Of a stretch of 49,176 nt of DNA, positions 1 to 49,176 are shown piece by piece. The DNA is taken from NCBI RefSeq assembly GCF_903946935.1, contig NZ_CAJAXH010000256.1, positions 1 to 49,176 of the forward strand, written 5' to 3'. This DNA is from an uncultured Thiodictyon sp. GTDB lineage: Bacteria > Pseudomonadota > Gammaproteobacteria > Chromatiales > Chromatiaceae. A model generated the notes under the pieces. The model searched no databases. It was not told the DNA's origin and was given only the letters and a program-made list of their open reading frames with translations. How positions within the stretch are numbered: the first letter of the stretch is position 1; each line of letters starts with the position of its first letter. The position numbers and the translations under genes are program-made.

Positions 1-92
1 AGCCGGGAACGAATCGCTGTATGGCAGAGATATTGTGGCACCGCCGGGAAACCAGGCGGCAACAGAGAACACCAACGTCTGTCTAACCTGCG

Positions 93-446
93 ATGAGAAC
101 CCGGCTTACTCTCCGATCCGATTGCAAAGCGCGCCAGCGCCTACCGACGGACATCACCAGAACGCTGGCGCGTGAGACCGGCGCGCTGGTGTCGAACGCG
201 ATTCCGAACCACTGGCGGTGGCTGACCCGTCGGGTGTGGATGGTCGACGGCACAACGCTGTCGATGCCCGACACCCGGGCCAACCAGATCCCGTGGCCGC
301 AGCCCGCCACTCAGGCGCCGGGGCTGGGGTTTCCGCAATGTCGCATGGTCGGGTTGTTCAACTTGGGCAGTGGTGCCCTGTGCGACGCGGCGATCGGCCC
401 CCAACCTGGCCTTGAGCACAATTCCGGCCAACAGCGCTTGCGGTAA
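93..446 (+). pseudogene. IS4-family transposase, internal fragment
   Basis: About 117 residues resemble the central part of IS4-type DDE transposases. The visible block is a WMVDGTTLSMPDT segment, which carries the first catalytic Asp in this family, followed by a GLGFPQCRMVGLFNLGSGAL-like stretch. A full enzyme is several hundred residues, so both ends are missing. No transposase sequence continues after about position 437, where a dispersed palindromic repeat begins, and the stop codon TAA lies inside that repeat (TTGCGGTAACC). The ATG at 93 is probably not the native start because the similarity begins within a few codons of it. It is a dead remnant. The family call is firm, but the exact IS is not identifiable. 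Confidence 0.75.
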
Positions 447-476
447 CCTGTCGCGGCCGGGGCCGCTCCTACGGTC
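437..476. repeat. Dispersed repeat family B, single arm
   Basis: The arm runs from TTGCGGTAACC through a GC-rich core to CCGCTCCTACGG. Nearly the same sequence appears, inverted, at the right side of the palindrome at 3674-3737, and its core recurs at 33549-33571. Here it truncates the transposase fragment and provides that fragment's stop codon. Confidence 0.7.
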
Positions 477-518
477 TCTCGGGGAGATAATGGTCTCACC
501 CTCGCATCCAACTCCCCC

Positions 519-590
519 GTGGGAGCGGCTTCAGCCGCGACGAGGGCACGGCGGCTTGCGAGGTCGCGTCGCGGCTGAAGCCGCTCCCAC
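519..590. repeat. Dispersed palindromic repeat family A, full copy
   Basis: This is a 72-bp element with perfect 23-bp inverted arms (519-541 and 568-590). Each arm begins GTGGGAGCGGCTTCAGCCGC. A second 72-bp copy with the same arms but a different loop lies at 45256-45327. Equal length, conserved arms and a variable loop are typical of REP/BIME-like elements. A long RNA hairpin would form if it is transcribed. Confidence 0.9.
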
Positions 591-751
591 CGGGTTGCGG
601 CGCGACTGTCACGGCCAGCCTCGACCTCTGGGTGCGACCGGATCGCGGCTGGCCGAGCGGTTGCCGTCCCTCGCCTGGATTCCGGCGTCCCGGCCCGAAT
701 GACGGACCGCGGTGGCCACGATGGGTCCCCGAATCAGGCGGGACCAGCCCT

Positions 752-768
752 ACTGCCGATTTGGCAGT
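752..768. promoter_or_regulatory. Putative activator-binding palindrome, site 1
   Basis: ACTGCC-GATTT-GGCAGT is a perfect 6-bp inverted repeat with a 5-bp spacer. It is centred about 239 bp upstream of the predicted sigma-54 start site near 999. Two further copies follow at 837 and 869. Confidence 0.6.
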
Positions 769-836
769 TCACGCATCCGCTCACCCAGCGCCCTGACCTG
801 GCATTTTTGCAGGCCTGCGGCCGCTTGACGGCGCCC

Positions 837-853
837 ACTGCCATTGCGGCAGC
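837..853. promoter_or_regulatory. Putative activator-binding palindrome, site 2
   Basis: ACTGCC-ATTGC-GGCAGC has the same half-sites as sites 1 and 3 with one deviating end base. Its centre is 85 bp from site 1 and 32 bp from site 3, close to 8 and 3 turns of B-DNA. Confidence 0.5.
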
Positions 854-868
854 CGCCAATCCACGATG

Positions 869-885
869 ACTGCCGATATGGCAGT
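869..885. promoter_or_regulatory. Putative activator-binding palindrome, site 3
   Basis: ACTGCC-GATAT-GGCAGT is a perfect inverted repeat differing from site 1 only at the centre. It is centred about 122 bp upstream of the predicted start site, a usual distance for an enhancer site of a sigma-54 activator. Confidence 0.6.
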
Positions 886-971
886 CGCGCCACCATCCGG
901 CGGCCTTCCAGGCACCCGTCGAAAATCGCTTTTTACATTTTTATCATTATCTTAGATGCTTTTTCGCGAAC

Positions 972-988
972 CTGGCACGGACTTTGTA
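972..988 (+). promoter_or_regulatory. Predicted sigma-54 (-24/-12) promoter
   Basis: The sequence CTGGCACGGACTTTGTA matches the consensus TGGCACG-N4-TTGCW at all but one position (GT for GC at -12). The GG and GT dinucleotides are separated by exactly 10 bp, as required. Transcription would start near 999, about 36 bp before the ATG at 1035. It is oriented toward the secreted-protein operon. The upstream palindromes and a nearby sigma-54 activator gene support the call. Confidence 0.7.
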
Positions 989-1034
989 TCGCTTCGGCAA
1001 GTGCCTCCCAGACTGCCGCCTCAGGACCTCTACC

Positions 1035-1418
1035 ATGTACAATCGTCAAACCCTTCGTACCTCCCTGGTCTACTCGATCCTGACCGCGCTGGTGTTGGCC
1101 GCCGGCAGCTACAGCGCGACGGTGTCGGCCACCAACGCACCCGGCGCCCAATTCCGCTACGACAACAGCCACACCGCGACGGTCGACATCGCGCTGGCCG
1201 CGACCGATGGCGGCCCCGCCCTGCTGAGTTTCTACAGCGAGGGGGCCAACGGGCTGCGGCTGTTGGAGAATGCATTCACCGACGGGCGGGGCAGCTATGT
1301 GGGCGACCTGCGCCTGCCGGCCCATCTCAACCAGGTCGTGGTCGTCGTGCATACCGCCGAGCGGCAGGAGACCCTCACCTTGGCCGTCACCGACCAATCG
1401 ATCACCTACACTGAATAA
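1035..1418 (+). CDS. Small exported protein, first gene of LruC operon
   Basis: A 127-residue protein of unknown family. The N-terminus is a Sec-type signal peptide: a short basic start (MYNRQTLR), a hydrophobic stretch, and a likely cleavage near SATVSA. The mature part is about 100 residues without cysteines and ends in alternating hydrophobic segments (VVVVVHT, LTLAV, ITYTE), suggesting a small beta-sandwich. The ATG at 1035 is preferred over the TTG at 984 because 984 overlaps the -12 promoter box, 1035 begins the signal peptide and an AGGA lies 8 bases upstream. The next gene follows after 30 bp, so the two are probably co-transcribed from the sigma-54 promoter at 972-988. No function can be assigned. 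Confidence 0.75.
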   Translation: MYNRQTLRTSLVYSILTALVLAAGSYSATVSATNAPGAQFRYDNSHTATVDIALAATDGGPALLSFYSEGANGLRLLENAFTDGRGSYVGDLRLPAHLNQVVVVVHTAERQETLTLAVTDQSITYTE

Positions 1419-1448
1419 GTTGTCGCCGACCTTCAAGAGACCAAAGCC

Positions 1449-1898
1449 ATGTTGAACAAGCGCGTTATCAAACAGTTGAGCGGCGCCGCCCTGGCGCTCC
1501 TGATCAGCGCCGGCGCCTACGGTGCGCCGGCCGCCACCGCCCTGCTCGCCTTTCCAACCATCACGCTGACCGATAGCGGCGGCGCCCCGCTGGACCAGGC
1601 AATCCTCACCACGGGGCAGCAGTCCTACGACGTCATGGTGAACGGATTGGGCGTCGGCGGGGCCAAGGGACTCAAGGTGACGGTCACCGGCGAGGTCTAC
1701 GGGCTCGCCAACCTCACCGACCTGGAGGGCCCCTTTGTGACCGAGCTGGCCGACGCACCGCCGACGGTGGTCAGCAGCGATGACCTGTGGCTCTACAGCG
1801 AGCGCGGTGTCAGCATCCTCCTGCACAGCGGCAACCCGGGGGTGAAACTCGCCGCGGGCAGCGACACGGTGATGGTGCAGTTCGGGTCGGCACAGTGA
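1449..1898 (+). CDS. Small exported protein, second gene of LruC operon
   Basis: A 149-residue protein of unknown family. It starts with a signal peptide (basic MLNKRVIK, then LSGAALALLISAGAYG-like hydrophobic residues) with likely cleavage after an alanine near residue 26-30. The mature region lacks cysteines and is rich in Gly, Val and Thr with alternating beta-strand patterns (KGLKVTVTGEVYGL, DTVMVQFGS), suggesting an extracellular or periplasmic beta domain. It lies 30 bp after the first small exported gene and 56 bp before the LruC-domain gene. The gene order suggests the three products act together outside the cytoplasm. The function is unknown. Confidence 0.75.
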   Translation: MLNKRVIKQLSGAALALLISAGAYGAPAATALLAFPTITLTDSGGAPLDQAILTTGQQSYDVMVNGLGVGGAKGLKVTVTGEVYGLANLTDLEGPFVTELADAPPTVVSSDDLWLYSERGVSILLHSGNPGVKLAAGSDTVMVQFGSAQ

Positions 1899-1954
1899 AG
1901 CGACGGCCGACCGCGCAACGCCGATCTTCCAATAGCAATAACAGGGCATTATCC

Positions 1955-3616
1955 ATGAACTACCGTCATCCCCTTGCGTCTTCACTGGCTGCCCTGGCGC
2001 TCGGCGCCGTCGTTCAGCCCAGCCTGGCAGCCACTGCGTACACCTGGCAGTATCTCGACACCTACGATGGGCTGGGTCTTCCTACCAAGCTGGTGGATAT
2101 GAACAGCGAACTGCCGGCCACCCTCCTGGCCGACATTCGTAAACGGCTGCCGGAATACAAGAATATCAGCACCAACGACCCCAAGCTGATCACCGACGAT
2201 CTGGGGGCAAACATCTCGCTGCTCGAAGACGCGGAGATCACGGTGGCCTTCATCGACGAGGGGGCCGGCTACCGAAATGCGGTGGGTTATTTCACCTTCG
2301 ATCCGGCCAACAAGCCCAAGGCGTTCAGTGAACTGATCACCAAGATCATGTTTCCCAATTTCTCTTTACCACCGCAAGGCGAAATGAGGTACGGCGATGG
2401 CGTGTATCTGGGTAAATTCAAGGCCGGCAGCGCTGTTGGGTTCACCGTTGTGGCAGACGGTTGGAATGGTAAAGAGGTCAACCGCTATCAGAACCCGGCC
2501 TCCATCTTTACCACGCTGAAGGCCTTGAACCCGGAAAAGCCGACAGCCGCCAACCCGAACATCAACGCACATACCGTCCTGATGTCGAAGCCCGAGGATG
2601 GGCTGCTGGTGTTGGCGTTCGAGGATCAGAATCGTGCCGGCGGCGATCACGACTTCAACGACGTCGTGATCGCCATCAAGGTGACCCCCTTCTCCGCCGT
2701 CGACCGCAGCCTGGTACAGCCGTTGGTCAAGGCCGCGACCCCGGTGGTGTTGGATAGCGACGGCGATGGCATCCCGGACGCACTGGACGCCTTCCCGCAA
2801 GACCCGACGCGGGCGGCGCGGCGCTTTTATCCGAGTGCGACCGGCTTCGGCTCGCTGGCCTTTGAAGACCTGTGGCCGAAGAAGGGCGACTTCGACATGA
2901 ATGACCTGGTGGTCGCCTATCGCTCGACCGAGGTCCTGAATGCGCAAAACGAGATCGTCGACCTCAAGCTGACGTACGAGATCAGGGCGCGTGGCGCCGG
3001 CTCGGACAATGGGTTCGGCATCCATCTCCCGGGTGTAAGTCGCGACGCCATCGATGCGACGGCCACCACCCTGACCATCAACAATCAGGCCCCGGTGGCG
3101 CTACCGGTGGAGACCGGCCAGACCGAGGCGGTCTTCATCCTCTCGCCGAATGTCACACCACTCACCGCCACCGGCCAGCCCTTCCCCTGCTCGATGATGA
3201 ACAGCGTGGCCAAGTGCCCCCGCACACCGGCGGTGCCCATGGAGCTCAACATCCATTTCAAGCAGCCATTGACGACGGCGCAGCTCGGCAACGCCCCCTT
3301 CAACCCGTTCATCTATCGGACCACCAAGCGGGGCCTGGAGGTGCATCTGGTGGATCATCCGCCGACCGCCAAGGCCGACCCCAAGCTGTTCGGCACCCTG
3401 GACGATACCTCCAATCCGGCCCAGGGACGCACCTATCGCACGGCCGCCAACGAGCCCTGGGCGCTCGACGTACCCGAGACCTGGCGGTATCCGACCGAGT
3501 GGAACAACGTGGCCGGGGCCTATCCGAACTTCATCCCCTGGGCCGTCAGTGGCGGCACAACCGCCACTGACTGGTATGTCAGCAAGATGGTCCAACCACT
3601 GATCTTCCAGCCTTAG
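1955..3616 (+). CDS. LruC-domain exported protein
   Basis: A 553-residue exported protein. A signal peptide spans about residues 1-25 (MNYRHPLASSLAALALG, cleavage near SLAA). Around residues 215-240 is a DUF4114-like block (LAFEDQNRAGGDHDFNDVVI). A calcium-binding DSDGDGIPDALDAFPQD repeat of the thrombospondin type 3 kind follows near residue 267. The C-terminal half begins with FEDLWPKKGDFDMNDLVVAY, the hallmark of the LruC/DUF4842 domain. Proteins with this architecture are surface-associated or secreted in diverse bacteria, with no defined biochemical role. The in-frame ATG at 1955 is chosen because it starts the signal peptide; the longer frame back to 1787 overlaps the upstream gene. It is the last gene of the sigma-54-type operon and is followed by a strong palindrome at 3674. 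Confidence 0.88.
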   Translation: MNYRHPLASSLAALALGAVVQPSLAATAYTWQYLDTYDGLGLPTKLVDMNSELPATLLADIRKRLPEYKNISTNDPKLITDDLGANISLLEDAEITVAFIDEGAGYRNAVGYFTFDPANKPKAFSELITKIMFPNFSLPPQGEMRYGDGVYLGKFKAGSAVGFTVVADGWNGKEVNRYQNPASIFTTLKALNPEKPTAANPNINAHTVLMSKPEDGLLVLAFEDQNRAGGDHDFNDVVIAIKVTPFSAVDRSLVQPLVKAATPVVLDSDGDGIPDALDAFPQDPTRAARRFYPSATGFGSLAFEDLWPKKGDFDMNDLVVAYRSTEVLNAQNEIVDLKLTYEIRARGAGSDNGFGIHLPGVSRDAIDATATTLTINNQAPVALPVETGQTEAVFILSPNVTPLTATGQPFPCSMMNSVAKCPRTPAVPMELNIHFKQPLTTAQLGNAPFNPFIYRTTKRGLEVHLVDHPPTAKADPKLFGTLDDTSNPAQGRTYRTAANEPWALDVPETWRYPTEWNNVAGAYPNFIPWAVSGGTTATDWYVSKMVQPLIFQP

Positions 3617-3673
3617 GCATCGGGCTGCGCAACAGGCCTTGCTCATTATTCCAGCCACCGTTGGGTGGCATTG

Positions 3674-3725
3674 GTCGCGGCCTGGGGGCCGCTCCTACGC
3701 CGTAGGAGCGGCCCCCGGCCGCGAC
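3674..3725. terminator. Long GC-rich hairpin (repeat family B), likely bidirectional terminator
   Basis: The two arms read GTCGCGGCC-T-GGGGGCCGCT... and its inverse around a CGTAGGAGCGG centre, forming a near-perfect palindrome of about 25 bp per arm. It lies between two convergent genes, the LruC gene ending at 3616 and the activator gene ending at 3772. No strong U-tract follows, so termination is inferred from position and stem strength. It belongs to the dispersed family with copies at 437 and 33549. Confidence 0.55.
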
Positions 3726-3771
3726 GGGTTACCGCAAAGGCTGGTGGCCGGCCTGATGATCAAGGCCGGCG

Positions 3772-5139
3772 TTAGCGGCGGGACGCCGCGTCGACCTTGA
3801 GATCGGCCAACAGCCGATAGAGCGTGCGCTCACCAATCCCCAACACCCGCGCCACCGCGGCACGGGACCCCGGGTGCCGGGCCAGCAGCAGTTGCACATA
3901 GCGCTGCTCGATTTCCGCCAGGGTCGGCTCGTGGTCGAAGGTCAGCGTCACCCCGGTGGTCGCGGTGGCGGACGCGGACGCGGCGGCGCGCGGCAGGGTG
4001 AGGTGCTCCGGATCGATCTTCAGCTTGTTGCCGGACAGGATGATCGCGCGCTCGATCACGTTGCGCAGTTCGCGGACATTGCCCGGCCACGCGTAGTCCA
4101 GCAACGCCTGCATCGCCGCCTCGCTCAGCCGCTTGACGATCCGCTTGGAAAATCCCGGGTGGGCCAAAAAGTGTCTCACCAGCGGCGCGACGTCCGCGCG
4201 GCGTTCCCGCAGCGGGGCCACTGTCACCACAAATGAGTTGAGTCGATACAGCAGGTCCTGGCGGAATTCACCCCGCTGGGACATGCCGTCCAGGTCCCGA
4301 TTGGTGGCGGCGACGATGCGCACCTCCGCCGGCAGGTCCACCGCGCTGCCCAGCCGCCGAAAGCGCTTGGTCTCCAGTACACGCAACAGCTTGGCCTGGA
4401 TCGGGGCGGGGATCTCGCCGATCTCATCCAGAAAGAGGGTGCCGCCGCTGGCCTGCTCGATCAGACCGGGCTTGCGCTGTGCGGCACCGGTGAAGGCCCC
4501 GCGCTCGTGCCCGAACAATTCGGACTCGAAGAGCGTTTCGGGCAGCGAACAACAGTCCACCGCCACCAGCGGCCCCTCGGAGCGCGGACTGAGGCGATGA
4601 ATCTCCTGCGCCACCTTCTCCTTGCCGACCCCGCTTTCGCCCAGGATCAACACCGTCGCCTCGGTTGGGGCCACGGACTTCAGGTCGGCGAGCAATTGGC
4701 GCAGCGGCCCGCTCTCGCCCACCAGCAGGCTTGGCGCCTCCTGCCGCACGACGCTGGTATAGAACTCACCGCGCCGATACAGCAAGGCATTGTCGATGAT
4801 CCGCCGCACCGCCCCCGCCAGTTCATCCCGATCGATCGGTCGGACCAGAAACTCGGTTGCCCCCAGGCGCAGGGTCTGGAGTGCGGTCTCGATCGCGGTC
4901 TCGCTGCACAAGACCAGCAGCGGATAATCCTGAGTCCAGCGCTCGATCAGGGCGGCACCGACATCGGCGGGCCAGGGGGACTCCAACAGGATCAGGTCAG
5001 GGGGCGCGGCGGCCAACGCGCGCGCGGCCGTCCGGCCATCCGCGGCGGTGGCGACCGCATAACCGCGACCTTGCAGGTCGGCACAAAGCTCCCGATGGGA
5101 GTCTTCATCCCCACCCACCAGCAGGAGGCGGTCGGCCAT
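3772..5139 (-). CDS. Sigma-54-dependent response regulator with degenerate receiver
   Basis: A 455-residue NtrC-type enhancer-binding protein. Residues 1-118 form a receiver-like domain in which the phospho-acceptor Asp is replaced by Glu (LILLE53), the conserved Lys by Arg (R100), and one residue of the acidic pocket by Gly. It may therefore not be phosphorylated. Residues about 138-375 are the AAA+ domain: Walker A GESGVGKE (167-174), the sigma-54 contact loop GAFTGA (214-219) and Walker B GGTLFLDEIGE. The C-terminus carries a Fis-type helix-turn-helix (RAAVARVLGIGERTLYRLLA). It begins 12 bp after the phosphatase-like gene, so the two are probably co-transcribed. The nearest matching target is the sigma-54-type promoter with three palindromes at 752-988; this regulatory link is inference. 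Confidence 0.93.
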   Translation of the reverse strand: MADRLLLVGGDEDSHRELCADLQGRGYAVATAADGRTAARALAAAPPDLILLESPWPADVGAALIERWTQDYPLLVLCSETAIETALQTLRLGATEFLVRPIDRDELAGAVRRIIDNALLYRRGEFYTSVVRQEAPSLLVGESGPLRQLLADLKSVAPTEATVLILGESGVGKEKVAQEIHRLSPRSEGPLVAVDCCSLPETLFESELFGHERGAFTGAAQRKPGLIEQASGGTLFLDEIGEIPAPIQAKLLRVLETKRFRRLGSAVDLPAEVRIVAATNRDLDGMSQRGEFRQDLLYRLNSFVVTVAPLRERRADVAPLVRHFLAHPGFSKRIVKRLSEAAMQALLDYAWPGNVRELRNVIERAIILSGNKLKIDPEHLTLPRAAASASATATTGVTLTFDHEPTLAEIEQRYVQLLLARHPGSRAAVARVLGIGERTLYRLLADLKVDAASRR

Positions 5140-5151
5140 GCTGGGGTGAAG

Positions 5152-6306
5152 TTACGCGCCCGATTCGGCGCGCATGAGATGAAACATATCGGTAATCGAC
5201 TGCGGGTCGTTTGGCGGTTCGACATTGGAGAGCAGTGAGGCATTCGAGTCCGGATCATCCGGGTGATAACCGTGCATCCCGGTAATGGGCTTGAGTCCCA
5301 TGTGACTGGGGAGGATCAAGACCCCCGCGTCGACCAGAAAGATCAGCTCACCGAACTGATCGCCCACGAAATCGCAGCCCAATTGCTGGAGTTCCGGCTG
5401 GCGCAGGATGCGCCCCTGCGGCACCTGCTCCAGGAGCGCACCGATGCGCTCGCGGGCGGCCTGGTTGTGGAACCAAAACCGCCCCATGGTGGAGTCATAG
5501 GTGGCGGTGTAATCGCGGCCGAATGTGAGCCCGAGCCCCTCGATCTTGCTCATCAAGTCCAACTGGGTATGGATGGTGGCCATGCCATGGTCGGAGCAGA
5601 CGAACAGTCGTACCTGCGCATAATGCGCCTCGGCCACCCGCATGACCTCTTCGAGCTGGGTCTCGTACCAGGCAAGCTTTTGATCCACCTGCGGACTACC
5701 CTTGCCCACCTCGTGCAGGAGTGCGTCCATGGACGCCATATACAGGAGCGCAAAGGCGATCTTGCCCTGGCTCAGATCGGCCTTGAGCGACTCCAGATTG
5801 ATCGCTTCGGACTGGCGCCAGTCGGATACGTGGTAAGGAATCCCGGCGCGTTGCAGGTGATCGAAGATGTTCTCTCCCCCGTTCATACCGCCGGGTACGA
5901 ACAGGTCTTTTTTCTCGCAATAATCGAACTTGTCTACGTACTTAAACGGGATATTGTAGAGTTGGAAATAGCCCGTGTAGCGATACAGCCGTTTGATCAG
6001 TTTGCTGATCGCATTGCGCACCCGCCCGCGGTCCACCAGTGAGCGCGGCAGCCACCCCAGCAGGCGCAACGGTTTGAACGGGGAGGTCTTGGGCGAATAA
6101 TAGAAAAACGACCAGTGGCGATGTTCGCGCGGCATCAGTCCGGTGAGGATCGAGGGGATGCACGCGGATGAGAAGCCGAACACGGAACGCAACTTGCGCC
6201 GAAACGGCAAGCGCGCCTCCATGAAGCGTCGCCCCTTCAACACCTCCCAGCCAAGTGCGTCGATGAAGACGACGAGTGAAATCGTCGGGGCCTGGTCATT
6301 GTTCAT
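5152..6306 (-). CDS. Alkaline-phosphatase-superfamily phosphodiesterase-like protein
   Basis: About 384 residues related to the type I phosphodiesterase/nucleotide pyrophosphatase branch of the alkaline phosphatase fold. Visible signatures are an N-terminal metal-site Asp (VVFIDALGWE), a nucleophile-region block FGFSSACIPSILTGLMP, a metal-binding CSDHGMATI and a C-terminal GMHGYHPDD. These hydrolases cleave phosphate, sulfate or phosphodiester bonds; the substrate here is unknown. No signal peptide or membrane segment is apparent, so it is probably cytoplasmic. The start at 6306 (MNNDQAP) is preferred because a GAGGAG lies upstream of it; an in-frame ATG at 6327 would overlap that site. The downstream sigma-54 activator gene begins after 12 bp, suggesting an operon. 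Confidence 0.82.
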   Translation of the reverse strand: MNNDQAPTISLVVFIDALGWEVLKGRRFMEARLPFRRKLRSVFGFSSACIPSILTGLMPREHRHWSFFYYSPKTSPFKPLRLLGWLPRSLVDRGRVRNAISKLIKRLYRYTGYFQLYNIPFKYVDKFDYCEKKDLFVPGGMNGGENIFDHLQRAGIPYHVSDWRQSEAINLESLKADLSQGKIAFALLYMASMDALLHEVGKGSPQVDQKLAWYETQLEEVMRVAEAHYAQVRLFVCSDHGMATIHTQLDLMSKIEGLGLTFGRDYTATYDSTMGRFWFHNQAARERIGALLEQVPQGRILRQPELQQLGCDFVGDQFGELIFLVDAGVLILPSHMGLKPITGMHGYHPDDPDSNASLLSNVEPPNDPQSITDMFHLMRAESGA

Positions 6307-6595
6307 GAGAGTCAAGTCGCTCCTCATTTTGCTTCCCGGGGACCGCCGCGGGCCGCGTCCTGTCAGTCAAGACGCCGCGCCACACACTGCACCGTCGAGC
6401 GTCCGAACACCCTCTGCGTGCGCGTGTGGTTTACACCATCGGCGAGACTGAGTCAAGCCAGCAACCTTGCAGGGTGAAAACGGGAATGCACGGACCCGAC
6501 GGCCGCCAAGCCGACTGCGGCCCGGCGACTTGCCGCGACTACCACGCTGTAGTAGAGTCAACCGATAATTCTTAGGCTTTTACATTGGACTTATT

Positions 6596-7009
6596 TTGCG
6601 CAAGCACCGCGCCCGACATCGCTCTGCCACGGACGCACCACTGTTTATCGCCGGTGCGGCGTTCAACTTTTTGCTCCTGATCGTGCTGATGGCATTTTCC
6701 TATTTGCGCGAAGAACCCACCTTCTGGACCAATGCAGGAGACTGGCCGACCGGGTTGCGGGAGTTGGTGCAGGACACCTATTATCCTTTCATCGTCCTCG
6801 AGTTCCTGCTGCTCGCGGCCTTCTCCGGGGTCAGCATCCAGCGCTTGAGTACCCGCTCCCGGTCGGCCAGCCTGGCAGTGATCCTGCTGCCGCTGCTGTG
6901 GGGACTGTTCTTCCTGCTCATCGCCAATTCTGTCGCCAACAACCTGGAGAACCTGCTCACTGGGCGACCGCTGCACTGGCATCGCGATGCCAACTGGTCA
7001 CAACTCTAA
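6596..7009 (+). CDS. Three-helix membrane protein, unknown function
   Basis: A 137-residue hydrophobic protein with three clear membrane segments: APLFIAGAAFNFLLLIVLMAF, YPFIVLEFLLLAAF and ASLAVILLPLLWGLFFLLIA. The basic N-terminus (MRKHRARHR) suggests it stays inside. The start is uncertain because the reading frame opens with TTG at 6596 and no good Shine-Dalgarno sequence is visible. A second small membrane protein follows after 40 bp in the same direction, suggesting a two-gene operon. No family is recognised. Confidence 0.65.
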   Translation: MRKHRARHRSATDAPLFIAGAAFNFLLLIVLMAFSYLREEPTFWTNAGDWPTGLRELVQDTYYPFIVLEFLLLAAFSGVSIQRLSTRSRSASLAVILLPLLWGLFFLLIANSVANNLENLLTGRPLHWHRDANWSQL

Positions 7010-7049
7010 CGCGGCCGCCAGAATGACTGAACCCGCAAGCGAGGCGGAT

Positions 7050-7469
7050 ATGACTAAGAATGCGCCAAAGCCGGCAGACGACGCGCCAACGCACTATCGC
7101 GAAAGGACCCCGGAGTATTATCTGGAAAGGCTGGACCCGGCGCTGCGATCGAGCTTTACCGCACCGCAACTGGAGGCGGTCAAGCAATTGCTGGGAGAGT
7201 CGATCCCGAAACCCGCCGCCAAATTGGTCGATCTGCGATTTTGGGTGGGCCTGCTGGCCTACCGATTCTATGTGGTCCTGTTTATCGGCAAAGATTATCG
7301 GCGTAGGGAGCGCGACGAGGTTGCCGAGCCGCTGGCACGCAAAGGCAACGCGATGATCGCCCTGCTGCTGCTGATTGGGCTGAATTTTCTGGTCAGTGTG
7401 TTGGTTCTTCTGATCGCCTTTGCAATTAAATATGCGGTCGGCTACAGCCTCTTGCCCCATCCCCGCTGA
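7050..7469 (+). CDS. Small two-helix membrane protein, unknown function
   Basis: About 139 residues. The N-terminal half is charged and soluble (RERTPEYYLERLDPALRSSF), with a weakly hydrophobic region LRFWVGLLAYRFYVVLFI and a strong segment AMIALLLLIGLNFLVSVLVLLIAFAIKY near the C-terminus. The ATG at 7050 follows a GAGG at good spacing; an in-frame ATG at 7023 has no ribosome site but cannot be excluded. It follows the three-helix protein gene and may act with it. The family is not recognised. Confidence 0.65.
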   Translation: MTKNAPKPADDAPTHYRERTPEYYLERLDPALRSSFTAPQLEAVKQLLGESIPKPAAKLVDLRFWVGLLAYRFYVVLFIGKDYRRRERDEVAEPLARKGNAMIALLLLIGLNFLVSVLVLLIAFAIKYAVGYSLLPHPR

Positions 7470-7512
7470 GGCAATCAACCGGCCTGGTCACTCAACCGAA
7501 ACCCGGGCATTG

Positions 7513-7651
7513 CTCACGCCAAGGCGCCAAGCTCGCCAAGGTTTTTCAAAACGTCATCGGCGTTCGGCGACTCACCCGCAGGGTGATGCCGATGCGGCGC
7601 ACCTCGCTTTGTTTCTTCTTGGCGTCTTGGCGTCTTGGCGTCTTGGCGTGA
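7513..7651. repeat. Dispersed repeat family C, copy 1
   Basis: The left end reads CTCACGCCAAGGCGCCAAG and the right end CTTGGCGTCTTGGCGTGA, with the inner GGCGTCTT unit repeated several times. Other copies are at 11586-11715, 22165-22228 and 24946-25089. The inverted ends with a variable middle suggest a mobile or amplifying palindromic element. It fills the gap between convergent genes. Confidence 0.85.
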
Positions 7652-7669
7652 CAACTGCTCTTTCCGGGC

Positions 7670-9013
7670 TCAAGCCCGCAGCCTTACCCGCACCAAGGCG
7701 CCACCCAGTGGACTGGCGGCGATCTCCAATTCACCGCCATAGGCGATCGCGATCTCGCGCACCACCGCGAGCCCGATGCCATGGCCGGGGGTGGCCAAGT
7801 CCGCCCGAGCGCCGCGCTCCAGCACGGCACGGGCATGGGCCGCCGGGATGCCGGGGCCGTCGTCCTCCACCCACAGCAGCAGCACCCCGGCCTCCCGTCG
7901 CCCGCCCACCGCGACCCGGGCGCTGCACCACTTATAGGCGTTGTCGAGCAGGTTGCCCAGCACCTCCAGGAGATCGCCCTCCACCCCGCGAAAACTCAAG
8001 TCCGCTGCCACTCCCACGGCGACCTCGACCTGACGCTCCGCGTGCAGTTTGGCGAGCGACGCGACCAGCCGCCCGACCGCCTGGGCCACCGCCACCGGCG
8101 GGCTGAGGGTGAGCACCGGGCCGGCGCGGGCGCGCTCCAACTGATAGGCGACGATCGCCTCCATGCGCCCGATCTGCTCAGTCAACTGCTCGGCCAACGG
8201 ATCGTCCGACGGATCGCTCGACGCTGGGGAGAGCGCCCCGCGCATCACCGCCAGCGGCGTCTTGAGGCTGTGTGCCAGGTCAGCCAAGGCGTTGCCGAGC
8301 CGGGTCTGGCGGGCGGAGGCATGGGCGAGCAGTGCATTGAGGTTGTCGGTGAGTGCGCGCAGTTCGCGTGGATAGCGCCCGCGCAGCCGCTCCCGGTGAC
8401 CGGCCTCCACGGCGGCGACCTCGTCCGCAACCCGCCGCAAGGGAGCCAACCCCCAGCGCAACGCGACGAGCAGGGCGACGAGCAAGAGCGCTGACATGCC
8501 CCCCAGCCAGCCCGCCAGGCTGGTGCGGAAGCCGGCCAACTCACGGCCATACTCCGCCAGGTCCTCGGCCACGCTGAAGGTATAGCCGCGCGGCGTGGGG
8601 CCGACGGTCCAGATCACCCCGTAGCTCTCCACGAAGTAGGCGCGCCCGCTCGCATCGCGCGCCCGGTGGAAACGGCGCACCCCCGGGGCGAGCCCGGTAT
8701 CGAATGGGACGGCCTGGCCGAGGACGGAGACCGAGCGCCAGACCGGCACCCCGGCGACATCGCTCACCTGGCCATAGAGCCCTGAACCGGGCAGGCTGAA
8801 GCGCGCCTCGGCCAGGCTGGAGGGCAGCGTCAGTGCATCGCCCTGACTATCCGCGGCGGCCATCAGTAGGTAGACCTGCCCGAGCAGGCGCGCCTCCCGG
8901 GCGGCGCTGGCACTGGACTGAAAGGCGCGCTCCAGGGCCAGGCTGGTGAGTACGATAAAGACCACCAGCACCAGGGCCGCGGCGAGCGTGACCCGTGCCT
9001 GGAGCGACTTCAA
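7670..9013 (-). CDS. PhoQ-like sensor histidine kinase
   Basis: A 447-residue membrane kinase. It has a transmembrane helix at about residues 8-26, a periplasmic sensor region of about 140 residues, and a second helix at about 168-187, followed by a HAMP-like linker. The dimerisation/phospho-acceptor box is LADLAHSLKTPLAVMRG with His248. The ATP-binding part shows N (GNLLDNAYKW), G1 (VEDDGPGIP) and G2 (GHGIGLAVV) boxes. The LAHSLKTPL form of the H-box is typical of the PhoQ group. Its start overlaps the stop of the upstream response regulator by 4 bp (ATGA), so they are translationally coupled. The signal is unknown; co-transcription with PepSY-like and His-rich exported proteins hints at a cation or envelope signal, which is inference. 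Confidence 0.93.
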   Translation of the reverse strand: MKSLQARVTLAAALVLVVFIVLTSLALERAFQSSASAAREARLLGQVYLLMAAADSQGDALTLPSSLAEARFSLPGSGLYGQVSDVAGVPVWRSVSVLGQAVPFDTGLAPGVRRFHRARDASGRAYFVESYGVIWTVGPTPRGYTFSVAEDLAEYGRELAGFRTSLAGWLGGMSALLLVALLVALRWGLAPLRRVADEVAAVEAGHRERLRGRYPRELRALTDNLNALLAHASARQTRLGNALADLAHSLKTPLAVMRGALSPASSDPSDDPLAEQLTEQIGRMEAIVAYQLERARAGPVLTLSPPVAVAQAVGRLVASLAKLHAERQVEVAVGVAADLSFRGVEGDLLEVLGNLLDNAYKWCSARVAVGGRREAGVLLLWVEDDGPGIPAAHARAVLERGARADLATPGHGIGLAVVREIAIAYGGELEIAASPLGGALVRVRLRA

Positions 9014-9693
9014 GCGCCGGTATCCTTCAGCGCGAAGCGGTAGCCGCGCCCGCGCAGGGTCTCGATGGGGGCCAGCCGACCCTCCGGGTCCAGCTTGCGG
9101 CGCAGGCGCCCGACCAGGACCTCCAGCACATTGCTGTCGCGATCCTCATCGTGCGGATAGAGATAGTCCGCCAATTCACGCTTGGACAGGACCCGACCCT
9201 GCTGCGACATGAGCCGTTCCAGTAGCCTGAACTCGTAGGCCGTCAACTCCACCAGGGCACCGCGCACCCACACCTGCTGCCCGGCGCGGTCCAGGCGCAC
9301 CGGCCCCGCCTCGATGGCCTGGTTCGCCGCCCCGGCCGCGCGCCGGAGCAGGGCGCGCAGGCGGGCCAGCAACTCATCCATCTCAAAGGGCTTGGCCAGG
9401 TAGTCGTCCGCTCCGGCCTCCAGCCCCTCGACCTTGTCCTGCCAGCGACCGCGGGCGGTCAGCACCAGCACCGGCAGCGGGTTTCCGGCCGCCCGCAGAC
9501 GGCGCAGGATGGTGAGACCCGGGGTGCCCGGCAAACCTAGGTCCAACACCAAGGCATCGCAGGGGTATTCGGTCGCCAGATAGAGGGCCTCGTCCCCGTC
9601 CCCGCTCTGGTCCACCCGAAAGCCCTCGCGCACCAGCCGCCCGACCAGTTGTGTACGCAGTGCGGCCTCGTCCTCGATCACCAGGATGCGCAT
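9010..9693 (-). CDS. PhoP/OmpR-family response regulator
   Basis: A 227-residue two-domain regulator. The receiver has the acidic pair in VIEDE, phospho-acceptor Asp51 (LVLDLGLPG) and Lys101 (AKPF). The C-terminal winged-helix domain has the usual ELTAYEFRLLERL segment and the recognition helix region NVLEVLVGRLRRKL, ending with the RGRGYRF wing. It would be phosphorylated by the overlapping kinase gene (4-bp overlap) and act as a transcription factor. It lies 15 bp after the PepSY-like gene. The target genes are unknown; autoregulation of the four-gene operon would be usual for this family. Confidence 0.94.
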   Translation of the reverse strand: MRILVIEDEAALRTQLVGRLVREGFRVDQSGDGDEALYLATEYPCDALVLDLGLPGTPGLTILRRLRAAGNPLPVLVLTARGRWQDKVEGLEAGADDYLAKPFEMDELLARLRALLRRAAGAANQAIEAGPVRLDRAGQQVWVRGALVELTAYEFRLLERLMSQQGRVLSKRELADYLYPHDEDRDSNVLEVLVGRLRRKLDPEGRLAPIETLRGRGYRFALKDTGA

Positions 9694-9708
9694 GGATAAC
9701 CCGCGCGA

Positions 9709-9963
9709 TCAGCCGCCGGCGGCCGGGATGAAGACGACCCGGACCTCACCGGCCGGGGTCAGGACCTTGACCTGATAGCCACCGCCGCTGCGCTCCACCG
9801 AGAGCACCCGGCCGCCGGTCTGGCGGCGCGCCGCCTCCGCCGCCTCCGCCGCGGAGGCCGCCCCGGCGAACAGGAGCGGCGGCGCAGGCACCGCGCCGCC
9901 GACCGGCGCGTGACTGGGACGGCCCAGAGACAGGGCGAGGAGCGCGGTGGCACTGGTCAACAT
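9709..9963 (-). CDS. Small exported PepSY-like protein
   Basis: An 84-residue protein. A hydrophobic N-terminus (MLTSATALLALSLG) acts as a signal or anchor. The C-terminal 45 residues match the PepSY-like pattern EAARRQTGGRVLSVERSGGG followed by a YQVKVLTPAGEVRVV strand pair. Small PepSY proteins are often encoded with PhoPQ-type systems and are thought to inhibit periplasmic proteases or modulate the sensor; that role here is inference. The ATG at 9963 is chosen because an upstream extension to 10050 would place an Arg-rich tract before the signal sequence. The response regulator gene follows after 15 bp. Confidence 0.72.
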   Translation of the reverse strand: MLTSATALLALSLGRPSHAPVGGAVPAPPLLFAGAASAAEAAEAARRQTGGRVLSVERSGGGYQVKVLTPAGEVRVVFIPAAGG

Positions 9964-10053
9964 CGATTCATCACCGTTGTAGCGTTCAGGCCGACTGACT
10001 CGGCGACACCTCCGGCGCGGACGGGACGGCCGCCCCGCCGGGTGCGGCACCGC

Positions 10054-10392
10054 CTACCATGAGCCGTTGAAGAACACGGAGAGGCCGGGCAGCAAGGGGG
10101 GGCGACGATAGACCGGTCGCTCCACCACCACCTCCCGCTCACGATAGTCGCGATGGTGGCGCCAGTGGTCATGGTCATAGTGCCCCCGCTCACCCCAGTG
10201 CCGATCGCCGCCTTCGTGGCGCCGTTCGCCGCGCCCTCCGTCGTGATCGTAATGGCGTTCGCCATGCCGATCGCCGCGCCCGCCACCGCCCCCATCGCGG
10301 TCCCAATCGGCCGCGGCCAACCCCGGCAGGGCCAGCGCCCCCGCCAGCAGGGCCGCCAGTGCCAAGGTGCTTTGGGTGTGTCTCTTACTCAT
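10054..10392 (-). CDS. Exported His/Asp/Gly-rich protein, possible metal binder
   Basis: A 112-residue protein with a signal peptide (MSKRHTQSTLALAALLAGAL, cleavage near LAAADWD). The mature part is very polar and low in complexity, rich in His, Asp, Arg and Gly (GHYDHDHWRHHRDY), and ends in a Pro/hydrophobic tail with FFNGSW. Such composition suggests divalent cation binding in the periplasm. It is the first gene of an apparent four-gene operon (His-rich, PepSY-like, response regulator, kinase), so it may buffer or present the ion sensed by the kinase; this is inference. The start at 10392 fits the signal peptide better than an upstream in-frame codon at 10407. Confidence 0.7.
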   Translation of the reverse strand: MSKRHTQSTLALAALLAGALALPGLAAADWDRDGGGGGRGDRHGERHYDHDGGRGERRHEGGDRHWGERGHYDHDHWRHHRDYREREVVVERPVYRRPPLLPGLSVFFNGSW

Positions 10393-10487
10393 GGTCGCTG
10401 CCCTCAAGAAGGTCGGCGGGGCCCAGCGCCCTCACCGTTGGCACTAGACTAGGCGCTGGTGCCTGAACGCAGACTGAACAGGGGCGA

Positions 10488-11738
10488 TCATCCACCACCC
10501 TGGTAGGCCAGATCGATCAGTGTACGGATATCGGACTCGCGGGCCTCGATGTCCGCCACCAGAGCAAACTGCACGCTCGCCTTGAGCAGATTCTGGCCGC
10601 GATGGGTGACCCGGAAATAGCGGTCACCCTCCAGGTGGTCATTGAGGAAGCGCAGACCCAACTCGAAGGGCATGAGACGGATGCCGTCATAGATCGTCGC
10701 CACCTCGCCGCGGCCCAGGAAATCGCGCGTCTCCTGCGCATAGGCCGTCAGGATCGCGTTACAGAAGGCCAGGTCAAAGTACACCCGCTGCCCCTCAGCG
10801 GACTCACCCAGGCGGTTGCAGCAGGAGCGCAGACAGTCGCCCAGGTCGTGCTGGATCAGGCCGGGTTGGACGGTATCCAGGTCGATCAGGGCCAGCGCGT
10901 GACCGGCCGCGGCATGAAACAGGATATTGTCGAGCTTGGGATCGCCGTGGGTGATCCGCAGCGGGATCAGACCAGCGGCCAGGGCCTGCTCCAGTACCCC
11001 GACCATCCCAACCCGGGCATCGATGAAGGCCATGCAGTCCGACTCACCGCCATCGCGCGGGGGTAGCTCCGCGCGCAGCTCCAGGTGGCGGGCGAGATAG
11101 TCTGGCGTGCGGTGGAACCCGGGCAGCGTGACCCCCAGTCGCGTCGGCTCCAGGTCGCGGGTCAGGCGATGGAAGCGCCCGAGCGCTAGGCCCACCTGGC
11201 GCGCCTGCTCGACGCCCGCCAACCGGTCCAGCGTCACCGCGTCCGGGATGAACTCCATGAGCCGCCACAGCTCGCCCGCCGGGGTGCGCAGGAAGGGGCG
11301 GCCGTCGCGCGCCGGGATCAGGGCCGGCACCCGCAGCCCCGCCTGCTCTGCGGCATGGGCGCCGAGCACCGCCAGGTTCGCCATGATCTGCTCAGGGTCG
11401 GGAAAGACCCGCTGGTTGACGCACTGCAGGACATAGCGCCCGGCGGAGGTGGTGACCGCAAAGGTCTCGTTGATCAGGCCCCGCCCCAAAGGCGCGATGG
11501 GGCACGTTTCAGCGCCGACAGCGAAGCCCGCGACGATGGCGCGCAGGTCCGCCAGCAGGGTCGGGGCATCCTGAGGCGCGTCGCTCTCACGCCAAGACGC
11601 CAAGGCGCCAAGATGATCCAGCGCGCCGTCAGCGACCGGGCCGTGACCGGTCGAGCGATTCGCAGAATGCAGGGGCTCATCTGTTTTCCTTGGCGTCTTG
11701 GCGACTTGGCGTGAGCCATTGGCGGTTTCTTGAGTCAT
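10488..11738 (-). CDS. Aminoglycoside-phosphotransferase-fold kinase with repeat-encoded N-terminus
   Basis: A 416-residue frame. From about residue 58 onward it is an APH/choline-kinase-type phosphotransferase: a nucleotide-loop region PLGRGLINETFAV, the catalytic loop THGDPKLDNILF (Asp and Asn of the HGD-x4-N motif) and the metal-binding ALIDLDT. Related enzymes phosphorylate small molecules such as amino sugars, homoserine or choline; the substrate here is not evident, and antibiotic resistance should not be assumed. Residues about 8-51 are encoded by a family C repeat (11586-11715), so the N-terminus is atypical. The native start may have been lost, or translation may begin inside the repeat at a TTG. 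Confidence 0.8.
   Translation of the reverse strand: MTQETANGSRQVAKTPRKTDEPLHSANRSTGHGPVADGALDHLGALASWRESDAPQDAPTLLADLRAIVAGFAVGAETCPIAPLGRGLINETFAVTTSAGRYVLQCVNQRVFPDPEQIMANLAVLGAHAAEQAGLRVPALIPARDGRPFLRTPAGELWRLMEFIPDAVTLDRLAGVEQARQVGLALGRFHRLTRDLEPTRLGVTLPGFHRTPDYLARHLELRAELPPRDGGESDCMAFIDARVGMVGVLEQALAAGLIPLRITHGDPKLDNILFHAAAGHALALIDLDTVQPGLIQHDLGDCLRSCCNRLGESAEGQRVYFDLAFCNAILTAYAQETRDFLGRGEVATIYDGIRLMPFELGLRFLNDHLEGDRYFRVTHRGQNLLKASVQFALVADIEARESDIRTLIDLAYQGGG
11586..11715. repeat. Dispersed repeat family C, copy 2, inside a coding frame
   Basis: The ends are CTCACGCCAAGACGCCAAGG and CTTGGCGACTTGGCGTGAG. The element lies wholly within the 5' part of the phosphotransferase reading frame. 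Translated in that frame it gives the segments RQVAKTPRK and LGALASWRES. Confidence 0.85.
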
Positions 11739-11770
11739 GGGTCTAACACATTATGCTTGAAGTCCGACAA

Positions 11771-12304
11771 TCACCTATGGGTCCGCAAGGTTAGGGTGTC
11801 GCCACGCTGGATCAGTTCCAAGTGCTTAAGGTAACTCATGCCGAGCAGGACCTCATCCCCCGCCATCGCCGGCAGGACGCTCGCGCGCAGATTGCGGGCC
11901 ACCAGCCCGCCCAGTTCCACGCTGTGGCGCGTCGCCCAGGTCTCGACCGTCCCGTTGGCGGTCTGACTGAGACCCCCGGGGCGCAACGGCAAACCCAACC
12001 GGCGCGCCAGCGCCAGCGGCACGGCCACGTCCGTGGCGCCGGTATCCAGCATGAAGACCACGGGCTCCCCGTTGATGTGCCCCCCGGCCACGTAATGACC
12101 GGCCCGGTTGCGCCGCAGGACCACCTGCGCCACCCCGCCCTGGCCCGCGACGGCGATCGGGGCCGGGTTGGGGTTGGTCTGGCGCTCAATGACACCCTTG
12201 AAGAAGAACGCCAGCAGTGCCAAGCCCACAACCCAGGCCGCGATCAGCATGGCACGCCCGAGGCTGGCCTGGGGGTCATCGCGGCGGCGGATGGGATCTT
12301 TCAT
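11771..12304 (-). CDS. Membrane-anchored retropepsin-like aspartic protease (TIGR02281-type)
   Basis: A 177-residue protein with one N-terminal membrane helix (AMLIAAWVVGLALLAFFF, about residues 18-36), then a periplasmic single-lobe aspartic protease domain. The active-site motif FMLDTGATDVAVP contains the DTGA triad. A flap-like region with ANGTVETW and a C-terminal VLLGMSYLKHL complete the fold. Bacterial members are expected to act as dimers, like retropepsins; their substrates are mostly unknown. It lies 32 bp after the phosphotransferase start region on the same strand, and the opposite-strand porin-like gene starts 264 bp away. Confidence 0.85.
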   Translation of the reverse strand: MKDPIRRRDDPQASLGRAMLIAAWVVGLALLAFFFKGVIERQTNPNPAPIAVAGQGGVAQVVLRRNRAGHYVAGGHINGEPVVFMLDTGATDVAVPLALARRLGLPLRPGGLSQTANGTVETWATRHSVELGGLVARNLRASVLPAMAGDEVLLGMSYLKHLELIQRGDTLTLRTHR

Positions 12305-12395
12305 CTCGGCTCGGAGTCAAGGTCGCTTGTCGGGCTAGTGTATCATCACCACAACACATCGAGACACAAAAGACCAATATAGCCCTCTTGTGGCC

Positions 12396-12424
12396 TTGAC
12401 AACACAGCCCCAGGCCGTTAGGCT
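12396..12424 (+). promoter_or_regulatory. Candidate sigma-70 promoter for outer-membrane protein gene
   Basis: A perfect -35 box TTGACA (12396-12401) is followed after 17 bp by TAGGCT, a weak -10 match. It points toward the porin-like gene starting at 12568, leaving a leader of about 135 bp. A different -10 may be used. Confidence 0.35.
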
Positions 12425-12567
12425 ATTTTTTGCTGACCCGCAACACTCGCCGGTCGGCCGGTCGGCGTGCGCCACGACACAGCGCCAGGGTCAACAAAGG
12501 CCCGTGATTCAAGCATCAACGAATAACAAACGCCCCATCGGGCGAAAGATTCCAGGAGACACAAAGC

Positions 12568-13374
12568 ATGCGCGCGCAAACAGTCATCGTCACCTCCACC
12601 CTGGTCTCCGGCCTGCTCCTCGGCGCGGCAACCCCCGTCGCCGCCGACAACGCGTTCAACTGGGGGGGCTTCTATGTCGATGGCGCACTCGGGTTCCGCA
12701 ACACCCAATACAAGGCCACGAACTTCAGTTCCTATTATGAAACTGCCCCAACATTCACCTACCAGAGCGCGGTGAGCGGCAGCAATGATCTCGGCGCATC
12801 GAATTTCCTGGGTCAGATCTCGGCCGGCTGGCGCTGGGCCCCTGGACCACTGGTGGTGGGCATTGGCCTGTTCGCCGATTTGGCCGGCAGCAACACGGCC
12901 ACGACCACCTTCAACATCGCACAATCGAGCATACCCGGAGGGTCGGGGTTCAACTACAGCACCCTGAGGGTGAAAGAGAAGAACCGCTATGGCATCAGCC
13001 TGGACGTCGGCCCCAATTGGCGGACGCACCCCTATGCCAAGTTCTCCGCCAACTGGGCCGACTATAGCGTGTCGACCGCGGCGGATTCGTGCGGTATGGG
13101 TGGCACCACGGGTGCCGTAGAAAACTCATTCACCAACCACCAGACCGGCTTCGGTCTCGGCGCCGGTATGCGGCACCTTCAGACTGAGAATCTGTATTTC
13201 TTCGCCGAAATCATGTGGACCGGCATGGGTTCCAAGACCAAGGGCATGAGCAGCGCCTGCGCCCCCAACGGTGCGGCCGCAGCGCTGGGCATCACGTCAC
13301 AAACCCAGACCCAACAAGTCAAGATTTCGCCGCAGGACTTCACTGGCGTGATGGGCGTAGGCTGGAAGTTCTAA
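12568..13374 (+). CDS. Outer-membrane beta-barrel protein
   Basis: A 268-residue exported protein. A signal peptide (MRAQTVIVTSTLVSGLLLGA, cleavage near VAADN) precedes a NWGGFYVDGALGFRNTQYKA segment typical of small outer-membrane barrels of the OmpA/Opa-like kind. The rest alternates hydrophobic and polar residues with aromatic girdles (YFFAEIMWTGMG) and ends in VGWKF. The C-terminal Phe is the usual Bam recognition signature. Two cysteines (SCGMG and SACAP) could pair. A good ribosome site (CAGGAGACACAAAGC) precedes the ATG. Its function, porin or adhesin, cannot be told. It is monocistronic and transcribed divergently from the protease gene. Confidence 0.85.
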   Translation: MRAQTVIVTSTLVSGLLLGAATPVAADNAFNWGGFYVDGALGFRNTQYKATNFSSYYETAPTFTYQSAVSGSNDLGASNFLGQISAGWRWAPGPLVVGIGLFADLAGSNTATTTFNIAQSSIPGGSGFNYSTLRVKEKNRYGISLDVGPNWRTHPYAKFSANWADYSVSTAADSCGMGGTTGAVENSFTNHQTGFGLGAGMRHLQTENLYFFAEIMWTGMGSKTKGMSSACAPNGAAAALGITSQTQTQQVKISPQDFTGVMGVGWKF

Positions 13375-13432
13375 GCCTCCCGCCCGGGCATGTTCAGGCC
13401 CCTGCGCCGCGAGGTGCATGGGCCTGATGCGT

Positions 13433-13831
13433 TCAGGGCTCCTGAATACGGATCAACACCGGCGACCGATCATGATGGTGGTCGTCGTCATGCGGTAGGG
13501 CCGCGGCGAGCGGCTGCCCGTTCGCCACCTGCACGACGGCGACCAGTGGGTCCGCCTCGCTAGTCGCATGCACCACGATGCCATGACTGGCCAGGCGCTG
13601 CACGAACCCCGCCCCGGCCCCCTGGGTCACCAGGGCGTAGAGCCCCAGCCCGAAGAGCGGATGATCATCCCCATGATATTCATGGACCGACAACTCCTTG
13701 GGCAGATCGAGTCGATCCACCTCCAATGGCGGGCTGTCGGCGCCGTCCACCTCATAGACAAGGAAACGACACGCCTTTCCGGCATGGCCGGTGATGGACT
13801 TGAAATTCTGGCTAGTGACAGCGATACGCAT
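13433..13831 (-). CDS. NifX/NafY-like (dinitrogenase cofactor-binding) family protein
   Basis: A 132-residue protein of the NifB/NifX/NafY FeMo-cofactor-binding fold. It begins MRIAVTSQNFKSITGHAGKA, where GHAG is the usual cofactor-proximal motif. VYEVD, an E/H-rich segment (HEYHGDDHP) and the later VVHATSEADP strand follow. Members bind iron-molybdenum cofactor or its precursors, but many are encoded away from nif genes with unknown roles. A His/Asp cluster (HDDDHHHD) near the C-terminus may bind metal. No nif genes occur in this window. It is downstream of the FNR-like regulator on the same strand, 128 bp away, and could be part of its transcript. Confidence 0.8.
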   Translation of the reverse strand: MRIAVTSQNFKSITGHAGKACRFLVYEVDGADSPPLEVDRLDLPKELSVHEYHGDDHPLFGLGLYALVTQGAGAGFVQRLASHGIVVHATSEADPLVAVVQVANGQPLAAALPHDDDHHHDRSPVLIRIQEP

Positions 13832-13959
13832 CTCAGCTCCCGAGCGAAGGGCAAGGGTTCAGGTTAAGCCCCAGCGGCATCCTGAACCTTAATAATGGTC
13901 AATAGTCGCGGTGACCGCGCACGTGTACAAATCCTTTGGCACACCGGCATCGCGCGACG

Positions 13960-14667
13960 CTATTCCTCGGCAATCCGCCGCAACTGCGCGATATCCAGCC
14001 GGAACAGGTTGGGCGCGGTCTCTACCAGCAACCCCTGACGCCGGAACTCGGCGATGGTCCGGCTGGTGGTCTCGGTCGTCACACCGATCATGGCACCCAT
14101 ATCCTCGCGGCCGAACAGTTGACACTCGCCGCGCTCTTCGTCCCGCACCAGGCGCAGCACCAGGCGCGCGACCCGCTGCCGCGCCGAGCCGGTCGACAAC
14201 TCGGTGAGCCAGGCGTCCGCCTGCGTAAGTGCGCGTTGCCAGCGGGCCATCAGCTCGCGATGCAGGGTCGGATTGTCGTTACCCAGGTCGCGCACCATGC
14301 GCGCCGGAAAGCGGCACACCTCGGTGAGCTGCAAGGCCACGGCCTCGTGCTGATAGCGCTCCCCGAGGATCGCCTCCAACCCCAACACATCGCTAGTGCG
14401 CGCGATGCGGACGATGCGCTGACTGCCATCGGCCAGCGACTGCATCAACTTGCAGGCGCCGCTGCGCACGGTAAACATAAAGTCACCGCTGTCGCCGGCG
14501 CGGTACAGCGAGCTTCCCGGCTTCAGGGTAAACTGGTCGATAGGGTCGTGGATGCGCTCGAAATCGCACTCAGTCAGCCCCGCAAACAGCACAGTATCAC
14601 GCAACGAGCAGTTGCGGCAGTCCGCCTCGCCGGACCAGGCGTCCCGCAGTGTCACAGTCTTCACCAT
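13960..14667 (-). CDS. Crp/Fnr-family regulator with incomplete FNR cysteine set
   Basis: About 235 residues. The N-terminal cyclic-nucleotide-like beta-roll begins after a CRNC pair (Cys17 and Cys20, counting from the ATG at 14667). The third E. coli FNR ligand position, five residues on from the second Cys, is Val. A central Cys118 (LTEVCRF) aligns with FNR Cys122. The C-terminal helix-turn-helix reads GAMIGVTTETTSRTIAEFRR, with the E-xx-SR recognition residues expected for a TTGAT-N4-ATCAA-type site. Other Cys residues (C34, C72) might substitute as ligands. It follows cbbO by about 55 bp on the same strand, so it may link carbon fixation to redox or oxygen; this is inference. A TTG at 14673 is an alternative start. 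Confidence 0.88.
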   Translation of the reverse strand: MVKTVTLRDAWSGEADCRNCSLRDTVLFAGLTECDFERIHDPIDQFTLKPGSSLYRAGDSGDFMFTVRSGACKLMQSLADGSQRIVRIARTSDVLGLEAILGERYQHEAVALQLTEVCRFPARMVRDLGNDNPTLHRELMARWQRALTQADAWLTELSTGSARQRVARLVLRLVRDEERGECQLFGREDMGAMIGVTTETTSRTIAEFRRQGLLVETAPNLFRLDIAQLRRIAEE

Positions 14668-14722
14668 CACCAAAAGGTGTCCTCTTTGATCGGTCGCGCG
14701 ACCGGATTGCTATGCACTGGTG

Positions 14723-16984
14723 TCATTTCGTCAGGGCCATAAAGAGCTGCGGCAGACGCTCCGGCAGCCGCTCGACCCGGTCGATGACGGTGAAGCGATT
14801 GCCGAAGCAGTCGCGGACATACTCATCGGCATGGGCGTCGAGGTTGATACAATAGGTGTAGATGCCCTGTTGGTCGAGTTCCTGTACCGCCTTGTGGGTG
14901 TCCTCGATCAGCAGGCGTTCGTCATCCACGTCGATATCATGGGGCTGGCCGTCAGTGAGGATCAGCATCAGCTTCTTCTCCGCCACACGGGCCTCCAAAT
15001 AATGGGCGGCATGGCGCAAGGCCGCGCCCATGCGGGTGGAATAGCCCGCCTCCATCGCCGCCAGCCGGGCCTTGACCTGGTCGCCCCAGTCCTCGCTATA
15101 ACCCTTGATATGCTGGTAGCGAACCTCATGGCGGGTATTGGACGAGAAGCCGGCGATAGCGAACTCATCCCCCAGATGGTCGATGGCCCAACCGAGCAGG
15201 GCGACCGCCTCCTGACTGAGCTCAAGGATACTCTGGGTACACCCGTCCGGCACCTGATTCAGTGACTGGGACAGATCGAGCAGGAGCATGACGGCAATGT
15301 CGCGTCCGTCGTGACGGTGGCTCATATTGATGCGCGGGTCCGGGGTCGCCCCGCCCCGGTAGTCGATCAGCGACCGGATGGCCACGTCCAGGTCCAGCTC
15401 ACTGCCCTCCTCCTGGTAGCGCAGGCGCACATAGTGCTGTGGCTTGAGCAGGTCGAGGATCTGCTTGAGACGCTTGGCCAGCATCCGGTGCTTGTCGAGG
15501 AGCGCGTCGATGAAGGCCGGATCGCCCGCGGGGTGCAGGCCCTCGTAGAGGCTTACCCAGTCCGGGCGATAGGTCTTGCTCTTGTAATCCCACTCCGGAT
15601 AGTGGCGCGGCGGCAGGGTCTGTGCCTCTTCGGGTGGGCGCTGCTTGCGCTCCGCAAAGGTCTCCTCCTCATCGCCCTGCTCGATATAACGCCATAGGTG
15701 CCGGTTGTCATCCCGGTAGTCGACCTCGGTATCGGTGAAATAGACCTTGGGCGAGAGGTCTTGCTGGCGGCGGGTGCGGGCGATATAGGCGATCGCCAGC
15801 TCCGCCATCGCCTGGGTGCTGGACTCGCCCTGGGCCAATTCAGCATGGAAACGCGCGAGGAATTCGAGCAGGTCCGGGTTGCGATAACCGTGATTCGGAT
15901 CGAGCACGGCACGCGAGAAGATCGCCAGCCGATGGCGGATACAGGACACGCGCTCCGGATCGCAGGCATCCTCCTGCGGCGCCGGGTGTAAGGCGAGCAA
16001 GATTGCGCGCAGCCCCGGATACTCGCGCAGCGCCAGGGTCTCGACCCGACAGTCCTCGAAGGTCTCTACCGCTACCCGTTGGAAGGGGCTCAGGTTATCC
16101 GCCACCAATGAGCGACTCCAGCGCAGATGGGCGGCAATATGGGCCAGCAGCGCCCGGTAGCGATCGAGGCCGGGCACCCCCTCGCGATCGTCATAGGCAT
16201 CCGGGACCCGCATCCCCAGGGGATCGAAATAGGGCACCGGCTTGCGCAATTCATCGAACCCTTCAGAATACGGGACCAGCGGCAACCCCTCCCGCCAGAG
16301 CGCGCGCAGATACAGATCGAGCCGGCGTTCATTGTCGACGAACAGGGTGCCGTGACGCTCCCGCTGCAACACCGCGCGGCTGTCCGCCGATTGCAGGCTG
16401 AAATAATCTCGCTGGCGGTCGGGATGATCGCCATAGTGCCGCACGCCATAATCGATCCAGTTGCCCAGGCCCCGGCAGGTGAGCTGGCTCAGAAGATAAG
16501 GGACCCGCTCCAGCAGGTCGGGAAGGCTCGGGCTCGGAATCGTGGTATGAAAACCGTGAATGGAACCGGTGGTCCGCGCCATGAAGTCGAGGATGATCTC
16601 GATATAGCGACTGAGCAGTTCGGCACAGGGCAGCCGCCGCGATGCCTCCGGAATACTCTGCAAGAAGGGCAGGATCGCCTTGCCATTGGGACTGCGCGAG
16701 ATCGTCCACACCGCCTGGGAGACCATGGCGAGCGCCTCCTCACCCACATCGGCGGCGACCCGCGGCAGTTCCTGGAGATAGACCAGGACCGGCTCAAAAC
16801 CGCGCCCGATCCGGCAGATCAACGAGGCCCCGTCCAGATAGTCCCTAATCCCCGCCGCGGTCAACAGCCGCTGCGCCTCCGCCATACAGTCGGGAAACAC
16901 ATGATCGAGCTGGGGAAAGTTGCAGCGCAGTTGCTCCCGGTAGGGCTGGAGGGCCGCGGCGGTGAGCGGTAGCGTGACGAGCAT
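14723..16984 (-). CDS. cbbO: CbbO, VWA-domain RuBisCO activase subunit
   Basis: A 753-residue protein of the CbbO/NorD family. The C-terminal von Willebrand A domain has an intact MIDAS site: DLSQS (Asp570, Ser572, Ser574), a conserved Thr in STRMG and Asp678 in LTDGQPHD. The long N-terminal region is helical, as in characterised CbbO. CbbO works with the AAA+ protein CbbQ to remodel inhibited RuBisCO, with the VWA domain contacting the enzyme. The locus context (cbbQ and form II cbbM on the same strand) favours CbbO over NorD. It is unusual that cbbQ lies 4.3 kb upstream, with unrelated genes between. The FNR-like gene follows downstream. Confidence 0.88.
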   Translation of the reverse strand: MLVTLPLTAAALQPYREQLRCNFPQLDHVFPDCMAEAQRLLTAAGIRDYLDGASLICRIGRGFEPVLVYLQELPRVAADVGEEALAMVSQAVWTISRSPNGKAILPFLQSIPEASRRLPCAELLSRYIEIILDFMARTTGSIHGFHTTIPSPSLPDLLERVPYLLSQLTCRGLGNWIDYGVRHYGDHPDRQRDYFSLQSADSRAVLQRERHGTLFVDNERRLDLYLRALWREGLPLVPYSEGFDELRKPVPYFDPLGMRVPDAYDDREGVPGLDRYRALLAHIAAHLRWSRSLVADNLSPFQRVAVETFEDCRVETLALREYPGLRAILLALHPAPQEDACDPERVSCIRHRLAIFSRAVLDPNHGYRNPDLLEFLARFHAELAQGESSTQAMAELAIAYIARTRRQQDLSPKVYFTDTEVDYRDDNRHLWRYIEQGDEEETFAERKQRPPEEAQTLPPRHYPEWDYKSKTYRPDWVSLYEGLHPAGDPAFIDALLDKHRMLAKRLKQILDLLKPQHYVRLRYQEEGSELDLDVAIRSLIDYRGGATPDPRINMSHRHDGRDIAVMLLLDLSQSLNQVPDGCTQSILELSQEAVALLGWAIDHLGDEFAIAGFSSNTRHEVRYQHIKGYSEDWGDQVKARLAAMEAGYSTRMGAALRHAAHYLEARVAEKKLMLILTDGQPHDIDVDDERLLIEDTHKAVQELDQQGIYTYCINLDAHADEYVRDCFGNRFTVIDRVERLPERLPQLFMALTK

Positions 16985-17062
16985 GGGGCCTCCGGCGGCG
17001 TTCTTACGAGCAGGTCAAGGGCGCAGGGTACACCGGGCGGCGGCCGGCGAGTCACCCAGAAA

Positions 17063-17404
17063 TTAAGCCTTTTTCACAAATTCGGATTTCAACTGCATGG
17101 CCCCAATGCCATCGATCTTGCAATCGATATTATGATCGCCATCGACCAGCCGCATCACCTTGACCTTGGTTCCCACCTTGACCACGGATGAGGTCCCCTT
17201 GACCTTGAGGTCTTTGATCACGGTCACCGAGTCGCCGTCATTGAGCACATTGCCAAAGGCATCGCGCACCGCGAGACCCTGATCGGCGTCCCCCGCGACC
17301 GCATCGCGCGCCCACTCATGCGCGCACTCGGGACACACATACATGGCGCCGTCTTCGTATGTGTGTTCAGAACCACATTCGGGACATTGGGGCAAACTGC
17401 TCAT
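17063..17404 (-). CDS. yjdM: YjdM/PhnA-family zinc-ribbon protein
   Basis: A 113-residue protein with an N-terminal zinc ribbon ([12 protein letters not shown], then CPECAHEW) and a C-terminal SH3-like beta barrel containing [20 protein letters not shown] and the [20 protein letters not shown] segment. This is the full-length arrangement of the YjdM family, formerly called PhnA and once misnamed alkylphosphonate uptake protein. Its physiological role is unclear, and it is not the phosphonoacetate hydrolase. It is one of the genes lying between cbbO and cbbQ. It is followed by cbbO 79 bp downstream on the same strand. Confidence 0.92.
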
Positions 17405-17467
17405 TACTTAACCCTATTGTTGATTCGTGTTCTCACTCCTGCCACCACCCGCCAGCCCGGCTACAGG

Positions 17468-18712
17468 TCACTGACTCCCGCCCGCGCCGCCAAAAAAGAG
17501 GTAGGCGGCAAACACGGCGGCCGTGAACCCTGCCAGGTCGGCGATCAGACCGCCGGCGACCGCGTAGCGGACCCGCTTGATGCCGATGGCGCCAAAATAG
17601 ACGGCCAGCACGTAGAAGGTGGTCTCGGTGCTGCCCTGAATGATACAGGCAAGACGGCCGGCAAACGAGTCCGCGCCCCGCATCTGCATGGTTTCGATCA
17701 TCATGGCCCGCGCACCGGAGCCCGAGAGCGGCTTCATGAGCATCGTGGGCAGGCCATCGACCCAGCGGGCATCGAAGCCTGCGGCCCTGACCAACCCCGC
17801 CGCCGCCTGCATGGCGACGTCCAGTGCGCCGCTGGCGCGCAACAGGCCGACCGCCACCAGCATGGCAACCAGATAGGGGATGATGGTGACGGCCGTCTGA
17901 AACCCCTCCTTCGCCCCCTCGACGAAGGCCTCATAGGCGTTGACCCTGCGCCACAAGGCCCCGAGCAAGAAGGCCATGACGATCGCCAGCAGCAGAAAAT
18001 TACTCAGCAGCGAGGAGGTCGCGCCCATCTCCGCGGCCGGCAGGCGGGCAAAATAGACCGCCAGGCCGCCGACCCCAAAGGTGAGCCCCCCAATCCAGGC
18101 CAACACCACCGGATCGAGCCGGATGCGCTGACGCAGGGCGACGAAAGCAAAGCCGGCGAGCGTCGAGCAGTAGGTGGCCATCAATATTGGAATAAATACA
18201 TCGGTCGGGTCGGCCGCACCCAGTTGCGCCCGATAGGTAAAGATGGTCACCGGCAGCAGCGTGATACTGGAGGCATTGAGCACGAGAAACAGGATCTGCG
18301 CGTTACTCGCCGTGTCCGGATCTGGGTTGAGCGTCTGCAATTGGGTCATCGCCCGGATGCCGATCGGCGTGGCCGCATTGTCGAGCCCCAGCAGATTGGC
18401 CGCCATGTTCATGGCGATCGACCCCAGGGCCGGGTGCCCCGCCGGCACCTGCGGAAAGAGTCGGGCAAAGAGTGGCGATAACAGACGCGCGAGTCCATCG
18501 AGAACACCGACCCGCTCGCCGATCTTCAGCACCCCCAGCCATAGGCACATGACCCCGGTGAGCCCCAGCGCGATATCGAATGCCAGCCTGGCATTATCGA
18601 ACCCGGCCTTCATCATCCGCGCAAAGACATCCGGCTGACCGCCCACCAATAACTGGAACAGCCCGGCGGCAAAGGCCGTCAGAAAGAAGCCGATCCAGAT
18701 CAGGTTGAGCAT
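17468..18712 (-). CDS. Fused SpmA/SpmB-type nucleoside-recognition membrane protein
   Basis: A 414-residue integral membrane protein with about ten hydrophobic segments. The N-terminal half resembles SpmA (LGLTGVMCLWLGVLKIGERV, then SIAMNMAANLLGLDNAATPI) and the C-terminal half resembles SpmB (EGAKEGFQTAVTIIPYLVAM and a GCxxxTF-like IIQGSTETTFYVLAVYFG). These are the two Gate/nucleoside-recognition domains fused in one chain, common in Gram-negative bacteria where no sporulation occurs. The transport substrate is unknown. It is upstream of yjdM by 63 bp on the same strand and could share its transcript. It has no evident link to carbon fixation although it lies between cbbO and cbbQ. Confidence 0.88.
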   Translation of the reverse strand: MLNLIWIGFFLTAFAAGLFQLLVGGQPDVFARMMKAGFDNARLAFDIALGLTGVMCLWLGVLKIGERVGVLDGLARLLSPLFARLFPQVPAGHPALGSIAMNMAANLLGLDNAATPIGIRAMTQLQTLNPDPDTASNAQILFLVLNASSITLLPVTIFTYRAQLGAADPTDVFIPILMATYCSTLAGFAFVALRQRIRLDPVVLAWIGGLTFGVGGLAVYFARLPAAEMGATSSLLSNFLLLAIVMAFLLGALWRRVNAYEAFVEGAKEGFQTAVTIIPYLVAMLVAVGLLRASGALDVAMQAAAGLVRAAGFDARWVDGLPTMLMKPLSGSGARAMMIETMQMRGADSFAGRLACIIQGSTETTFYVLAVYFGAIGIKRVRYAVAGGLIADLAGFTAAVFAAYLFFGGAGGSQ

Positions 18713-18954
18713 AAGCCAAGGGAACGTAGGTTGGGATGAGCAGAGTGGACCCGAACCACATGACCCTCTCGTGACACCGCTGCGACGGTGTCACGCATGT
18801 GTTGGGCGCTCTGCGCCCCGCGGCCCGCGGTCCGACTTATGATTAAGGCCCGCCACCCGACGCGGGATAATCAGGTCGTAGCCTGGATGGAGCGTAGCGG
18901 AATCCAGGTGAAGCCGACATTATCTGGTCAGGCGACCCTTTCCTTGCCAAAAGC
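18713..18954. other. Intergenic segment with common repeat fragments
   Basis: It contains ACGTAGGTTGGGATGAGC near 18725 and GTAGCCTGGATGGAGCGTAG near 18880. Both resemble short dispersed intergenic sequences frequent in gammaproteobacteria. A small hairpin, GTGACACCGCTGCGACGGTGTCAC, spans about 18772-18795. No gene is apparent. Confidence 0.4.
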
Positions 18955-19209
18955 TTATTCGCGAAGCTTTTCGAGAACCCACTCTCGAAGCAATGACTCC
19001 CTAGGCAACCCTCTGGACCGCGCGATGCGAGTAACGGCAGCGATCTCTTGGCGCCGCAGATGTATTTTCATCACAGCCTCGGCCTTAGGTGCAAAGACGG
19101 GCGCTGCAACCACTTCGAGTTGATCCTCGAAGTCAGTCAGATCGTGAGCGTCCCAGAATTGCGCCAACTCGTCGATAGAATCAGTAGAAGGAAGCTGTTG
19201 TTTTTTCAT
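18955..19209 (-). CDS. BrnA/CopG-like antitoxin
   Basis: An 84-residue protein starting MKKQQLPSTDSIDELAQFWD, followed by HDLTDFEDQLE, the conserved opening of CopG-type antitoxins paired with BrnT-like toxins. The C-terminal part (IHLRRQEIAAVTRIARSRG) fits a ribbon-helix-helix DNA-binding unit. It is the second gene of the pair: its ATG overlaps the toxin stop by 4 bp. It would neutralise the toxin and repress the pair's promoter. The start at 19209 is set by that overlap and by the MKK opening. The pair lies in the AT-richer interval between cbbO and cbbQ. Confidence 0.82.
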   Translation of the reverse strand: MKKQQLPSTDSIDELAQFWDAHDLTDFEDQLEVVAAPVFAPKAEAVMKIHLRRQEIAAVTRIARSRGLPRESLLREWVLEKLRE

Positions 19210-19490
19210 CGCCTTTTCGACTGCATAAATCGCTGTTTCTCGGCTTGTGTCATTGGGCGCGCCGTTACCGGATAACCCGTACCTTCGGGAAATTGTATAA
19301 TCACACAAAATAGACACCGTCCCGCGGCCGTTAACCCAAGAGCATAGTAGACCGGGTTTGCACCCTCTGATTTCGCTCGTAACACCAGGGGCCGCCCGAA
19401 ACAGACTTCCTCCACTTCGGCGGGAGCTATATGGTGACGTGCGATATGCTCAATACGATCATCAGGCCAGACGAGACGATCAATTTTCAT
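19206..19490 (-). CDS. BrnT-like toxin (RelE-fold ribonuclease family)
   Basis: A 94-residue basic protein. It begins MKIDRLVWPDDRIEHIARHH and continues with EVEEVCFGRPLVLRAKSE. The GYPVTARPMTQAEKQRF tail matches the ITAR-M-T-xx-E-R ending of BrnT-like toxins. In this family the toxin is a ribonuclease that inhibits translation. The gene precedes and overlaps the CopG-type antitoxin by 4 bp, the usual BrnTA order. The N-terminal WD-x-K-A-x2-N motif of classical BrnT is changed here, so it belongs to a divergent branch. Activity is not established. Confidence 0.78.
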   Translation of the reverse strand: MKIDRLVWPDDRIEHIARHHIAPAEVEEVCFGRPLVLRAKSEGANPVYYALGLTAAGRCLFCVIIQFPEGTGYPVTARPMTQAEKQRFMQSKRR

Positions 19491-19596
19491 GCGCTTATTC
19501 GTTCATAAAAGTATACGTGGTCTGCGCACTATTCCCCCCAGAGCATCGGGAAAAAATTAGAGCTAACAGGAAAAAGGAGCCGGCCAATTTTCTTTA

Positions 19597-19791
19597 CTAT
19601 TCAAGCATATAAGAAATAATCGCCTCAAGATCGAGCCGCTCGGATGCTCTAAGCATCTCTATACCGCAAATCTTTCCGTCCGCCGCGGTGTCGAGATTGA
19701 CGCCTTCTGCGATTTCAATGACTCCGTCCGGCGATTGTTCGCCGAAACTCAAGTACAAAGCATCAACTTCATCGTCATAATGTACTTTCAT
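19597..19791 (-). CDS. DUF2283 small protein
   Basis: A 64-residue protein with the full DUF2283 pattern: MKVHYDDEVDALYLSFGE, EIAEGVNLDTAADGKICGIE and a C-terminal helix with LDLEAI. Such proteins are small beta-rich folds of unknown function, frequently near toxin-antitoxin genes and mobile elements. It lies about 107 bp from the BrnT-like toxin start on the same strand. Nothing points to a specific role. Confidence 0.85.
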   Translation of the reverse strand: MKVHYDDEVDALYLSFGEQSPDGVIEIAEGVNLDTAADGKICGIEMLRASERLDLEAIISYMLE

Positions 19792-19851
19792 GTGACAACC
19801 CTCTGCTCAGCGTCGGGTTACGCTACGCTAACCAAACCTACGAACGCTGAC

Positions 19852-20484
19852 TCAGAGATAAGAGCGATCGATTCTGACTAATAACTTACTCGGGTTCGTC
19901 GGATTTCTCGCAACCCTGCCTGATAAAGCCGCGTTGAGGATATGTATACCTTGGCTATCTCCCCAATCAGTTTCCTCCTCGCACTCCATTAGCCACTGCA
20001 AAAGGCGCGGAAAATGACGATTTTCACCCACGTTGATGCGCCCTTTCAACAAAGCTGTTTCAAATACCTGATCAAGAGTCTTCCGCAAGAAAACTTGCAT
20101 GTTTACGTCGACCTTTTCCTCGTCATTACCGAGCCTCCTGGCAACCTCATATATTGCCTGCTTGATCTGATTCGGCGTTAGGTCGCTCACGTCTGTGACT
20201 AGCTGAACATCCGGTTCTGCCAATTCTTCGATAATATCTATGACAGATTTGGATTCATCCATATCCAAAACTTCTGTTATTCGCCCCTTGTCATCTCTTC
20301 TTAGCGCAGACTCAAGTTGCTCTAGGACGCTGCGAAAACGATCCGTCGGACTAGAGCCACGGATTTCCATTGGCTCATTGAACACCTGTTCCCATACAGA
20401 GCGGATGTTGGAGACTACCTTATTAATCGCCTTTGAGGCAACTACCTTTCCGTGACCATCGAGTGAGAAGTCGTCATATGCCAT
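19852..20484 (-). CDS. Uncharacterised protein, AT-rich island gene
   Basis: A 210-residue protein of no recognised family. It is soluble and acidic to neutral with predicted helices (RSVLEQLESALRRDDKGRIT, QIKQAIYEVARRLGNDEEKV) and no signal peptide, membrane helix, cysteine cluster or catalytic motif that I can identify. Its codon use is AT-richer than that of the flanking cbb genes, consistent with acquisition. It starts at an ATG at 20484 (MAYDDFSLDGHG). It neighbours a DUF2283 gene and a toxin-antitoxin pair. Confidence 0.65.
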   Translation of the reverse strand: MAYDDFSLDGHGKVVASKAINKVVSNIRSVWEQVFNEPMEIRGSSPTDRFRSVLEQLESALRRDDKGRITEVLDMDESKSVIDIIEELAEPDVQLVTDVSDLTPNQIKQAIYEVARRLGNDEEKVDVNMQVFLRKTLDQVFETALLKGRINVGENRHFPRLLQWLMECEEETDWGDSQGIHILNAALSGRVARNPTNPSKLLVRIDRSYL

Positions 20485-20682
20485 ATCGCCACCTTACACC
20501 GAAATATCAGCAGCTTAATAACCACAGTGAGTTCCTCGCGGCGAGATCACTCGATGAGCGAAAGGAAACACCGATAAGTAGTGGGAATACCCACTGGCGA
20601 CAACGGGCAGGGGTGGCTTCGCCCCCCTACACGCTTACGAGAAGAAACCCATTGGCAGGGGAAAGGATTGGGGCGAAATAAA

Positions 20683-21018
20683 TCAAAAATCACTTAAACT
20701 GCACGACTCCGTTCCGTAAGCCTTGATTTGCCATTTGCCTTCCTGGTTTTCGAGGCAGCCAGAAACCATGACCTGAATGCAGCTTCCGCAAGGGGGAGAC
20801 TCTGGGTCTTGGTCTCCAGAGAGACTAAGTCTAACGTCGAAAACAACTTCTTTGCTGTCGCCAGCGAATTCAGCCGATTTGATTTCATAGCTATCAAGCT
20901 CGAAACCGGAGGCGTTTGTCTCTGCCATTACGCTGGTCACAGCCGGATCATCATTGACAAGCCGCTCTGCCAGCACCTCGATATAATCCTCGACGATCTC
21001 TCTAGCGTTCTTAGCCAT
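20683..21018 (-). CDS. Uncharacterised small acidic protein
   Basis: A 111-residue acidic protein of unknown family. Residues 1-25 (MAKNAREIVEDYIEVLAERL) are helical and the rest looks like a beta sheet with repeated strands (FAGDSKEVVFDVRLSLSGD, CIQVMVSGCLE, GKWQIKAYGTESCSL). Four cysteines (CGSC, C, C) lie in the second half. The ATG at 21018 is chosen because GGAGGG precedes it at good spacing; the longer frame upstream is repeat-derived. It is separated from cbbQ by two inverted-repeat elements. Confidence 0.68.
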   Translation of the reverse strand: MAKNAREIVEDYIEVLAERLVNDDPAVTSVMAETNASGFELDSYEIKSAEFAGDSKEVVFDVRLSLSGDQDPESPPCGSCIQVMVSGCLENQEGKWQIKAYGTESCSLSDF

Positions 21019-21052
21019 AAAACCCTCCGGAAAAATTTTCAAAATAAGCATT

Positions 21053-21176
21053 CTTCTCGCTCCCACGCTCCAGCGTGGGAGCAAGTTGCGACGCTCCAGC
21101 GTCGCGTGCGCATGCGAGCCGCTGGAGCGGCCAAGACTGCATTCCCACGCGGAGCACGGAGCGTGGGAACGAGAAG
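21053..21176. repeat. Inverted-repeat element, 124 bp, 18-bp ends
   Basis: The left end CTTCTCGCTCCCACGCTC and right end GAGCGTGGGAACGAGAAG are inverted copies with one mismatch. Inner palindromes TCCCACGCTCCAGCGTGGGA (21061-21080) and GACGCTCCAGCGTC are also present. The composition resembles the widespread 'CTCCCACGCTCCAGCGTGGGAG' intergenic repeats. No transposase is encoded. Confidence 0.75.
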
Positions 21177-21234
21177 AACCAAGCAATCAACGCATTACGG
21201 AATATTGCACCAAGCTGTTGTTTGCATTATGCCA

Positions 21235-21315
21235 ATAAGAATTTTTCCGGCGGGCGCGCGGCACTACCCTCAATGCAGGCACACCGCCCGGCGCGCCCGC
21301 CGAAAAAATTCTTAT
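21235..21315. repeat. MITE-like 81-bp inverted-repeat element overlapping the cbbQ stop
   Basis: The 25-bp arms (21235-21259 and 21291-21315) match at 24 of 25 positions and begin ATAAGAATTTTT with a GC-rich inner part (CGGCGGGCGCGC). The right arm contains the cbbQ stop codon (21312-21314). In RNA from the cbb strand it would form a very strong hairpin right at the end of cbbQ, so it may also act as a terminator or 3' stabiliser. Confidence 0.8.
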
Positions 21316-22118
21316 GGAAAGACCGCATCAATCGCATGATGCAGCGTCGACCGTATGTCCTCATCGTCAGTAATCGGATCGACCAACGCCATCCGGCTCG
21401 CCTCGCGCGGCGCGATGCCCTCGTCCATCAGGTTGGCGGCATAGACCAGGAGCCGGGTGGAGATGCCTTCATCCAGCCCGTGACCCTTGAGGTTGCGCGC
21501 GGCGGCGGCGATCTTAACCAGCGCGCCTGCGACCTCCAGGCTGGTGCCGGTCTCGGTGGCGACGATCTGGGTCTCAAGGTCCGCCGGGGGATAGTCGAAG
21601 ACCAGGGCGGAAAAGCGCTGCTTGGTCGATTGCTTCAGGTCCTTCATCAGGGATTGATAGCCCGGATTGTAGGAGATGACCAATTGGAAATCGGGATGGG
21701 CGGTGACGACCTCGCCCTTCTTGTCCAACGGCATGGCGCGCCGGTGGTCGGTGAGGGGATGAATGACGACGGTGGTGTCCTGGCGGGCCTCGACGATCTC
21801 ATCCAGATAGCAGATGGCACCGATGCGCGCGGCGACGGTGAGCGGGCCGTCGAGCCAGCGGGTGCCGGTGGCGTCCAACAGATAGCGTCCGACCAGGTCC
21901 GAGGCGGTCATGTCCTCATTACAGGCGACGGTGATCAGCGGCTTGCCCAGGCGCCAGGCCATGTGCTCGATAAAGCGCGACTTACCGCAACCGGTGGGGC
22001 CCTTGACCATCACCGGCAGGCGGCGCTGATAGGCGGCCTCATAGAGTGTAATCTCATTGCCCTGGGGTTGGTAGAAGGGCGCGTCTTTGATCCGGTACTG
22101 CTCGGTGTCGATACTCAT
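21312..22118 (-). CDS. cbbQ: CbbQ, AAA+ RuBisCO activase ATPase
   Basis: A 268-residue MoxR-type AAA+ protein. Walker A is GPTGCGKS (residues 40-47), Walker B ends in CYLDE (Asp106, Glu107), and ISYNPGYQSLMKDLKQSTKQ marks sensor 1 and the arginine-finger region. CbbQ forms ATP-driven hexamers and, with CbbO, releases inhibitory sugar phosphates from RuBisCO. The start MSIDTEQYRIKD at 22118 is chosen over a longer frame to 22277, because the extension translates a family C repeat and a terminator. It follows form II cbbM on the same strand with about 219 bp between, containing a terminator-like hairpin. cbbO is 4.3 kb downstream. Confidence 0.95.
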   Translation of the reverse strand: MSIDTEQYRIKDAPFYQPQGNEITLYEAAYQRRLPVMVKGPTGCGKSRFIEHMAWRLGKPLITVACNEDMTASDLVGRYLLDATGTRWLDGPLTVAARIGAICYLDEIVEARQDTTVVIHPLTDHRRAMPLDKKGEVVTAHPDFQLVISYNPGYQSLMKDLKQSTKQRFSALVFDYPPADLETQIVATETGTSLEVAGALVKIAAAARNLKGHGLDEGISTRLLVYAANLMDEGIAPREASRMALVDPITDDEDIRSTLHHAIDAVFP

Positions 22119-22164
22119 GAGGGCTCGCGGGGTCACAGGTGATGTCGAAAGGCCTGAAAAAATG

Positions 22165-22228
22165 TCACGCCAAGGCGCCAAGACGCCAAGACGAATCCTC
22201 CCTTGGCGTCTTGGCGCCTTGGCGTGAG
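22165..22228. repeat. Dispersed repeat family C, compact copy, in cbbQ leader
   Basis: Its arms of about 25 bp (CACGCCAAGGCGCCAAGACG... and its inverse) are separated by about 11 bp, the tightest palindrome of this family in the window. It lies between the cbbM terminator and the cbbQ start, so it would fold in the cbbM-cbbQ transcript. Confidence 0.9.
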
Positions 22229-22282
22229 ACCTCTTCGTCGGCCTGAACGATAGGCAACGATAGGGCACGGCGCCCAAAACAA

Positions 22283-22307
22283 AAAGCCCCCGCTGGGCGG
22301 GGGCTTT
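22283..22307 (-). terminator. Intrinsic terminator between cbbM and cbbQ
   Basis: A perfect 10-bp stem, AAAGCCCCCG paired with CGGGGGCTTT, has a 5-base loop. On the cbb strand the stem is followed by TTTTTGTTTT-like sequence. It begins about 31 bp after the cbbM stop. It should end most cbbM transcripts, leaving cbbQ to read-through or its own promoter. Confidence 0.85.
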
Positions 22308-22337
22308 CGTCAGGTCCGTCTCAGCAATCCGAACCGC

Positions 22338-23732
22338 TTACTTGTGCTCGACCGCCGCGCCCAGCTTGTCGCGCCAGCCCGGGAAGAGCTTGTCGGCGTC
22401 GTGCGGGAAGGACGCGAAGGCACGGGCGAACTCCTTGTGCTCCTTGGCGAACTCGATCGGGTCGGCGCCGGCCTTCCAGCACTCGTAGGACTGACGCAGC
22501 GAAATCGCACCGGCCGCCGGGGAGTCGACGTGGCCGTAGGCGCCGCCGCCGGCGGTGTTGATGACGTTGCCGTGACCCAGGTTCTCGAAGAAGCCGGGCA
22601 GACGCAGCGCATTCATGCCACCGGAGATGATCGGGGTGGTGGGCTTCATGCCGTACCACTTTTGGAAATAGACCGGACCCTGGCACTCGTCGCGCTCAAT
22701 CATGTAGGCGATGATCTTGTCGTCCGCGCCGCCTTCCATCTTGCCATAGCCCATGGTCCCGACGTGGATGCCGGAGGCCCCTTGCAGGCGGGAGATCTTG
22801 GCCAGCACGAAGGCGGTATAGCCGCGCCGTGAGGACGGCGAGGTGATCATGCCGTGGCCGGCACGGTGATAGTGCAGGTACTGGTTGGGGTACTGACGGC
22901 GCGCGGTGGTGATCATGCCAGGGCCGCCGACGAAGCCATCGACCAGGAAGGCAACCTTGTCCGCGTCGGGTCCAAAGGTCTCCAGGATGAAGTCCGCCCG
23001 CGCGCACATCTCGTAGTGGTCGTCGGCGGTGATGTTGGCGGAGAACAGCTTGGCCTCGCCGGTCTCGTCCTGGGCGCGCTTGAGCGAGTCATAGACCAAC
23101 GGATAGACCTTCTTGGCCGGGCAGAACACCTGATTGCCCTGGGGCTCGTCGTTCTTGATGAAGTCGCCACCCAGCCAGAACTGGTAGGCCGCGTGGGCGA
23201 AGGGCTCGGGGCGCAGGCCGAGCTTGGGCTTGATGATGGTGCCGGCGATATAGCCGCCATCCTTGACCGGACGGCCGAGGATGCGCCACAGGTCGGAGAT
23301 GTCCTTGGCGGGCCCGTCGAACAACTGGATGGCGCGCTCCGGGACATAGAAGTCCTGGATTTGACCGTATTCGATATCGCCCATGCCCTGGTTGTTGCCG
23401 ATGACGAGTGTCAGGAAGGACACGATCATCATGCGCCCGTCGGTGATGTTGCGGTCGAACAGCTCCAGCGGATAGGCGATCCGCATGTCCTCCTTGGCCT
23501 CGTCGATGTAATAGACCAGCGCGTCGACGCCCTTGGTGAAGTCGTCGGTGGTTGAGACCTCGACATTGGTGCCGGTGGAGGACTCGGCGGCAAAGTGGGC
23601 GGCGGCCTCCAGGTAACCGATGCCGCCCTTGGGCTTCATGCGATAGGCGACAAGGATGTGCTTGCCGCCCGCGATCAGGTCGGCTTCGGTCAGGCTAAGG
23701 TCGGAGTAACGCGCGGACTGGTCAAGCGACAT
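22338..23732 (-). CDS. cbbM: Form II RuBisCO (ribulose-1,5-bisphosphate carboxylase/oxygenase)
   Basis: A 464-residue form II large subunit, full length for the group. The catalytic IIKPK (Lys168) and the carbamylated-lysine block [14 protein letters not shown] (Lys193 with Asp195 and Glu196) are intact. HYHRAGHG and loop 6 (GYGKMEG) are present, as is [13 protein letters not shown] near the C-terminus. It fixes CO2 onto ribulose bisphosphate in the Calvin cycle. No small-subunit gene accompanies it, as expected for form II. It is divergent from the LysR regulator CbbR, 262 bp away, and followed by a terminator and then cbbQ. Form II enzymes suit low-oxygen, high-CO2 conditions, in line with a purple sulfur bacterium. 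Confidence 0.98.
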
Positions 23733-23890
23733 GGATTGTTCCTACAGTGGTTGAGTTGGCCGAGGTCGGAAAATTGTACCGTGCGCGCGGCCCGCTTTCG
23801 CGTCTGGTCGGCAACTTCGCCGCGCACTTAAGTCGGACGACAATTTACCCGGACTTGCAACATAAGTACATTCTAAGTATTTTATAGCAC

Positions 23891-23910
23891 GCATAAGCGA
23901 TGCCTTATGC
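23891..23910. promoter_or_regulatory. Candidate CbbR operator palindrome
   Basis: GCATAAG-CGATGC-CTTATGC is a perfect 7-bp inverted repeat in the divergent cbbM-cbbR promoter region, with the TAA-N8-TTA core expected of LysR-type sites. Further ATAAGT and CTAAGTAT half-site-like sequences occur at about 23861-23880. Confidence 0.55.
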
Positions 23911-23994
23911 CTCGAGCCCACCGGTGTCCGCCGGCCAACCGGCTGGCGCGACCGGCGACCGACCGCCTCCCTCCCCCGTCACCAGAGACCGCCG

Positions 23995-24927
23995 ATGCAT
24001 CTGACGCTACGCCAACTCCGGGTCTTCGAGGCCGTCGCCCGGCACCTGAGCTACACCCGTGCCGCCGAGGAACTGCACCTGAGTCAACCGGCCGTCTCCA
24101 TGCAGGTCCGCCAGTTGGAGGAGACCGCTGGGCTGCCACTGTTCGAGCGCCTGGGCAAGGGCATCGAACTCACCGAGGCGGGGCGCGAGATCTACAACTA
24201 CAGCCGCAGCATCAACCGCTCGCTGCAAGAGTTGGACGAGGTCCTGCAGTCGCTCAAGGGCGTGAACCGGGGCCGGCTGCATGTCGCGGTGGCCAGTACA
24301 GTCAACTATTTCGCCCCGCGCCTGCTGGCTGCCTTCCACCAGCGCTACCCCGGCGTCACCCCGCGGCTGGACGTGACCAACCGCGAGACCCTGATGCGAC
24401 TGCTCGACAGCAACAGCATCGATGTAGCCATCATGGGATTGCCGCCCACCGACATCGATGTGGAATCCGAATCCTTCATGGACAACCCGCTGGTGGTCAT
24501 CGCCCCACCCGACCATCCCATGGCGGACGCGCGCGCGATCCCGATGGCGCACCTGGCTGACGAGGTCTTCGTGATGCGTGAACCTGGCTCGGGGACCCGT
24601 CAGGCGATGGAGCGTTTCTTCAAGGAGCAAGGGATGGCGATCCGCCACGGCATGCAGATGACCCGCAACGAGGCGGTCAAGCAGGCGGTGCGCGCCGGCC
24701 TGGGTCTGAGTGTCGTCTCGCTGCACACCATCGAACTGGAACTGGAGACCCGGCGGCTCAAGGTCCTGGACGTGGAAGGTTTCCCCCTGGCGCGTAAGTG
24801 GCATTTGGTCTATCGGCGCGGCAAGCGACTTTCCCCCGCCGCCCGTGCCTTCCGCGACTTCGTGATCGAGGAGGCCCCCCGGATCGCCGCACCCATCGTC
24901 GCATCGGCGAGCGTGCCGACTGCCTAG
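23995..24927 (+). CDS. cbbR: CbbR, LysR-family regulator of the cbb genes
   Basis: A 310-residue LysR-type regulator. The N-terminal winged helix-turn-helix (LRQLRVFEAVARHLSYTRAA, SQPAVSMQVRQLEE) is followed by a two-lobe periplasmic-binding-protein-like effector domain with the region VAIMGLPPTDIDVESESF, close to the CbbR consensus. CbbR proteins activate Calvin-cycle genes in response to metabolites such as RuBP or NADPH. Divergent orientation from cbbM with a palindromic site between fits that role. The start at 23995 gives the usual MHLTLRQLRVFE opening. Confidence 0.95.
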   Translation: MHLTLRQLRVFEAVARHLSYTRAAEELHLSQPAVSMQVRQLEETAGLPLFERLGKGIELTEAGREIYNYSRSINRSLQELDEVLQSLKGVNRGRLHVAVASTVNYFAPRLLAAFHQRYPGVTPRLDVTNRETLMRLLDSNSIDVAIMGLPPTDIDVESESFMDNPLVVIAPPDHPMADARAIPMAHLADEVFVMREPGSGTRQAMERFFKEQGMAIRHGMQMTRNEAVKQAVRAGLGLSVVSLHTIELELETRRLKVLDVEGFPLARKWHLVYRRGKRLSPAARAFRDFVIEEAPRIAAPIVASASVPTA

Positions 24928-25322
24928 CGCGAATTTCTCACGAGTCTCACGCCAAGGCGCCAAGGCGCCAAGATCGCCAAGAAAACAATGCACTAGTGGA
25001 AGGCCGTGACTTGACTGTCAGCAGCGGCGAGATCGGCGATGTGCCTGACGCGACAAGCAAGATTCTTAACCTTGGCGCCTTGGCGTGAGATAGTCGGCCT
25101 AGCCTAGATTCCATTAAAACATCGCGGTCATGTTCAACTGTGCCCGGCCGGGGCGCATCGACTACACTAGCGAGCTACCGCCGGCCTCGACCGAGCGCCC
25201 CTGCACCCGGAGACGGACCAGGCGCGGCGCCCGCTCCGACGGCCTTATCCCCCGTGCCGGCTAGCGCCCGCGCGGGACCTTAAGCGCCCCCGGCGCGGCC
25301 AGCAAGACGACCAACCAGAATC
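24928..25322. other. Intergenic region holding repeat family C and the dxs leader
   Basis: No gene is seen. The left half is the family C copy at 24946-25089. The right half (25090-25322) is GC-rich and presumably carries the dxs promoter, but no convincing -35/-10 pair or strong ribosome site was found directly before the ATG. Confidence 0.5.
24946..25089. repeat. Dispersed repeat family C, copy 4
   Basis: The left end GTCTCACGCCAAGGCGCCAA and right end CCTTGGCGCCTTGGCGTGAG enclose an unrelated central segment of about 80 bp. It lies downstream of cbbR. Confidence 0.85.
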
Positions 25323-27215
25323 ATGCCTCACCGGCACCCGCTACTGAATTCAATCGACACACCCGTAGACCTGCGCGCACTCGCCGAGGGCCAGTTGCCC
25401 CAACTCGCGGGCGAACTACGTAGTTTTCTCATCGACTGTGTCTCCCAGACCGGCGGCCACCTGGCGGCCGGGCTCGGCGTGGTGGAGTTGACCATCGCGC
25501 TGCACTACGTGTTCGACACCCCCCGGGACCGCTTAGTGTGGGACGTGGGCCATCAGGCCTATCCCCATAAAATCCTCACCGGTCGGCGCTCGCGCATGTG
25601 TACGCTGCGCCAGGAGGACGGGCTCTCGGGCTTCCCCAAGCGCAGCGAGAGCCCCTACGACAGCTTCGGCGTCGGCCACTCCAGCACCTCCATCAGCGCC
25701 GCCGCGGGCATGGCCTTGGCCGCGCGCCAGCATGGGGAGCGGCGCCAGGTGGTCGCGGTGATCGGCGACGGGGCCTTGAGCGGCGGCATGGCCTTCGAGG
25801 CCCTGAACCACGCGGGCGCGCTCGATGTCGACCTGATGGTGGTGCTCAACGACAACAAGATGTCGATCTCCCCGCCGGTGGGCGCCATCAGCAACCACCT
25901 GTCGCACCTGCTCTCCGGCAAGCTCTATACCACCGTGCGCGAGGGCGGCAAGACCGCGCTCAAGGCCATGCCCCACCTGCGCGAGTTCGTGGGCCGCTGG
26001 GAAGAGCACATGAAGGGCATGGTGATGGGTGGCACCCTGTTCGAGGAGCTGGGCTTCAACTATATCGGCCCCATCGACGGCCACGATATCCCCGGCCTGA
26101 TCCGCACCCTGCGCAACATGCGCGGCATCCCCGGCCCGCGCCTGCTCCATATCGTCACCCAGAAGGGTCGCGGCTATGAGCCGGCCGAGGGCCAGCCGGT
26201 CACCTATCATGGCGTGACCCCCTTCGACCGCCACACCGGCCGGCTGATCAAGGGGCCGGCGGGCTCACCGAGCTATACGCAGGTCTTTGGCAGTTGGCTC
26301 GCCGACACCGCAGATCAGGACCCGCGCCTGGTGGGGATCACCCCGGCCATGTGCGAGGGCTCCGGCCTCACCGCCTTCGCCAAGCGCTACCCGGAGCGCT
26401 TTTTCGATGTCGGCATCGCCGAACAGCACGCCGTCACCCTGGCCGCCGGGATGGCCTGCGATGGTCTCAAGCCGGTGGTGGCCATCTATTCCAGCTTCCT
26501 GCAACGCGCCTACGATCAACTGATCCACGATGTCTGCCTGCAAAACCTGGATGTGACCTTCGCCGTGGACCGGGGCGGACTGGTGGGACCGGATGGCGCC
26601 ACCCATGCCGGGGGCATCGATCTGACCTTTGGGCGGTGCATCCCCAACCTCTTGATCCTGGCCCCGTCGGACGAGAACGAGTGCCGGGCGATGCTGCGCA
26701 CCGCCTATGAATACCCCGGCCCCGCACTGGTGCGCTACCCACGCGGCGGCGGCTGCGGCGCCGCGATCGACCCCGCCGCCCCGGCCTTGGCCATCGGGCG
26801 CGGGCGGGTGTTGCGCCGCGGCCGGCATTGCGCCCTACTCGCCTTCGGGAGCATGGTGGCCCCGGCCCTGGCCGCCGCCGCGGGGCTCGACGCCACGGTG
26901 GCCGACATGCGCTTCATCAAGCCATTGGACGCGGACCTGATCCTGGAGTTGGCCGCCAACCATGACTTCCTGGTCACCGTGGAGGAGAACGCCATCGCCG
27001 GCGGGGCCGGCAGCGCGGTCGCCGAACTGCTGTCCGAGCACGCAGTGGTGATGCGCTGTATCCACCTGGGGCTCCCCGACCGCAACGTGGAGCACGCCGA
27101 ACACCCGGCCCAGCTCGCCGCCTGCGGACTCGACGCGGCCGGCATCGCCGCCCGCGTCCAGGCCGAGCTGGAACGCCTGGGCCTGCGGCTCGCCCCCGCC
27201 CCCATCGCCGTATGA
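25323..27215 (+). CDS. dxs: 1-deoxy-D-xylulose-5-phosphate synthase
   Basis: A 630-residue thiamine-diphosphate enzyme, full length. It makes DXP from pyruvate and glyceraldehyde 3-phosphate, the first step of the MEP isoprenoid pathway (carotenoids, quinones and the bacteriochlorophyll tail). Visible motifs are [20 protein letters not shown] and [16 protein letters not shown] at the N-terminus, the ThDP-binding [16 protein letters not shown]...NDNKMSIS, and the transketolase-type Glu and [15 protein letters not shown] later. The C-terminal lobe is complete ([25 protein letters not shown]). The start at 25323 fits the [18 protein letters not shown] opening; the ribosome site is weak. A DUF945 gene follows after 58 bp. 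Confidence 0.97.
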
Positions 27216-27273
27216 TCGGGGACATCGACCGCAGCGCCGCACCCGGGTGCGGCGAGTCGACCCAGAGCGCCGG

Positions 27274-28695
27274 ATGAAACCGCTGAGGCCCTCAGCCAAA
27301 GGCGTCCTGATCGCCCTTGGGCTGATCGTCGTCCTGCTGTCGGCCGCCCTCCCCGGGGCCTTGGGCGCGGGCGCCCAGCGCGCCTATCAGAGCCTGCTGC
27401 GCAGCGCAGTCGACTCCCTATCCCCGGGGTGGGTCCTGGTGGAACACTATGACCGCGGCTGGTTCAGTTCGCATGCCAGCGCCGAACTGACCCGGCACAC
27501 CACGGACGCTCGTGTACTCTTCCCCGCCATCAACCACCTCCGGCTCGACAGCCGTATCGATCAGGGTCCCTGGTCCTGGTTCAGCGGGGGGTTGCGCAAC
27601 GGCCCCTTCCCCGCGGTGGCCCGGGTCCAGACCCGTGTCGAATGGCTCGATGCACCGCTCACACTACCGCCACTCATCCTCACCACCGGTGTCGGGGCGA
27701 ACGGCGCCGGGCGCACGCACCTGCTGATCCCGGCCACCGACCAAACACCCGGTGCAGCCCAGCCGGCGGACGCCTCTCGACTGCATGGTCAGGCGATCAC
27801 CGGCGCCGCCGATTTCACCCTGAACCCACGCCATGCACTGATCGAGCTGCATATCCCGGAGCTGGCACTGGACAACCCCGACGGTTCGGCGGCGCGCCTG
27901 ACTGACGCGCGGCTCACGGCGGAACTCACTGACTGGATCGGCGGACCCTTCAGCGGCCACGCGACCCTCGACATCGCCACCGCCCGCTTGAGGGCGGAGC
28001 CGCAGGCGGGCACGCCCCCTAATGAAACCGTCCTGGACCGGCTGGCGCTGACCCTGGATCAGGTGCCCAAGGGAGCGGCCCCCACCCTGCGGCTGGACCT
28101 GCGATTGAAGGCAACCGCTGAACAACTGCGGCTGGGCGGCAGCGACTATCGCGCCCCGGTGGTCGGCCTCTCGGCCCAATCGCTGGACGCCCAGACACTG
28201 ACCGAAATGTTCTTCGGCCTGCGGCTGCTGCTGGCCGACACCACGACCCCGGACATGCGCGGCATGATCGGGATTACGCTGCTCGCCCAGGTGCTGCCCC
28301 GTTTCCTGGCCGCCGGCCCCAATATCGGGATCAACCCCTTTACCACGAGCAGCCCGGATGGCCCAGTCGCGGGGCACCTGTCGATCGCCGCCGCCGGCCG
28401 CGACGGCCCCACGACTGGCACCGCCGCCTTGCTCGGCGCCCTGCTCGGCGGCAACCCCGCCGCCGCCCTGACCGGCGAGGGCGAACTGGCCCTTCCCCGA
28501 CCCACCGCGGTCAACTGGCTCGCCGGGACCGGCGCTATACCAGCGAGCGCGGCCGAGGACCAATTGAAGGCCTGGATCGACGGCGGCTGGGTCACCGCCC
28601 GCGACGGCCGTGTCACCAGCGCCCTGCGGCTCGCCCAAGGGAGACTCACCATCAATGGCAAGCGGATGCCGATGCCGTTTTCACCCGGCCGTTAG
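27274..28695 (+). CDS. DUF945/YdgA-family protein
   Basis: A 473-residue protein with a single N-terminal membrane anchor or uncleaved signal (GVLIALGLIVVLLSAALPGAL). The family block AYQSLLRSAVDSLSPGWVLV and the EHYDRGWFSSHASAELT motif, diagnostic for YdgA/DUF945, follow. The rest is a long periplasmic domain of repeated beta strands ending in LRLAQGRLTINGKRMPMPF. The molecular role is unknown; YdgA-type proteins resemble lipid-transfer-like envelope proteins. The start at 27274 is the ATG directly before the membrane segment. It is likely co-transcribed with dxs and ends before a bidirectional terminator. Confidence 0.85.
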   Translation: MKPLRPSAKGVLIALGLIVVLLSAALPGALGAGAQRAYQSLLRSAVDSLSPGWVLVEHYDRGWFSSHASAELTRHTTDARVLFPAINHLRLDSRIDQGPWSWFSGGLRNGPFPAVARVQTRVEWLDAPLTLPPLILTTGVGANGAGRTHLLIPATDQTPGAAQPADASRLHGQAITGAADFTLNPRHALIELHIPELALDNPDGSAARLTDARLTAELTDWIGGPFSGHATLDIATARLRAEPQAGTPPNETVLDRLALTLDQVPKGAAPTLRLDLRLKATAEQLRLGGSDYRAPVVGLSAQSLDAQTLTEMFFGLRLLLADTTTPDMRGMIGITLLAQVLPRFLAAGPNIGINPFTTSSPDGPVAGHLSIAAAGRDGPTTGTAALLGALLGGNPAAALTGEGELALPRPTAVNWLAGTGAIPASAAEDQLKAWIDGGWVTARDGRVTSALRLAQGRLTINGKRMPMPFSPGR

Positions 28696-28740
28696 CGCCA
28701 TCCCCAACGCACTCTTCTTAATTTGAGCCGGACAAAAAAA

Positions 28741-28767
28741 AGGCTTATCGGGTTCACCGATAAGCCT
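28741..28767. terminator. Bidirectional intrinsic terminator
   Basis: An 11-bp perfect stem, AGGCTTATCGG paired with CCGATAAGCCT, has a GTTCA loop. It is followed by TTT on the plus strand and by a run of eight T on the minus strand. It ends the dxs-DUF945 unit on one strand and the tandem initiator tRNAs on the other. Confidence 0.92.
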
Positions 28768-28774
28768 TTTCAAT

Positions 28775-28851
<77 letters not shown>

Positions 28852-28920
28852 TCTGTTCTTTGTTTAACAAGTCTAAAAAATGAATAACAACCGCTGGCTG
28901 ACGGCCATTATCTCCAATAA

Positions 28921-28997
<77 letters not shown>

Positions 28998-29009
28998 TCT
29001 GAGCCAATA

Positions 29010-29038
29010 AGTATACAGACGCCTGCCCACCTGTGCAA
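29010..29038 (-). promoter_or_regulatory. Sigma-70 promoter of the initiator tRNA operon
   Basis: On the minus strand TTGCAC (-35, 29038-29033) and TATACT (-10, 29015-29010) are separated by exactly 17 bp. It lies just upstream of the first tRNA. Confidence 0.85.
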
Positions 29039-29072
29039 ACATTATTTACGCTTTGATGAAGATTGCCATGTC

Positions 29073-30533
29073 TCAGAGGGTCTTGAGGTACTCGATCAAC
29101 GCCCGGCGGTCGGCGGCCGACAGGGTGTCGCCGAAGCGGTGCCCGCCGTTGCCATACCCCTTGCCAGTGCTGTCGTAGACCTGATCGCACTCGTCCCAAC
29201 TCATGGCGGCGGACTTGCCCTGGGACAGGGTGTCGTAGGCCCAGCCGAGCGACTCGGGGTCATAGATGGGCGCCCCGTCGGCGGTTCGTCGCGCTCGCCA
29301 GTAGGCCGGGCGCGCCGACGGGTCCAACAGGGCGGCCAGGGTCGGCACCGCGTCGTTGTGCAAATAGGGGGCGGTGGCCCAGACGCCGTCGAGCGGCGGG
29401 GCGACATAACCCAGGGCGGGGGTGAGCTGCGACCGTTCGCCATAGTAGGACTGCCGGAACCAGGCGCGGAAGCGGTCCAGGTCATTGTAAGTCGCGCGGG
29501 CCAGTGCCGGATCGGTCCCCACCTCGCCCAGGGGCACCACCAGATTGGGATAGCGCCAGTCCTCGCCGTTGGTGCCGTGGCAGCCTTGGCACTGCGACCG
29601 ATAGAGGGAATAACCCCGCTCCGCTAGAGCCTGATCAATGGCGTAAGGATACTTGGGCGGCGCCAGGGTCGCCAGATAGGCGCGGATATCCACAAACCAG
29701 AGGTCCATGGCGCTGGCCTCGGCCACCGAGTCGGTGCAGGTGGTGTTGGCGAGCAGCAGGTGGCGGGCGAGGTCCCCGCGCCCCTCCCCGCTGTAGAACA
29801 GTGCGTGCTTCTTGCGCAGGTTCCACCATGGCGGTATCGCCACCGGCAGGGCCGGTTGCGGCGGCGGCGCCAGCAGCGGCTTATCGCTCCAGGCCAGGGT
29901 CTTGGGATCGTGCTGGGCCATCAGCGCGAGGGTGGAGTGAGCGGCGGTGTTCACCCCCACCGTGTCGGTCAGCAGGTCACCGGACAGGCGCGTGATGCGC
30001 TCCGACCAGCGCCGCCACTGCGCCCGCTCGGCCTGGCCGGTCACCAAGGCCCCGGTCGCCGCAATCTCAACCGCCGGGTCCTGGGTCATGTCCAGAAAGG
30101 CATTACCCAGCCCCATGATGAGCCGGCCGTCGAGCGTCGCGGCATGGCAGGCGAGACAGTTGGTACTCACCAGCTCCACCCCGCTGGGGGCCTGGTGCGC
30201 GCTCAGCATGTAGGGCAGTTCACGATTACGCCCGCTGCGCCCAGGAAATTGGGGTCCCGGCGCGCCCCGTGGCTTGGACCTCGCCACCGCCTTGGCATAG
30301 GCGTTGTAGGGCAGACCGCAGGTCAGGGCCGCGCGGTTGACCAGAACGTCATAACCCTTCTGCGCATCGCCGGGACGCTGGGGATAGGCGGGTATCCGAC
30401 CCACCTCGGCCTTGGCCAAGAACTGATCGCCGCCCCCCTGGCCCTGACGGCCGGAGTCACACCCGGCCAGCCAGGCGAGCGCCGTCATTCCCGCCGCAAA
30501 CGCCCGGAATCCGCAGACAAACCGGCGCCGCAC
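29073..30533 (-). CDS. Dihaem c-type cytochrome lipoprotein, RoxA-like architecture
   Basis: A 486-residue exported protein. The N-terminus ends in a lipobox (LAWLAGC, Cys about 25). Two haem-binding motifs are visible, CLACH (about residue 129) and CQGCH (about residue 318), separated by roughly 190 residues. The long spacing and the PYLHNDAVPTLAALLDP segment recall the dihaem peroxidase-like and rubber-oxygenase (RoxA-like) families. The probable role is periplasmic electron transfer or an oxidative reaction; the substrate is unknown and RoxA activity is not implied. The start codon is uncertain because ATG at 30533 or the in-frame ATG just before the lipoprotein signal both work. It begins 11 bp after the M48 protease gene on the same strand. 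Confidence 0.85.
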   Translation of the reverse strand: MRRRFVCGFRAFAAGMTALAWLAGCDSGRQGQGGGDQFLAKAEVGRIPAYPQRPGDAQKGYDVLVNRAALTCGLPYNAYAKAVARSKPRGAPGPQFPGRSGRNRELPYMLSAHQAPSGVELVSTNCLACHAATLDGRLIMGLGNAFLDMTQDPAVEIAATGALVTGQAERAQWRRWSERITRLSGDLLTDTVGVNTAAHSTLALMAQHDPKTLAWSDKPLLAPPPQPALPVAIPPWWNLRKKHALFYSGEGRGDLARHLLLANTTCTDSVAEASAMDLWFVDIRAYLATLAPPKYPYAIDQALAERGYSLYRSQCQGCHGTNGEDWRYPNLVVPLGEVGTDPALARATYNDLDRFRAWFRQSYYGERSQLTPALGYVAPPLDGVWATAPYLHNDAVPTLAALLDPSARPAYWRARRTADGAPIYDPESLGWAYDTLSQGKSAAMSWDECDQVYDSTGKGYGNGGHRFGDTLSAADRRALIEYLKTL

Positions 30534-30544
30534 CGGGCCGGCGT

Positions 30545-31348
30545 TCAGCCCGCCCCCCCCGCCTTGCGATACTCCGCCAGGGCCTGCGGCAGGTGCTTCT
30601 GGAGTTCGCCAATCCGGGTCGCGTCCAGCGGATGGGTGCTCAGGAACTCGGGGCCATTGCCACCATGAGTGGAGTTATAGACATCGAAACGCTGCCAGAA
30701 GGCGATCGCCTCCCGCGGGTCATAACCGGCGCGGGCCATGTAGAGTAGTCCGATCTGGTCCGCCTCGGACTCCTGCATGCGCGAATACGGCAGCAACAAT
30801 CCATACTGGGTCCCCAGCCCAAAGGCCTGCATCGCCAGATTCTCGCCCAGCCCACCGAGGCCGGTGGCACTCAGGGCGATCGACAGGAGCGAGCCGCCCA
30901 CCTGCGCCGCCACCTCCTGGGAGGTCCGCTCGGCCCCATGGTGGGCGCTGACATGGGCGATCTCATGCGCCACCACGGTGGCCAGGCCCGCCTCGTCTTT
31001 GGTGATCGGCAGGATGCCGGTATTCACCCCCACCTTGCCCCCGGGCAGCGCGAAGGCGTTGGGCTCTTTATCCTCGAAGAGCACAAATTCCCAATGGGCG
31101 TTGGGCGCTTGAACCACCCGAGCGAGCCGCCGACCGACACTCTGGAGCTGTTGATTCGCATCGCGATTGTTAGAGATTGGCGTCTGCTTTTTTTTCTTCT
31201 CGAAGGCACCGATGCCCAACTGGGCCTCACGCTCCGTATCGACCATCAACAACTGCTGGCGCCCGGTCTCGGGGGCGGTGGCGCAGGCGCCAAGCATGAG
31301 CGTCGTCAACACGAACGCGGCGCCGCGAAGGGGCTTCGAGCTGAACAT
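30545..31348 (-). CDS. M48-family metalloprotease lipoprotein
   Basis: A 267-residue peptidase. The lipobox LGAC follows a short signal (MFSSKPLRGAAFVLTTLM). The zinc site is HEIAHVSAHHGAE (HExxH), and the third ligand Glu lies in QESEADQIGLLYMARAGYDP. It ends with the STHPLDATRIGELQKHL motif common to the LoiP/BepA/YcaL group of periplasmic proteases that handle outer-membrane proteins. The ATG at 31348 is supported by GGAG upstream and by the lipoprotein signal. It is the first gene of a two-gene unit with the dihaem cytochrome. Confidence 0.93.
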   Translation of the reverse strand: MFSSKPLRGAAFVLTTLMLGACATAPETGRQQLLMVDTEREAQLGIGAFEKKKKQTPISNNRDANQQLQSVGRRLARVVQAPNAHWEFVLFEDKEPNAFALPGGKVGVNTGILPITKDEAGLATVVAHEIAHVSAHHGAERTSQEVAAQVGGSLLSIALSATGLGGLGENLAMQAFGLGTQYGLLLPYSRMQESEADQIGLLYMARAGYDPREAIAFWQRFDVYNSTHGGNGPEFLSTHPLDATRIGELQKHLPQALAEYRKAGGAG

Positions 31349-31479
31349 GGTGGTCACTCCAGGGCCGGGGGTTGCGTGGAAGTCCCAATGATCGCGGATT
31401 CTCATCATCATCCACAAGCGGTACGCCGCGCGCCCCGTCCGTATCCCCTGCCAGGCGTAGTACACTAGGCAGCCTAACG

Positions 31480-31587
31480 GCCATGGCGCCCGCGCCACCC
31501 GCAGGCACCTTGGCCTGTCCCTCTCCCCAGCCCTCCCCCAAGGGGGCGGGAGAATTGGCGCGCTCCCGGCGCGACGTTCACAGTAAG
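31480..31587. repeat. Dispersed repeat family E, copy 1
   Basis: It shares ordered blocks with 41278-41400: CCATGGCGCCCGC, CCTTGGCC, CCCTCCCCCA followed by a G run, and CCCGGCGCGAC then TTCAC. It lies in the 308-bp gap before the DUF3775 gene. Confidence 0.65.
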
Positions 31588-31656
31588 CACAAGACCACGG
31601 GGCTCACCGGACAGCACGCCGGTCGGTTCCGCATCACCGCCAAGGAGCCGCCGCCC

Positions 31657-32043
31657 ATGCTGCACATACCGCTCGACACCATCTGTTACATCATTGCCAA
31701 GGCCCGGGAGTTCCAGTCCAAGGAAGATGTGGTGATCCCCGATGTCCCGTCAAGCCCGAGCGAGGACTGGGCGCTGCAAGTCCTGGCACACCACAGCGGG
31801 GACTACACCCTTATGGAATTTGTGGAGTGCATCGGCGAGATGAACCAGCGCCAGCGCGCCGAGCTGATCGCACTGATGTGGGTCGGGCGCGGCGACTACA
31901 CCCTGGAGGACTGGGAGGGCGCCGTGGACGACGCCATCGGCGACTATTCGGTGCGCGCGGCCCAGTATTTGATCGCCCATCCCATGGTCTCGGACGACCT
32001 CGAAGAGGGGCTGATCGCCCACGGCTATTCCTGCGAGGACTGA
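31657..32043 (+). CDS. DUF3775 protein
   Basis: A 128-residue acidic soluble protein. MLHIPLDTICYIIAKAREFQ opens the chain and SSPSEDWALQVLAHHSGDYT followed by a LMEFVECIGEMNQRQRAELI stretch is the conserved DUF3775 core. Two GDYT repeats (HSGDYTLMEF and GRGDYTLEDW) suggest an internal duplication. Its function is unknown. The ATG at 31657 is chosen because AGGAG lies 10 bases upstream and the family similarity begins there. It is convergent with dapB; the stop codons are 6 bp apart. Confidence 0.88.
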   Translation: MLHIPLDTICYIIAKAREFQSKEDVVIPDVPSSPSEDWALQVLAHHSGDYTLMEFVECIGEMNQRQRAELIALMWVGRGDYTLEDWEGAVDDAIGDYSVRAAQYLIAHPMVSDDLEEGLIAHGYSCED

Positions 32044-32049
32044 TCCGGG

Positions 32050-32883
<834 letters not shown>

Positions 32884-33018
32884 TTAGCGATGGCGCGCGA
32901 CATTAGCACCTTTCGCCACCGGGGGTCGACCGGATTGGGCTTAGGCACGCGGCCGATTTGTGCTAGCGTTAGCCGGGCTGAACACCGATCCCACCAACCA
33001 ACGCCAGTGGAGGCTGCC

Positions 33019-33456
33019 ATGGGGCTGTTTGATTTCGTGAAAGACGTAGGCAAGAAGGTCTTCGGCAGCGACGCCGAGGCGGGCGACAAGATCAAGGCGG
33101 AGATCGAGAAGGACAATCCGGGCATCACGGGACTCAAAGTGAGCTACGACAACAACGTGGTGTCACTCTCCGGCACGGCGGCGAGCCCCGAGGCCCTGGA
33201 GAAGGCGGTGCTGATCGCCGGCAACATTCACGGCGTATCGGAGGTCAAGACCGATCAGCTCAGTGCCCCGCCCCAGACCGCCGCAGTCGATTTCTACATC
33301 ATCAAGAAGGGTGACACCCTCTCGGCGATCGCCAAGCACGCCTACGGCAACGCCAACGCTTACCCGCGTATCTTCGAGGCCAACCGGGAGGTCATCAAGG
33401 ACCCGGACCTGATCTTCCCGGGACAGAAGATCCGCATCCCCCAGGGCGCCGCCTAG
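33019..33456 (+). CDS. BON-LysM protein (Kbp/YgaU type)
   Basis: A 145-residue soluble protein in two parts: a BON domain (about residues 25-85, GLKVSYDNNVVSLSGTAASP) and a C-terminal LysM domain (about 92-142, DFYIIKKGDTLSAIAKHAYG, ending GQKIRIP). The length and order match E. coli Kbp (YgaU), a cytoplasmic potassium-binding protein. No signal peptide is present, and MGLFDFVKDVGKKVF is the family's usual start. GGAGG precedes the ATG at 33019. A Kef-type cation antiporter gene is convergent just downstream, so the pair may relate to potassium homeostasis; that link is inference. Confidence 0.9.
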   Translation: MGLFDFVKDVGKKVFGSDAEAGDKIKAEIEKDNPGITGLKVSYDNNVVSLSGTAASPEALEKAVLIAGNIHGVSEVKTDQLSAPPQTAAVDFYIIKKGDTLSAIAKHAYGNANAYPRIFEANREVIKDPDLIFPGQKIRIPQGAA

Positions 33457-33548
33457 CCGCCCGGCGTGGACCCGGACGGGTGGTCTTGGTGACGGCGACG
33501 AGGGCACCGGCCGCGGTCGAGCAAGAGGCCCCGCGGCACGCCGTCTCG

Positions 33549-33571
33549 GCCTGGGGGCCGCTCCTACGCCA
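33549..33571. repeat. Repeat family B, single arm at the Kef gene end
   Basis: GGCCTGGGGGCCGCTCCTAC is identical to the left arm at about 3679-3698. On the minus strand it reads GTAGGAGCGGCC and supplies the TAG stop codon of the Kef-type gene. Confidence 0.8.
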
Positions 33572-35276
33572 CCTGCTCCGGGTCCAACAGTGCATAGTCG
33601 CTATTGCGCACGTTGGCCAGCAGCCTATCCACCTCATCGGTCGCAACGCCCAGCGCGCGCAGCGTCACGGCGGCCAGACGCAACGTCGCCTCCAGTGTCT
33701 CCGGGAAGGCATGGGTGGCACCGGCGCGGGCCAGTGCGTCGCAGGTGGTCAGATCGCGGGCCCGGGCAATGATGGGGACGGTCTGCGCGTGGGCACGGAT
33801 CAGCCGCGTGGCGCGGATGGCCGCCGCTTTGTTGTCGATGGTCAAGACCACCAGCGCCACCGCCGTGATGTCCACGACATCGAGCAGGTGCGGATCGCCG
33901 ATGTCGCCGTAGTAGACCGGGTGCCCCTCGTTGCGCCAACTGGCCACCAACTCGGCGTCTGACTCGAAGGCCATAAACGCGACCCCGTGCTGTTGCAGAA
34001 TGATGCCAATGGCATGCCCGACCCGCCCATAGCCGCCGATGACCACCTTGGCCCCGGGACCGCCCTGCGCGGGGTAGGCCAGCGACGCATGGACCGCGGC
34101 CGCCGCGTCGGGCAGCCGGCGGGTGATCGCCTCGGCGAGCCGGGTGAGCAGCGGGGTCAGGAGCATGGTCAGTGAAATCACCGCCACCATCGTCATGAAT
34201 TGGCGCTGATCGATGATGCCCAGCGCCTTGGCCGCGCCGAAGACGACAAAGCCGAACTCGCCCGCCTGCGCCAGGACAAAACCGACCCGCACCGCGACCG
34301 CGGGCCCGGTGCCGAACAGCAGGCAGAGTCCGAGCAGGACCGCCACCTTGATGACGAGGATGCCCAGTACCTGCACCGCGAAGAGCCCGGGGCTCTCGCC
34401 CAAGACCCCCAGGTCGATGGACATCCCGATCGCGATGAAGAACAGGCTCATCAACAGCCCCTTGTGGGGCTCCACGATGGCCTCGATCTGGACACTGTAG
34501 CGCGAGCCCGACAGCATCATCCCCATCAGAAAGGCCCCGAGTGCCATCGACATATTCGCCTGGTCCATGGCCCAGGCGGCAACGAACACGGCGGTCATAA
34601 CGACCAGCACAAAGGCCTCGCGGTTGTGGTTGCGCGCCAGCCAGTCGAGCACCGCCGGCACGGCATAGCGTCCACCCAGCAGCACCAGGGCCAGCATGCC
34701 GGCGGCGCTGCCGATCTGCACCAGCACCGTCCCCCCGGCCGCCGCGGCTTCGGTATCGGCCAGCACCGGCAGCAGGGCGATCAAGGGGACGACCGCGATG
34801 TCCTGCATGAGCAGCACCGAGAAGGCGGTCTGGCCGTGAATCGTCGCCACCTCACCGCGCTCGTGCAGCATCTGCATCACCAGCGCGGTCGAGGACAGCG
34901 CCAGGACAAACCCGAACAGTAAGGCCCGCTCCCAGTCGGGTTCGAACAGCCGGAACCAGGCGGCGATCAACAGCCCCGAGAGCAGGATTTGCAGCGAGCC
35001 GAGCCCGAACAGGGTCCGTCGCAGCGCCCACAGCCGCCGCGGATGCATCTCCAGGCCGATCAGGAACAGCAGCAGCACCACACCCAGCTCGGTGAAGCGG
35101 CGTAAGTCCTCCACGTACCCGGTGGCCGATGGGCCTGGCGTGTACGGACCGATCAGGATGCCGGTCACCAACAACCCCAGAATCGAGCCCAGTCCGACCT
35201 TGCGGAACAGGGCCACCGAGGCGGCGGCCACCACCAGCAGCAGCAAGGCGGACGAGACGAAGGTTTTGGGATCCAT
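33564..35276 (-). CDS. Kef-type monovalent cation/proton antiporter (CPA2) with RCK domain
   Basis: A 570-residue membrane protein. About residues 1-385 form the CPA2 transport domain with roughly 12-13 helices, including LGLLVTGILIGPYTPG, GVVLLLFLIGLEMHPR and the core helix region LALSSTALVMQML. About residues 405-530 form an RCK_N/TrkA_N nucleotide-binding domain (VVIGGYGRVGHAIGIIL, then YYGDIGDPHLLD). Such proteins exchange K+ or Na+ for H+ and are gated by nucleotides or glutathione. Its stop codon is contributed by a dispersed repeat arm, so the last residue or two may differ from the ancestral protein. The product specificity is not determinable. Confidence 0.93.
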   Translation of the reverse strand: MDPKTFVSSALLLLVVAAASVALFRKVGLGSILGLLVTGILIGPYTPGPSATGYVEDLRRFTELGVVLLLFLIGLEMHPRRLWALRRTLFGLGSLQILLSGLLIAAWFRLFEPDWERALLFGFVLALSSTALVMQMLHERGEVATIHGQTAFSVLLMQDIAVVPLIALLPVLADTEAAAAGGTVLVQIGSAAGMLALVLLGGRYAVPAVLDWLARNHNREAFVLVVMTAVFVAAWAMDQANMSMALGAFLMGMMLSGSRYSVQIEAIVEPHKGLLMSLFFIAIGMSIDLGVLGESPGLFAVQVLGILVIKVAVLLGLCLLFGTGPAVAVRVGFVLAQAGEFGFVVFGAAKALGIIDQRQFMTMVAVISLTMLLTPLLTRLAEAITRRLPDAAAAVHASLAYPAQGGPGAKVVIGGYGRVGHAIGIILQQHGVAFMAFESDAELVASWRNEGHPVYYGDIGDPHLLDVVDITAVALVVLTIDNKAAAIRATRLIRAHAQTVPIIARARDLTTCDALARAGATHAFPETLEATLRLAAVTLRALGVATDEVDRLLANVRNSDYALLDPEQVA

Positions 35277-35372
35277 TTAGGGGGGCGAGCACGGCTGATG
35301 TGGCGTCTGAGACGTCGGGTGGATAAGCGCAGCGCATCCACCAGCGGCGTTGCTCATCGTTTCAATTGAATT

Positions 35373-35954
35373 TTATTGATTTTCTTCTAAATCAAGGCAA
35401 AGAATGAAAAATTCATTAGCGTTAAATTGGAATTCGCCTATTATTTCACAGCCTATTTTTTTCTGAGCATTTAAAGATCTTGGATTAGATTTTGATGCAA
35501 AAGAAATTCTCAGTCTGGCTGGATTTAACGTATTCCCAAGAAAATCAAATAGTGCCGCTATAAGCCGTGGATAAATACCTTGCCCTCGATATCTTTTTTC
35601 AATACAAGTAGGGCCAGCAATGAAGCAATCGTACTCGGAAATATTTTTACCCTTATAAGCAATCTGACTAAATTGCCGCATCATAGCTGCCAGCAACGCT
35701 GAATTCTTATTAAACTCCGGTGTCGTTGCAACGTGATACCCACATAAATCCATGCCAGAAAAACATGTCATAATACAAATATTGTCATTCATTGATTGAA
35801 GCTCACCTAAAGCTGGCGATGCAGACAAGAAGCCATCCTTAAGATCACTCTCACTTAAAGATGTAACTAGATTCCTATTTTGAAGGTCAAATATCTTTTG
35901 AAAATCTTCCGTTGTTTCTGCTCTTCTGAATATCAAGCTGTTATTTTGCGACAT
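35373..35954 (-). CDS. GNAT-fold acetyltransferase-like protein, AT-rich
   Basis: A 193-residue protein. It opens LIFRRAETTEDFQKIFDLQN in GNAT style. The acetyl-CoA-binding motif A appears as CIEKRYRGQGIYPRLIAALF (R/Q-x-x-G-x-G/A). A C-terminal SKSNPRSLNAQKKIGCEIIG strand follows, where GNAT proteins place the neighbour-loop Asn. The base composition is far more AT-rich than the flanking kef and tmcA genes, which points to horizontal acquisition. The substrate is unknown. It sits in a spacer between these two housekeeping genes. Confidence 0.8.
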   Translation of the reverse strand: MSQNNSLIFRRAETTEDFQKIFDLQNRNLVTSLSESDLKDGFLSASPALGELQSMNDNICIMTCFSGMDLCGYHVATTPEFNKNSALLAAMMRQFSQIAYKGKNISEYDCFIAGPTCIEKRYRGQGIYPRLIAALFDFLGNTLNPARLRISFASKSNPRSLNAQKKIGCEIIGEFQFNANEFFILCLDLEENQ

Positions 35955-36322
35955 TTATTTATAATCTCCTGATGATGCGAAGATCGGGAACGGAAACATC
36001 GGGGACAAACCAAATCCAATTACCTAAAGACACCACGAACAGCAACAGGGGTCAAGCTCGAATCCATTTCGGGATGGCATGGCCGAAATCAACTCGAACG
36101 CTGCTCCCCTTATCCGGCTCGCGCCCACGACTGCCCCAATGCCGACGCCAATACGATGCAGGCTAATACAAGACCCACAACCCGTCAAGGCCACAGATCG
36201 GGTGCGACGAACCACAAAGCGGGATATCCTGGTGGCGCCCGAGATCAAGAAAGATGCCCGACTGGCGACGACAGTGCGTGTTGTGCTAGCGTTGACCGGC
36301 ACCACGTCCATCACGTCAGTCA
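35955..36322. other. Intergenic region before tmcA, no supported gene
   Basis: It has mixed base composition, changing from AT-rich beside the GNAT gene to GC-rich near tmcA. Several overlapping open frames exist on both strands, but none has a ribosome site, a family match or a plausible composition. I see no clear repeat or terminator. Confidence 0.4.
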
Positions 36323-38641
36323 ATGCCGATGCAGCCCACCATGTTGGACCCGGACCAGCGCGTCCAGCGCGTCCAGCGCCTGGCCCGTCGGTTGCTCACC
36401 GCGGCGCGGACCGCTCACCATCGCCTCACCCTGGTCCTCGCCGGCGCCCCGGACTGGACTTTGGAGGCGGCGCGCACCGCCGCCCGGGACTGCGGTGCGG
36501 GCACCCCGGTATGGCTCAGCGACCGGCCGCTTGCCGCTGCCCGCCCACTCGCCACCGCCACCCAACTGCTGGGCGGGGAGTGCGACCTGCTGGTCTATGA
36601 CGCCTGGTCCGGGTTCGACCCCGACGGCTTCGGGGCGGCCACCGGGACGCTGCGCGGTGGCGGGCTGCTGATCCTGCTCTGCCCGCCGCTCGCGGACTGG
36701 CCGGACCTGCCCGACCCCCAGGCCGGGCGTATCGCCCCCTGGCCGGGGGCTGCCGCGGCCGTGCGGGGGCGCTTTATCGCGCGGCTCGTGCGGGTGCTGC
36801 GCGGGCAGCCCGGGACCTGTATCCTCACCCAAGAGGCGGTCGACGACGGGGCCGTGCAACCGCACCCGGCCGCCCCCGACCACGCTGACCTTGGCAAGGA
36901 GACAGGAGGTCGAGGCTTTAGCCGGTCGACATCGCATCTGCACTGCGCTGGTCCGGCTAAAGCCTCGACCTCCAGTGCGGAAGGTCTGGGCGGCGACCCG
37001 AACGACACCCGCCACCCCAGCCAAGCCGCCACCCCCGATCAGGAGCGCGCCATCGCGGCCATCCTGCGCCACGCCCGCGGCCGCGCCCGGCGCCCGCTGG
37101 TGCTCACCGCCCACCGCGGGCGGGGCAAGAGCGCCGCCCTGGGGATCGCCGCCGCCCGCCTGCTCGCCGCGGCCGACGCCCCCTACCGCTGTCTGGTGAC
37201 CGCGCCGCGCCGCGCCGCCGTCGCCGCACTCTTTGCACACGCCGCCCTGGCCTGGCCGGGGGCGCGGGCCGTCGGCAGCGGGCTCGCCGCCGGTGAACAG
37301 CGCATCGAGTTCATGGCCCCGGACGCGCTCTGCCAGGACCACCCGGAAGCCGACTTACTTTTGGTGGACGAGGCGGCCGGCATCCCTGCCCCGCTGCTGG
37401 CGCAACTGCTGGAGCACTATCCGCGCGTGATCTTTGCGACCACGGTCCACGGCTATGAGGGCACCGGACGCGGCTTCGATCTGCGCTTTCGCGCGACCCT
37501 GGACCGCCGCACGCCGCTATGGCGGGGACTCACCCTGGCGACCCCCATCCGCTGGATGGCCGACGACCCACTGGAGGCGCTGGTCTTTCGCGCACTCTTA
37601 TTGGACGCCGCGCCGGCCACGGCCGACGCGTTGCAGGGCCTCGATCCGGCCACCTGCCGAGTCGAGCGACTGGACCGCGACGCCTTAGCGGGCGACGACG
37701 CCACCCTGGGCCAGGTCTTCGGGTTACTGGTCCTGGCCCACTACCAGACCCGGCCGCTCGATCTGCGCCTGCTGCTCGATGCACCCGCCGTTCGCGTCCT
37801 GGTCCTGCGCGCGGGCGGACTCATCGTCGGCACCCTAATCGCGGTGGCCGAAGGGGGCATGACCGACCCGGACCTGTTGCAGGCGATCTATGACGGGCGG
37901 CGCCGACCGCGCGGGCACCTGCTCCCGCTCACACTCTCCGCCCATGCCGGGCTCCCGGATGCGCCGCGTCTCAAGTATCTGCGGGTGATCCGCATCGCCA
38001 TCCACCCAACACTCGCCCGCCGCGGCCTGGGCCGCCGGCTGCTGCGCACGCTGTTCGTGGAGGCCAGGGGCGAGGGGATCGACCTGCTGGGCTCGAGCTT
38101 TGGCGGCACACCCGGCCTGATCGCCTTCTGGCGTGCCGCCGGCTATCGCCCGGTGCAGCTCGGCACCAGCCGCAACGCCGCCAGCGGCGAGCGCGCGCTG
38201 GCGATGCTGCGCCCGGCCAGCCCGCGCGGCTGGGCCTTCCGGGCCGCCGCCGCGTCCCGGTTCGCCGAGCGGCTGGGGGTGCTGCTGCCCGGGCCGCTGC
38301 GCCGACTCGACCCGGCGGTGGCCGCGGCGGTCATCGCCGCGCTGGGCCGATACGGCGCGCCGACCGCCCAAGACCCTTGGGCTCGATTGGAGTTGAACTC
38401 ATTTGCCGCCGGGCACCGCACCCTGGAGGCCGCCCTACCCGCCCTCGCCGCCCTGGCCCGGCGCCGACTCGGCCCCGCACTGATCGGCCGCCAGATTGAC
38501 CCGGGCGAGGCCGCCCTGTTGGTCGCCGCCGCCGCCCAGTTGCGGCCAGTGACTGAGTTGGTGGGGGTCTGCGGCGCATCGGGCCAGGAGCAGGTGGTCG
38601 CGACCCTGCGCGGGATCGTCGCCCGTCTACTCGACCGGTGA
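36323..38641 (+). CDS. tmcA: tRNA(Met) cytidine acetyltransferase TmcA with repeat-encoded insert
   Basis: A 772-residue enzyme that makes N4-acetylcytidine at the wobble base of elongator tRNA-Met. In order it has an N-terminal DUF1726-type domain (about 1-175), a helicase-like ATPase (Walker A HRGRGKSA near 263-270; Walker B DLLLVDEAAGIP), a GNAT acetyltransferase domain (RIAIHPTLARRGLGRRLL, LLGSSFGGTPGLIAFW) and a C-terminal tRNA-binding region. E. coli TmcA has 671 residues; part of the excess is an in-frame 69-bp palindromic repeat (36905-36973) encoding residues 195-217, in the linker between the first two domains. The start may be 36323, 36329 or 36341, all in-frame ATGs. Confidence 0.92.
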   Translation: MPMQPTMLDPDQRVQRVQRLARRLLTAARTAHHRLTLVLAGAPDWTLEAARTAARDCGAGTPVWLSDRPLAAARPLATATQLLGGECDLLVYDAWSGFDPDGFGAATGTLRGGGLLILLCPPLADWPDLPDPQAGRIAPWPGAAAAVRGRFIARLVRVLRGQPGTCILTQEAVDDGAVQPHPAAPDHADLGKETGGRGFSRSTSHLHCAGPAKASTSSAEGLGGDPNDTRHPSQAATPDQERAIAAILRHARGRARRPLVLTAHRGRGKSAALGIAAARLLAAADAPYRCLVTAPRRAAVAALFAHAALAWPGARAVGSGLAAGEQRIEFMAPDALCQDHPEADLLLVDEAAGIPAPLLAQLLEHYPRVIFATTVHGYEGTGRGFDLRFRATLDRRTPLWRGLTLATPIRWMADDPLEALVFRALLLDAAPATADALQGLDPATCRVERLDRDALAGDDATLGQVFGLLVLAHYQTRPLDLRLLLDAPAVRVLVLRAGGLIVGTLIAVAEGGMTDPDLLQAIYDGRRRPRGHLLPLTLSAHAGLPDAPRLKYLRVIRIAIHPTLARRGLGRRLLRTLFVEARGEGIDLLGSSFGGTPGLIAFWRAAGYRPVQLGTSRNAASGERALAMLRPASPRGWAFRAAAASRFAERLGVLLPGPLRRLDPAVAAAVIAALGRYGAPTAQDPWARLELNSFAAGHRTLEAALPALAALARRRLGPALIGRQIDPGEAALLVAAAAQLRPVTELVGVCGASGQEQVVATLRGIVARLLDR
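36905..36973. repeat. Dispersed palindromic repeat family D inside tmcA
   Basis: The perfect 21-bp arms (36905-36925 and 36953-36973) include GAGGTCGAGGCTTTAGCCGG and its inverse, with a 27-bp loop. The total of 69 bp is divisible by three and free of stops in the tmcA frame, translating around GRGFSRS...GPAKAST. A single arm of the same family is at 45181-45201. Confidence 0.92.
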
Positions 38642-38702
38642 CATCAAATAAAACGTGGCCGATCCCTATTACCCTGTACCCCGATGTGCCGCCGCCCAAT
38701 CG

Positions 38703-39020
38703 TTACGACTCTAATTTCTTAATGCGGTCCGCAATACTCTTTTGGTCGATATGCGGTTTTATTACCGGCCATTGTTTAGCCGCGTCCTTGGCAAATAGCG
38801 CAATCCCCCCCAAGGCCCCTGAGATTGCGGCAATGACCGCAGCAACCATGCCAGCCAGATCCCCCTTCAAGATAACGATGGAAAACGCGACGACCAGTCC
38901 AATCCACCCAGCAAGATAGATGGCGGCCCGCTTTTTGGTCTGCCTCTGAATAACCCGCTGTTCGTCTGCCAGCAGACTATCCAGCAGTCCTAAAATCTTA
39001 AGTTCCCGCTGTGAGTCCAT
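38703..39020 (-). CDS. Small two-helix membrane protein
   Basis: A 105-residue protein. The N-terminal 30 residues are charged and helical (RELKILGLLDSLLADEQRVI). Two membrane helices follow, YLAGWIGLVVAFSIVIL and GMVAAVIAAISGALGGIALF, then a charged tail (IDQKSIADRIKKLES). AGAGGT upstream of the ATG at 39020 supports the start. It begins 24 bp after the double CDF transporter gene on the same strand, so co-transcription is likely. No family is recognised. Confidence 0.7.
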   Translation of the reverse strand: MDSQRELKILGLLDSLLADEQRVIQRQTKKRAAIYLAGWIGLVVAFSIVILKGDLAGMVAAVIAAISGALGGIALFAKDAAKQWPVIKPHIDQKSIADRIKKLES

Positions 39021-39044
39021 GCGTTTAGACCTCTGATTAACGAC

Positions 39045-40925
39045 CTAAGCGGCCAGCAATTCCACTGACACTTGGTCGATACGCTCGATCCGCTCACGCA
39101 CCGCGGCCGCGACGCGCCCGGCGGTGGACTCGGCCGCGGCCAGGCGACCGCTCGCCGGTACAATCTGCACGGTCACGAAGCGATAGCTCCCCGAGTTCCG
39201 TCCGGTCACCGCAACCACGCGATTCACGCCAGGCTGGGCCTGCGCCTCACCTCTGACTGCTTGCAAAACATCCTCCTCCAGCGAGGCATCGAGGAGGACG
39301 CGCAAGCCGTCGCGCGTCAACTCGGCGCCGCCCCACACCAACAGCGCCACCACCACCAAGGCGGTGACACTGTCCATATAGGGGATGCCGGCCCACTGAA
39401 GACCGACGCCAAGTGCCACCCCGGCACTGGCGCAGGCGTCGATCCAAGCGTGACGGGCATCGGCCTGGAGACCGGGCGAGCCATGGACCCGACCGACCCG
39501 GAACTTATAGGCGGCCAGACCCGCGGTGGTCGCCGTCACCGCGGCCATCACGACGATGATTAACAACGGATTGTCGACGACGCCCGCCCCTGAGACCATG
39601 CGACCGATGGCCTCGCGGGCAAGCTCATAGCCGCTGAACAGGATCAGTACACCGATACCGGTCGCGACCAGGTTTTCCAATTTGTAGAGCCCGAGCGGGA
39701 AGCCGTCGGTGCGCCGCGCGGCGAGCCTGATACCCGCGAGCACGGCCAAGGCGGCAACGACGTCGACGACGGTGTCGATGCCTTCCGCCAGGATGGAGAG
39801 ACTGCCGGTCATGTTGGCCACGATCAGCATCGCCGCCGCCATGACGACCGACACGAGCGCCGAGACGGCCTCCGCCCGCTCGGTCGCAGACAGGTATAGG
39901 GGCCCGTGCGCATGGATCGGTGGGCCAACCAAGGTTCCCACCCCTGCGGCTGGGCTCGCGGTCGCCGCCAGCACCACCGCCGGTTCAGCAGCCGATGCAT
40001 TGACGAGCTCAACAATGATGGCATCGACATTGGTGATGCGCGCACGGATCGCGGCCTTGAGCGCCGCCGTGGCCGCTTCGGCCTGATTGAGATCGTCCGC
40101 GGCGATCGCAAGACGCAAGTTGAGAAAACGGAAACTGCCTGAGTTGCGCCCAGCGACCGCCAGTACCTTGCTCACCATGGGCGCCCCCGCCGCGATGACG
40201 GCGACCTCGTCCAGCAGCTCGCGCTCCAGGGATGCATCGAGCAATACCCGAACGGCTTGATAGCTGATGGTGGCGCCAGCCCATAGGACAAAGAGCGACG
40301 CCACCAGGGCGGCGAAGGAATCAGCGGCCGGAACACCGGCAAGGTCGAGTGCAAGACCGCCGCAGAGTGCCACCCCAGCCACGAAATCGACGAACGAGTG
40401 AGTCGCGTCTGCACGCAGCGCCACACTGCCGGTGCGCCGCGCCGTAACCTGTTTGTAGATGCCCAGCCCGAGTGCGAGGACGCTGGCGACCGCCATGAAG
40501 ACGAGCGACTGACGCGGGTCCGCAATCAGATCGCGGCCCGTCATGGCGGCCACGAGCGCAACACGACCGAGCTCGTAGGCGCCCAACACGATCAAGCAGC
40601 CGATGGCCAGCGCCAGCAGGTTCTCAAGTTTGTACAGGCCCTCCGGGAAGTCCGCCGTATGGTGGCGTGCGAGACGGACCCCGGCGACAATGAGGGCAGC
40701 GGTGATGGCCCGACTCGTGGTGAGGGCCGCGCCGACGATCAGGACCAGACCCGGCTCACGCATCGCCAAGACCCAGAGCACCAGCGCGAAGAGCGCGCAG
40801 GCGGACGCCGAAATGAACGCGGCGATCAGGGTTTGGCGCATACCAGCGCCCTCCTGCTGCGTGGATGCCCCAAGGTTGGTTGGGCTTGTGCGGCCAAGCC
40901 GCGGATCTCCATCAACCGCCGTCAT
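39045..40925 (-). CDS. Tandem-fused double CDF (cation diffusion facilitator) protein
   Basis: A 626-residue protein made of two homologous CDF halves (about 30-315 and 350-626). Each half has a membrane part followed by a cytoplasmic domain with the repeated signature LLDASLE and later GRNSGS(F/Y)RF. In the second half both transport-site motifs are intact: Asp384-x3-Asp388 in the second helix and His492-x3-Asp496 in the fifth. In the first half the fifth-helix motif is kept (His176-x3-Asp180) but the second-helix acids are replaced (Thr69, Ala73), so only one metal site looks complete. CDF proteins normally work as homodimers of about 300 residues exporting Zn, Fe, Mn or Co; this appears to be a covalent heterodimer. 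AGGAGG precedes the ATG. Confidence 0.88.
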   Translation of the reverse strand: MTAVDGDPRLGRTSPTNLGASTQQEGAGMRQTLIAAFISASACALFALVLWVLAMREPGLVLIVGAALTTSRAITAALIVAGVRLARHHTADFPEGLYKLENLLALAIGCLIVLGAYELGRVALVAAMTGRDLIADPRQSLVFMAVASVLALGLGIYKQVTARRTGSVALRADATHSFVDFVAGVALCGGLALDLAGVPAADSFAALVASLFVLWAGATISYQAVRVLLDASLERELLDEVAVIAAGAPMVSKVLAVAGRNSGSFRFLNLRLAIAADDLNQAEAATAALKAAIRARITNVDAIIVELVNASAAEPAVVLAATASPAAGVGTLVGPPIHAHGPLYLSATERAEAVSALVSVVMAAAMLIVANMTGSLSILAEGIDTVVDVVAALAVLAGIRLAARRTDGFPLGLYKLENLVATGIGVLILFSGYELAREAIGRMVSGAGVVDNPLLIIVVMAAVTATTAGLAAYKFRVGRVHGSPGLQADARHAWIDACASAGVALGVGLQWAGIPYMDSVTALVVVALLVWGGAELTRDGLRVLLDASLEEDVLQAVRGEAQAQPGVNRVVAVTGRNSGSYRFVTVQIVPASGRLAAAESTAGRVAAAVRERIERIDQVSVELLAA

Positions 40926-41144
40926 GTCTCACCTCCTACACTGGGAAAAATTCGTTGCTGTTGCAAGATGAGGCGGAAACCTATCGTTGCAGTCGGAAAT
41001 ACCCATTTCAGCTTGGTCGGCGCGGTCTGTATCTTCGCAACCGTAGGCACACCAAGGCGTCGTTGGATCGCTCCCACAGGTACAACAGACTGCCCGATGT
41101 GCTACAGGATAACGGTAAACCAATACTCAAGTAAGGTGAAGATC

Positions 41145-41252
41145 ATGAGTGACAAAGAACTCACTACCCGTAGCAACCATGCGATGTGGCTGGCCATCGG
41201 CATCATGTTGGTTCCGCTGGTGCCCTACGCACTGGGGGGCTCGGTCGGGTAA
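41145..41252 (+). CDS. 35-residue single-helix membrane peptide
   Basis: It encodes 35 residues: a charged N-terminus (MSDKELTTRSNH), then one hydrophobic helix (AMWLAIGIMLVPLVPYAL) and a short GGSVG tail. AAGGTG stands 8-9 bases before the ATG. It is divergent from the double CDF gene, about 220 bp away. Such small membrane peptides are often regulators or subunits of larger complexes, but nothing here identifies a partner. Confidence 0.6.
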   Translation: MSDKELTTRSNHAMWLAIGIMLVPLVPYALGGSVG

Positions 41253-41277
41253 CGGCTTATCGCACGCCGACTAATTG

Positions 41278-41400
41278 CCATGGCGCCCGCATCACCCCGC
41301 AAGATGAAAGTGGCGGGCGCCTTGGCCATTCCCCCACCCCGCCCTCCCCCAGAGGGATAGGGTGAATGGGACCGCGATCCCGGCGCGACTTTCACTTTCA
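41278..41400. repeat. Dispersed repeat family E, copy 2
   Basis: It has the same ordered blocks as 31480-31587, including GCCATGGCGCCCGC, GCCCTCCCCCAGAGGG and CCCGGCGCGACTTTCAC. GAAAGT near 41307 and ACTTTC near 41389 form inverted inner ends. It lies in the 362-bp gap before the YceI gene. Confidence 0.65.
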
Positions 41401-41614
41401 ACATCACGACCTGCGCGGCCCCACCACGGAGCCGCGAGATGCTATAACACGCCTCGTTAACCCCCCCCGCGCCCAGCGTCCTCGCGCCAGAAAAAATAAT
41501 TTTACAAATCAATTATCCGTCAGCAAACCGCCCAAAGCAGACTCATCCAGCAGACCCTTGCAATCCGCGCCCGACGTGCCATTTCCGGCATTACATTGAC
41601 ACCGGAGTAGCCTC

Positions 41615-42214
41615 ATGAACCGTTCCGCCCTACGCCTCGCCATCGTCGCCGCACTCGCCTCTGCCGTGGCCGCCGCACCCGCCTGGGCGGACTGGACGCT
41701 TGACCCGGCCCGCTCGCACCTGGCCTTTGTCTCCATCAAGGCCAAGGACGTGGCCGAGGTCCACACCTTCAACGAGATCAAGGGCCGCATCGCCCCCGAT
41801 GGGAAGGCCGATATCGCCCTGATGCTGGACAGCGTCGAGACCCTGGTCCCCATCCGCAACCAGCGGATGCGGGAGATCCTGTTCGATACGGCCGACTACA
41901 AGGACGCCGTGTTCACCGCTAAGATCGATCCGGAGCGGATCAAGGCGATGGCGGTCGGTGAGATCGCCGACATCACCGCCGAGGGCACCTTGTCCCTGCA
42001 CGGACAGACGCAACCCGTCACACTCGTCGTGCAGGCCGCGAAGGTCGCAAGCAACACCCTGATGGTGGCGAGCGTCAAGCCGGTGGTGGTGGATGCGGCC
42101 AAATTCGGTATGACCGAGGGGGTCGAGAAGCTGCGGGAGGTCGCCGGGCTCGCGGCCATCAGCAACGCCGTGCCGGTGAGTTTTGTCCTGACCTTCGTGG
42201 ACGGGGGCAATTGA
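41615..42214 (+). CDS. YceI-family periplasmic lipid-binding protein
   Basis: A 199-residue exported protein. The signal peptide is MNRSALRLAIVAALASAVAA with cleavage after AWA. The mature part is the YceI lipocalin-like barrel: WTLDPARSHLAFVSIKAKDV, VETLVPIRNQRMREILFDTA, FTAKIDP and a GTLSLHGQTQPVTLVVQ segment. YceI proteins bind isoprenoids or amphiphilic molecules in the periplasm; the natural ligand here is unknown. CGGAGTAGCCTC before the ATG is a weak ribosome site. The DUF938 methyltransferase gene begins 21 bp downstream, suggesting an operon. Confidence 0.93.
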   Translation: MNRSALRLAIVAALASAVAAAPAWADWTLDPARSHLAFVSIKAKDVAEVHTFNEIKGRIAPDGKADIALMLDSVETLVPIRNQRMREILFDTADYKDAVFTAKIDPERIKAMAVGEIADITAEGTLSLHGQTQPVTLVVQAAKVASNTLMVASVKPVVVDAAKFGMTEGVEKLREVAGLAAISNAVPVSFVLTFVDGGN

Positions 42215-42234
42215 TCCGCCGCGCGGATAAAACC

Positions 42235-42855
42235 ATGGCAACCGACTCGCTTCAAGAAAAACCCTTCTCGCTGGCGTGCGAGGAGAACCAGGCGCCTATT
42301 TTTGACATCATCGCCCCCCTCTTCGCCAAGGCCAGCCGGGTATTGGAGATCGGCAGCGGCACTGGCCAGCATGCCGTGTACTTCGCCGCCCGGCTGCCCC
42401 ACCTGATATGGCAGACCAGCGATGTCCCGGCCCATCTCCCAGGGATACGGCAATGGTTGGCGGAGGCACAACTGCCCAACCTGCCGGAGCCCCTGAGCCT
42501 GGATGTGACCGGCGACTGGCCCGCTGGTCCGTTCGACGGCATCTTCAGTGCCAATACCGCCCACATTATGGGATTTCCCGAGGTTGGCCTGATGTTCCAG
42601 GGCGTCGGTCGATGCTTGGCACCTGGAGCGCCCTTCGCACTCTATGGACCGTTCAGCGATGGCGGGCGCCATACCAGCGACAGCAATGCCCGCTTCGATG
42701 CGTCGCTCAAGGCCCGGGATGTGCGGATGGGGGTGCGGGATCTGGACGCCCTGCGAACGCTGGCGGATCATGCGGGTCTGGAACTGCGGGCCGACCACCC
42801 CATGCCCGTCAACAACCGGACGCTGGTGTGGTGCCGGCGCACCGCACCAGGTTAG
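42235..42855 (+). CDS. DUF938 SAM-dependent methyltransferase-like protein
   Basis: A 206-residue class I methyltransferase-fold protein of the DUF938 family. The opening SLACEENQAPIFDIIAPLFA is diagnostic. The SAM motif I is VLEIGSGTGQHAVYFA and the later GPFDGIFSANTAHIMGF and ALYGPFSDGGRHTSDSNARF are family-conserved. The substrate is unknown. The start at 42235 (MATDSLQEKPF) is preferred to a TTG that would overlap the YceI stop. The PDC sensor gene follows after 26 bp. Confidence 0.9.
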   Translation: MATDSLQEKPFSLACEENQAPIFDIIAPLFAKASRVLEIGSGTGQHAVYFAARLPHLIWQTSDVPAHLPGIRQWLAEAQLPNLPEPLSLDVTGDWPAGPFDGIFSANTAHIMGFPEVGLMFQGVGRCLAPGAPFALYGPFSDGGRHTSDSNARFDASLKARDVRMGVRDLDALRTLADHAGLELRADHPMPVNNRTLVWCRRTAPG

Positions 42856-42880
42856 CGAATACATCGGGAACACGATTGTC

Positions 42881-43879
42881 ATGAGCGATGCATTACAGGC
42901 CGCGGTTGCACGTCAACGCATGCTGCTGCATGGGCGCCTGGCCGGCGTCCTGGCTCGCTTGGGGACCTCCTGTCGCGCTGACTGGGGCGACCGGGGGGCC
43001 TTGGAGCGCCTGCTCGGAGAAGCCTTGCGGACGCTCCCTTACTGCAAGTATCTTTACCTGCTGGATCGCCAGGCGCATCAGGTGACTGCCAACCTCTCCC
43101 ACGAGGGGGTCCTGCCCGAGAACCTTGGCCGCGACCGCAGCCAGCGCCCCTATCTGGCCGAGGCCCTGGCCGGCGCGCCCTTCTCACTGTCCGCGGCCTA
43201 TCTGAGCCGCAACCAGCGCCGACCCTCACTGACCGCGGTCGAGCGCCTGACCAACGCCGATGGCACCCTGCTCGGGTTCCTGGGGGCGGACTTCGACCTG
43301 CGCGACCTGCCGCTCACCCGCGAGCTCTACCGCCAACCGGACCAATGGCTCCAGATGAAGGGGGACCCGGCCATCCGCGGCGGGCTGTTCTACCAGCAGC
43401 GCGTCGAAAGCCTGATGGATAGCCGCATCGACGCAGTGCTCGACCTCGTCACCGAGCTGGTACTGGCCCACGGCGTGTTCCATGCCAAGCTGCATTTCTC
43501 AAGCTCCAGGGCCACGCTCTGGCTCTTCGACGACCCCTATCGCTACCGGGTGCTCGACTTCGAGGACCTGAACAACCCCGGCATCTGTCTCGCCTATCCA
43601 CGCCGAGACTATGCGGACGACGCCATGATACCGGCCGCGCAGGTGTTCGGAATCTTGCGCGCCTTTCGCGACCTGCGCTTCATGGACGAGAACATCTACC
43701 TGCGCGCCGGCTCGCTCAACGTCATGAACGGTATCGTCTCGCTCATCTTCTCTTGCGACGGCTCACACTACATGCGCTGGGACGAGTTCCTGGAAAAGAA
43801 CCTGGACTTCTGGATCGGGGCCGGCGTATTTTGCGCCGTTGGCACCCCAGACGGGGGCGACGCGAGTGGGACGCCCTGA
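42881..43879 (+). CDS. Soluble PDC/Cache-sensor protein without an output domain
   Basis: A 332-residue protein resembling PDC (dCache-like) sensor-domain proteins: YLLDRQAHQVTANL, GRDRSQRPYLAEAL, AAYLSRNQRRPSLTAVERLT and the second-strand block LLGFLGADFDLRDLPL. Extracellular Cache domains are normally flanked by membrane helices; none is visible here and no kinase, cyclase or chemotaxis domain follows, so it would sense a small ligand in the cytoplasm or act in trans. The C-terminal third (VLDFEDLNNPGICLAYPRRD) is conserved in such stand-alone forms but is not a known output domain. It is co-oriented with the DUF938 gene and the Cys-rich protein gene. Confidence 0.78.
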   Translation: MSDALQAAVARQRMLLHGRLAGVLARLGTSCRADWGDRGALERLLGEALRTLPYCKYLYLLDRQAHQVTANLSHEGVLPENLGRDRSQRPYLAEALAGAPFSLSAAYLSRNQRRPSLTAVERLTNADGTLLGFLGADFDLRDLPLTRELYRQPDQWLQMKGDPAIRGGLFYQQRVESLMDSRIDAVLDLVTELVLAHGVFHAKLHFSSSRATLWLFDDPYRYRVLDFEDLNNPGICLAYPRRDYADDAMIPAAQVFGILRAFRDLRFMDENIYLRAGSLNVMNGIVSLIFSCDGSHYMRWDEFLEKNLDFWIGAGVFCAVGTPDGGDASGTP

Positions 43880-43927
43880 TGGGGTCTGGCCGCACCGGAA
43901 ACCTGAAAACCACAATGGAGCCGGAGC

Positions 43928-44284
43928 ATGCGCCCCATCCGCTGGATCAGCCGCTATCGCAGCGGTGATGCAGAGACCGACCGCCGCAACCGCGCCTTCG
44001 TCGATTGCCTGAACAGCCTGATCGACGCCGCCGGACAGCGCGAACATTGCCAGGAGTTGGAGGATGTCATCGCCCAGTTCAGCGCCGAGGCGCAGCAGTT
44101 GCTTGAAGCCCACCCGGCCGACAGCGACCTCAGTGCCGCGAGTGGGCGGCGCCTGCGCGCCTTGCTCCCCTTAAGCCCCCACGGCAGCGCCGCCTGCCGT
44201 CAGTGCGGCCTGTGCGACCTGGCCCAGGCGAAGATCGCGGTACACCTGGAAGCCCCAGCGCGGTGTCTGCTCATTCAGCCCTAG
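43928..44284 (+). CDS. Cys-rich small protein, weakly hemerythrin-like N-terminus
   Basis: A 118-residue protein of uncertain family. The N-terminus (SGDAETDRRNRAFVDCLNSL) resembles the opening of bacteriohemerythrins, but the iron-ligand His residues cannot be matched. The C-terminus has a CRQCGLCDLAQAKIAVHLEA segment plus a further Cys near the end, suggesting a metal- or redox-active site. The stop codon TAG at 44282-44284 is part of a MITE-like element, so the natural C-terminus may have been longer. It is downstream of the PDC sensor gene by 48 bp. Confidence 0.62.
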   Translation: MRPIRWISRYRSGDAETDRRNRAFVDCLNSLIDAAGQREHCQELEDVIAQFSAEAQQLLEAHPADSDLSAASGRRLRALLPLSPHGSAACRQCGLCDLAQAKIAVHLEAPARCLLIQP

Positions 44285-44402
44285 CAGGCTGTCGGACTTA
44301 GTGATGCAACCGATTGAATGCAAAGAGTTTCCTCTTTTGCGCCAAAAAGTCGTTTTCCTGTTTAATCAATCGGTTACGCCATCAAGTCCGACAGGCTGCT
44401 AG
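44281..44402. mobile_element. MITE-like element with CTAGCAG ends
   Basis: A 122-bp element. The 39-bp ends match at 32 positions, beginning CTAGCAG(G/C)CTGTCGGACT. Both ends have CTAG, which may be the target duplication. The GTCGGACTT end resembles the terminal repeats of some transposases, but no transposase is encoded. The centre is AT-rich (CAAAGAGTTTCCTCTTTTGC). Confidence 0.8.
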
Positions 44403-44508
44403 GGTCCGCTGCGCGGACCAACGGCATCGGCGTTAGCGCGGTGGCCAGCATGATGACCAAGGACGACAGGCCCCGGTCGGAGCGGCCGACACGGCACCCG
44501 CTCGGCCC

Positions 44509-45114
44509 TCAATCAAGCTCAAGCCAGATCTCATTGCGGCGCAAGAACCAGGGCTTCCACGGCGGGTCATAGCGCGCCCACACCGGCTCGCCATGCCACT
44601 TGAGGCCACGTTGCGTGAGGATGCCTTGCAGCGTCTTCAAGTGATCGTTATAGCGACTCTGTGTCCAGGTGCCGGAGTAGCGAATGACGGCGACTGTTCT
44701 CGCCGGGATCGCGCGCAACGTCACGCGCGGGTCGGTTGGCTCTGGAAGGGTCTCCAGGGTCCATTCTTTGGGCATCGCGAAGGCAATCAGGTACCCGTCG
44801 ACGCCGGCACTCTGCGACACCGGCGCCGTCATCGCGATCTTCGTCGGCGTCATCGCGACCGGTGCGGTCATCGCGATGCTGCGAGACCCTTTATTCTTGC
44901 CGAAAATGTACCCCGCCAGAATGCGAAAGCCCTGATTTGCGGCCTCATCGACAGGCGCATTGACGCGGGTTTCCGCCACCAGATACGGCGCATAGTGGCG
45001 CACCTCCACGCTATCGTCCACGCGGTCCACGGTGTACGGGGGCTCTTCGATGGCCATGACATGACTCCACACCAAGCAGAAGATAAAGGCAGTAAGAAAC
45101 CGAAAACGGCTCAT
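44509..45114 (-). CDS. SOUL-family haem-binding protein
   Basis: A 201-residue exported protein. The signal peptide is MSRFRFLTAFIFCLVWSHVM and cleavage is near MAIEEPPY. The SOUL/HBP domain is evident from YTVDRVDDSVEVRHYAPYLV, GFRILAGYIFGKNKGSRSIA, repeated IAMTAPV segments (the family's hallmark) and the AFAMPKEWTLETLP block. Bacterial members are periplasmic with uncertain haem function. The start MSRFRF at 45114 is preferred over an in-frame ATG at 45138. It stands alone on the minus strand between a MITE and a nested repeat region. Confidence 0.9.
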   Translation of the reverse strand: MSRFRFLTAFIFCLVWSHVMAIEEPPYTVDRVDDSVEVRHYAPYLVAETRVNAPVDEAANQGFRILAGYIFGKNKGSRSIAMTAPVAMTPTKIAMTAPVSQSAGVDGYLIAFAMPKEWTLETLPEPTDPRVTLRAIPARTVAVIRYSGTWTQSRYNDHLKTLQGILTQRGLKWHGEPVWARYDPPWKPWFLRRNEIWLELD

Positions 45115-45180
45115 TGAGGTACCCCAGTGGTGAAGCAAACGCGGTTGATCAGCGGGGCCTTGATCGTCGTTCCGGCCACT

Positions 45181-45201
45181 GGAGGTCGAGGCTTTAGCCG
45201 G
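45181..45201. repeat. Repeat family D, single arm
   Basis: This is the same 21-bp arm as inside tmcA (GAGGTCGAGGCTTTAGCCGG with a leading G). No second arm follows; instead a family A copy begins 55 bp downstream. Confidence 0.8.
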
Positions 45202-45255
45202 TCCGGCGCGCAGACGTCACTGATTGCTCTTGGATCGCTCGTAAACTGCCCCGGA

Positions 45256-45327
45256 GTGGGAGCGGCTTCAGCCGCGACGAGCCCACGCCCGCCTGCGAGC
45301 TCGCGTCGCGGCTGAAGCCGCTCCCAC
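45256..45327. repeat. Dispersed palindromic repeat family A, second copy
   Basis: It is 72 bp with perfect 23-bp arms identical to those at 519-590. The loop differs. It abuts the truncated Rpn-type remnant. Confidence 0.9.
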
Positions 45328-45546
45328 CGGATCCCAGCCTGACGCGGTGGTCTGGTCGCCGATCTGCCGCATCAGGGCCAAGTGCTCGCGCAGCGTCGCG
45401 GTGCGCTCCTGGCTGTATATATGGCGCAACGCCAACTGCACCAAGCGGGTCAGTACCTCGCCCTTGATCTGCGCGTTGGTCCGCGCGCAGATGTCGTGCA
45501 GGGCATACTTGGAGATTTCCAGCGTACCGAGGTCGATCTCTGCCAC
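45328..45546 (-). pseudogene. Rpn-family nuclease/transposase-like remnant
   Basis: About 73 residues survive. The segment YALHDICARTNAQIKGEVLT followed by RLVQLALRHIYSQER matches the region after the catalytic part of Rpn-family (recombination-promoting, PD-(D/E)XK) proteins. The nuclease part upstream and the C-terminus are missing. The frame runs into a family A palindrome on its 3' side. The first codon here would be GTG at 45546, without a native start. It is treated as a broken gene. Confidence 0.6.
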
Positions 45547-45576
45547 TTGACAAAACTACGGGTAAGCAGTAGCGTC

Positions 45577-45864
45577 ATGCAAGATGATATTTTTGAGTGG
45601 GATGACGCCAAAGCCGCAATAAACTGGCGCAACCATGGCGTAGCGTTCGATTACGCGATTAAGGTTTTTCTCGATCACTTTGCGGTCGAGTGGATAGACG
45701 ACCGCGAGAGTTACGTGGAAGAGCGTATCAATCTGCTTGGCATGTGCGACGGCGTTCTTCTCCATGTGACCTATACCGAGCGCCATAATCGAACCCGCGT
45801 GATTGCAGCCAGAAGAGCGGAAAAACATGAACAAGACTACTACTACAGCGAAAATTCAATCTGA
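45577..45864 (+). CDS. brnT: BrnT-family toxin
   Basis: A 95-residue protein. It begins MQDDIFEWDDAKAAINWRNH, the classical BrnT opening (WD-x-K-A-x2-N), continues GVAFDYAIKVFLDHF and ends RTRVIAARRAEKHEQDYYY, the conserved R-I-I-S-A-R-x-A-x-x-x-E-x-x-x-Y motif. BrnT toxins are RelE-like ribonucleases. Its 3' end overlaps the helix-turn-helix partner gene by 38 bp. The pair lies between repeats and an IS1380 element. Confidence 0.9.
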   Translation: MQDDIFEWDDAKAAINWRNHGVAFDYAIKVFLDHFAVEWIDDRESYVEERINLLGMCDGVLLHVTYTERHNRTRVIAARRAEKHEQDYYYSENSI

Positions 45865-46219
45865 CGGCAACGTCGTTGAAGTGCTGGAAGATGGCCGCGA
45901 GCGCCGGTTTGCGCAAACGCCTATGCGTCCCATGACAGCGGCGGAGATTGAGGCGGCGGCCATGGCCGACCCCGACGCGCGACCGATGGCCGAGGACGAA
46001 TTACGAAAGGCCCGGCGTATTCCCCGAATCAAGACGTTGCGCCGCGCCTTGTGTCTTACACAAGAAGAGTTTGCGGCACGTTATCATGTGCCTCTTGGGA
46101 CGTTGCGCGATTGGGAACAAGGCCGCACGCAACCGGATCAACCGGCGCGGGCATACTTAACCGTCATTGCCCGCGATCCTGACGGGGTGCGCCGCGCACT
46201 GCAGCAATCACCCATTTAA
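45827..46219 (+). CDS. Helix-turn-helix antitoxin partner of BrnT
   Basis: A 130-residue protein. The N-terminal part is flexible and charged (MNKTTTTAKIQSDGNVVEVL); the middle is acidic-Ala-rich (MTAAEIEAAAMADPDARPM). The C-terminal half is an XRE-type helix-turn-helix: LRRALCLTQEEFAARYHVPL followed by GTLRDWEQGRTQP. It differs from the ribbon-helix-helix BrnA antitoxin but similar HTH partners of BrnT toxins exist. It should repress the pair and neutralise the toxin. The ATG at 45827 lies inside the toxin gene, which is typical of coupled antitoxins. Confidence 0.82.
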   Translation: MNKTTTTAKIQSDGNVVEVLEDGRERRFAQTPMRPMTAAEIEAAAMADPDARPMAEDELRKARRIPRIKTLRRALCLTQEEFAARYHVPLGTLRDWEQGRTQPDQPARAYLTVIARDPDGVRRALQQSPI

Positions 46220-46413
46220 TTTTGCTCTTCCATCCTACGCTGACGCGAGTAGTGGCCACCCGAACACGGCGACTCATCCGGCAAGCGTCAAATGGAGGCC
46301 GGTGGCTTGGCGTAACCCGGTAACCCTGCCTCCGGGGTATAGGGGGGAACGCCCCAGGCACTGCTGACGTATGCGATCATGGCAATGGCGAATTGCCCTG
46401 CGGGCATCCGCCT

Positions 46414-48089
46414 TAGCCCGGATATCTCACCGTGGGGTTGAAAAAGGGCCGCCAACTCTGGCATAACGGTTGTGCGAACAACATGTTATTTGCCGGCGAG
46501 AGGGCGGCCCTTCGATGACAGAGTGTAAACCTGAACAGCTGGAATTTCACGCGCTGGGCAAGCGCCCAGTGGTCGCGGCGTTCGATGGGGGCATGATCAG
46601 TTCCGGCGGCGGCGGGCTGCTGCTGCGCGAGGCCGAGGTGCGCACCGGCATCCTCGCGCGGCTCACCGAGCAGTTCACGGACGATCGTGACCCGGACGCC
46701 ATCGAACACACCGTACTGGATTTGGTTGGGCAGCGGGTGTATGCGCTGGCATTGGGTTACGAAGACCTCAACGATCATGATCGGTTACGGCTGGATCCAT
46801 TGCTGGCGGCGGTGGTCGGCAAGGCGGACCCCAGTGGCGCCGATCGGCTTCACCCCCGTGATCGGGGTAAGGCGTTGGCCAGTTCCAGCACGCTCAATCG
46901 CTTGGAGTTGACGCCCGAGGACGCCAAGGCGGATGCGCGGTATAAGAAGATCGTCGCCCACCCGGCGGGGATGGACGCGTTGTTGGTCGATTGCTTCCTC
47001 GACGCGCACCCGACGGCGCCGCGTTCGATCTGGATTGACCTGGATGCCACCGATGACCCCCTGCATGGCAATCAGGAAGGGCGTTTCTTCCATGGCTACT
47101 ATGGCCACTACTGCTACCTGCCGCTCTACATCTTCAGCGGCGAGCATCTGCTATGCGCACGGCTGCGCGCCTCCGACATTGATGCGGCGGCCGGCAGCGT
47201 CGAGGAATTGACGCGGATCGTGGCCCGGATTCGCGCCCGCTGGGGGCAGGTGGAAATCATCATCCGTGGCGATTCCGGGTTCTGTCGCGACGACATCATG
47301 GCATGGTGCGAGGCCAATGACGTCCAGTTTGTCCTTGGCCTGGCTAAAAACAAACGCTTGCTCAAGCAGATAGCGGAAGCCATGGGCGAGGCGGAGCGCC
47401 TCTATCAAGAACACGGGCAGGCCAGCCGGGTCTTTGATGATTTGCGCTACCGCACCGTCGATAGCTGGAGCCAAGAGCGACGCGTGGTCGCCAAGGCCGA
47501 ACACCTTGCCAAAGGCGCCAATCCGCGCTTCGTCGTCACCTCCTTGCCTGCCACGCGGGCCGACGCCCGCACCCTCTACGAGGACCTCTATTGCGCCCGC
47601 GGCGACATGGAGAACCGCATCAAGGAGCAGCAGCTGGACCTGTTCGCCGACCGTACCAGCAGCCATACCATGAGGGCCAACCAGAACCGCCTGTATTTCT
47701 CCTCCTTCGCCTATGTGCTGCTGTGTGCGGTACGCCGGCTCGGCTTACAGGGAACGGAACTCGCCCGCGCCCAATGCGGCACCATTCGCTTGAAGCTGCT
47801 GAAGATCGGTGCGCAGGTGCGTATCAGCGTGCGCCGGGTACGGGTCTCGTTCTCCGAGAGCTTCCCCGGTGTCGAGTTGTTTCGCCAGGCGTTGCACAAC
47901 CTCCGCGGTGGGCCGCCGGGGGTGATCGCCACCTGAGCGACCGCTCGCCCTGCCCTGATCGCCCGCGACAGTGCCGCTTGGCGGCGCTGACGGGCGGCTA
48001 TGCCCGAACGCGGACAAAACGGCCCAATATCCACCATTATCGCACGGGCTTGGCACCCAAGATGATCCATTCCCTATCGATATAGCCCG
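46414..48089. mobile_element. IS1380-family insertion sequence, approximate limits
   Basis: It contains one complete transposase. The limits are estimated from a 7-bp direct repeat, TAGCCCG, at 46414-46420 and 48083-48089, each adjoining an ATATC-type imperfect inverted end. The region between the transposase stop at 47936 and 48089 carries no gene. A conventional 4-5-bp target duplication is also compatible, so the ends may be off by a few bases. Confidence 0.6.
46515..47936 (+). CDS. IS1380-family transposase
   Basis: A 473-residue DDE transposase, full length. The start MTECKPEQLEFHALGKRPVV at 46515 is typical; an upstream in-frame start at 46470 is less likely. The catalytic acids can be placed: Asp in WIDLDATDDPLHG, Asp in IIIRGDSGFCRDD, and Glu in MENRIKEQQLDLFADRTSSH. 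It is probably an active or recently active copy, since no frameshift or stop interrupts it. It lies beside repeats and a toxin-antitoxin pair. Confidence 0.95.
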   Translation: MTECKPEQLEFHALGKRPVVAAFDGGMISSGGGGLLLREAEVRTGILARLTEQFTDDRDPDAIEHTVLDLVGQRVYALALGYEDLNDHDRLRLDPLLAAVVGKADPSGADRLHPRDRGKALASSSTLNRLELTPEDAKADARYKKIVAHPAGMDALLVDCFLDAHPTAPRSIWIDLDATDDPLHGNQEGRFFHGYYGHYCYLPLYIFSGEHLLCARLRASDIDAAAGSVEELTRIVARIRARWGQVEIIIRGDSGFCRDDIMAWCEANDVQFVLGLAKNKRLLKQIAEAMGEAERLYQEHGQASRVFDDLRYRTVDSWSQERRVVAKAEHLAKGANPRFVVTSLPATRADARTLYEDLYCARGDMENRIKEQQLDLFADRTSSHTMRANQNRLYFSSFAYVLLCAVRRLGLQGTELARAQCGTIRLKLLKIGAQVRISVRRVRVSFSESFPGVELFRQALHNLRGGPPGVIAT

Positions 48090-48374
48090 CGCCGTGTCGC
48101 CGGCACCCCCTGCTGTCGCGGTGGCAGGCCCCTCATGCATCCATTATGTGTATGCGCTTCCGGTTCGTGAGCGATGCGGGCTAGACCCCAGATTGCCAGC
48201 TAATTTAATTTAGCCAGCCCCCTTCTCTTTTTAGGGTTATGGTTAGGGTTGGGCTGAACAGTTACCATTTCTTAAATAGCGGCAGGCGGGTAGCGAGTGT
48301 TTTCCCGCGAACGATTCCGTGGTACGTCGCCTATTTCCGCTCTGCGCCCCCCCTGGCAAAGCCGGAAACTTCAG
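48090..48374. other. Intergenic segment, no gene seen
   Basis: Base composition drops from GC-rich to AT-rich. A short run, TTAGGGTTATGGTTAGGGTT (about 48229-48248), looks telomere-like but is only a few units long. No coding frame, tRNA or terminator is supported. Confidence 0.4.
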
Positions 48375-49049
48375 TTACTCTTGGTCGGTCGGAAATTCAA
48401 TTAAATGGCTTCGCAAACAGGACTCAATCAAATACTCAGAACCATCTGTTGTAAGGTGTCCATAGTCCCAGGCTAAAGGCTTAAACACGTCTGTCGACGT
48501 CGAAACCAAACAGCCGGATTCATTGCAAAGAACATCAATCGGAGAAATAAAATCAATATTATCATTCGCTGCCACTTGGCGAATGCGATTGTCTGTGCTG
48601 TTTGATTCATAAACGTAACCCGAGTACGTTCTCCTGGTTCTTTTGGGAACAAAAACCCTTGCTCCAATCTTTGTTTGTGACTGACGATAGGTTGGCAGCT
48701 GGCCCACAATAATAATCTTTCTTATTCCTAACGATTTAAGGATTGATAGTGTATTGCTTAGTTTTTCGGCGGACAAATAACCCCATGGCTTTTTAGACTC
48801 GTCATGTTTTCCGTCATACAAAAGCCAGTATGCTGCCAATATAACAATGTCTGGTTTTTTCATTATAATTTTTCTTAGAGTAAATGCATTAAGAGCCTTG
48901 CAGTTTTTACGATTATCCACGTCGAAGTCGAAAACGGGAGGGCAGCCCGATGCGTTATATTGCGCCAAATTAAACCCAGATTCTAGACTCTGCTTTAGCA
49001 ATCCTCGATACAAAGAAGCAGCGTGAGAATCGCCCCATATTATAGCGGC
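48375..49049 (-). pseudogene. SGNH domain of an OafA-type O-acyltransferase, 5' truncated
   Basis: The open frame read upstream of the TTG at 49013 continues to a stop at 49050-49052 and includes IIWGDSHAASLYRGL, the SGNH block I with the nucleophile Ser. The middle has IVILAAYW and the C-terminus WDYGHLTTDGSEYL supplies the Asp and His pair. In this family an N-terminal acyltransferase-3 membrane domain precedes the SGNH part; it is missing here and the 124 bp to the window end do not encode it in this frame. No start codon lies before the GDSH motif, so it is probably a remnant. The low GC suggests transferred O-antigen or polysaccharide-modification DNA. Confidence 0.75.
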
Positions 49050-49176
49050 CTAATGAGTTATCACGACTAACTATTAATTATGCAGCATATAATGTATCTG
49101 GCAGATAAAAGAAAGATTTCACACGATCAGTATTCTGTTGCAGTGCCTGTAAGGCGGCCTGCAACTTAATCTTCAA

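Follow-up and report, generated by a model that had tools for sequence, protein, structure and literature searches.

The region at positions 752-988 of a 49,176-nt stretch of DNA from an uncultured Thiodictyon sp. (the whole stretch analysed, hereafter the window) very probably comprises the enhancer and promoter of an operon encoding two small proteins (P1 and P2) and a LruC protein; as read from the sequence, it would be driven through sigma-54 by the activator encoded at 3772-5139, whose targets would be matrix-building proteins. In the proposed mechanism, dimers of this activator would bind three palindromes that share one helical face, arranged as a pair 32 bp apart with a third site 83-85 bp further upstream. 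IHF would bend the DNA between the palindromes and the -24/-12 element, where the AAA+ hexamer of the activator would open the sigma-54 polymerase. The activator is probably independent of ordinary phosphorylation, as receiver residues are missing. The extracellular matrix would be built by P1, P2 and LruC, together with linked exopolysaccharide genes in some genomes; a further target in the window's genome and one relative would be a small PEP-tailed protein with an exosortase. The features are collected in Table 1.

Table 1. Features of the candidate regulon in the window and in related loci.
Feature	Position	Strand	Remarks
Distal enhancer palindrome (candidate), ACTGCCGATTTGGCAGT	752..768	.	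Centre -213 from T of -24 element
Middle enhancer palindrome (candidate), ACTGCCATTGCGGCAGC	837..853	.	Centre -128; one mismatch
Proximal enhancer palindrome (candidate), ACTGCCGATATGGCAGT	869..885	.	Centre -96; 32 bp from middle palindrome
IHF-like site, TATCATTATCTTA	942..954	+	One mismatch to WATCAANNNNTTR
Putative -24/-12 sigma-54 promoter, TGGCACGGACTTTGTA	973..988	+	TGGCAC or TGGCAT in 13/13 promoters
P1, 127 aa	1035..1418	+	Hydrophobic N-terminus, then predicted seven-strand Ig/transthyretin-like beta-sandwich
P2, 149 aa	1449..1898	+	Hydrophobic N-terminus, then predicted all-beta domain; no family
LruC protein, 553 aa	1955..3616	+	DUF4114 and LruC/DUF4842 domains
Sigma-54 enhancer-binding protein, 455 aa	3772..5139	-	Degenerate receiver, AAA+ with GAFTGA, Fis-type HTH; probable cognate activator
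Polyprenyl sugar transferase, membrane-like stretch, C-terminal P1 domain	L153 5240-6253; L081 12105-13124; L007 2231-3250	minus for L081
Contig 290 locus	L082 5175-7155		Full site ACTGCCGGTTTGGCAGA; by eye, a right half-site 32 bp further on; TGGCGCGAGTTTTGCT at 126 bp from centre
98-aa protein ending GIPEPPWLLLAAVPFILLLKQKFQK..	L082 5372-5668		PEP, hydrophobic stretch and basic tail by eye; no model match
Exosortase	L082 5665-7155		PF09721 30.5 vs 25.7; TIGR04178 30.7 vs 23; XrtZ 417 vs 475 (below cut-off)
Distant near-perfect sigma-54 elements	L103 4951; L103 7506; L012 5550; L013 7190; L019 7530; L009 7790

Architecture of the promoter region

On re-checking, the three palindromes were found exactly where the original prediction had placed them, with centres 85, 32 and 117 bp apart as described. 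The predicted GG-N10-G spacing of the -24/-12 element is likewise exact, but the start given for it, 972, was one base early. The element carries GT, not GC, at -12, and 46 nt separate its end from the ATG of P1. RpoN is encoded in the window's genome.

The exact sequence ACTGCC-N5-GGCAGT occurs twice in this 6.0-Mb genome, both times at this locus. With up to one mismatch, 28 places were found in the genome, as many as for a reversed control pattern, and the window contains two -24/-12-like sites (up to two mismatches) against a shuffle mean of 2.4, so that neither is in excess. Since each is at background frequency, single palindromes or -24/-12-like sites are uninformative and it is the cluster that counts: three palindromes (8/8 core, at least 11/12 matches) inside 330 bp had a mean of 0.0003 and a maximum of 1 in 3000 dinucleotide shuffles. 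The cluster of three palindromes and a -24/-12 element at 752-988 is real. Chance or a dispersed repeat was rejected as its origin, because the exact sites are confined to this locus and the geometry is conserved; an RNA hairpin or terminator was rejected because the palindromes lie upstream of the predicted transcript start.

The IHF-like site lies between the proximal palindrome and the promoter element, and was so called by comparison with WATCAANNNNTTR, which we take to be the IHF consensus. Of 13 related promoters, 10 have a similar site (at most one mismatch) in the 90 bp preceding -24, against 1.45 (sd 1.09) in shuffles, none of 300 reaching 10, for promoters that are related by descent and a region that is AT-rich. 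In six of the nine promoters of the first group defined below, the site is on the same strand and begins at -29 to -31. IHF function is tied mainly to RpoN-dependent promoters in a passage of PMC7962754.

Upstream of the cluster, a transposase remnant is probable at 93-446 (seen by eye; L095 15492-15779 matches it at 52%), and the inverted repeat GGGAGCGGCTTCAGCCGCGA at 521-590 is found again at 45258-45325.

Conservation of the sites and their spacing

The promoter set (n = 13) consists of 12 P1 or LruC promoters of the family and locus L011, one contig of a MAG labelled Competibacteraceae. It includes all P1/LruC promoters with readable upstream DNA in the nine family genomes that carry the activator, the two copies in G125 and the P1 promoter of G152 ending at contig edges; the solitary sugar transferase-P1 fusion gene on contig 217 of the window's genome, upstream of which no TGCC-N5-GGCA-type site was found, is excluded. 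Nine promoters, eight before P1 plus L011, form the first group; the other four are LruC-only promoters of genus g24.

The palindromes had been predicted to be conserved with orthologous LruC operons, and sites do precede a -24/-12 element in all 13 promoters: every one has a TGGCAC/T-type element (scores 14.7-15.5) and at least two sites. In total, 34 sites were counted (core at least 7/8, at least 9/12 overall), whereas 500 dinucleotide shuffles averaged 0.77 and never exceeded 4; 12 of the 13 promoters contain two sites spaced by exactly 32 bp, an arrangement that none of the 500 shuffles produced. The -12 element is GT rather than the preferred GC in 10/13.

Within the first group, 92-105 bp separate -24 from the nearest upstream site, the middle site is present in 8/9 (L011 has the right half-site only, by eye), and the distal site is centred at -208 to -213 in 7/9 and at -222 in L011; it was not found in the G155 promoter. 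The seven family promoters with all three sites have a distal spacing of 83, 84 or 85 bp. The helical phasing proposed for the upstream sites is thereby upheld, the conserved spacings of 83-85 and 32 bp corresponding to 7.9-8.1 and 3.05 turns at 10.5 bp per turn. In the g24 promoters the sites form pairs or a triplet with 32-bp steps, and the one closest to -24 is 240-263 bp upstream of it. The contig tail of G152 also shows the two proximal sites, separated by 32 bp, and a second, unlinked operon copy in G107 has sites as well. As the flanks around the conserved sites, spacings and promoter have diverged, the pattern looks like selection and not recent copying.

In L011, the activator gene is divergent from the sites and from the same three genes in a new order, LruC-P1-P2, with the LruC match limited to residues 264-553. 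Its full-site centres are 117 bp apart (85+32), and the right half-site stands at the expected middle position (by eye). Single TGCC-N5-GGCA cores are not enriched in this genome (74 vs 102 for the control).

The pair pattern TGCC-N5-GGCA-N19-TGCC-N5-GGCA (at most one mismatch) gave 17 forward matches in the nine activator genomes of the family, compared with 4 for the control, and 14 of the 17 fall at P1/LruC promoters; G125, whose upstream DNA is cut by contig ends, had none. At this mismatch level it was also matched in 34 of 201 genomes that do not carry the activator. Without mismatches, nine forward matches were obtained across 210 genomes, six of them at P1/LruC promoters.

The probable cognate activator

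In the window, the activator gene is convergent with the P1-P2-LruC operon. Between the convergent LruC and activator genes, at 3680-3730, lies a long inverted repeat with TAGGAGCGGC arms, probably a two-way terminator or REP-like element; arms similar to TAGGAGCGGC occur at 462 and 33557.

The activator (E<=1e-160) was found in 9 of 210 family genomes, with 74-86% identity outside the window's genome, and in a class-wide sample of 369 genomes at the same threshold in the window's genome only. The same nine genomes encode a LruC orthologue (63-100% identity) and P1 (at least 54% identity). LruC matches at E<=1e-20 were obtained in 16/210 family genomes, nine orthologues and seven distant or partial; six of these seven genomes have no activator match at E<=1e-90, and G018 has a 47% paralogue only. 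In G023, remnants of LruC (internal stop), P1 and P2 are left (L158 5369-6472) and the activator is absent. LruC is 80% identical in loci L005 and L006 of uncultured Thiodictyon. The proposal that 3772-5139 encodes the cognate regulator gains support from its presence in 9/9 genomes with orthologous LruC and 0/201 others (Fisher value 5e-16, kinship ignored), a co-occurrence that is not independent evidence because all activator genomes but one (L011) belong to one family. Since activator and orthologous LruC share the same nine genomes, the palindromes are most likely the enhancer sites of this activator.

The AAA+ sigma-54 domain and Fis-type HTH are present, ERGAFTGA is intact in 10/10 activator orthologues, and the recognition-helix stretch GERTLYR is identical in all ten. 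Eight sister paralogues (46-50% identity) have SER[SN][VI]YR in place of GERTLYR (8/8), and no palindrome with at most one mismatch was found at the sister loci L030-L055 (about 1.5 kb flanks).

The receiver is degenerate. Its positions were assigned by comparison with the sister paralogues and by NtrC numbering. The complete phosphorylation set (acidic pair, phospho-Asp, Thr/Ser, Lys) was found in none of ten aligned orthologues: no orthologue has an acidic residue 10, residue 53 is Glu in five and Asp in five, residue 79 is Ser in two, Gly in six and Asp in two, and residue 100 (Lys) is Arg in three. Because EDD and the phospho-Asp are kept in 8/8 sisters, the loss belongs to the activator subfamily. 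As the receiver lacks essential residues, ordinary phosphorylation control is unlikely, and the activator is probably not switched in this way.

No conserved neighbour of the activator was found in the 16 loci searched, several of which are incomplete. The phosphodiesterase gene at 5152-6327 was not adopted as a core partner, because it is near the activator in two of these loci only (G178 and G107).

Competing explanations

The palindromes might be enhancers of a sigma-54 promoter that serve another activator, with 3772-5139 regulating something else. A search with 3772-5139 gave 106 first-look candidates in the window's genome, and activators of the Fis type are difficult to distinguish. On the other hand, the subfamily of 3772-5139, the one profiled, tracks the operon, the eight sisters differ in recognition helix, and no palindrome (at most one mismatch) was found at the sister loci L030-L055; we regard a different activator as improbable. 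That the palindromes bind an unrelated repressor or other DNA-binding protein, the -24/-12 element being used little or not at all, is more improbable still: perfect inverted repeats with a 5-bp centre would suit many dimeric regulators, and the -12 is GT, not GC, but the distance of the nearest site from -24 in the nine first-group promoters is far for a repressor, the helical spacing is fixed, often with an IHF-like site in between, and six distant P1-LruC promoters also carry strong -24/-12 elements.

It also seems very unlikely that the system is the known PEP-CTERM/PrsR regulon in another guise. The logic is the same (enhancer-binding protein, cis-site, sigma-54, exopolysaccharide, exosortase), such a site and PrsR are described in a section of PMC1569441, and the activator scores 321.5 bits on the PrsR model (TIGR02915). 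The PrsR cut-off is far higher, at 502.6, the NtrC model gives the activator an equal score (322.8), and three other orthologues reach 311-325 bits on the PrsR model. Moreover, LruC has no PEP-CTERM match, the neighbouring kinase (7670-9013) scores best on PhoQ with PrsK not among the best 25 of 61 families, and the early motif run in PMC1569441 gave TTTACA, the comparison with TGCC-N5-GGCA covering this early motif.

Operon products and their link to exopolysaccharide genes

P1, P2 and LruC may be secreted, as their hydrophobic N-termini suggest. P1 matched no Pfam family above cut-off. Its sandwich is modelled with a pLDDT of about 96 over residues 61-127, and a structure search gave weak likeness to sandwiches of the transthyretin type and to a carbohydrate-binding module (E 1e-3 at best, TM about 0.4). 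For P2, five structure models had mean pLDDT values of 38-75, and a weak match to 5uc0, COG5400 (E 4e-3), came from a model of uneven confidence. The structure searches with the P1 and P2 models yielded no function for either protein. LruC scores 288.3 bits on TIGR04456, whose cut-off is 36, and a PDB sequence search gave one weak match, the putative lipoprotein 3oqq (E 2.6e-5).

Three genomes, namely the window's genome (contig 217), G107 and Chromatiaceae SJ691, encode a Bac_transf sugar transferase that carries a P1 domain at its C-terminus; the G107 fusion gene sits within the operon, flanked by P1 and P2. In g24, as read in G071, G102 and G150, P1-P2 is served by a separate enhancer-promoter and is oriented divergently to the activator gene. 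At loci L080 and L099, P1-P2 is followed by genes for GT4, GT2, a hexapeptide transferase, a Wzy_C protein and a multi-membrane protein, each Pfam family having been scanned in one of the two loci. The multi-membrane protein, which has no Pfam match, may be a flippase. Co-transcription of P2 and the glycosyltransferases is not certain, because they are about 370-390 bp apart.

Elsewhere, the window encodes a RuBisCO large chain (22338-23732) and a RoxA-like cytochrome c protein (29073-30533).

A probable second target

The 25 other places in the window's genome with a site of at most one mismatch were all read, and -24/-12 elements were scored 60-320 bp away on both sides. Two places, on contig 290 (locus L082) and at L178, reached a score of at least 14.5. 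On contig 290, the site and promoter precede the genes for the PEP-tailed protein and the exosortase, with a polysaccharide flippase-like gene on the opposite strand; judged by this arrangement, the pair is a probable second target of the activator. G178 has the same arrangement of site, promoter, PEP-tailed protein and exosortase (94% identical), which is not independent because its upstream DNA is nearly identical to that of the window's genome. No such site was found upstream of a 66% identical exosortase in G086, a genome that does not carry the activator, and sites combined with a -24/-12 element occur at just 2 of the 11 exosortase places of activator genomes, which speaks against a general exosortase role.

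A self-contained regulon of three proteins had been proposed. The operon stands as a probable target; the regulon would have to be extended by at least one more probable target, the PEP-tailed protein and exosortase on another contig, and in g24 exopolysaccharide-type genes follow P1-P2 behind the same sites.

Distant P1-LruC promoters

Eight distant promoters with a P1 homologue were compared, and six of them have a strong -24/-12 element (15.5): L009 (Methylococcales), L012, L013 and L019 (close relatives), and two in L103. At the other two loci, L101 (260 bp readable) and L157, no -24/-12 element was convincing. LruC loci that do not encode P1 have either no convincing element (Malikia L014/L015, L016, L021) or a borderline one (Vibrio L017/L018, L010, L020; score 14.0, which about 5% of shuffles reach).

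No TGCC-N5-GGCA site was found in the six strong promoters. They contain TTGCA-N3-TGCAA-like sites (at least 8/10); five of the six promoters have theirs at -93 or -94, and the L009 site is weak (8/10, at -244). Mononucleotide shuffles (1000) gave a mean of 0.44 promoters and a maximum of 3, a statistic that flatters the motif because it was chosen after inspection and the control was mononucleotide shuffling. The motif, which resembles what we take to be the LuxO site, was found in 0/13 promoters of the TGCC-N5-GGCA set. The proximal site of the first group lies at -92 to -97 (-105 in one), vs -93/-94 for the TTGCA type.

It is possible, at somewhat less than even confidence, that P1-LruC constitutes a widespread sigma-54 matrix system in which the promoter, and roughly the distance of the proximal site, were kept and the enhancer was exchanged, TGCC-N5-GGCA with a phosphorylation-blind activator in one lineage and TTGCA-N3-TGCAA in another, and that a single switch, the activator, joins LruC-type proteins to the synthesis of exopolysaccharide and to sorting by exosortase.

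Relation to known systems and significance

A sigma-54 cis-site before proteobacterial PEP-CTERM genes, with a profile matching that of PrsR/PrsK/PrsT, is described in PMC1569441 (Haft et al., 2006), and one such PEP-CTERM gene (pepA) was shown to depend on RpoN in PMC9850573. The candidate regulon resembles the PEP-CTERM/EpsH and PrsR system in its NtrC-like activator, its upstream motif with a -24/-12 element, the agreement of site and activator profiles, and its exopolysaccharide and exosortase genes. In contrast to that system, the activator belongs to another subfamily with a degenerate receiver, the sites are palindromic TGCC-N5-GGCA in fixed groups, the main target is LruC and not PEP-CTERM proteins, and no PrsK was seen beside the activator.

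The combination of a receiver that lacks the phosphorylation set with a sigma-54 AAA+ domain is shared with FleQ, an activator with a degenerate receiver, and FleQ structures are among the solved relatives of 3772-5139. The c-di-GMP motif of FleQ is LFRS; c-di-GMP control of this kind was sought by this motif, which is not visible in the linker of 3772-5139 (APSLLVG), and the targets differ.

LruC/DUF4842 proteins are mentioned for Leptospira, Bacteroides, Vibrio and Shewanella in a portion of PMC8280789, and DUF4842 also for ice-binding proteins in one of PMC9957290; in these portions both sources call it a domain of unknown function. The LruC protein of the window likewise has the DUF4842/LruC domain at its C-terminus, but combines it with DUF4114 and is encoded in an operon with P1 and P2. 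A limited literature search found no earlier paper on a P1-P2-LruC regulon.

Sigma-54 is argued in a part of PMC3162934 to control the bacterial exterior in general. Our analysis suggests that the regulon fits this theme with a different activator, site and cargo; its receiver is unusual, and the enhancer may have been exchanged. For LruC/DUF4842 proteins, known from Leptospira to Bacteroides and Vibrio, it would provide a precise cis-code of site, spacing, promoter and activator, and it ties these proteins to exopolysaccharide and exosortase genes. It would also offer two natural examples: an activator subfamily whose DNA sites and targets remained conserved despite the loss of its set of phosphorylation residues, and related operons that keep a sigma-54 promoter yet seem to have exchanged the enhancer sequence.
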